From the NCBI RefSeq assembly GCF_903933125.1, contig NZ_CAIZIZ010000177.1, forward strand, positions 1 through 32,611: a stretch of DNA of 32,611 nt. The letters are read 5' to 3'. The translations under genes and the position numbers were made by a program. The stretch comes from an uncultured Lamprocystis sp. GTDB lineage: Bacteria; Pseudomonadota; Gammaproteobacteria; Chromatiales; Chromatiaceae. Positions 1 to 32,611 of this stretch are shown here, piece after piece (within the stretch, counting starts at the first letter, position 1; each line of letters starts with the position of its first letter). The notes below the pieces were generated by a model. The model was given only the letters and a program-made list of their open reading frames with translations. It had not been told where the DNA came from and searched no databases.

Positions 1-25
1 CCCGAACCTAAGAGCCGCAGACAAT

Positions 26-124
26 GCCTAACGAACGCCCAAAGAGCGAGCGCGCGCCATCAAGGTTCTAACTGGTTTGCAGGGTCCGTGGGTGGCGCGC
101 GCCGCCTTGGGCAACACGTTAGGC
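26..124 (+). other. integron attC recombination site (attC1)
   Basis: A GCCTAAC box (26-32, fits RYYYAAC) and a GTTAGGC box (118-124, fits GTTRRRY) form the outer arms of a 99-bp imperfect palindrome. Inner arms GCCCAA (37-42) and TTGGGC (107-112) pair with an extra base opposite. The next segment, GCGCGCGCC, recurs on both sides of a variable centre. This is the layout of attC sites recognised by integron integrases. The integrase gene is not in the window. The cassette following it would begin inside GTTAGGC. Confidence 0.8.
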
Positions 125-150
125 GTTGCCATGGATTAAAATCAGCCAGC

Positions 151-186
151 GTAGCCCGCATTCCGCTGGCGTTCCATGCGGGCTAC
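151..186. repeat. perfect hairpin, REP-like
   Basis: GTAGCCCGCAT (151-161) and ATGCGGGCTAC (176-186) form a perfect 11-bp stem around a 14-nt loop. It lies between attC1 and the cassette gene. The GC-rich stem contrasts with the AT-rich sequence after it. It could be a REP-type dispersed palindrome or act as a transcription terminator for the upstream cassette. No T-run follows, so a terminator role is uncertain. Confidence 0.6.
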
Positions 187-321
187 ATTGGCTAGTCTGT
201 CCTACGCAGGCTGTTGTTCCATAAGTGTTGATCGTATAAGTAAGTACATCAACACAATTGTTTATAAGAGATCAGAGATAAAAGAAAAAGAAAAAAATTT
301 AAAAACAGACTTAACATAATA

Positions 322-396
322 GCGCCATATAAAATATTCTGTTGGAGTACTTATGGCGCACAGTCGCATTTAGGAAACTGAGGAAACTGAGGAAAT
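322..396 (+). promoter_or_regulatory. leader of cassette gene: inverted repeat and tandem RBS-like repeat
   Basis: GCGCCATA (322-329) and TATGGCGC (352-359) are an 8-bp inverted repeat with a 22-nt loop, in an AT-rich stretch that offers -10-like hexamers (CATAAT at 316-321, TATAAA within the loop). Immediately before the start codon, the 9-mer AGGAAACTG is repeated twice and followed by AGGAAAT (372-396). The last GAGG is about 6 nt from the ATG. The tandem copies may provide redundant ribosome-binding sequence. Promoter assignment is tentative. Confidence 0.35.
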
Positions 397-954
397 ATGA
401 ACGCAACACAACTCTTTCTTGCTGTAGCTCTGGTTTCTACCACTTCATCTAGTTTCGCTCAAAGCTATGATCAAGGAGGTCAGCCGGGGCTGGCAGCATC
501 TTCTCGGAAACAAATAGTTTTTTATGGAACTTTGGTATTTGATCCACCCACTCCATCAAATTCAACTTGCTGGGGACCAGGCGCATCCTTCGCGGCAACA
601 TTTTACCCTAAGAACGTAACAGGATCTGCTAATGCTAATTTTAGTTCATTAAACATTTTTGGTGCTCCGCTCGGTAATGGGCTCAATAGTATTGGCGGAT
701 TTTCGTATGCAATAAATGGAGGTAGTTTTACATCTAATTTTAAGTCTGTCATCGGGCAGGGCATTAGTGTAAATCTAGCTTATCACGCAGGTAAACCTTC
801 ATTTATAAAAGTTACAAGCCAAACACCATCAATATTGGCAAATACAACGAAAGCTGTAACGCTGGTAGGGCAAATAAAGAATCCGATCGGAATGATGGGT
901 CAAGAAAACTGTATTACCCCATTTGTTATGTCGGGCGTCAATATTGCCTATTAG
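397..954 (+). CDS. secreted hypothetical protein of an integron cassette
   Basis: 185 residues. The first 22 or so residues are a clear Sec signal peptide (MNATQLFLAVALVSTTSSSF, then AQS, a plausible cleavage site), so the product is probably periplasmic or extracellular. The mature part is rich in Ser, Asn, Gly and Thr, with alternating hydrophobic residues suggesting beta structure. It has only two cysteines in the mature part (one near residue 58, one near 173), which could form a disulfide. I do not recognise the family. Base composition is much more AT-rich than the rest of the window, and the gene lies between two attC-like sites, so it is best read as a mobile gene cassette acquired from a different background. 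The ATG is chosen because a GAGG ribosome-binding sequence precedes it. Confidence 0.85.
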   Translation: MNATQLFLAVALVSTTSSSFAQSYDQGGQPGLAASSRKQIVFYGTLVFDPPTPSNSTCWGPGASFAATFYPKNVTGSANANFSSLNIFGAPLGNGLNSIGGFSYAINGGSFTSNFKSVIGQGISVNLAYHAGKPSFIKVTSQTPSILANTTKAVTLVGQIKNPIGMMGQENCITPFVMSGVNIAY

Positions 955-1016
955 CTCATATTAAGGAAAGGAAAAGAAGGAAAAGGGTCCAGGCTCAATT
1001 ATCAACCCAGAAAATG

Positions 1017-1108
1017 GCCTAACCTTTGGCTCAGAAGCGAGCGCGCACCACGAGAGTCGTGCTAATTCTCAGCGTCATCAGGGGCGCGCACCGCTTTAGC
1101 TTACGTTA
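1017..1108 (+). other. attC-like site (attC2), right core interrupted
   Basis: GCCTAAC (1017-1023) starts a second palindrome that aligns with attC1. Both share AGCGAGCGCGC just inside the left core and GGCGCGC near the right core. The right core reads GTTA (1105-1108) and then departs from the GTTRRRY consensus. The missing GGC occurs at 1615-1617, directly after the predicted 3' end of the adjacent group II intron. The site therefore appears to have been split by that intron. Confidence 0.65.
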
Positions 1109-1614
1109 TCGCGCCGAGCAAAGCTCGGCGTCTCTTGCCGGGTGGAAGTCCCGGTCGGGTAAGGGTTAGCCGCCCGCCCGTATCGCGTGTTGGTCCTGCT
1201 GTGGAGTGGCGCAAGCCGCGAACAACATTGCGGGGCAAGCGTACACAGAGTATTCTGTAGACCGTAGGGGAAATCGCGTTCCCTGAAGTGCCCTTGTTCA
1301 GATCGGGGCAGCTTCGAGACCGCTAACCCGCGGATGGCGACAGTTTTAACGTACTGGAAGCCGACACGAAGCACCCTGACTGGCTTGTGGAGGTCCGTCG
1401 GAGTCCTCAGGCCGTGGTATGCAGAAAGAGAGACGTCGGAGAACTCGGGAAGCCCCGTGGGCTTTATGGATGAAGCGAGATGATGGAGCCGTCAGTGTTG
1501 GGACACGTCAGGGTGATGAACCTGGAAACGGCGTGGGCACGGGCCGAGTCATTGAGCATGGAAAAATGCACGTCCGGGATTGCGCCGGGGGCGCCGGGTA
1601 ACCGGCGTTCCTAC
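1109..1614 (+). ncRNA. group II intron-like RNA without reverse transcriptase
   Basis: The 5' part has the hairpin GCGCCGAG/CTCGGCG followed by GGGTGGAAGTCCCGG, a motif typical of the first domain of bacterial group II introns. The 3' part has a domain-V-like element (about 1541-1580, including TGCACGTCCGGG). A domain-VI-like hairpin follows (about 1585-1614), ending in TTCCTAC as in many bacterial introns. The space where an intron-encoded reverse transcriptase would sit is too short, so the element is ORF-less or a deletion relic. The expected 5' GTGCG reads TCGCG here, so self-splicing may be lost. Boundaries are inferred: joining 1108 to 1615 restores an intact attC core. A covariance-model search for group II introns would settle the call. 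Confidence 0.6.
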
Positions 1615-1668
1615 GGCGGAGGCTGAGCAACGAGCCATGATATTGCAATAAATTCTCAGGAGGTGGAT

Positions 1669-2921
1669 ATGTCGCGCGAACTTGAGGCATCCTTGGGCCT
1701 TGCACCGGTCACATCGCAGTCTGCCCGCGGTCTGTTTGCGGTTGTTCTATTTACTTTTCTCTCCTGCCTGCCGGTCTGGTCGGGTGCCTTCGATGTACTC
1801 ACGGCAACTAACCATTCCTATCCAACGACCTGTGCTGAGGAAGATAACGTCAATGTGCCGCTGACCAGCAATTCCAAATTTGGGCGGCACCGCGCGACCT
1901 CTGGTGGATGCGGCGCGCGCGACCGCCGTGCCGAGTCCCTGAGACCGAGCGGCGCGCCTTAACCACCCTACAACGGAGACGGTTTCGTAGGGTGGATAAG
2001 CGCAGCGCATCCACCATCGGCCTCGCTGCCGACACGCTGTTGGCGGCGGCCACCCAAATTTGGAACTGCTGGCCGCTGACGGCTCACGCCGCAGCCTATT
2101 TTTCGGTGCAGGCGACCCATCCCGCGTACCAGATCACACGCACGGGTTGCGGTGCGGACTTCGACGCGACCATCTGTTGTGCCGCGGATTTCTCCGGCTG
2201 CCCGTCATCCGCAACGACCTCTGCCCGATTGCGCAGCGCGAGCCTCTCGTGTCAGAAGATCTTCGATGATGGCATCAATGCCTTTACCCTTTGCACCGAA
2301 CTTTCCTGGTGGCGTCCTTCTGCCATGACCGTCACGATCGCTGGGGCCAACTTTGTGGGCCATCGGCTCGTGCTGAACCGCAAGATCGCCGACGAAGCAT
2401 CCTGGCCGGAGGTTTTTGTGCTTTACGAGGACGGAAACATACGGCTCAAGCCGCATCCGCCGGTGGGGGTGCGGGATGTCTGTCTGGGAAGTTCCGTCAT
2501 AGTCGGTCCGGCGGCCGTGGACCCTGTGCGGCCTTTCGTCGACATCGCGTCGGTAGTGATCGACCCGGCCGTGCCGTGTTTTGCCATCCAATACGCTGGA
2601 GGTGGCACCGCGCGTGCTTGTCTGAGAGTGGACCGTCATGCGGCGGTGCTCGACGTTATGCCTGCCTATGGCATCGCTCTGCCGCTTGTGACCTTCCGCT
2701 CTATGTGGGTGGAAGACGGCAATGCGGATGTTGATCATCTGGAAAGCGGCCCCACGAGCACGCCCATCCTGGGTCTCTGGAATGCCATTGGGGGCAGTAC
2801 CTTGGCATTTGGACGCACCGTGCCCAGTTTGCACAATACCTCCGCCCCCGATATCACCATCAACGCGACCGACGTGGAGACGACTCTGATGCCGCGCCCC
2901 TGGCGGTGGTTCTTGCCATAG
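1669..2921 (+). pseudogene. secreted protein gene split by an inverted-repeat element
   Basis: ATG 1669 has a strong AGGAGG five to eight bases upstream. The first 66 residues hold a hydrophobic signal-like segment (LFAVVLFTFLSCLPVWSGA) and then an exported-type sequence. Reading enters an inserted element at 1866 and stops at 1960-1962, giving a 97-residue product. The downstream frame resumes after the element and runs to 2921 without stops. Deleting 215 bp (element plus one 9-bp duplication) joins the two halves in frame to a 345-residue protein. The downstream part has a cysteine-rich start (several Cys in the first 60 residues after the junction) and no motif I recognise. The break looks recent because the downstream frame is still open. 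It was probably the gene of a second integron cassette. Confidence 0.75.
1866..2071. mobile_element. 206-bp MITE-like element with 9-bp target duplication
   Basis: The ends are inverted: CAGCAATTCCAAATTTGGG at the left and CCCAAATTTGGAACTGCTG at the right. GCCGCTGAC occurs directly before (1857-1865) and directly after (2072-2080) as a 9-bp target-site duplication. It has no coding capacity. The centre contains the palindrome GTAGGGTGG/CCACCCTAC around 1968-1996 and a GGTGGAT/ATCCACC motif. A diverged copy of the left two thirds lies at about 30261-30396 in the opposite orientation. A transposase supplied in trans is inferred. Confidence 0.8.
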
Positions 2922-2956
2922 GTAAAAGGGAAATAGGGGTCCGGTAAAATGGGCCC

Positions 2957-2990
2957 TGCACAATTATGAAGCCTGAGAATGGCCTAATCC
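2957..2990 (+). other. cassette-end-like sequence, possible attC remnant
   Basis: This stretch closely matches the 32 bases that precede and enter attC2 (991-1024): both contain CAATTAT, then AATGGCCTAA. Here the core reads GCCTAAT instead of GCCTAAC and no right-hand palindrome arm follows, because the glycosyltransferase gene ends at 2984. It looks like the left edge of a third attC truncated at a junction with chromosomal genes. Confidence 0.4.
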
Positions 2991-4060
2991 CGCAACAGCG
3001 GCTCCAGCAACTCCACGCTTGCCGTAATGCCGCTCGGCTCGACCGGCGCTGGCCGCCCGGCGGCGAGTAGCTCGGCGATGGGGGCAGCGAGCCGTCCTGC
3101 TTTGAGGTCCGCAAGGCTCAGTTCACGGGTGGGGACCTGGCGGCGAATCCAGCGATTGAGAGCGGGTTCCTCCGGCCAGTCCGGGCGCGGGACATGGATG
3201 ACCGGTACGCCATTGCAGGCCGCTTCGGTATAGGACCCGTATCCAGGCTTGGTCAGCATCAGGTCGAATGAACCGAGCAGGTCGAGCAGGTCGAGTCTAT
3301 GGTCGGACAGACTGGACGCATCACCGCGGGCGCGCCCCCCGAGATCGCGCACCACCCAGTGGACCTGATCCTGCTCCGGCCACGCCGTCAGTGGGTCGAA
3401 TCCGGCAAAGCCGCCGAACTGCATCAGGGCCAGCGGCCGGTCGGCGGGGACGCCGAGGTGCTCGCGCAGTTTGGCGCTCTGGTCCGGGCGGCAATGGGCG
3501 ATCGGTCCCACGTCGCGGGCGTTGGGCAGCCAGTCCATGGGCATGGCGGGGGCGGGGCGGATGAATAGATCCGCCGCGCCATAAATGCGCCGCATCCGCT
3601 CCAGCAGTGCGGTCGGAACCTGCGCCCGGACCGGGCATTCGCGCAGGATGTCGTACCAGGAGAGTGAACAGAGCCCGACGGCCGGGATCCCCAAGCGCCG
3701 CGCGGCGTCCAAGGGCAACCAGGGGATATCGGAGAGTACCAAATCCGGGGCCAGACGGCGCAGGCTGTCCATCTGGCGCTCGAGATGTCGGTCGTACTCG
3801 GCCTCGAAACGGTTGTATTCCACCAGGCTTTCCGCCCACCGGGTGATCAACGGCCCATCCATGAGGAGCACCGGGTCGGTCGCTTCCTGGAGATGGGTGA
3901 ACCCTGCGGGCAGTCGATGGCGGGCGAACGCGGGGTCGATATCGCCCTGAAGTGTGACCTGGAGACCGGGTATGCGTTGGGTCAGGGCCTCAATGACCGG
4001 CGCGGATTGGGCCAGGTGGCCGTAGCCGTGGGCGCTGACGGCGAGGAGAAGGTGGGGCAA
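2984..4060 (-). CDS. GT-B fold glycosyltransferase (UGT/MurG-like)
   Basis: 358 residues from a TTG start at 4060 that has AGGACAG in good position. The reading frame stays open further upstream, but that stretch overlaps the next gene and does not look like protein. The N-terminus (HLLLAVSAHGYGHLAQSAPV) is the glycine-rich acceptor-domain loop of GT28/GT1 enzymes. Near residues 270-320, KPGYGSYTEAACNGVPVIHVP and PEEPALNRWI match the nucleotide-sugar-binding signature of the C-terminal domain. It likely transfers a sugar from a UDP-sugar to a small acceptor in the cytoplasm. It is the last gene after a pterin-synthase homologue and two reductases, so a pterin is a candidate acceptor (inference). 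Its stop codon overlaps the possible attC remnant. The enzyme class is confident; the substrate is not known. Confidence 0.8.
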   Translation of the reverse strand: MPHLLLAVSAHGYGHLAQSAPVIEALTQRIPGLQVTLQGDIDPAFARHRLPAGFTHLQEATDPVLLMDGPLITRWAESLVEYNRFEAEYDRHLERQMDSLRRLAPDLVLSDIPWLPLDAARRLGIPAVGLCSLSWYDILRECPVRAQVPTALLERMRRIYGAADLFIRPAPAMPMDWLPNARDVGPIAHCRPDQSAKLREHLGVPADRPLALMQFGGFAGFDPLTAWPEQDQVHWVVRDLGGRARGDASSLSDHRLDLLDLLGSFDLMLTKPGYGSYTEAACNGVPVIHVPRPDWPEEPALNRWIRRQVPTRELSLADLKAGRLAAPIAELLAAGRPAPVEPSGITASVELLEPLLRD

Positions 4061-4167
4061 AGGTTCTGTCCTGATAAGTGATGAGTCTGTAATATACGAA
4101 AAGACGACAACGACAATGACCGGGACGGTGAAGGCACGCCCGCTGCCGCTTTCCGCTCGTATTATAA
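4061..4167 (-). promoter_or_regulatory. spacer with -10-like box and CGACAA repeat
   Basis: This 107-bp gap separates the glycosyltransferase from the preceding dehydrogenase. Reading the minus strand, TATAAT occurs at 4166-4161, just past the dehydrogenase stop, without a convincing -35. A short GACAAC-type repeat (4103-4120) lies in the leader. The glycosyltransferase may therefore have its own promoter in addition to read-through. Similar simple repeats occur at 17661-17687 and 27628-27667. Confidence 0.35.
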
Positions 4168-4947
4168 TCAACCGAGTGTATAACCCGCGTCCACATTGAG
4201 AATGGTCCCGGTGATCAAGCGTGCCTGATCGGAGGCGAGGAAAAGTACGGCGCGGGCCACGTCCTCGGGCTCGACGATCTGCTGTTTGAGCACGTGCCGC
4301 CGCTCGACGATGCCCTCGATCAAGCCGGCCTCCTCCCCCCACATCGGCGAGGGCACGACACCCGGGGCGACGCCGTTGACCCGAATGCCTTCCGGCCCCA
4401 GGCCCAGGGCGAGGCGGCGGGTCAGCATGTCGAGTCCGGCCTTACTGACCGAGTAACAGGTGGAAGTGCAGGCGGCGAAGGGGTGTTGGGCACAGGCCGA
4501 TGAGATGTTGATGACGACCGGCGCCGGGCTGCGCCGCAGGAGGGGCGCACAGGCCTGGGTCAGCGCAAAGGGGGCGATCAGGTTGGTCTCCAGGGTCGCG
4601 CGCCAGTCCTCGACACTCTCCTCCAGGGTGCCGCCGCCGCGGATCACCCCGGCATTGTTGATCAGGCAGTCGAGCTGTCCGCATTCGGCGTCGATGCGCT
4701 CCGCCAATGCGCGGCGGAACGCGGCGTCGGTGACGTCGCCGACCAGGACCCGCAGGTCGCCGCGGGCTACGGATTCCGGATGCCGTACCGCAGTCCGGTC
4801 GGCCGGGCTGCGTCCGAAGCTGTAGACCCGGTCCCCGGCGGCCAGGAAGGCGGCGACCAGGCCCGCACCGATTCCGGAACTGCCGCCGCTTACACAGATG
4901 ACGCGGGCCGCGGGCGGATCGGTCGCACCGGTTCCGGTCGCGGTCAT
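4168..4947 (-). CDS. short-chain dehydrogenase/reductase (classical SDR)
   Basis: 259 residues, the normal length of a classical SDR. The NAD(P)-binding loop is GGSSGIG (about residues 20-26), followed by LVGDVTD, the NNAGV motif (about 96-100), the catalytic serine in VINISSACAQ (about 148) and the YSVSK active-site pair (about 164-168). The C-terminus (LITGTILNVDAGYTLG) is the usual SDR ending. Its ATG overlaps the stop of the upstream SDR gene (ATGA), showing tight translational coupling. It reduces or oxidises a carbonyl/alcohol pair. In this operon a side-chain ketone of a tetrahydropterin is a plausible substrate, by analogy with sepiapterin reductase, which is also an SDR. That assignment is inferred from context. 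Confidence 0.85.
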   Translation of the reverse strand: MTATGTGATDPPAARVICVSGGSSGIGAGLVAAFLAAGDRVYSFGRSPADRTAVRHPESVARGDLRVLVGDVTDAAFRRALAERIDAECGQLDCLINNAGVIRGGGTLEESVEDWRATLETNLIAPFALTQACAPLLRRSPAPVVINISSACAQHPFAACTSTCYSVSKAGLDMLTRRLALGLGPEGIRVNGVAPGVVPSPMWGEEAGLIEGIVERRHVLKQQIVEPEDVARAVLFLASDQARLITGTILNVDAGYTLG

Positions 4948-5645
4948 CGTTCCCGCTGCCCCAGGTTGGCATGGATCAGGGCGCCGTTGAGCACCGGCGC
5001 GGCGGCCGCGAAGGCGACCGCATCGGCGATCTCTTCAGGCGCGATCAGCCGGTCGAAGGCGGACAGGCCGGTGATGGCGGCCAGGGTTCCGGCATTGTCG
5101 CCGATGAGGTTGCGTAGTTGCTCGGTATCCGTGAATCCTGGGCAGATCATGCAGGTGTGGATGCCGCGCCCGGCCAGATCCTGGCAGGTGGCGCGCATCA
5201 TGCCGACCAGGCCGTGTTTGGCAATGACGTAGCCGGCCACGCCCGGAACCGCCTTTTCGGCCAGGGTGCTGCCGATGTAAAGGATGCTGGAACCCGGCGG
5301 CAGGTGCGGAATCACGATGCGATTGATGGCATTCGGGGCGACCAGATTGAGTTCCAGCGTGGCCCGCAAGTCCGCACTGCCAAGGGTGTCGACCCGGTTT
5401 GACTGCATGATCGAGGCGTTGTGGACGAGACACAGGCGCGGCCGGTCCAGCAGCCAGGGCGACAGGGCGTCGGCCAGTCCATCGGCCGCGCCCGGCTGCG
5501 CCAGATCGCAGGGGATGTTGGTGACGCCCGGTTCGGGGCAGGGGCGGCGCGAAATGTTGATCACGCTCCAGTCGTCGCGACGAAAACGCCGGGCGATGGC
5601 GAGCCCAATCCCGGAGGACGCACCGGTGACGATCAAGCGGTTCAT
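4944..5645 (-). CDS. short-chain dehydrogenase/reductase, sepiapterin-reductase-like context
   Basis: 233 residues from ATG 5645, preceded by GGGAG. An in-frame ATG at 5672 would add nine residues but lies deeper inside the upstream gene. The Rossmann motif TGASSGIG is at residues 7-14, with a modified NNAG motif (VHNAS), a catalytic serine (ILYIGST) and YVIAK as the Tyr-Lys pair. The region PGFTDTEQLR follows the active site as in other SDRs. Both ends overlap neighbours by ATGA, so it is the middle gene of a translationally coupled PTPS-SDR-SDR run. Two non-identical SDRs could catalyse successive reductions of a pterin side chain. Family assignment is firm; the substrate is inferred from context. 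Confidence 0.85.
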   Translation of the reverse strand: MNRLIVTGASSGIGLAIARRFRRDDWSVINISRRPCPEPGVTNIPCDLAQPGAADGLADALSPWLLDRPRLCLVHNASIMQSNRVDTLGSADLRATLELNLVAPNAINRIVIPHLPPGSSILYIGSTLAEKAVPGVAGYVIAKHGLVGMMRATCQDLAGRGIHTCMICPGFTDTEQLRNLIGDNAGTLAAITGLSAFDRLIAPEEIADAVAFAAAAPVLNGALIHANLGQRER

Positions 5646-6136
5646 GCGAGCTCCCAGTGTGAAAAGGCCCATTGACCGGAGCCGGAGGAGACGCCGATCT
5701 CGATGGCACGGATGGCCCAGGGCGCCAGTTCGGGCCGGGCGCGCAGCCGGTTGAGCAGCAGGCCGGCCAATTCTTCAATGGTGACATTGCGGATCGGCAA
5801 GGGCAAACAGTCGCGCGCCAGAAAGGGGATCGGCTCCCGCGCGAACAGCGCGATCACCATGCCGTCGCGGTGTTCCAGAGTCAGGTAAGGCGATTGTTCC
5901 GGCAGCAATACGCGCTCGTCCAGCGCGTCGCAGAGTTCGCGCAGTACGCGCTTGAGCAGCACATAGTCGAAGGCCAGGCCGTCGGCGCCGACGGCGGCCG
6001 TGACCGCGCAGCGGACCTGGAAGTTATGACCATGCAGGTTCTCCCGCTCGTTGGCCGAGAAGATGGTGAAGTGGCCGGCGCTGAAATTCAGATATTCCTT
6101 GCTGATCTCGATGCGGGTCAGAGTCTCTGGCGGCAC
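5642..6136 (-). CDS. 6-pyruvoyl-tetrahydropterin synthase / QueD family protein
   Basis: 164 residues from GTG 6136, which has GGAG at a good distance. Upstream in-frame starts (ATG 6217, TTG 6244) would add a Pro/Arg-rich stretch unlike the family. The zinc ligands are visible as H22 (FSAGHF) and H35, H37 (LHGHNF). Where QueD and animal PTPS have the catalytic cysteine, this protein has ENLHGH, the ExxHGH arrangement reported for PTPS-III enzymes. The C-terminal glutamate that normally anchors the pterin ring seems replaced (IEIGVSSGSG). The family acts on dihydroneopterin triphosphate made from GTP. This member may make a pterin precursor for the two SDRs and the glycosyltransferase downstream. 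It is first in the coupled operon. Queuosine synthesis is less likely, since no queC or queE is nearby. Confidence 0.8.
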   Translation of the reverse strand: MPPETLTRIEISKEYLNFSAGHFTIFSANERENLHGHNFQVRCAVTAAVGADGLAFDYVLLKRVLRELCDALDERVLLPEQSPYLTLEHRDGMVIALFAREPIPFLARDCLPLPIRNVTIEELAGLLLNRLRARPELAPWAIRAIEIGVSSGSGQWAFSHWELA

Positions 6137-6307
6137 GGGTGGCTCCGGAAAAGGACGCGGCCGGTTGGCCTCTCGGTGACTCGGAGATAAGGGGCGTCGG
6201 GCCGGATCAAAGCCCATCGGCGAATCCAGCGGCGTCGCACGCAATCACCGCGCGAGGATCGGTCTGGGTCAGACGGGCATTCTCATCGCCCATGGCGGGA
6301 GAGATTG

Positions 6308-7063
6308 TCAGTGCAGCCGTTGGCCGGTGCACCAGCGGTCGTAGTAGCGTTGCATCAGTTCGCGAACTGGCGCCGGGTACTGCAGGGCTTCCATTTGGCC
6401 CATGCCCTCGCGGAAAAAGTCGGGGGCGTCTTCCGGCAGGTGCTCGACCAGGGAGTCGAAGGCGGCGACCATGAGGGCCGGTCGTTGACTGCGGGTGGCG
6501 ACGATGGCCCGGTTGAGCAACAGGACCCGCCAGGGGCGGCTGGGAAAGTTACCCGAGTCCTGAATGCGCGCCGGGCTCATGCCCTCGACCATCTCCGTCA
6601 TCAGTGCGTACAGTCCCGCCAGGTCGTCGGTCGCGTGCAGGGTGTTGGCCAACCCGGCGGTGGCGTTGACCACGAACTCCGGGCGGTCCAGTTCAGCCCC
6701 CAGGCGCAGCATCCAGCAGGTCAAGGCCAGGCTCAGACGCTCCAGGCCACTGGCCGTGCGCGGCAGGCTCAGGCGCTCGGCTTGGTCAGCGAGTTGGGCG
6801 AGCAGGTCGAGCCCGTGGGCCAGCAGGGCATCGGGCGTGCCGCCGGTCGCGGCATGCAGGGCGCGGGCGGATTCGGCCGGGGTGTTGGCCGCCGTATCGC
6901 TCAGGGTATCCAGGAGGTCGCCGAGACCGTCCAGCAAAAAACGCGGGCCGGAGTCGAGCACCCCTGGCCGCTCGTCATAGGCGCGCTGGAGATGCTCACC
7001 CAGGCGGGCGAGCTCGTGGCTGATATGATGGATGTCGACCGGGGGTAGCATACGGTAGATCAT
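6308..7063 (-). CDS. hypothetical alpha-helical protein
   Basis: 251 residues from ATG 7063 (an alternative ATG is at 7051). There is no signal peptide and no strong membrane segment, so it is probably cytosolic. The sequence is rich in Leu, Ala, Arg and Asp with long amphipathic helices throughout. A conserved-looking C-terminus contains FFREGMGQMEALQYPAPVRE. I do not recognise the family. It is separated by about 170 bp from the pterin-type operon on the same strand and is followed upstream by a repeat-bearing spacer, so co-transcription is possible but not shown. The reading frame, codon use and lack of better alternatives support a real gene. Confidence 0.65.
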   Translation of the reverse strand: MIYRMLPPVDIHHISHELARLGEHLQRAYDERPGVLDSGPRFLLDGLGDLLDTLSDTAANTPAESARALHAATGGTPDALLAHGLDLLAQLADQAERLSLPRTASGLERLSLALTCWMLRLGAELDRPEFVVNATAGLANTLHATDDLAGLYALMTEMVEGMSPARIQDSGNFPSRPWRVLLLNRAIVATRSQRPALMVAAFDSLVEHLPEDAPDFFREGMGQMEALQYPAPVRELMQRYYDRWCTGQRLH

Positions 7064-7133
7064 AGCAACCAGTCGGGCCGGTGTCTCCCCGCCAATCGCC
7101 TGTCATTTTAGGTCGAGGCGTTACGGTGAAAGT

Positions 7134-7202
7134 GCGTAATCAGGCCATCCTGGCCTGACGGCGTCGGAACTGGAACAGTCAGGGCTGGAAGCCTGACGAC
7201 GC
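7134..7202. repeat. dispersed palindromic repeat, about 70 bp, copy 1
   Basis: A palindromic sequence starting GCGTAATCAGG and ending CCTGACGACGC, with GGAACAGTCAGGGCTGGAAG in the middle. It matches the repeat at 27752-27821 over nearly its full length. Non-coding, in the divergent spacer between 7063 and 7301. Confidence 0.7.
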
Positions 7203-7266
7203 AGCCTCGCACGCCGGCAGTCGCGACAGTGGTGGTCAAGCGTAAAGTCCAAGTCGATTGGGAGGG

Positions 7267-7300
7267 TTGTGGTCGCGGCCAACCCTGTACAATAGTCGTC
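7267..7300 (+). promoter_or_regulatory. candidate promoter giving a near-leaderless transcript
   Basis: TACAAT (7288-7293) matches the sigma-70 -10 box and lies only seven bases before ATG 7301. TTGTGG (7267-7272) is a possible -35 with a short 15-bp spacer. No Shine-Dalgarno sequence precedes the ATG. A start site at the usual distance would fall at or next to the start codon. Confidence 0.4.
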
Positions 7301-8200
7301 ATGAACACGAAGATCGACCTGCACACCCACTCCACGGCCTCGGACGGCACCCTGACCCCGGACGCGCTGGTGGCGCGCGCCGCGGCGGCCGCGGTCGCGG
7401 TGCTGGCCCTGACCGACCACGATACCGTCGAGGGGCTCGATCAGGCCGCCGCCGCGGCCCGCGCCCAGGGTGTCGCCTTCGTTCCCGGGGTCGAGGTCTC
7501 GGTCACCTGGAGTGAACGGACCATCCACGTCGTCGGACTTTGCATCGACCCTGCCGATGCCGCGCTGCGCACGGCGCTGGCCGGAATCCTTGAATATCGC
7601 GACTGGCGGGCCGTGGAGATCGGTCGGCGTCTGGCCGACAAGGGCATCGCGGGTGCTTACGAAGGCGCCAAGGGATTGTCCAACGGCCGCTTGATCGGCC
7701 GTACCCACTTTGCTCGCTTTCTGGTGACCCAGGGGCACGCCCCGGATGAGCGGGCGGTGTTCAAGCACTTCCTGGTCAATGGGAAACCGGGGCATGTTCC
7801 CGGTGCCTGGGCCACCCTGGAGCAGGCCGTGACCTGGATCCGTGCCGCCGGCGGCCAGGCGGTGATCGCCCATCCGGCGCGCTATAAGCTGACGCGCACC
7901 AAGCTGCTGAAACTCCTTGGCGAGTTCAAGGAACTCGGCGGCGTCGGTCTGGAAGTGGTGTGCGGCAGCCACAGTCGCGACGATGCGCTGCACTTTGCCC
8001 GCCATGCCAGAGAGCAGCGGCTGCTGGCCTCGGCGGGTTCGGATTTCCACGGTCCGCAATTGGCCCTGTCGAGTCAGCCCTGGATCGATCTGGGCCGCCT
8101 CCCGGATTTGCCGGAGGGTTGTACGCCGATCTGGCAGGACTGGCCGGTCGTGCGAGCGATCGTTGCCGCCGGCGGGCGGGCTGTGGTCGCTACAGGATGA
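7301..8200 (+). CDS. rnm: PHP-domain phosphoesterase, YciV/RNase AM family
   Basis: 299 residues from ATG 7301. The PHP metal-binding motifs are present in order: DLHTHSTASDG (residues 6-16), LTDHDTVEG (about 40-48), PGVEVSVTW, the mid-domain ARFLV region, VIAHPARY, VVCGSHSRDD and SAGSDFHGP. These match YciV, a trinuclear-metal enzyme that hydrolyses nucleoside 3',5'-bisphosphates and trims RNA 5' ends (RNase AM). The protein is cytosolic. It heads the conserved run with yciO, a site-2 protease, trpS and scpAB, an order shared by many gammaproteobacteria. The family is certain. The gene symbol follows the E. coli homologue. Confidence 0.88.
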   Translation: MNTKIDLHTHSTASDGTLTPDALVARAAAAAVAVLALTDHDTVEGLDQAAAAARAQGVAFVPGVEVSVTWSERTIHVVGLCIDPADAALRTALAGILEYRDWRAVEIGRRLADKGIAGAYEGAKGLSNGRLIGRTHFARFLVTQGHAPDERAVFKHFLVNGKPGHVPGAWATLEQAVTWIRAAGGQAVIAHPARYKLTRTKLLKLLGEFKELGGVGLEVVCGSHSRDDALHFARHAREQRLLASAGSDFHGPQLALSSQPWIDLGRLPDLPEGCTPIWQDWPVVRAIVAAGGRAVVATG

Positions 8201-8228
8201 TTCCCCAGGATTTCGGCAGTAGCAGGTT

Positions 8229-8852
8229 ATGGCCCAATTTTTTCAGATTCACCCCGTCAATCCCCAGGCGCGCCTGGTGCGCCGCTGCGTCGAGATTCTG
8301 CTTGCCGGCGGGGTCATCATCTATCCGACCGACTCCTCTTACGCGCTGGGCTGCCAGCTCGGTGAAAAGGATGCGATGGAGCGTATCCGCCGCATCCGCC
8401 AGGTGGATGAAAAGCATAATTTCACCTTGGTCTGTAGAGACTTATCCGAGATCACGACCTACGCCAAGATCGACAATCGGGCCTTTCGGCAGTTGAAATC
8501 ACTCACACCCGGGCCCTACACCTTCATCCATGAGGCGACCAAACAGGTGCCGCGCCGGATGCTTCACCCCAAGCGCAAGGCGATCGGCATTCGGGTCCCG
8601 GACAACGAGATCTGCCGGGCGCTGCTGGCGGAGCTGGATCAACCGATCTTGAGTACGACCCTGATCCTGCCCGCGGCGGAGCATCCGCTCACCGACCCCG
8701 AGGAAATGCGCGAACTGCTGGACAAACAGGTTGATCTGATCATCGACGGCGGTTTTTGCGGGCTCGATCCGACGACCGTGGTGGACATGATCAGCGAACC
8801 GCCGCAGTTGATCCGGGTCGGCAAGGGCGACCCCTCGGTGTTTCAGGAGTGA
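8229..8852 (+). CDS. yciO: YciO, Sua5/YrdC-family protein
   Basis: 207 residues from ATG 8229, 28 bp after the PHP gene. The Sua5/YrdC/YciO signature is clear: GGVIIYPTDSSYALGCQ (about residues 27-43), IRRIRQ, the KxR-like segment HPKRKAIGIRVPDN and the SSTxL-type loop ILSTTLIL. The family binds ATP and bicarbonate/threonine. TsaC/Sua5 make threonylcarbamoyl-AMP for the tRNA t6A modification, while the role of YciO is less settled. Length and position beside the PHP gene favour YciO over TsaC. The protein is cytosolic. Confidence 0.88.
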   Translation: MAQFFQIHPVNPQARLVRRCVEILLAGGVIIYPTDSSYALGCQLGEKDAMERIRRIRQVDEKHNFTLVCRDLSEITTYAKIDNRAFRQLKSLTPGPYTFIHEATKQVPRRMLHPKRKAIGIRVPDNEICRALLAELDQPILSTTLILPAAEHPLTDPEEMRELLDKQVDLIIDGGFCGLDPTTVVDMISEPPQLIRVGKGDPSVFQE

Positions 8853-8869
8853 GCGGCGAGGAATCGCCG

Positions 8870-8898
8870 TCGAGGAATTCGCGGCGCCCCCGTATAAT
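8870..8898 (+). promoter_or_regulatory. candidate promoter of the site-2 protease gene
   Basis: A perfect -10 TATAAT (8893-8898) lies six bases before ATG 8905. TCGAGG (8870-8875), 17 bp upstream, is a weak -35. With normal spacing the transcript would start at the ATG, so it may be leaderless; no Shine-Dalgarno sequence is visible. Confidence 0.4.
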
Positions 8899-8904
8899 GC
8901 CGCA

Positions 8905-9576
8905 ATGGAAACACTGAATCAGATCCAGTTACTCGCGGTGCTCGCCCTGCCGGTGATCCTCTCGATTACCGTCCACGAGGCCGCGCACGGTTGGGTGGCC
9001 AACCGCCTGGGTGACCACACCGCCCTGATGCTCGGGCGCGTCACCTTCAATCCACTCAAGCACATCGACCCGATCGGCACCGTTCTGGTGCCGGCGCTCT
9101 CCTTCCTCTTCACCGGGATCTTGTTCGGCTGGGCCAAGCCGGTGCCGGTGAATCAGCGCAACCTGCATCATCCGCGTCGTGACATGGCGCTGGTCGCGGT
9201 GGCCGGACCGGCCTCCAATCTCGCCATGGCTTTGGCGTGGGGACTGGCGATCCAGGGCGGTCTGCTGCTCTGGGCGACCAGCCAGTGGGTGGCGGTGCCG
9301 TTGATCTACATGGGCGCCGCCGGGGTGCTGATCAACGTCTTTCTGATGGTACTCAATCTGTTGCCGCTCTTGCCGCTGGATGGAGGGCGGGTGCTCAACG
9401 CGCTCTTACCGCCGCTGGCCGCCCGTTATTATTCCCGGCTCGAGCCCTTCGGGCTGCTGATTCTGATTGCCCTGCTGGCGACCGGCCTGCTGGGCGGTCT
9501 GCTTCTGCCGCTGGTGCTCGGCACCCTGGAGTGGCTGCCGGGCGCCGGTATCGTAAAAGAACTGTTCTTTGTTTGA
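8905..9576 (+). CDS. site-2 protease family (M50) membrane metalloprotease
   Basis: 223 residues with about five hydrophobic segments. The zinc-binding HEAAH is at residues 24-28 in the first membrane segment, and the third metal ligand lies in LLPLLPLDGGRVLN (aspartate near residue 159). This is the compact form of site-2 protease, without the PDZ domain of RseP, usually annotated YwhC-like. It cleaves within the membrane; the substrate is unknown. It lies between yciO and trpS as in related genomes. ATG 8905 follows a TATAAT by six bases. Confidence 0.88.
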   Translation: METLNQIQLLAVLALPVILSITVHEAAHGWVANRLGDHTALMLGRVTFNPLKHIDPIGTVLVPALSFLFTGILFGWAKPVPVNQRNLHHPRRDMALVAVAGPASNLAMALAWGLAIQGGLLLWATSQWVAVPLIYMGAAGVLINVFLMVLNLLPLLPLDGGRVLNALLPPLAARYYSRLEPFGLLILIALLATGLLGGLLLPLVLGTLEWLPGAGIVKELFFV

Positions 9577-9591
9577 ACCGAGGCTCTTGAC

Positions 9592-10809
9592 GTGACTTCC
9601 GTCTCTGCTACGCACGCCCGCGTGCTTTCCGGTATGCGCCCGACTGGCCGTCTGCACCTGGGCCACTACCATGGGGTGCTGAAGAACTGGCTGGCACTCC
9701 AGCATGAGTACGAGTGCTTTTTCTTCGTCGCCGACTGGCATGCCCTGACCACCCACTACGACAACCCGACCCAAATCCCGGAGAGCATCCGCGAGATGGT
9801 GATCGACTGGCTGGCGGCGGGGATCAACCCCGGTTCGGCAACCCTGTTCGTCCAATCGCGGGTGCCGGAGCACGCCGAGTTGCACCTGTTGTTGTCCATG
9901 ATCACGCCGCTCGGCTGGCTGGAGCGGGTGCCGAGCTACAAGGATCAGCAGGAGCGGCTCAAAGAGAAAGACCTGGCCACTTACGGCTTCCTCGGTTACC
10001 CCCTACTGCAGTCGGCGGACATCCTGATCTACAAGGCGGGACAAGTGCCGGTGGGTGAGGATCAGGTGGCCCACGTCGAGCTGACACGGGAAATCGCCCG
10101 GCGTTTCAATCACCTCTACGGCCGTGAGTTGGGCTTCGAGGAGAAGGCTGAAGAGGCCAAGCGCAAGATGGGCAAGAAAAACGCCAAGCTGTTCGACCAG
10201 CTCAAGCGGGCCTATCAGGAGCAGGGTGACGGTGAAGCCCTGGCGGTGGCGCGTGCGCTGCTCGAGGGTCAGGCCAATCTGACCGTGGCGGATCGCGAGC
10301 GGCTGTTCGGCTTCCTCGAAGGCGGCGGCCGGGTCATTCTCCCCGAGCCCACGCCGCTGCTCACCAAGGCCTCCAAAATGCCGGGGTTGGATGGTCAGAA
10401 GATGTCCAAATCCTATGGCAATACCATCGCGCTGCGCGATGAGCCGGCCGACGTGGAAAAGGCGCTGCGCACCATGCCGACCGACCCGGCGCGGGTGCGG
10501 CGCACCGACCCCGGCGACCCGGAAAAATGTCCGGTGTGGCAGTTCCATCTCGTGTATTCCAATGAGGAGGTGCGCGAGTGGGTGCAGCAGGGGTGCCGTA
10601 CCGCCGGAATCGGCTGTCTTGACTGTAAGCGCCCGATCATCGACACGGTCCTGGTGGAGTTGGCCCCAATGCGCGAGCGGGTGCGCGAGTACACAGCCCA
10701 ACCTGAACTGGTGCGCAATGTGCTCAACGATGGTTGTGAACGGGCGCGGGCGGTTGCCCGCGAAACCATGGAGGAGGTCCGGCACGCCATGTCCCTGGTC
10801 ATGCTGTGA
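9592..10809 (+). CDS. trpS: tryptophan--tRNA ligase
   Basis: 405 residues from GTG 9592. The class I signatures are visible: RPTGRLHLGHYHG (HIGH-like, about residues 16-28) and GQKMSKSYGN (KMSKS, about 268-277). VPVGEDQVAHVELTREIARRFN is the conserved tryptophanyl-AMP binding region. It charges tRNA-Trp in the cytoplasm. It is longer than the roughly 330-residue E. coli enzyme: an extra stretch rich in Lys, Glu and Ala (about residues 185-245) precedes KMSKS, which is the longer subtype seen in several proteobacteria. The stop overlaps the scpA start (GTGA), so the two are translationally coupled. Confidence 0.95.
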   Translation: MTSVSATHARVLSGMRPTGRLHLGHYHGVLKNWLALQHEYECFFFVADWHALTTHYDNPTQIPESIREMVIDWLAAGINPGSATLFVQSRVPEHAELHLLLSMITPLGWLERVPSYKDQQERLKEKDLATYGFLGYPLLQSADILIYKAGQVPVGEDQVAHVELTREIARRFNHLYGRELGFEEKAEEAKRKMGKKNAKLFDQLKRAYQEQGDGEALAVARALLEGQANLTVADRERLFGFLEGGGRVILPEPTPLLTKASKMPGLDGQKMSKSYGNTIALRDEPADVEKALRTMPTDPARVRRTDPGDPEKCPVWQFHLVYSNEEVREWVQQGCRTAGIGCLDCKRPIIDTVLVELAPMRERVREYTAQPELVRNVLNDGCERARAVARETMEEVRHAMSLVML

Positions 10810-11639
10810 GGGCCGTGGGCGACGCGCCGGACCAGCCTTTTGCCCTGGTGCAGGGGACGCCCTATCTCACCCTGCCACTGGATCTCTATATCCCGCCGGA
10901 TGCGCTGGAAGTTTTTCTCGATGCCTTCGAGGGTCCACTCGATCTGCTGCTGTACCTCATCAAACGGCAGAACCTGGATATTCTGGATATCCCGATCGCC
11001 GTCATTACCGATCAGTATATTGAATATATCGATCTGATGCAGGGGCTCAAGCTGGAGCTGGCCGCGGAGTATCTGGTGATGGCCGCCATGCTCGCCGAGA
11101 TCAAGTCGCGGATGCTGCTGCCGCGGCCGGAATCGCTCACCGAGGAGGAAGAAGACCCGCGTGCCGAGTTGATCCGTCGGCTGATGGAGTACGAGCGTTT
11201 CAAGCAGGCGGCCCTGGACCTGGATGCCCTCCCGCGCCTGGAGCGCGACCTGTTTGCCGTGCACGCGCAACTGCCGTCGGGGCACCTCAATCGCATCCCG
11301 CCGCCGGTGGACTTGCGGGAGTTGTTGATGGCCTTGCGCGGGGTCCTGGCCCGCGCGGACCTCTTTACCAGCCACCGGGTGGAGAAGGAATCGCTGTCGC
11401 TGCGGGAGCGCATGTCGATGGTTCTCGATCGGTTGCGCGGCGGGCAGTTCGTCAACTTCACCACGCTCTTCGACCTCACCGAGGGCCGTGCCGGGGTGGT
11501 CGTCAGTTTTCTCGCGATCCTGGAGCTGATCCGCTCGGCGACCCTGGAGCTGGTCCAGTTGGAGCCCTTCGCCCCCATTCACGTGCGGCTGCGCGAGGCG
11601 CGAGCGGGTAGCGATCCGTCGGATCAAGAAGAAGAGTAG
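10806..11639 (+). CDS. scpA: segregation and condensation protein A
   Basis: 277 residues from GTG 10806, overlapping the trpS stop. The ScpA/kleisin N-terminus is clear (FEGPLDLLLYLIKRQNLDIL, then DIPIAVITDQY), followed by LAAEYLVMAAMLAEIKSRMLLP and the C-terminal winged-helix region FLAILELIRSATLELVQ. ScpA is the kleisin that bridges SMC and ScpB in the chromosome-condensing complex. In gammaproteobacteria lacking MukBEF it works with Smc, which is not in this window. The C-terminus is extended by an acidic tail. scpB follows 54 bp downstream. Confidence 0.93.
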   Translation: MRAVGDAPDQPFALVQGTPYLTLPLDLYIPPDALEVFLDAFEGPLDLLLYLIKRQNLDILDIPIAVITDQYIEYIDLMQGLKLELAAEYLVMAAMLAEIKSRMLLPRPESLTEEEEDPRAELIRRLMEYERFKQAALDLDALPRLERDLFAVHAQLPSGHLNRIPPPVDLRELLMALRGVLARADLFTSHRVEKESLSLRERMSMVLDRLRGGQFVNFTTLFDLTEGRAGVVVSFLAILELIRSATLELVQLEPFAPIHVRLREARAGSDPSDQEEE

Positions 11640-11693
11640 CCCGCACATGAACGCAACGAAGGACGCTGTTGCGGCGGATGGCGCCATCAGCCG

Positions 11694-12299
11694 ATGAGTA
11701 CGCCCGGTCTGAAAGCGATTGTCGAGGGGGCCTTGTTCGCCGCGGGCGGTCCTTTGACGCTGGAACAACTCCAGGAACTTTTCGCGGAGGGGGAGCGTCC
11801 GGAGCGCGGTGCGCTGGTGGCGGCCATCGAGACCCTGGCCGCCGACTATGTCGGGCGGGGCATCGAGATCGCGGCGGTCGCCGGCGGCTGGCGTGTTCAG
11901 GTGCGGGCGCTGGTTGCCCCCTGGGTGGGCCGGTTGTGGGACGAGCGGCCGGCCCGCTACTCGCGCGCCTTGCTGGAAACCCTGGCGCTGATTGCCTACC
12001 GGCAGCCCATCACCCGCGGCGAAATCGAGGACATCCGCGGTGTGGCGGTCACCACGGCGATCATCAAGACGCTCACCGAGCGTGAGTGGATTCGGATCGT
12101 CGGGCACCGTGACTGTCCCGGCCGGCCGGCGCTCTTCGCCACCACGCGCAAGTTCCTGGATTATTTTGGCCTGCGTTCACTCAATGACCTGCCGCCGCTC
12201 GCTGAGATCCGCGATCCTGCCTTCGTGGCGGATGCATTGGATCTGGAACTGCGCGATTCGCCGCGGTCGGAGCCTGAGTTGACCGCCACACCGCGGTGA
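11694..12299 (+). CDS. scpB: segregation and condensation protein B
   Basis: 201 residues from ATG 11694. The two winged-helix domains of ScpB are recognisable: KAIVEGALFAAGGPLTLEQLQELF in the first, and ALLETLALIAYRQPITRGEIEDIRGVAV followed by GRPALFATTRKFLDYFGLRSLNDLPPL in the second. ScpB dimers bind ScpA in the Smc complex. The common downstream neighbour rluB is absent; a convergent DUF805 gene follows instead. Confidence 0.93.
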   Translation: MSTPGLKAIVEGALFAAGGPLTLEQLQELFAEGERPERGALVAAIETLAADYVGRGIEIAAVAGGWRVQVRALVAPWVGRLWDERPARYSRALLETLALIAYRQPITRGEIEDIRGVAVTTAIIKTLTEREWIRIVGHRDCPGRPALFATTRKFLDYFGLRSLNDLPPLAEIRDPAFVADALDLELRDSPRSEPELTATPR

Positions 12300-12372
12300 C
12301 GGGAGCCAGATCCCTGGAGTTCGAGGATCAGCACGCCAGGATGAAGGTCCGCAGGGTCCGGTATCCGGCGGT

Positions 12373-12418
12373 GCCGGCCGGCAGACTGATCCGCACTGTC
12401 TGTCTGGCGCCGGCCGGC
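12373..12418. terminator. GC-rich hairpin between convergent genes
   Basis: GCCGGCCGGC at 12373-12382 and again at 12409-12418 (self-complementary) form a 10-bp stem between the convergent scpB and DUF805 genes. No T-run follows on either strand, so it could be a bidirectional terminator or only a palindromic repeat. Confidence 0.35.
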
Positions 12419-12426
12419 CGGTGGCA

Positions 12427-12990
12427 TCAGTGACCCATGGCCGCGCTTTGGTATTCCATCAAGGCCGGCATGGCGATGGCGGCGATGATTCCGCCCACCA
12501 GTCCCACCACCATGAAGACGATCGAAATAATGCCTACCACGCGCTCCCAGCTTGGTGTGGGGCGCGGTGGTCCGAAGCGGTTGGCCGTCGCGTCCCCGCG
12601 CTTGAAGGCGAGCACGAGCACCGCCACCAGATTGGCCAGCGGGACGATCAGGAGGATGGACCACCAGCCGGCGGCGTTGAGGTCGTGGAAACGGCGGATG
12701 GCCAGCAACAGATAGACGACGAGGAACAGAATCTGCGGGATCAGCAGGCCGATGCCCATGAACAAGGGTAACGCCTCATTCGCCTCGGGTTCCGGCATGG
12801 CGACCACGCCGAGCCCCATCAGTCCGAAGACGGCGATCATCATCAGGACCCCGAGCACCAGGTTCCAGGCCAGCCAGCTCAGCCGGGTGAAACGGCCCTT
12901 GGGATCGAACGGGTTGGTGGTGTCGACCAGGCCCGCGGCGGGTCGGCTCACATCACTGCGGGGACTGGAGTAGGGATTGCTTTGTTCCAT
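12427..12990 (-). CDS. DUF805 family inner-membrane protein
   Basis: 187 residues from ATG 12990. A hydrophilic N-terminus (about 30 residues) leads to the DUF805 hallmark NPFDPKGRFTRLSWLAWN, then hydrophobic segments and RRFHDLNAAGWWSILLIVPLANL, the most conserved stretch of the family. A further C-terminal hydrophobic helix pair (VVGIISIVFMVVGLVGGIIA) resembles the pilin-like tail often fused to DUF805. The function is unknown. It is a lone gene, convergent with scpB. Confidence 0.85.
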   Translation of the reverse strand: MEQSNPYSSPRSDVSRPAAGLVDTTNPFDPKGRFTRLSWLAWNLVLGVLMMIAVFGLMGLGVVAMPEPEANEALPLFMGIGLLIPQILFLVVYLLLAIRRFHDLNAAGWWSILLIVPLANLVAVLVLAFKRGDATANRFGPPRPTPSWERVVGIISIVFMVVGLVGGIIAAIAMPALMEYQSAAMGH

Positions 12991-13177
12991 GGTCGGTCGC
13001 CTGTGTTGCGGTTTTTAGTGGAATGTTCCGCGCCGGGAGTGTGCGGCCCGCGGCCGGTCAATACATACCAGCGCCTGGGTATTTAGCCGGATCGGCGCCG
13101 TTGGCGCAAGCACGGGGCGGCTCAAGCCAAAGTATACTGGGGTCAATCCGGAGCACCCCGTCAATCCGGAGCATGAT

Positions 13178-13269
13178 TGAGGCATTTGCGCTGTGACGAA
13201 AAAACCCCAGCATCTAGTGTCTGCGAGGTATCAGCAACCACAACATCTTGGCACAGCGCAAGTGCCTCA
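13178..13269 (+). mobile_element. 92-bp terminal-inverted-repeat element, copy 1
   Basis: It begins TGAGGCATTTGCGCTGTG and ends CACAGCGCAAGTGCCTCA, an inverted repeat of 18 bp with one mismatch. TGAT flanks it on both sides (13174-13177 and 13270-13273), which fits a 4-bp target duplication. The second copy (14753-14844) has the same length in reverse orientation. A GTG inside it (13193) is in frame with the following gene but is unlikely to be used. Confidence 0.8.
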
Positions 13270-13324
13270 TGATTTTCCGGCAATCGCTACCTATTCAGGA
13301 TCAGTGCCCGAGAGGTCTCTTGCC

Positions 13325-14134
13325 ATGTCCCAAACCGCCGAGGATTTTTACCTGGCCTTCGCCCAAGGCCGCGAGCCCGACAGCGACGAACCCGAGATGG
13401 AAAGCTCCCTGCACTACGATCAACTGGCCCTCCTGGTCAGCACGCTGGAGTGGCACTGGCGTGACCGGGACGATTTCTTTATCGGCGCGAACCTCAGTGT
13501 CTATTTCCGGCGTGACCAGTTCGCCCCGCGGGAGCTGCGCGGACCGGATTTTTTTCTGGTGCGCGGGGTGGAGCGTCGACCACGACGTTCGTGGACCGTT
13601 TGGCTGGAGCAGGGGCGGTACCCGGATCTGATCATCGAACTGCTGTCCGATGAGACCGCCCGCACGGACCGGACGGCTAAGAAGTCGCTCTACCAGGACG
13701 TTTTCCGTACTCCGGAGTATTTCTGGTTTTCACCCGACACGCATGATCTGGCTGGCTTCCACCTCGTGGATGCGCGGTATCAGCCCATCGCGACCGACCC
13801 GGCAGGCCGGATACCCAGCGCCATGCTCGGCTTGAGTCTTGGGGTGCATGAGGGTCTGCTGCGGTTCTTTACCCCGGATGGCGCTCTGGTCCCGACCCTG
13901 GCCGAATCGGTGGTTCAGGAGCAGGCGCGAGCGTCCCAGCAATGGGCGCGAGCCGACCAGGAGCGCGCACAGGCCGAGCGGGAGCGAGGTCGGGCCGATC
14001 AGGAGCGGATACGGGCCGATCAGGAGCGGATGCGGGCCGATCAGGAGCACGCCCAGGCTGCGCAGGCGCGGGCGCGCGCGGATCAACTGGCCGCGCGCCT
14101 GAGGGCGCTCGGTATCGACCCCGAGGCGCATTGA
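13325..14134 (+). CDS. Uma2 family endonuclease with heptad-repeat tail
   Basis: 269 residues from ATG 13325, preceded by GAGAGG. An open frame continues upstream to a GTG at 13193 but passes through a mobile element. The Uma2 (DUF820) restriction-nuclease-like core covers residues 1-185: FFIGANLSVYF, the acidic RGPDFFLVRGV, PDLIIELLSDETARTD and KKSLYQDVFRTPEYFWF give the predicted D-E-K catalytic set. Residues 195-262 form a charged helix with repeated RADQER-type heptads, probably a coiled coil. Uma2 proteins are common as multi-copy families in cyanobacteria and purple bacteria, with unclear function. The gene lies between two 92-bp mobile elements. Confidence 0.85.
   Translation: MSQTAEDFYLAFAQGREPDSDEPEMESSLHYDQLALLVSTLEWHWRDRDDFFIGANLSVYFRRDQFAPRELRGPDFFLVRGVERRPRRSWTVWLEQGRYPDLIIELLSDETARTDRTAKKSLYQDVFRTPEYFWFSPDTHDLAGFHLVDARYQPIATDPAGRIPSAMLGLSLGVHEGLLRFFTPDGALVPTLAESVVQEQARASQQWARADQERAQAERERGRADQERIRADQERMRADQEHAQAAQARARADQLAARLRALGIDPEAH
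13991..14053 (+). repeat. 21-bp in-frame tandem repeat in Uma2 tail
   Basis: Three units of 21 bp starting CGGGCCGATCAGGAGC (13991, 14012, 14033). Each unit encodes exactly one seven-residue heptad, so copy-number change by slippage would keep the frame and alter the coiled-coil length. Confidence 0.8.
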
Positions 14135-14145
14135 CGGAAATCGCT

Positions 14146-14574
14146 TCAGCGCGTGCTCGGCACCTGGACCCCACGGTCCGCCAGCCACTGCACATCGAGC
14201 CCCCAGGTCACGGATTGGACATCGGGCAGTGCCTGCACCACATCCATTGCGCGCTTCTGGTGAGCCACCAAGGACTGCTGGGCCTTGACCATGGACGGAT
14301 GGTCATCACTCAGGCCAGCCAGTTCCGGATACACGATCGGCAGGAAGAGGATAGCGGGAAAGGCCGCGGACCTTGGTGTCGACAGGGTTGCAACGCCGTT
14401 TTCCAGAGAGAGGACGCGAAACTGGTAGGGGTAATCAGCGACCGCCGGGTCGGATTCTAGAATGCGGTTGATCTCCCACACCCGGGGTTGCCAGGTCGAG
14501 CGCATCCACATAACGAATACGGCGAGGACGATGATGCCAAGTACGACGCTATAATTTCGGGTAAAGCGATCCAC
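14146..14574 (-). CDS. hypothetical protein with one N-terminal membrane anchor
   Basis: 142 residues from GTG 14574, with GGAGG about ten bases upstream. Residues 8-24 (SVVLGIIVLAVFVMWMR) form one membrane helix, so the rest is probably periplasmic. The soluble part has WEINRILESDPAVADYPYQFRVLSLENGVATLSTPRSAAFP, and a helical segment with MVKAQQSLVAHQKRAMDVVQ. I do not recognise the family. It is convergent with the Uma2 gene (11-bp gap) and lies within the stretch bracketed by the two 92-bp elements. Confidence 0.7.
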   Translation of the reverse strand: MDRFTRNYSVVLGIIVLAVFVMWMRSTWQPRVWEINRILESDPAVADYPYQFRVLSLENGVATLSTPRSAAFPAILFLPIVYPELAGLSDDHPSMVKAQQSLVAHQKRAMDVVQALPDVQSVTWGLDVQWLADRGVQVPSTR

Positions 14575-14752
14575 GAGTGATGACCTCCGGGAAGGGGTTC
14601 GGGCTGGGTTTGGATGATGGGGCCGCCGTGATACCGGCCGACCGACTGCGCAATGCTATGGAAGACGGGGTGCCGCTGCATTGCGTATCCGCAGGCAAGC
14701 GCACGGAGTAGCGCGCGGATGATGCGGCCGGCGGGTCGCCGGCGCGGATCAT

Positions 14753-14844
14753 TGAGGCATTTGCGCTGTGCCCAGATGTTGTGGTTGCTGATACCTCGCA
14801 GACACTAGATGCTGCGGTTATTTCGTCACAGCGCAAATGCCTCA
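14753..14844 (-). mobile_element. 92-bp terminal-inverted-repeat element, copy 2
   Basis: Same ends as copy 1 (TGAGGCATTTGCGCTGTG and its complement, here perfect over 18 bp). The interior is the reverse complement of copy 1 with few changes. CAT flanks both sides (14750-14752 and 14845-14847), a possible 3-bp target duplication. It ends two bases before the -35 of the mrcA promoter. Confidence 0.8.
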
Positions 14845-14846
14845 CA

Positions 14847-14874
14847 TTGGCGGTGCCTTGTCATCGTGTAGAAT
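14847..14874 (+). promoter_or_regulatory. candidate sigma-70 promoter of mrcA
   Basis: TTGGCG (14847-14852), a 16-bp spacer and TAGAAT (14869-14874) lie upstream of mrcA. The -35 hexamer overlaps the last base of the flanking duplication of the 92-bp element, so insertion brought new sequence right up to the promoter. Confidence 0.45.
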
Positions 14875-14946
14875 CGCGGTTTTACCACCACACGAGTGAG
14901 GCTCGTACCGGCGGTGCGCATCCGTGCGTGACCCGGGCGGCCGGAG

Positions 14947-17616
14947 TTGAGCGTGCCAAGAGTGAGCGATAACGACCCACCGCGAAGGGGTGACATGCCG
15001 GTTGGTGGAAAATCCTCGGCGACCGGGATCCCCAGAATCGGACCTGGAGCTGACCGGGCGGTGGCCGCGGCGGCGGAACCGGCGCGCCGGTCGCGGGCGG
15101 CCCCAGCGGCTGCCGCACCGACGCGGCCGGCACGGCGTCGCTTGCGCCGCGCACCGCGAACCGTCTTCGGTTGGCTCCTGCACTATCTGGCCCCTTTGGG
15201 GACGCCTCTGCAATTCCTGACCCTGGGCTTGTTCGGGGCGGCACTCTTCGTCAATGTGACCCTGCCGGAGCTGCCGGATGTGAAGCAGGGGTTGAGCGAG
15301 GTTCAGCTCCAGGAGCCGCTGCGCGTCTATAGCGCCGACGGCGCCCTGATGGCCGAGTTTGGCGTCGAGCGGCGGCAACCCATGGCCTTTGCCAAGTTTC
15401 CGCCGCTGCTGATCCAGGCCTTTCTGGCAACGGAGGACAGCCGTTTCTTCGAGCACGGCGGCATCGACGTGGTCGGGATGGGCCGCGCGCTGGTCAACTA
15501 CGCCTCCACCGGCATCAAGGCGCAGGGCGGCAGCACCATCACGATGCAAGTCACCCGGAACTTTTTTCTGTCCCCGGAGAAGACCTTCCGACGTAAGCTC
15601 GCGGAAGTGCTGCTGGCTCTGCATGTAGAAAAAACCCTCAGCAAAGAAGAGATTCTGGAACTCTATCTGAACCAGATCTTCTTCGGCCATCGGGCCTATG
15701 GCGTCGCGGCGGCCGCCTCGCTCTATTACGGCAAGGACCTGTCCGAACTCAGTGTCGCCGAAATGGCGATGCTTGCCGGAGTTCCGAAGGCGCCCTCGTC
15801 TAATAACCCGGTGTCCAATCCGGAGCGCGCGCTCGAACGGCGCAACTACATTCTCGGCCGCATGCTGGAACTGGGTTTTATCGATCAGACCCAGTTCGAC
15901 ACCGCCGTGCAGACGCCTGATCTGGCCAAACTCCATGGTCAACAGGTGGATCTCGAAGCCGGCTACGTCGCGGAAATGGTGCGGCGGGAGATCCAGAGCT
16001 ATTACGGTGAGGCGGCGGCCAAGCAGGGCCTGCGGGTGACCACGACCATCGATTCCCGGCTGCAAACCGCGGCCCAGGAGGCCTTGCGCAAGGCCCTGCG
16101 CCAATATGAGCGGCGCCATGGCTATCGTGGCGCCGAGGCGAATGTCGACTTGGCTGGGGCCTCCGAGGCGGATATGGACGCCTATCTGGAGGGGGTGGCG
16201 CGCGTGCCTGGCCTGGAGCCGGGGCTGGTGACCGGCATCGAATCGGGGACCGCGCGGGTGTACCTGGGTGGCGGCCGCTGGACGACCCTGGGGCTCAGTC
16301 AGGTGAGCTGGGCACGGCAGTTCCGCAACGCCGGGTGGCGCGGCGGAGTTCCTCGCCGGGTCGCCGACGTGGTGGCCAAGGGTGACCTGATCCGGTTGCG
16401 TCGCGATCAAAAAGGCCAATGGGAATTGAGTTCCATCCCGGCAGTCACCGGAGTGCTGGTCACCCTCGCACCGCGCGACGGGGCGGTGCAGGCCATGGCG
16501 AGTGGTTACGCTTACACTGAAAGCCAGTTCAACCGGGCCGTGGACATGCGTCGACAGCCGGGATCGAGCTTCAAACCCTTCGTCTATGCCGCCGCGCTGA
16601 ATGAGGGCTGGACCCCGGCGAGCCTGCTCAAGGATGTGTCGGTCAAGGGCGTCGGGAACTGGAGCCCGAAAAATTCGGACGGGCGCGAGATGGGACCGGT
16701 CCGGATGCGCAAGGCGCTGGCGTTGTCGCGCAATCTGGCGACCATCAACCTCCTGCAGAGCGTCGGTCTCGATGACGCGAGCCGCTTCATCCGTCGTTTC
16801 GGCTTCGAGGTGGATCCGAAAGTCCTGGGTCCGACCATGGCGCTGGGTACCATCGAGACCTCGCCGGTGAAGATGGCGGAGGGGTATGCCATCTTTGCCA
16901 ACGGCGGTTATCACGTCCTGCCCTATTTCATCGCTCGCATCGAGAACGCCAACGGGGATGTTATCTACGACGCATCGCCGCCGCGTGCCTGCTCCGATTG
17001 CTGGTACCGCTACGGGAAGGACAAGCCCGCGCGGACCGAGGCCGCCGCGGGTGAGCATCTGGCCGAACAGGTCATCGATCCGCGCATTGCCTACCAGATG
17101 ACTTCCATGATGCGGGATGTCGTCGAGCGGGGGACCGGCACCCGTGCCCTGCGCCTCAACCGCAAGGATATTGTCGGCAAGACCGGCACCACCAATGATG
17201 TCCGCGACTCCTGGTTCTGCGGCTACCAGGCCGATTTCGTCACGGTGGCCTGGCTGGGCTTCGATAACAACGAGAAGCTCGGCCGCGGTGAAGAGGGCGG
17301 GCGTGCGGCCCTGAGCATGTGGACCGACTACATGGACGATGCGTTAAAAGACAAGGCCATTGCCCAACTCGACATGCCGCCCGGGATGGTCCGGGTCCGG
17401 GTCGATGGCAATCGCGGTACCGAAACCAAGTCCACCGGAGGTCTGATCGAGGTGGTGATGGAGGAATACCGGCTGATGCTGATGGGGCCGGAACCGGTGT
17501 CTGCCGGCGGTTTGGACGCGTTGGGTGCCAAGAAAAAGACCGCCGCGGTCAAGCCGAAGACCCAGGCCGCCAAGCCCGCACGCGCGGCGCCCAAGGTGGT
17601 GGACGACCTCTTCTAG
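14947..17616 (+). CDS. mrcA: penicillin-binding protein 1A
   Basis: 889 residues from a TTG at 14947; ATG 14995 (873 residues, preceded by AAGGGG) is an equally good start. A basic cytoplasmic N-terminus leads to one membrane helix (near residues 85-103). The GT51 glycosyltransferase domain follows with EDSRFFEHGG (about 165-174), QGGSTITMQVTRNFF and KTLSKEEILELYLNQIFFG. An OB-like segment precedes the transpeptidase domain, which shows SSFK (about 540-543, nucleophile Ser), SRN (about 595) and KTGTT (about 744). The Lys/Ala-rich tail is variable. The enzyme polymerises and cross-links peptidoglycan in the periplasm. All catalytic motifs are intact. Confidence 0.95.
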   Translation: MSVPRVSDNDPPRRGDMPVGGKSSATGIPRIGPGADRAVAAAAEPARRSRAAPAAAAPTRPARRRLRRAPRTVFGWLLHYLAPLGTPLQFLTLGLFGAALFVNVTLPELPDVKQGLSEVQLQEPLRVYSADGALMAEFGVERRQPMAFAKFPPLLIQAFLATEDSRFFEHGGIDVVGMGRALVNYASTGIKAQGGSTITMQVTRNFFLSPEKTFRRKLAEVLLALHVEKTLSKEEILELYLNQIFFGHRAYGVAAAASLYYGKDLSELSVAEMAMLAGVPKAPSSNNPVSNPERALERRNYILGRMLELGFIDQTQFDTAVQTPDLAKLHGQQVDLEAGYVAEMVRREIQSYYGEAAAKQGLRVTTTIDSRLQTAAQEALRKALRQYERRHGYRGAEANVDLAGASEADMDAYLEGVARVPGLEPGLVTGIESGTARVYLGGGRWTTLGLSQVSWARQFRNAGWRGGVPRRVADVVAKGDLIRLRRDQKGQWELSSIPAVTGVLVTLAPRDGAVQAMASGYAYTESQFNRAVDMRRQPGSSFKPFVYAAALNEGWTPASLLKDVSVKGVGNWSPKNSDGREMGPVRMRKALALSRNLATINLLQSVGLDDASRFIRRFGFEVDPKVLGPTMALGTIETSPVKMAEGYAIFANGGYHVLPYFIARIENANGDVIYDASPPRACSDCWYRYGKDKPARTEAAAGEHLAEQVIDPRIAYQMTSMMRDVVERGTGTRALRLNRKDIVGKTGTTNDVRDSWFCGYQADFVTVAWLGFDNNEKLGRGEEGGRAALSMWTDYMDDALKDKAIAQLDMPPGMVRVRVDGNRGTETKSTGGLIEVVMEEYRLMLMGPEPVSAGGLDALGAKKKTAAVKPKTQAAKPARAAPKVVDDLF

Positions 17617-17660
17617 TCCATCAATCCATTTGATCACGGGGCGCTACGATATCCTCGATC

Positions 17661-17687
17661 ACGACAACGACAAAAAGAACGATAACG
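17661..17687. repeat. CGACAA-type simple repeat
   Basis: Degenerate copies of ACGACA/ACGATA in the spacer between mrcA and the DUF6279 gene, which converge here. Similar sequence occurs at 4103-4120 and 27628-27667. Confidence 0.5.
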
Positions 17688-17736
17688 GTGCTGAAATCAT
17701 TCCCTAACCGGCTTATGTTCCTGTTTCCCGCACCGT

Positions 17737-18663
17737 TCAAGGCCGTGGCAGTTGTACTATCGTCTCGCTGCCTGCGGTCGGGCAACCGACAGGCACGAGC
17801 CGCGGTGCTTTTTGCAACTGCATGAGGTCATCCCGCAGCGACTTCAGCCGGCTGTTCAGTCGTTTGCGCTGGGCTTGATCCAGGGTGGTCCCGAGCCGGA
17901 TCAGCAGTTCACCCACGCGCTCACCGATCGCGTCCCCGGCCGCGGCCAAGGCCGGGGGCAGGTCCTGATAATCGACCAGCCAGGCGCTCAGGAAGCGCTC
18001 GATCCTGGTCGCGTTCGCGCCGGCGCGCAGCAGCGTGATCAGTTGCTCCCGCTTGCGCGTGCGGTAGTCCAGGAGCGCCTCGGTTGTGTCCGGCATCCGT
18101 CCGGTCACGTCAGCGACCAGCGTGCGCTGTGCTGCGCTCAACAGGCCGGTCCACTCCTCGATCGACTCGACATACCGCTTGGTGCGCTTGCGCAGTTCCC
18201 GCCCGACATCGCGGGTTCCGGGCTTGATCCGGTCGTCGGCGTAGTCCGCCGCGAAGCGCTGCTCCAGTGCCTGCACTTGAGCGGGTGTCAGCCCCGCCAG
18301 CAAGGGCGCCGCCGCCGCGGTCGCGAGTCGGGCGTGACGCAGATAAAGGGTCCGGAACGCGGTGGTCAGGCAGCGGGTGTTGGTCTGGTCGAACCCGTTG
18401 ACACTTGCCGTATGCAAGGCGTCGAACAGGCCCGCAAGACCCGGCAGTTCCTCCGCCCGATGCGTCTTGAGCGCGGCCTTCAGGCTCGGCTCCCAGCGCG
18501 CCAGTTGCTCGCGGTCCAGCTTCAGGTAGTCATCCGCGTAGCGCTTGATGAGGAACTCGGAGGTGCCGTAGGCAATTTGCAGTTGACTGCAGCCGGCGAG
18601 GGCGGTTGCCACCAGTAACAACAGCAGGGTCGGCAGGAGGCCGCGGATGCAGGCGTGTGTCAT
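17737..18663 (-). CDS. DUF6279 family lipoprotein
   Basis: 308 residues from ATG 18663, which has AGAGG upstream. The N-terminus is a lipoprotein signal ending in LAGC, so the mature protein starts at Cys 24 and is anchored in a membrane facing the periplasm. Sequence just after (SQLQIAYGTSEFLIKRYADDYLKLDREQLARWEPSL) is typical of DUF6279. The rest is alpha-helical, with conserved-type DRIKPGTRDVGRELRKRTKRY near the middle. Function unknown. It is convergent with mrcA and divergent from the bisphosphatase gene. Confidence 0.85.
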   Translation of the reverse strand: MTHACIRGLLPTLLLLLVATALAGCSQLQIAYGTSEFLIKRYADDYLKLDREQLARWEPSLKAALKTHRAEELPGLAGLFDALHTASVNGFDQTNTRCLTTAFRTLYLRHARLATAAAAPLLAGLTPAQVQALEQRFAADYADDRIKPGTRDVGRELRKRTKRYVESIEEWTGLLSAAQRTLVADVTGRMPDTTEALLDYRTRKREQLITLLRAGANATRIERFLSAWLVDYQDLPPALAAAGDAIGERVGELLIRLGTTLDQAQRKRLNSRLKSLRDDLMQLQKAPRLVPVGCPTAGSETIVQLPRP

Positions 18664-18896
18664 ATGAAAGCGCTGCCTCTGAAAGCTCAACGGGGGGTGC
18701 CCCCGCCATTGACGCGCGTCGCGTTCGGGGACAGGATTCACGGCTGAAATCGAACCGCCAGCTTCCTAGTACTGGGATCGATCCGATCGCACGCAAGGGC
18801 CGCCGCTGTACGGTCGGCGAAGTCCTGTGGTTAAAATTAGTTCTGACTCGTTACCAAGGGTGCCAGACACCGTGCCTGGCCGAACCTGAGTGAACC

Positions 18897-20882
18897 ATGC
18901 CCATGCCCAAGAACGCTTCCGATGTCACAACGAAGTACCTGAACCTGTTGGCGGAGAAGTATCCGTCGATTCAGGCTGCATCAACGGCTATCATCAACCT
19001 GACGGCTCTGCTGCAACTCCCGAAGGGAACTGAGCATTTTCTCTCCGATGTCCATGGTGAGCATGAAGCCTTCGAGCATGTCATTCGCAATGGCGCCGGA
19101 TCGATCTGGCGCAAGATCGACGCGATGTTCGGTGACTCGATGACGAAACCCGAACGGCGCAATCTGGCCACGCTGATCTACTATCCCGAGCTGAAAGCGC
19201 CAATGATGCTGGGGGCCGTCGCCGACAAGGACGAATGGAGCCGGCTGACCCTGATCCGTCTCGTCAAGTTCTGTCGTAGTCTCACCGCCAAGTACCGTCG
19301 TGAAACGGTGCGTGGCTTTCTGCACAGTCATGTTGCCGACACCATCAAGGAACTGCTGTATGATCAGCAGGGCGTCGAGTCCAAGACGGCGTATTACCAG
19401 AGTCAGATCGACACCATCGTTTCGACCGGCAGCACACTGACCTTCATCACCACCCTCGCTGAACTGATTCAGCGCCTGGCCGTGGCGAAACTCCATATCA
19501 TCGGCGACATTTACGATCGCGGCCCGGGCGCGCACACCATTCTCGATTTGCTGATGCAGTACCATCAGGTCGATATCCAGTGGGGCAATCACGACATTCT
19601 GTGGATGGGGGCGGCGGCCGGCAGTGAGGCCTGCATCGCCAACGTCATCCGCTTCAGCCTGCGCTACGGTAACATGGAAACGCTGGAGAACGGCTACGGC
19701 ATCAGTATGTTGCCGCTGGCCTCGTTCGCGCTTGAAACCTACCAGGACGACCCCTGCGAGCTGTTCGCTCCCAAACTGCCCAAGGAACACAGCTTCACCA
19801 GCCAGGAGATCCGCCTGTTGGCGCAGATGCAGAAAGCGATCACCATCATCCAGTTCAAGCTGGAGAGTCAGGTGATCAAGCGTCGTCCGCACTATCTGAT
19901 GAACGATCGTCTGTTGCTCGATAAGGTCGACTATGCGCGCGGCAGCATCAGGCTGGACGGGGTGGACTATCCCCTGCTGGACCACCTGTTCCCCACGATC
20001 GACCCGGCCAATCCGGATGTCCTGACGCCTGAAGAGCAGGCGGTGATGGACAAGTTGCTGCAGTCCTTCGTCAACAGTCGCAAACTGCAGCAGCACACGC
20101 GCTTCCTCTTTGCCAACGGCAGCCTGTATTTGGTCCATGACGGCAATCTGCTCTATCACGGCTGTGTCGCCATGAATGACGATGGTCAGTTCCGTGCCTT
20201 CAATGTCGATGGCAAGTCCTTTACCGGCCGGGCGTTTCTCGATCGGGTGGATCGGCTCGCGCGGCAAGGCTATTTCGATATCGATAACCCGGCGCAGAAG
20301 CAGTACGGCATGGATGTCATGTGGTTCTTGTGGTGCGCGCCCCAATCACCGCTCTTCGGCAAGGAGAAGATGGCGACCTTCGAGCGTTGTTTCATCGCCG
20401 ACAAGGCGACCCATGCCGAAGAGCGCAATCCTTACTACGCATTGCGCGACACGGAGGACAGCGCGCGCAAGATTCTTGCCGAATTCGGTCTCGACCCGGA
20501 CCGCGGCTGCATCATCAACGGTCATGTGCCGGTGAAGGTCGGCAAGGGCGAGCGGCCGATCAAGGCCAACGGCAAACTGATCGTCATCGATGGCGGCTTC
20601 TCGCGCGCCTATCAGAAAGAGACCGGTATTGCCGGCTATACGCTGATTGCCAATTCACGCTACCTGCTGCTTGCCGCGCACCAGCCCTTCGAGTCGACGC
20701 AAAAGGCCGTATCGGAGGAGCTCGATATCGACACCGAGACCGAGGTCATCCACACCTATCCGCGCCGGATGTTGATCGGCGATACCGACCGCGGGCGTCA
20801 CATCCAGGAGCAGATCGACGAATTGCATGCGTTGTTGCAGGCGTATCGCGAAGGGTTGATCAAGGAGCATCGTCTCGACTGA
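18897..20882 (+). CDS. fbp: class III fructose-1,6-bisphosphatase
   Basis: 661 residues, the length of the Firmicutes-type enzyme. Calcineurin-like metal motifs are visible: HFLSDVHGEHEAFEHV (about residues 42-57), HIIGDIYDRGPGAHT (about 200-214), WGNHDILWMGAAAG (about 226-239), YHGCVAMNDDG and CIINGHVPVKVGKG (about 540-553). It hydrolyses fructose 1,6-bisphosphate to fructose 6-phosphate, for gluconeogenesis and, in an autotroph, possibly the Calvin cycle. This class is unrelated to the usual class I/II enzymes of gammaproteobacteria. It is intact and has host-like base composition. The start at 18897 is followed by a second ATG at 18903. A -10-like TAAAAT lies at 18832-18837. Confidence 0.92.
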   Translation: MPMPKNASDVTTKYLNLLAEKYPSIQAASTAIINLTALLQLPKGTEHFLSDVHGEHEAFEHVIRNGAGSIWRKIDAMFGDSMTKPERRNLATLIYYPELKAPMMLGAVADKDEWSRLTLIRLVKFCRSLTAKYRRETVRGFLHSHVADTIKELLYDQQGVESKTAYYQSQIDTIVSTGSTLTFITTLAELIQRLAVAKLHIIGDIYDRGPGAHTILDLLMQYHQVDIQWGNHDILWMGAAAGSEACIANVIRFSLRYGNMETLENGYGISMLPLASFALETYQDDPCELFAPKLPKEHSFTSQEIRLLAQMQKAITIIQFKLESQVIKRRPHYLMNDRLLLDKVDYARGSIRLDGVDYPLLDHLFPTIDPANPDVLTPEEQAVMDKLLQSFVNSRKLQQHTRFLFANGSLYLVHDGNLLYHGCVAMNDDGQFRAFNVDGKSFTGRAFLDRVDRLARQGYFDIDNPAQKQYGMDVMWFLWCAPQSPLFGKEKMATFERCFIADKATHAEERNPYYALRDTEDSARKILAEFGLDPDRGCIINGHVPVKVGKGERPIKANGKLIVIDGGFSRAYQKETGIAGYTLIANSRYLLLAAHQPFESTQKAVSEELDIDTETEVIHTYPRRMLIGDTDRGRHIQEQIDELHALLQAYREGLIKEHRLD

Positions 20883-20894
20883 GTCACCGTCACC

Positions 20895-21701
20895 ATGCTT
20901 ATCTATCTCCACGGACTCAACAGCTCCGGCCGGTCGGCCAAGGCGTGCGTTCTGCGCGAGCGTCTTTCGCCCCATGCGGTATTGGCGCCGGACTATCCGG
21001 CCCATCGACCGGCCGCGGCGGTGCAGCGGTTGGGTGATTTCTTCGCCGAACTGGGGGAGGTCCATCCCGCCGTCATCGGCAGTTCCATGGGCGGCTTTTA
21101 CGGCCAATGGCTGGCGCGTCGTTTCGTCTTTTCGCATCTGTTCCTGATCAATCCGGCGGTCACCCCCTGGGACCTGCTCCTCTCGCACCACGGCGAGACC
21201 ATGACCACGGCGGACGGCGAGTCCTATCAGATCACCGCGGACCTGATCGAGGCGACCCGCCCCTTCGGCATTGCCGACCCGTGCGATGGCGTGCCGACGA
21301 CGCTCTTCCTGGACCGCGGCGATGAGGTCATTGACTACCGCATCGCCCGGACCTGTTATCTGGACTGCGGTCGGCTGATGATGTGGGACGGTGGGGATCA
21401 TGCCTTCCAGCATCTGGACGCGGCGATCACGGTGATCCGCGATCATCTGGATCGAGTCCTTGTGTCACCCCAGCAGCTTCCCCGCGATGTGGAAGCCGCC
21501 GATATAGGTGCCGATGCCGGCCCCCAGGGTGCTCAGCAAGAACACGACAAAAACCCGCGCGACCCGATTGCGCCACCAGCCGCGAATCGTGGCGACATCA
21601 CCGCGCAGGCTGCTGAAGTCGCCGACACTGGGTTTGCGCAGGGACAGTTCAACCACCCCGGTGACCATCCCGGCGCCGATGGCCGGATGGAGTGTCGTTA
21701 G
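20895..21701 (+). CDS. YqiA-like alpha/beta-hydrolase with antisense-encoded extension
   Basis: 268 residues from ATG 20895, 12 bp after fbp. Residues 1-189 fit the short YqiA esterase family: MLIYLHGLNSSG at the oxyanion end, nucleophile serine in IGSSMGGFYGQWLA (about residue 63), LFLDRGDEVIDYR for the acid and GGDHAFQH for the histidine. After residue 190 the family domain ends, but the first in-frame stop is at 21699. About 79 further residues are therefore encoded opposite the end of the TraB-family gene; that part is Gln/Asp/Ala/Pro-rich without clear structure. Substrate unknown. A frameshift near 21465 in this genome is an alternative explanation. Confidence 0.8.
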   Translation: MLIYLHGLNSSGRSAKACVLRERLSPHAVLAPDYPAHRPAAAVQRLGDFFAELGEVHPAVIGSSMGGFYGQWLARRFVFSHLFLINPAVTPWDLLLSHHGETMTTADGESYQITADLIEATRPFGIADPCDGVPTTLFLDRGDEVIDYRIARTCYLDCGRLMMWDGGDHAFQHLDAAITVIRDHLDRVLVSPQQLPRDVEAADIGADAGPQGAQQEHDKNPRDPIAPPAANRGDITAQAAEVADTGFAQGQFNHPGDHPGADGRMECR

Positions 21702-22673
21702 CGGTGCTGCCAGAAAGGCCGCCAGCACGGTCAGGGGGTGGCCGCCGGCAATCAGGGTGCCCAGTGCGCAGAGCCCGCCGGTGATCAGTATCCAGGAGAC
21801 TACCAGGTCGAAGCCGAGCGCGGGGCTCTGCACGAATCCCCAGGCGAGTCCGCCGATGATCAAGAGCAGGAGCAGCCAGGGCAGGACGGACGGCCAGCGG
21901 CTCGGTTTCGGCACCTGCTCCAGCGCCGTCAGTCGCGCCTGGCAGTCATCGCAACCCGCGTTGAGCGCCCGGGCGATGCCTTTCAAGTGCCCGACCCCCA
22001 CCACCACCAAGACGCGCTTGACCCCGTTGCGCTCGGCCTCCAGGCGGAGCTTGGCAGCCATGTAATGGTCGCGCTCGTCGATCAGCGGGGCGTACAGGTC
22101 CTGACGGTCCTGGGCGAACTCGGCAAAAGCGGTCTCCAGCACGTCGCCCTCCTTGAGCCGTTCCACCTCATCCTCGGTGACCTCGTCCGTCGTCAGCAGC
22201 GCGGCCAGGAGGCCGACGAACAGGCTGTAACGTTTCCACCAGCTCAAGCTCGCCGAGATCCGGCGCAGGGTGATGCCGATTTCGCGATCGATGAGGAGCA
22301 CGGGCAGGCCGCGCTCGCGGGCGAGGCGCACCGCGGCCCGCTGCTCGGCCCCGGGCTCGATGCCGAACTGATCGGCGAGGCGTTGCTGATACGCCGCCAG
22401 CGCCAGGTTGGCCACCACCATATAGACGCGCCGCTGCCGGATGACCGAGAAGAGGTCCATCTGAGCCAGGGACTTGGGGTCCATGAGGGCGGCGTAACGG
22501 CTGCGGCACAACTCCACCGCCACGGCGTCGTACTCCCCGCTGCCGATCAACTGCTCGACCTGCTCGACGCTGATGCGTGAGACGTGCGCGGTGCCCAGCA
22601 AGGTGAGGCGGGTCTCGCCGAGCACAACCTCACATTGGGGTTCATCGGGTGGCGAGGCGATGGGTTGCGGCAT
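21465..22673 (-). CDS. TraB/PrgY family membrane protein
   Basis: 402 residues from ATG 22673; the open frame extends upstream to 22829 but without family similarity. LLGTAHVSRISVEQV (about residues 24-38) and VAVELCRSRY carry the TraB family GxxH and E motifs, with VVVGVGHLKGIARAL at about 232-246. The N-terminal domain is predicted to be a metal-dependent hydrolase-like fold. Several hydrophobic helices fill residues 265-400 (LLLLLIIGGLAWGF, LVVSWILITGGLCALG, VFVVFLLSTLGAGIGTYIGG), so it is an inner-membrane protein. Enterococcal members reduce pheromone activity; the bacterial role here is unknown. Its last 237 bp overlap the esterase gene on the other strand. Confidence 0.88.
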   Translation of the reverse strand: MPQPIASPPDEPQCEVVLGETRLTLLGTAHVSRISVEQVEQLIGSGEYDAVAVELCRSRYAALMDPKSLAQMDLFSVIRQRRVYMVVANLALAAYQQRLADQFGIEPGAEQRAAVRLARERGLPVLLIDREIGITLRRISASLSWWKRYSLFVGLLAALLTTDEVTEDEVERLKEGDVLETAFAEFAQDRQDLYAPLIDERDHYMAAKLRLEAERNGVKRVLVVVGVGHLKGIARALNAGCDDCQARLTALEQVPKPSRWPSVLPWLLLLLIIGGLAWGFVQSPALGFDLVVSWILITGGLCALGTLIAGGHPLTVLAAFLAAPLTTLHPAIGAGMVTGVVELSLRKPSVGDFSSLRGDVATIRGWWRNRVARVFVVFLLSTLGAGIGTYIGGFHIAGKLLG

Positions 22674-22820
22674 GGGGCAGGTCCTGCGGCGGTCGCTCAC
22701 GAGGCGTGGGCGAGCATCATAACCCAGGGCGGGGGATCGGGGTGCCGTTGGTCGTCGTCGGGAGATCCCGTAGAATCCTGGATTGCAGCGCAGTCCGCTC
22801 GCCTTTTCACTGGAGTCAGG

Positions 22821-23243
22821 ATGAAGCACAAGCCTTTAGGCGGTCGGGTCACGGCCGTTGCCCTCGTTGGTCTATTGCTCGCCAGTTGTGGCACCATCGA
22901 GAAAGACAAGCGCGCGCTGGGCCTTCAGGCAGCCACCGCCGCCTATCAGTCAGCCCTGCGCTGGGGATATTTCGAGACCGCGTACGGTTACCTGCACCCG
23001 GACCAGCGCAAAGACAAGAGCAAGGATCTGCCGCCGGTCTTCACGGATCTGCGCGTTGCGGGCTACGAAGTCGTGCAGCCGCCCCTGATGCAGAATCCGG
23101 GAGAGGCCGTCCAGGTCGTCACCATCGACTACCTGTACGAAGACCGACAGGTAGTGAAGACCATCACCGATCGTCAGACCTGGACCTACGATACGAAGCT
23201 CGATAGTTGGTGGCTCTCCTCCGGGATACCGCAATTCCAGTAA
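22821..23243 (+). CDS. small lipoprotein
   Basis: 140 residues from ATG 22821 with GGAGTCAGG directly upstream. The signal sequence ends in LLASC, giving a lipidated Cys at residue 23. The mature part has a helix (ALGLQAATAAYQSALRWGYFETAYGYL) and then an NTF2-like pattern of beta strands ending in WTYDTKLDSWWLSSGIP. Chromatiales genomes carry similar small lipoproteins, but I cannot assign a function. A TAGAAT-like -10 lies upstream at about 22771-22776. Confidence 0.8.
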   Translation: MKHKPLGGRVTAVALVGLLLASCGTIEKDKRALGLQAATAAYQSALRWGYFETAYGYLHPDQRKDKSKDLPPVFTDLRVAGYEVVQPPLMQNPGEAVQVVTIDYLYEDRQVVKTITDRQTWTYDTKLDSWWLSSGIPQFQ

Positions 23244-23331
23244 GGCTCTGGGGCCCGACTTGCCCTCATGTGCGCCCCTCATTCTTGAAGTGAAAATCGG
23301 GAAACACTTGATGGGCCGTTTCTAAGTAAGG

Positions 23332-24147
23332 TCAGGCAGGTGTCAGGCGCTCTGTACCGCGTGTGCTGCGCAGCCGCGGTGTGCAGGCCGCGATGCCGAC
23401 GACGGACAGGGCCATCAGGATCAAACTCCACTCGGAAAGTGTCGGAATAGGATTAGAGGCAGAAGGGACGGCTCCGCTTGAGCGCGACACGATGTTCGCC
23501 ACCAGCTCGAAGAACTCGGCGTTGCTGCCGACATTACTACCCGGGAACAGGTTCATGCCCTGCACGCGTCTGCTGGCACTCCGGGCGATCATGTTGATTC
23601 CGGCGCCATCAGTGGCGAGCAGCGTCGCGCCGGGGGCGAGAGTGGGATGTGCGAAGTTACTGTTGTGGAAGTAGCTCACCGCGCTCAAGGTCACGCCGCG
23701 GAAAATTGGGTCCGCGGGCACGACGGCCGTCAATGACCCACTCACGTCGCCGGTGGTCGCAATGCCCAGGGGGTTGTAGCCGGCGGTCTGCACGCGGCCG
23801 GTGATCGCCCAAGGCTGGCTCATACCGTAGGTTGCGACCGTCACGATACGGCCGGCGTCGACGGCATCGGCCAGCACATCGCCAAGGCCGATCGGATCCA
23901 GCGGAATACTATTACTATATGCGAGGATGACATCATACTGAAGCACTTGGGGGAGTGTCGGCGTGCCCGATCGCGCGTCGAACACGGCAACCGACGCAAA
24001 CTTGCCGCTCGCCGTCATCTCCGCTGTCGGCGGGTTGCTGTCCGCAGCAACGATCAGCAAGTCCGGGAGCGCCTGCGCCGCTGCTGCCGTGAAGAGTAAA
24101 GCGCCACCAAGCGTGATGGCGCGCATGAGCCTATCGATTGTCACCAC
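23332..24147 (-). CDS. exported protein with IPTL-CTERM sorting tail
   Basis: About 271 residues if it starts at GTG 24147, which follows AGAGG; ATG 24126 is an alternative. A signal peptide (RAITLGGALLFTAAAAQALP) is followed by a Rossmann-like soluble domain of strands and helices (LLIVAADSN, VAVFDARSGTPT, YDVILAYSNS, GRIVTVATYG). The C-terminus has IPTLSEWSLILMALSVVGIA then basic residues, the IPTL-CTERM signal that relatives of exosortases recognise and cleave. The mature protein is thus probably released to or beyond the outer membrane. No exosortase is in the window. The core domain is not one I can name. Confidence 0.85.
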   Translation of the reverse strand: MVTIDRLMRAITLGGALLFTAAAAQALPDLLIVAADSNPPTAEMTASGKFASVAVFDARSGTPTLPQVLQYDVILAYSNSIPLDPIGLGDVLADAVDAGRIVTVATYGMSQPWAITGRVQTAGYNPLGIATTGDVSGSLTAVVPADPIFRGVTLSAVSYFHNSNFAHPTLAPGATLLATDGAGINMIARSASRRVQGMNLFPGSNVGSNAEFFELVANIVSRSSGAVPSASNPIPTLSEWSLILMALSVVGIAACTPRLRSTRGTERLTPA

Positions 24148-24171
24148 GATATCCTCTAATACCACTAAATG

Positions 24172-24651
24172 AACCAGGATAAATCATTGCATCTCGCGAT
24201 GCAATCGGCATCTGGAACCCGTGCTCGGTCTGGCGGCAATGTGCCCGAATGCGATTCAGGAGGCGCGTTTTCGCTCTTTTCTCCTCAGATCGAGGCATGC
24301 GCCGTTCGGATCGTGTTGTCCAGAGCAGATGCTGCAGGAAAGTAAGCCAACACTCACGCCCCGAAGACTAGCGCATTTGGTCCTCGGACCATGTCATCGT
24401 CAGCACCGTCTTCCGGCAACCGCAGCGCCCTCCACTACGGCAACCGACATCGGCATCGCGGCCTGCGGGACTGCTGTGGCGGCATCGCCATGTGACCGGA
24501 CGGCTCAATACATCCGCCGACCGGCCGGGGTTCGCGGATGCAGTGCGGTTGCGCGTCGCCGCTGTCCGGGGCATTGAAATCGCGATCGAGACTCGCCACG
24601 CTGTAGACCGAACCAGGACTAACCGTCAAGTACCGGCAAAGACCACAGTCT
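24172..24651. other. 480-bp stretch with no assignable gene
   Basis: No reading frame here has convincing length, ribosome-binding site or family resemblance. A 55-codon minus-strand frame (24298-24131) overlaps the start of the IPTL-CTERM gene and starts MPRSEEKRAKTRLLNRIR, but it has no clear SD. The region probably contains the promoters of the two divergent genes at its ends; none is obvious. Confidence 0.4.
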
Positions 24652-25212
24652 ATGAGCTCAACAACCCCTTACTCCACCCCCGCCAAACTCGCCCACTGGC
24701 TGATCGCGGCGCTGATCCTGGCCGCTTTCCCGCTCGGGCTCTATATGCACGAATTGTCGCTGTCGCCCGAGAAGCTGCGCCTGTACTCCTACCATAAGTG
24801 GATCGGCATGACCGTGTTGTTGCTGTTCATGCCGCGGCTGCTGTGGCGCCTCGTGCGGCCGCCGCCGGCACTGCTGCCGGGTCCCGCCTGGCAACTCAAG
24901 CTGGCCGAGGCCACCCACTGGCTGCTCTACCTGCTGATGGCGGCCGTGCCGCTGTGCGGCTGGCTGATGAGTTCGGCCAAAGGGTTCCAGGTCGTCTATC
25001 TGGGCCTGGTGCCGCTGCCCGATCTGGTCGGCAAAGATCAGGCGCTGGGCACGCTGTTGGCGGATCTGCACAGCAGCCTCGCCTGGGCGCTCATGGTGTT
25101 GATCGTGGTGCACGCCGCCGCGGCGCTCAAACATCATCTGATCGATCGGGATGACACGCTGCGCCGGATCTTGCCCTTCGTCAAATTGCCCTCCGGAGAG
25201 ACTCGCTCATGA
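24652..25212 (+). CDS. cytochrome b561
   Basis: 186 residues with four membrane helices. Haem-ligand histidines are visible in KLAHW (about residue 15), SYHKWIG (about 48), ATHWLLY (about 88) and VVHAAAALKHH (about 142-151). This is the bacterial diheme b561 family (CybB/YceJ), which moves electrons from quinol across or within the inner membrane. It overlaps the following yceI gene by ATGA, matching the yceJ-yceI pairing known from E. coli. The electron acceptor is not known. Confidence 0.9.
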   Translation: MSSTTPYSTPAKLAHWLIAALILAAFPLGLYMHELSLSPEKLRLYSYHKWIGMTVLLLFMPRLLWRLVRPPPALLPGPAWQLKLAEATHWLLYLLMAAVPLCGWLMSSAKGFQVVYLGLVPLPDLVGKDQALGTLLADLHSSLAWALMVLIVVHAAAALKHHLIDRDDTLRRILPFVKLPSGETRS

Positions 25213-25772
25213 TCAACCCGCGCCTTGCCTGGTCCGCCGTCCTGCTCCTTGCCGGGGCGGCACAGGCCGTCGAGTTCACTGAGATTCAGCCCGCGGATTC
25301 CAAGCTCGTCTTCACCTCCAAGCAAATGGGGGTGCCCGTGGACGGCGGTTTCGGTCGACTCAGTGGGCAGATCCGCTTCGATCCGGCCGCGCCGTCCGCC
25401 GCCAGTGCCCGGCTGGAAATCGATCTTTCGAGCATTGATGCCGGCTCCGCGGAGGCCACCGAGGAAGTGGTCGGCAAGCAATGGCTCAACGTCAAGGCGT
25501 TCCCGACCGCCGGGTTCCAATCCACCAGCGTCAAGGCGCTGGGCGGCGACCGCTTCGAGGCCGTTGGTCAGTTGACCATCAAGGGCCGGACCCGCGATAT
25601 GACCGCTCCCTTCACCTTCAAACAGGAGGGCACCGCCGGGGTGTTCGACGGGGTCTTTGTGCTCAAGCGCCTTGACTTCGGCATCGGCGAGGGCACTTGG
25701 TCGGATGTCAGCACGGTCGCCAACGAGATTCAGATCAAGTTTCACGTCGTCGCCGGTGCGGCGCAGCACTAA
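25209..25772 (+). CDS. yceI: YceI family periplasmic protein, first copy
   Basis: 187 residues with a short signal peptide (MINPRLAWSAVLLLAGAAQA, cleavage near residue 20). The lipocalin-like YceI barrel follows, with FTEIQPADSKLVFTSKQMGVPVDGGFGRLSG and FTIKGRTRDMTAPFTF-type strands. The family binds polyisoprenoids such as ubiquinone-like quinones in the periplasm. The gene starts inside the b561 stop, so the two are co-translated. It differs strongly from the second YceI, so the pair is not a recent duplication. Confidence 0.9.
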   Translation: MINPRLAWSAVLLLAGAAQAVEFTEIQPADSKLVFTSKQMGVPVDGGFGRLSGQIRFDPAAPSAASARLEIDLSSIDAGSAEATEEVVGKQWLNVKAFPTAGFQSTSVKALGGDRFEAVGQLTIKGRTRDMTAPFTFKQEGTAGVFDGVFVLKRLDFGIGEGTWSDVSTVANEIQIKFHVVAGAAQH

Positions 25773-25803
25773 AACGCCTTACAACCACACCGAGAATACA
25801 CTC

Positions 25804-26391
25804 ATGAATAGACTGATCGCCCTGGCCGTCACCGTCACCCTGTCCGGCGCCGCCGCGGCGGCCCCCGAGACCTACATCATCGAAGGCAGCCACACCTTGC
25901 CGCGTTTCGAATACAACCACTTGGGCTTGTCCAACCAGGCCTCGCGCTTCGACACCACCACCGGCACCATCGTTATCGATCGCGTCGCCAAAAGCGGCTC
26001 GGTCAATGTGAGCATCGACACGACCTCGGTGAACACCGGGTCCGCCAAGTTCAACGAGCACCTCCAGGGCGAGGACTTTTTCGACACCGCCAAGTATCCG
26101 ACCATCACCTACACATCCGACACCCTGCGGTTCAAGGACGACACCCTGATCGGCGTGGACGGTAACCTGACCATCAAGGGCATCACCAAGCCGGTGGCGC
26201 TCAAGGTCGAATCCATCCTGTGCAAGCCCCACCCGATCATGAAGAAGGCCGCGTGCGGCGCCAACGCCATCGCCAAGATCAAGCGTTCGGAGTTCAATCT
26301 CGGCAAATACGCTCCCGCCGTGAGCGATGACGTGACCCTGATCATCCCGGTTGAGGCCTTCAAGCAAGAGGACGCGGTCATCAAACCGTAG
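25804..26391 (+). CDS. yceI: YceI family periplasmic protein, second copy
   Basis: 195 residues from ATG 25804. The signal peptide is MNRLIALAVTVTLSGAAAAA. The mature part is a canonical YceI: YIIEGSHTLPRFEYNHLGLSNQASRFD, then NEHLQGEDFFDTAKYPTITYTSD and NLTIKGITKPVALKVE. An insertion with two cysteines (CKPHPIMKKAACGAN, near residues 140-153) may form a disulfide. Probably a periplasmic isoprenoid-quinone binder acting with the b561 upstream. Confidence 0.9.
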   Translation: MNRLIALAVTVTLSGAAAAAPETYIIEGSHTLPRFEYNHLGLSNQASRFDTTTGTIVIDRVAKSGSVNVSIDTTSVNTGSAKFNEHLQGEDFFDTAKYPTITYTSDTLRFKDDTLIGVDGNLTIKGITKPVALKVESILCKPHPIMKKAACGANAIAKIKRSEFNLGKYAPAVSDDVTLIIPVEAFKQEDAVIKP

Positions 26392-26444
26392 GGTCCGCTG
26401 CGCGGACCGGACCCCGCACCCGCACCCACACCCAGACGACATTA

Positions 26445-26690
26445 TTCTCCACATTCGCTGTGCCCGCTTCTGTGGATAGCTTGTGCTTAACCGGCCTGAG
26501 ACTCAGCCGCTCAGTACCTTAGCGAAACCGGCTAACATTTGGCCGGTAGGTCCGCCAGGTAAACCGAGCCCCCGCATGGTTCTCCACATTCGCTGTGCCC
26601 GCTTCTGTGGATAGCTTGTGCTTAACCGGCCCGAGCCTAAACAGGTCAATACCTTAGCGATGCCGGCTAATATTTAGCCGGCAGGCTCCT
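26445..26690. repeat. two 110-bp direct repeats with DnaA-box-like sites
   Basis: The unit at 26445 recurs at 26580 (135-bp period); the first 50 bases are identical. Each copy has TTCTCCACA (26445, 26580) and, inverted, TGTGGATAG (26471, 26606), both one mismatch from the DnaA box TTATCCACA. Each copy also has a GGCTAA...TTGGCC/TTAGCC palindrome near its end. Non-coding, upstream of cbbQ. Confidence 0.75.
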
Positions 26691-26796
26691 TGCCGACGCC
26701 CTGCGCCGCCGCCCGGCGGTACCCCCGCCGCGGGTTGCGACGGCAGACTGGAACCCCCAGTTAGCGCTCACGAAACCATCGCCGCGGAGTCAGCCG

Positions 26797-27615
26797 GTGC
26801 AGCACCAGCTCAGGGTCATCAAGCCCGAAGACTATTTCATCCTGGATGAGCCCTACTACGAACCGGTGGGCGACGAAATTGCGGTCTTTGAGGCGGCCTA
26901 CCATCACGGTCTGCCCATCCTGCTCAAGGGTCCGACCGGTTGCGGCAAGACCCGCTTCATGGAGCACATGGCCTGGCGTCTCAAACGGCCGCTAATCACC
27001 GTGTCCTGCCACGACGATCTGACCTCCTCCGATCTGGTCGGCCGGTTCCTGGTCAAGGGCGGGGAGACCATCTGGGTCGACGGGCCGCTCGCCCGCGCCG
27101 TGCGGGCCGGCGGCATCTGTTATCTCGACGAGATCGTCGAGGCGCGTAAGGACACCACGGTGGTCATCCACCCGCTGGCCGACGACCGGCGCTGTCTGCC
27201 CATGGAAAAGGTCGGCGAACTCCTGGAGGCCCCGACCGAATTCTGTCTCGCCATCTCCTATAACCCTGGCTATCAGTCGGTGCTCAAGGACTTGAAACAG
27301 TCCACCCGCCAGCGGTTCGTCGCCCTCGAGTTCGACTACCCAGGCGCGGCCCTGGAGCAGCGCATCGTCGAGAAGGAGTCCGGCATCGCGTCCGGCGCCG
27401 CCCGCCAACTGGTGAAGTTCGCCCACATGACCCGCAATCTGAAAGGGCAGGGACTCGACGAAGGCGCCTCCACCCGCCTGCTGGTCCACGCCGCCAAGCT
27501 GATGGTGGCCGGCGTCGCCCCGGTGGTCGCCTGCAAGAGCGCCGTCGCCCAGGCGCTGACCGATGACCCGGATATGCTTACGGCGATCAATGAGTTGTCG
27601 GGGTCTTTGTTCTAG
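26797..27615 (+). CDS. cbbQ: CbbQ, AAA+ ATPase of the Rubisco activase complex
   Basis: 272 residues from GTG 26797, with GGAG seven bases upstream. The MoxR-type AAA+ core has Walker A GPTGCGKT (residues 45-52), Walker B ICYLDEI (about 107-113), sensor I in [10 protein letters not shown], and the arginine-finger region [14 protein letters not shown]. The C-terminal part ([17 protein letters not shown]) fits the CbbQ/NorQ family. CbbQ hexamers with CbbO use ATP to remove inhibitory sugar phosphates from Rubisco. NorQ, acting on nitric oxide reductase, is the close alternative, but pairing with a large VWA protein of CbbO type favours CbbQ. No Rubisco gene is adjacent; cbbO follows after a 275-bp repeat-bearing gap. 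Confidence 0.87.
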
Positions 27616-27627
27616 TCCACCAGCGGA

Positions 27628-27667
27628 ATCGTTGTCGTTATCGTTGTCGTTGTCGTGGTCGTAATCG
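27628..27667. repeat. CGTTGT simple repeat
   Basis: A run of TCGTTGTCGT and TCGTTATCGT variants (about six hexamers) directly after cbbQ. The complementary form occurs at 4103-4120 and 17661-17687, also just outside genes. Confidence 0.6.
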
Positions 27668-27751
27668 GAGAAGCGATTCAATTTCGGGCGTCGATCATCG
27701 TTCCGGCAAGTGCCCGGGCGTCGTGCACTGGAGGTCGTGGCTTGACCGAGT

Positions 27752-27821
27752 GCGTAGTCAGGTCATCCTGGCCTGGCGGCGTCGGGGCTGGAACAGTCAG
27801 GGCTGGAAGCCCTGACTACGC
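27752..27821. repeat. dispersed palindromic repeat, about 70 bp, copy 2
   Basis: It starts GCGTAGTCAGG and ends CCTGACTACGC, which are inverted. The centre holds GGAACAGTCAGGGCTGGAAG, identical to copy 1 at 7134-7202. It lies between cbbQ and cbbO. Confidence 0.75.
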
Positions 27822-27890
27822 AGTCGGTCTTCCGGCGGCCGGAACGACGACTAAGGCGCACTTTCCTTACTTGGCAGCGACTTCCCGCAC

Positions 27891-30044
27891 ATGAGCCCAA
27901 CCACCCCCCTCACCGCCGCCGAACTCGAAGACCGTATGGACCGCTACCTGGACCCGGCGCTGTCCTCCCGGCGCACGGCCGCGCGCCCGGCGGCGGACCT
28001 GGCGGGTTTCAGCGCCGCCGAGCAGGGGTTCGTGCTGCATTGGGGGGCGGTGATCGCCAAAGATAACGCCGAGCTGGCCTATCAGTTCACCGCCTTCGCC
28101 CCGCGCGCCATGGGGCTGATGGATCTGGACGCGGTGCAGTCCTGGCTGCTGTACGCCATGGACCTGTATGACAAGAAGGGCCAATTGCCGGCCATCCGCG
28201 CGTTGCAGGAGGTGGCCGAATTCGCGTCAAACCAGCAGGAGAAGCTGGCCGGTCGGGCGCTGGAGGACTGCGTCGGAGTGCTGGAGCGCTTTGTCTGCGG
28301 TCTCAACGGCCGGCCGCTCAAGCTCGCCGCCGGTGACCGGCATTACACGGACACCGAGCAGTGCTTGCTGCCGCCGGTCATCGGCCGCTTGCCGGACCCG
28401 GAGGCCAATTTCCGGCTCTATAAGGCGATGGTCGTCCATCAATGGGCGCAGAACTGGTACGGCACCTGGCGCGGCGGCGTGCTGCTGGAAGCGGTGGCGA
28501 CGCGCGGCCTGACCGGGGCCGGTCTCGGTCTGTTCCACGCGCTGGAGCAGGTGCGGCTGGACGCCTGCATCGCCCGCGACTTCCCCGGTCTGCAGCGCGA
28601 TATGGCGGCCCTGCGGCACGTGCTGGACCGCGGCGCGGAGGGGCGGGCGCCGGACTGGAGCGCGGTGACCGCGGCGCTGGCCGACCCGGCCGCCGGCGTG
28701 GCCGACAGCCTGAATCTCACGGCGCGGCTACACGGCCGCCGCCCCGACACCTGCTGTTACCGCGGCGCGCTGGACCCGGACGCGGTGCGCGCCTGCCTGG
28801 AATCCCGCGTGGCCCTGGAACGGGATCTGTTCCGCATCGCCCTGGCCCGGCTGGTCGAGGATCAGGACGGTCGGCCCCCCGGTGCGGAGCAACCTGAGGC
28901 CCTGACCCTTCCCGAGACCGCCGCGCGTCTGGGGGCGCAGCGCCGCGCCGACCCGGACAGCCCCACCGGCCTGCGCTTCGAACTCCTGCTGGACGGCAAG
29001 CCGGTGGCCCCGCCGGACGATGTCCGCTCGGTGATGGAGAGCATCCTCCAGGACCATGGCGAGATCCCGCCCGAGTATCTGGTGGCCGCCGGCCCCGGAC
29101 TCTACCGGCGCGCCGCGGCGGACGCGGGGCGCGACCCGGACGCGGTCTGGGCCGGCACCTACCATGAGGAGGGCGCCTTTCTCTATGACGAGTGGGATCA
29201 CGAGCGCCGCCACCACCGCAAGGGCTGGTGCGTGTTGCGGGAGCACGCGGTGCCGCCCGCGTCCCTGGACTGCTATCACCGGACCCTGGCCAAGCACCGC
29301 GGCCTGATCAAGTCCATCCGCCGCACCTTCGAGGTGCTGCGCGGCGAGGAACGCATCGCCCGACGTCAGCCGCACGGGGAGGACGTGGACCTCGACGCCC
29401 TGGTCGATGCCTATGCCGACTGCCGCGCCGGGCTGGAACAGACCGACCGGCTCTTCACCCGGCTGCACCGGGACGAGCGCAACATCGCCGTCCTCTTCAT
29501 GGTGGACATGTCCGGCTCCACCAAGGGCTGGATCAACGATGCGGAACGCGAGTCGCTGATCCTGCTGGCCGAGGCCCTGCACACCCTGGGCGACCGCTTC
29601 GCCATCTACGGCTTCTCCGGCTGGACGCGCAAGCGCTGCGAGTGCTACCCGGTCAAGCGTTTCGCCGAACCCTATGATGACAGCGCCAAGGCGCGCATCT
29701 GCGGCATCGCCCCGCGCGACTACACCCGCATGGGCGCCCCCATCCGGCATTTGACCAAACTGCTGCGTGCGCAGGACGCCCGCACCAGGCTCCTGATCAC
29801 TCTGTCGGACGGCAAACCGGACGATTACGACCACCAATACCGTGGTGTCTACGGCATCGAGGACACCCGCGCCGCACTCTTCGAGGCCCGCCGCGACGGC
29901 ATCCACCCCTTCTGCATCACCATCGACGAGCAGGGTGCCGACTACCTGCCGCACATGTACGGCCCGGCCAACTATGCCGTCATCGCCGACGTGGGCAAAC
30001 TGCCGCTGAAAGTGTCGGACATCTATCGGAAGTTGACCTCCTGA
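27891..30044 (+). CDS. cbbO: CbbO, VWA-domain partner of CbbQ
   Basis: 717 residues from ATG 27891. The long N-terminal part (1-530) is helical and poorly marked by motifs. The C-terminal von Willebrand A domain begins near 530 with the MIDAS motif DMSGS (about 540-544), then the MIDAS threonine in DYTRMGAP (about 614-621) and the aspartate in LSDGKPDDYDHQYRG (about 640-654). This arrangement is CbbO, which carries the Rubisco-binding metal site and is pulled or pushed by the CbbQ ring. It is a large variant compared with NorD, supporting the Rubisco assignment. It is coded with the same orientation as cbbQ, 275 bp away. No obvious damage. Confidence 0.87.
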   Translation: MSPTTPLTAAELEDRMDRYLDPALSSRRTAARPAADLAGFSAAEQGFVLHWGAVIAKDNAELAYQFTAFAPRAMGLMDLDAVQSWLLYAMDLYDKKGQLPAIRALQEVAEFASNQQEKLAGRALEDCVGVLERFVCGLNGRPLKLAAGDRHYTDTEQCLLPPVIGRLPDPEANFRLYKAMVVHQWAQNWYGTWRGGVLLEAVATRGLTGAGLGLFHALEQVRLDACIARDFPGLQRDMAALRHVLDRGAEGRAPDWSAVTAALADPAAGVADSLNLTARLHGRRPDTCCYRGALDPDAVRACLESRVALERDLFRIALARLVEDQDGRPPGAEQPEALTLPETAARLGAQRRADPDSPTGLRFELLLDGKPVAPPDDVRSVMESILQDHGEIPPEYLVAAGPGLYRRAAADAGRDPDAVWAGTYHEEGAFLYDEWDHERRHHRKGWCVLREHAVPPASLDCYHRTLAKHRGLIKSIRRTFEVLRGEERIARRQPHGEDVDLDALVDAYADCRAGLEQTDRLFTRLHRDERNIAVLFMVDMSGSTKGWINDAERESLILLAEALHTLGDRFAIYGFSGWTRKRCECYPVKRFAEPYDDSAKARICGIAPRDYTRMGAPIRHLTKLLRAQDARTRLLITLSDGKPDDYDHQYRGVYGIEDTRAALFEARRDGIHPFCITIDEQGADYLPHMYGPANYAVIADVGKLPLKVSDIYRKLTS

Positions 30045-30120
30045 GTGCCGTCGGGGTCGTGCGGTTCATGCCTCACCACATCCGGCAACGCGGCCCGTCG
30101 GGCGCCACCATCAAGGCCCC

Positions 30121-30201
30121 GTAGGAGCCCGCTTGCGGGCGACTTGCGCTGCCGGAATCGAGTCATTGTGCCCCACCCGTCGCCCGCCAGCGGGCTCCTA
30201 C
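30121..30201. repeat. REP-type inverted repeat
   Basis: GTAGGAGCCCGCTTGCGGGC (from 30121) and GCCCGCCAGCGGGCTCCTAC (to 30201) form an imperfect stem of about 23 bp around a 35-nt loop. This is the kind of dispersed extragenic palindrome frequent in Chromatiales and pseudomonads. It follows cbbO and could stop transcription. Confidence 0.7.
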
Positions 30202-30260
30202 GCGATCCTGTCAGTTCGGTAGGATGGGCATTGCGCTTGCTCTGCCCATCCGACGCGCGA

Positions 30261-30396
30261 CGCTGATCCACCCGACAGAACCGGATCCGCTGTAGGGTGG
30301 ATAAGGCGCGCCGCTCGGTGTCAGGGACCGGCATGTTGGTCGCGCGCGCCGCATCCACCAGGGGCCGCGCGATGCTGCCCAAGTTTGGAATTGCTG
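30261..30396 (-). repeat. partial, diverged copy of the 206-bp element
   Basis: The stretch aligns with the reverse complement of about 1866-2010 at high identity. Shared markers are GTAGGGTGGATAAGGCGCG, GCGCGCGCCGCATCCACCAG and the terminal TTGGAATTGCTG (to 30396). The other terminal inverted repeat is missing and no 9-bp duplication flanks it. It lies in the 400-bp spacer between cbbO and the phosphoesterase gene; the rest of that spacer holds only the REP-type repeat and a GGTAGGATGGGCA palindrome (about 30220-30255). Confidence 0.7.
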
Positions 30397-30447
30397 CGGT
30401 TGCAACCGCCGGGCCGCATTGGTTAGTCTGCACAGAAACCAACGACG

Positions 30448-31818
30448 ATGGAGCGCGCCCCGGTGACCACGACCCCCGCCGATTCTCCGATCCGGATCCT
30501 GCACCTGTCGGATTTCCACTTCAGCACCCGCTCGCAGTGGGACGCCGACCCGATTCTGCGTGCGCTGGCCGGCTTCATCGCCGCCGATGCCGCCGAGAAC
30601 GCGCTGTACCCGGACCTGGTGATCATCACCGGCGACCTCGCCCAATCCGGCAAGCGCAACGAGTACGCACTCGCCCGCCAGTGGCTGGAGGATCTCTGGC
30701 CCCACCTGACCCGCGATCCGGCGACGCCCTTGCCGTCGGACCGCCTGCTGCTGGTGCCGGGGAATCACGACGTCGACTGGAACCTGATCGAACCGGGCGC
30801 CCGCGATGCCCACCAGGCACTGCTCGCCGCCAAGACCCAGGACGCGGTGACCGACCGCCTCAAGTCCAAAGACACGCGGGAGTTGCTCTTCAAGCGCCAC
30901 GCCGCCTACCTCAGATTCCACGGCGACTGGCTGAAGCAGCGCCAAAGCCTCCCCTGGTGGCAGCGCCGCATCCGCCTCCACAACCAGGATCTACATGTCG
31001 CCGGGCTCGACTCCGCCTGGCTGGCCGGCGGCGACGACGACAGCCGGCTCCTGCTCGGCACCTCTCAGATCAACCAGACTGTCCTGCATCCGAAAGGCGA
31101 GGGCGGCTGCGACTGGCGCATCGCCCTGCTGCACCATCCCTGGGCGTCGCTGGCCGAATTCGACCGCAACGACGCCCAACGCACGCTGCACCGCCATCGC
31201 GACCTCATCCTGCGCGGTCATCTCCATGAGCCCGACCTGTTCCGTATCGTCCCCGCCGACCCGCGGCGCTCCTGCATCGAGGCCGCCGCCGGGTGCTGCT
31301 ACTCCGGCAAGCCTTATCCGAATGCGTTCCAATGGGTTGAACTCCATCGCGACCCCCGGCGGGTGCTGTTTCACTTCCGTTGTTGGAATCAGGGTGACTG
31401 GCAGGTGGATCGCAATCAGCCGGGGTGTCCGGAGGGGACGCATACCATTGATCTTCCCGCGGCGGCTGGTGCGGTTCGTTCCTCACCGCACCCTACGCGG
31501 AAGGCTGACCGGCAGGTGGATACTCATCTGCCGGAGTGTCCGGAGGGGACGCACACTGTTGATCTTCCCGCGCCTGCCGACGGACCAGTGCAGATGCCAG
31601 CCCGCCATGACACAGCGCCTGTTCCCAAGCCGAGCGCGGCAAGCCCCGACGGCATCAACTCTGGACTTCACATGCATCGCGGTCGGTGTCGCTTTCGGGA
31701 TGGACCAAGACAAGACCCCGATCGGCACCATCCTGGTCTCCAGCCGGGTCTCCTGCTACGAGCCCCAACGGGTCGGTCAAGGCCAGCCTATCCAACGCGG
31801 CGTCAGCGTCCCCGTTGA
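30448..31818 (+). CDS. calcineurin-like metallophosphoesterase
   Basis: Open frame of 456 residues from ATG 30448. Residues 16-310 are a class III-cyclase-like or Icc-type metallophosphoesterase: ILHLSDFHFS, LVIITGDLAQSG, LLLVPGNHDVDW, IALLHHPW and LRGHLHEPDLF give the full DxH, GDx, GNHD, H, GHxH metal set. Residues 317-390 are a proline-rich linker carrying a duplicated 37-residue unit (VDxxxPxCPEGTHT). Beyond about residue 395 the frame enters sequence that encodes a nucleosidase-like protein in another frame, so the true C-terminus is uncertain and a frameshift is likely. Such phosphoesterases occur as effector or nucleotide-hydrolysing domains in multidomain signalling and defence proteins; the substrate here is unknown. 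Confidence 0.75.
   Translation: MERAPVTTTPADSPIRILHLSDFHFSTRSQWDADPILRALAGFIAADAAENALYPDLVIITGDLAQSGKRNEYALARQWLEDLWPHLTRDPATPLPSDRLLLVPGNHDVDWNLIEPGARDAHQALLAAKTQDAVTDRLKSKDTRELLFKRHAAYLRFHGDWLKQRQSLPWWQRRIRLHNQDLHVAGLDSAWLAGGDDDSRLLLGTSQINQTVLHPKGEGGCDWRIALLHHPWASLAEFDRNDAQRTLHRHRDLILRGHLHEPDLFRIVPADPRRSCIEAAAGCCYSGKPYPNAFQWVELHRDPRRVLFHFRCWNQGDWQVDRNQPGCPEGTHTIDLPAAAGAVRSSPHPTRKADRQVDTHLPECPEGTHTVDLPAPADGPVQMPARHDTAPVPKPSAASPDGINSGLHMHRGRCRFRDGPRQDPDRHHPGLQPGLLLRAPTGRSRPAYPTRRQRPR
31395..31573 (+). repeat. duplicated linker unit with embedded palindrome
   Basis: A 68-bp sequence at 31395-31462 recurs at 31506-31573 (111-bp period, exactly 37 codons), with GTGTCCGGAGGGGACGCA in both. Between the copies is the palindrome GGTGCGGT/ACCGCACC (31468-31492) followed by CTACG, a form of a repeat common in proteobacteria. 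Confidence 0.75.
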
Positions 31819-32527
31819 TGGGAAACTTCATGATTTCCTGCACAATGTATCGACCCCTCCGTGCTGGACGGGTGCCAAGGTCCGTTTCGGGGAGATTCTG
31901 TCCGGTGAGAAGCTGATCGATGATCCGGTCTTCAAGGGTCAGCTCAGGCAGGCGTATCCCGAGGCCATCGGCGGCGAAATGGAGGCCGCGGGTATCCTGA
32001 TCGCAGCGCATACGGTTGGTGGTGCCTGGATCATCGTCAAGGCCGTCTGCGACTTCGCGGACGGCCACAAGGGGAAGGGCAAGGACGCCAAGTAGACCCT
32101 CGCCGCCGCCAACGCCGCCCAATTCGTCCGCTATGCCTTGGGTGCCTATCAAGGGGTTGAATCTGCCGAGACGCCAAGCAGTGTTCCCCATGCGTCGAGA
32201 GTCGAAATACCGCAGCCACCGCCGGACGAAAAGCCAAAACGCCGCCCCGCAGCCCTGCCTGAGGGTGCCGAGCAGGAGATCAGAGCGGCCCTTGAAGCCA
32301 GCCCGACCCTCTGCTTGGCGCTGGCGAAGCAGTTGGCGATGGCGGCCATGCCGGCGCCGCTCGCCGCCCGCCTGTGCAAACCCGATGCGGACTTTCTTGC
32401 CGCGCTCGATGCATTGGACCAAGCCCTGTGCGCACTGGCGAAGTTGCCAAGGCTGGCCCCGGATGCAGCCGCAGCCCTGAAGCATGACCGCGCGACCTCA
32501 GTCACGGCGCAGGCTGGCGGGGGTTAA
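31640..32527 (+). pseudogene. nucleoside phosphorylase/nucleosidase-like fragment, decayed
   Basis: In a different frame from the phosphoesterase, 31640-32095 encodes a PNP/MTA-SAH nucleosidase-type core: CIAVGVAFGMDQDKTPIGTI, then the loop ILVSSRVSCYEPQRV, GGEMEAAGILIAAH (nucleoside-binding ExEAxG) and VKAVCDFADG. The first half of the domain is missing and no proper start codon with SD exists, the first ATG being 31700. An in-frame TAG at 32093-32095 then interrupts a frame that continues as TLAAANAAQFVRYALGAYQG and a C-terminal helical domain (about 32250-32470). Such nucleosidase domains occur as effectors in conflict and STAND-type systems. This copy looks inactivated by 5' truncation and a stop mutation. 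Confidence 0.6.
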
Positions 32528-32611
32528 CAAAAGTTAACGTTCGCACAAGGGGGTAGACACCGCTGCGGGCTTCTGGCAGGATTAATGGCAGAGTAGTCGG
32601 TCTGCGAAGTC

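Follow-up and report, generated by a model that had tools for sequence, protein, structure and literature searches.

A 206-bp MITE with a REP core in Lamprocystis, and the 1.45-kb insertion sequence that probably supplies its transposase

The 206-bp element at positions 1866-2071 of the window, by which we mean the whole stretch of 32,611 nucleotides analysed here, is a MITE: it is short, its 19-bp terminal inverted repeats match at 18 of 19 positions, and it has no transposase gene. We put at roughly 0.87 the probability that this non-autonomous element owes its insertion to a DDE transposase encoded by an insertion sequence (IS) of 1.45 kb found in the same genus. The host, an uncultured Lamprocystis sp., belongs to the purple sulfur bacteria; the window corresponds to an entire contig (C177) of its 7.1-Mb assembly in 589 contigs. 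Taken by itself, a MITE insertion in the window is an ordinary event; the family to which it belongs, called here MITE-A, is large and recently active. The features of the window are the following (coordinates, strand, description).

27-124, no strand: attC-like site (GCCTAAC ... GTTAGGC), z -5.5
1658-1663, plus: AGGAGG, likely ribosome-binding site, 5 nt ahead of ATG 1669, read from the sequence
1669-1865, plus: split open frame, 5' part, whose start resembles a signal peptide by eye
1857-1865, no strand: target duplication, left copy, 9 bp, GCCGCTGAC, read from the sequence
1866-2071, plus: MITE-A, 206 bp, delimited by ends, copies and alignment
1866-1884, plus: left terminal inverted repeat CAGCAATTCCAAATTTGGG, whose first 17 bases equal the right end of the partner IS
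1902-1970, minus: degenerate REP partner with its GTAG tag inward and an enlarged loop, from inverted repeats, with limits drawn by us
1987-2015, plus: GTAG-type REP palindrome with an 11-nt loop on a 7-bp stem, from a palindrome scan
2053-2071, minus: right terminal inverted repeat CAGCAGTTCCAAATTTGGG, whose first 16 bases equal the left end of the partner IS
2072-2080, no strand: target duplication, right copy, GCCGCTGAC, read from the sequence
2082-2921, plus: split open frame, 3' part, 279 codons and stop, to which no Pfam or NCBIfam model matches at E 1 or below
30219-30396, minus: one-ended, diverged remnant of the MITE-A family with a further GTAG palindrome, from end motif and palindrome

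The initial annotation had described a 206-bp MITE with inverted ends and a perfect 9-bp duplication, and both descriptions hold with the exact limits given above. Allowing up to three mismatches, three matches to the end motif were seen in the window against 0.01 per dinucleotide shuffle, and two of the three are the two ends of the element itself, whose strand also folds far more strongly than its shuffles (z -8.4). The remnant at 30219-30396, which has its GTAG palindrome at 30219, lies about 50 bp ahead of an open frame starting at 30448.

The further genomic copies with the same ends that the annotation had proposed to look for were found in number. The host genome contains 205 matches to the 19-bp end with at most two mismatches (111 forward and 94 reverse), while the reversed pattern used as a control gave none, and in a sequence search of the host with the element the best 40 of 288 candidates all had E values of 5.2e-65 or better. 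Across the eight genomes of the genus, end matches with at most one mismatch numbered 164 in the host and 164, 20, 11, 1, 0, 0 and 0 in the others. One match, in G007 of the same genus (C2:373378-373420), is also present at those coordinates in NZ_CP020371.1, a plasmid of Candidatus Thiodictyon syntrophicum, which makes that purple sulfur bacterium a near relative of the host. When a 23-base end pattern (at most two mismatches) was searched for in 369 class-sampled genomes, it was found in the host and in one other genome, and the single match in the latter, with two mismatches, was taken as chance. In a genome of another genus (G390) two unpaired copies of CAGCAATTCCAAATTTG lie beside genes (L197:1750 and L198:2389); these end-like 17-mers are single, with no partner end or transposase in the stretch examined, and are possibly remnants of a related element.

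The duplication seen in the window recurs in the family. We collected 65 distinct two-ended elements of the genus, 100-400 bp long and with both 9-bp flanks known, comprising MITE-A, a second type described below (MITE-B) and variants; since they were taken from the best matches and from places of our choice, they are not a random sample. Perfect 9-bp duplications flank 34 of them and perfect 10-bp duplications three, while in the remaining 28 no length from 6 to 14 bp gives a perfect duplication, nine of these 28 differing by one mismatch at 9 bp. Not one of the 65 has a perfect duplication of 6-8 or 11-14 bp. Cross-pairing of flanks, used as a control, produced two perfect 9-mers in 4160 pairs, and both are explained by one site occurring in two species. 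This site, with the duplication GCGCGCGGC and flanks 91-94% identical, is occupied by a 167-bp element in G000 (contig C220, L144 997-1163) and by a 385-bp element in G002 (contig C131, L150 780-1164). A single insertion common to both genomes means that MITE copies are also inherited; the different lengths look like an old insertion whose length has since been altered. A second shared insertion may exist at 1489-1718 of L073 (G005) and L090 (G002), where the 12-base left flank is identical, and the L090 copy has a perfect 10-bp duplication. At another locus (L047, contig C62 of G000, 1501-1696) the right end and its 9-bp flank CCTCGGCGC recur 570 bp onward (2266), with no second element.

The annotation had left the transposase family aside and suggested that an IS with matching inverted repeats be sought; such an IS, of 1.45 kb, was found in two genomes of the genus, and it is probably the source of the transposase moving MITE-A, to judge from its ends. 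The first copy (G005:C152, L190:1338-2783), located through end matches without the MITE interior, is 1446 bp long, has an open frame of 457 aa and has no target duplication; the second (G002:C89) is 1445 bp long, 94% identical to the first and flanked by a perfect 9-bp duplication, ACGCGCTGC, and its frame is split into two pieces. At each end 16-17 bp are identical between IS and MITE. The IS ends differ at position 6, which is G on the left and A on the right; among 56 distinct full-length MITE-A copies oriented like the window copy, the combination at the left and right ends is A/G in 39, A/A in 12, G/G in five and G/A in none, row orientation having been set by the terminal 45 bases, position 6 among them. 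In the host the IS is present only as pieces (six matches, the longest of 143 residues), and four of these are right ends, 99% identical to the IS of G005 and with different flanks, at the ends of contigs C399, C579, C307 and C111.

The transposase of the genus IS scored 17.5 bits against PF01609 (DDE_Tnp_1), below the cut-off of 23, and 11.8 against 152 for NCBIfam transpos_IS4_2, while a Calothrix relative reached 24.1 bits against PF01609. The first D, the second D and the E of RW..E are invariant columns in all eight aligned transposases, and a catalytic role for them is suggested by this conservation. In the PDB, a search with the transposase found only two proteins, both of them designed repeat proteins, at E 0.018 and 0.042.

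Relatives of this transposase are encoded on 14 plasmid records, nine of them cyanobacterial, and the ends were inspected in six of the 14. A Gloeothece protein, WP_013335080.1, is 42% identical to the genus transposase and is annotated as an ISNCY family transposase, ISNCY being a holding category ('not classified yet') and no family. Both of the two Calothrix copies have CAGCAATTC ends and a perfect 9-bp duplication, and the same ends with a duplication matching at 9 of 9 positions were found for one copy each in Anabaena and Nostoc edaphicum. The one Gloeothece copy has the ends and no duplication, and the one Methylomagnum copy has no recognisable ends; in the plasmids of Nostoc C057, Dolichospermum and Gloeothece citriformis only single end matches were found, with no partner end. 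In Thiodictyon syntrophicum a 1605-bp IS, 31% identical, occurs in four copies, with duplications matching at 9, 9, 9 and 8 of 9 positions. Since CAGCAATTC ends and 9-bp duplications are present in Nostocales and in T. syntrophicum, both recur across the transposase group.

Between its ends MITE-A carries a pair of GTAG-type REP palindromes, one of them degenerate. At 1987-2015 of the window a GTAG tag adjoins a palindrome, which corresponds to the definition of a GTAG REP in the available part of PMC3733652; in the same part, RAYT transposases are hypothesised to move such repeats. MITE-B has the same ends as MITE-A around a different body, A+T-rich and of about 126 bp (L157:830-955, G002:C56), and occurs at five loci (L157, L171, L172, L177 and L173) spread over four of the genus genomes; its 9-bp duplication is perfect in G002, in a 122-bp copy of G000 and in two copies of G001, and matches at 8 of 9 positions in G005 (L173). 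No GTAG palindrome was found in either MITE-B or the partner IS. We aligned the 56 MITE-A copies, window copy included, and found that mean column conservation, from 5' to 3', is 0.966 in the left end, 0.849 in the following interval, 0.934 in the REP partner, 0.849 in the next interval, 0.979 in the REP, 0.846 after it and 0.950 in the right end. The REP and its partner thus reach the conservation of the ends themselves and exceed that of the three stretches beside them. This pattern is a lead and no proof of selection, as the aligned copies had been chosen for resembling the window copy or for sharing its ends and one row (L165, 51% identical to the consensus) aligns poorly. We tentatively suggest, as something possible if still doubtful, that in this genus a REP dimer has come to serve as the body of a MITE moved by a DDE transposase, so that REPs would spread here through an enzyme unrelated to the RAYTs credited with making them, and that the REP module is actively kept.

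Tn5 likewise duplicates 9 bp, and Tn5-like transposases (PF14706) are found in five of the eight genus genomes, the host included, with short pieces only in G001. However, it is very improbable that one of these, or any transposase other than that of the IS, moves MITE-A: at the eight Tn5-like loci scanned, several of them cut by contig ends and the scan to that extent incomplete, no end motif lay nearby even with six mismatches allowed, and Tn5-like transposases were set aside as makers of the 9-bp duplication because their ends do not match. The 12 PF01609 transposases of the host were rejected as movers as well, the ends not lying close by any of them: at these loci, several of which are also cut by contig ends, we found only two scattered end matches with five mismatches (five allowed). 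A different question is where the body came from. Many bacterial MITEs are thought to derive from an IS by internal deletion, and both ends of MITE-A match a single IS, so it could be proposed that MITE-A is a simple internal-deletion derivative of this IS and that its REP-like hairpins are parental remnants. We regard this as improbable, since no GTAG palindrome was found in the partner IS, since the sequences of MITE-A and IS differ inward of the 16-17 bp ends, and since the REP is also found on its own. An identical 29-nt REP without MITE ends within 160 nt occurs in a congener (L077, G001) and in a different genus (L080), and three further genera (L079, L081 and L083) have it with one or two mismatches, again without ends within 160 nt; among the 11 loci listed, L078 is a 29-mer locus with an end nearby. 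The reading that we prefer remains a REP-bearing body moved by the transposase of the IS.

As for the insertion site, the annotation had held that the open frames on both sides rejoin in phase when 215 bp are removed, and the downstream frame indeed lies in the phase expected after inserting 215 bp (2 mod 3). The upstream frame, starting at GTG 1663 or ATG 1669, continues inside the element as far as a stop codon, TAA 1960-1962; position 1962 is A in the window copy and T in 54 of the 56 aligned copies, so this stop is private to the window copy among the aligned sequences. Counted from ATG 1669 the joined frame has 345 codons, and for the ancestral 345-residue protein the frame arithmetic, the ribosome-binding site and modest codon evidence speak in favour, while the uninterrupted homologue that was to be looked for did not appear in relatives, class genomes, plasmids, viral contigs or GTDB contigs. 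The 3' part (279 aa) matched only itself in 55 genomes (54 relatives and the host) and in 369 class-sampled genomes (host included, overlapping the 55) and had no homologue among PLSDB plasmids; six pattern matches in IMG/VR viral contigs and 44 in GTDB contigs, from searches that reach close relatives only, gave none confirmed. Neither half fits any Pfam or NCBIfam model, these two collections being the only ones searched with the 5' part. As the 3' part has no match in the 54 relatives or in the 368 other class genomes, no empty allele was found, and the claim that the break is 'reversible' is not supported.

It may also be asked whether the split frame is merely a chance open frame, with the MITE located in a spacer. 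The missing homologues and domain matches favour this, as does the abundance of long open frames in this DNA: of 780 positions drawn at random from the flanks of other copies, flanks that themselves contain genes, 53% have at least 300 open codons. In addition, the 5' half has a codon score per codon of -0.18, lower than the -0.08 that the MITE itself obtains, and is only narrowly the best of its six frames (runner-up -0.23). Nevertheless, we consider a chance frame rather unlikely, given the AGGAGG 5 nt ahead of the ATG, the compatible phase across the insertion, and a codon score that is the best of six in both halves, clearly so only in the 3' half (0.09, runner-up -0.17). Codon usage thus backs chiefly the 3' half. 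It should be noted that it offers little guidance here, because the neighbouring 185-aa frame scores -0.68 in its own frame, no better than its other frames; a housekeeping gene of the window, which is itself in the reference set, scores 0.50. We infer that the split frame was once a functional gene, and its product was probably an exported orphan protein. Across the family, the median number of codons open across the insertion site is 250 for 39 copies with at most one duplication mismatch, against 322 for the 780 random positions drawn from those flanks, so that insertions tend to avoid long frames; in ten of these 39, window copy included, at least 60 codons are open on both sides.

The split gene had also been called a cassette gene, and it is probably one. 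The attC-like site at 27-124 lies nearby, and an integron integrase scores above the model cut-off in five of the eight genus genomes, the host having only pieces below it; on the other side, no attC-like fold follows the split gene (z -0.2), and only GGCCTAAT (2981-2988) is left there. A degenerate attC-like site at about 1017-1110 (z -1.3) and the one at 27-124 bracket the 185-aa frame. Each of the two genes is followed by a GGCCTAA motif (at 1016 and at 2981), and the stretches that precede these motifs, 960-1022 and 2922-2988, resemble each other as though the genes had formerly had related cassette ends. The interval between the degenerate site and the split gene contains, at 1145-1414, the core of a group II intron (RF02005 at 79.6 bits), in which no frame of at least 100 aa was listed; it is possibly an intron that has lost its protein.

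That the transposase of the partner IS acts on MITE-A is something we infer from sequence comparison, and the insertion would then proceed as follows. The transposase would make staggered cuts in the target, 9 bp or, rarely, 10 bp apart, producing the duplication, and would seem to require little beyond the 16-17 bp ends, so that bodies of different origin could be moved, MITE-A with its REP pair and MITE-B with none. The window copy would have inserted about 65 codons into the open frame of the orphan protein, which was probably exported, and would have broken the frame, since 215 is not divisible by three. A large MITE family is in this way tied to a likely transposase in bacteria where we found neither described: a literature search of mostly open-access coverage found nothing on MITEs in purple sulfur bacteria or on ISNCY, MITE and 9 bp together, and under the same coverage PMC3733652 was the only work found to treat REPs and MITEs jointly. 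Moreover, clear ends and 9-bp duplications are supplied for a transposase group that annotation has left unclassified. Two repeat systems are stacked here, REP palindromes inside a MITE, and both the spread of REPs by a DDE transposase and the advantage of a REP to a MITE are made testable.

The ISNCY-labelled Gloeothece IS and its relatives share the CAGCAATTC start with the IS of Lamprocystis, and the 9-bp duplications are present in Calothrix, Anabaena and Nostoc edaphicum. However, their ends diverge after base 9, and they measure 1.77-1.89 kb against 1.45 kb in the Lamprocystis genus. In cyanobacteria, the available text of PMC3049150 and PMC3733652 describes the Nezha MITE, small and non-coding, for which ISNpu3-like elements are proposed as movers. 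Like MITE-A, Nezha is a small non-coding element tied to an IS via its ends, and relatives of the genus transposase are also cyanobacterial, but the host of MITE-A is a purple sulfur bacterium and its body is a REP pair, Nezha being compared by description only.

MITEs and integrons also occur together in Acinetobacter, where class 1 integrons are flanked by MITEs that may mobilise the integron (PMC10969869, in the portion available), whereas in Lamprocystis MITE-A breaks a probable cassette gene instead. Finally, the core of MITE-A resembles the GTAG REPs in the accessible part of PMC3733652 in its GTAG tag, 7-bp stem, 11-nt loop and inward tags, the arrangement called there a 'TT dimer'. The difference is that RAYT tyrosine transposases are credited with making GTAG REPs, whereas the REP pair of MITE-A is enclosed by DDE-type ends and 9-bp duplications.
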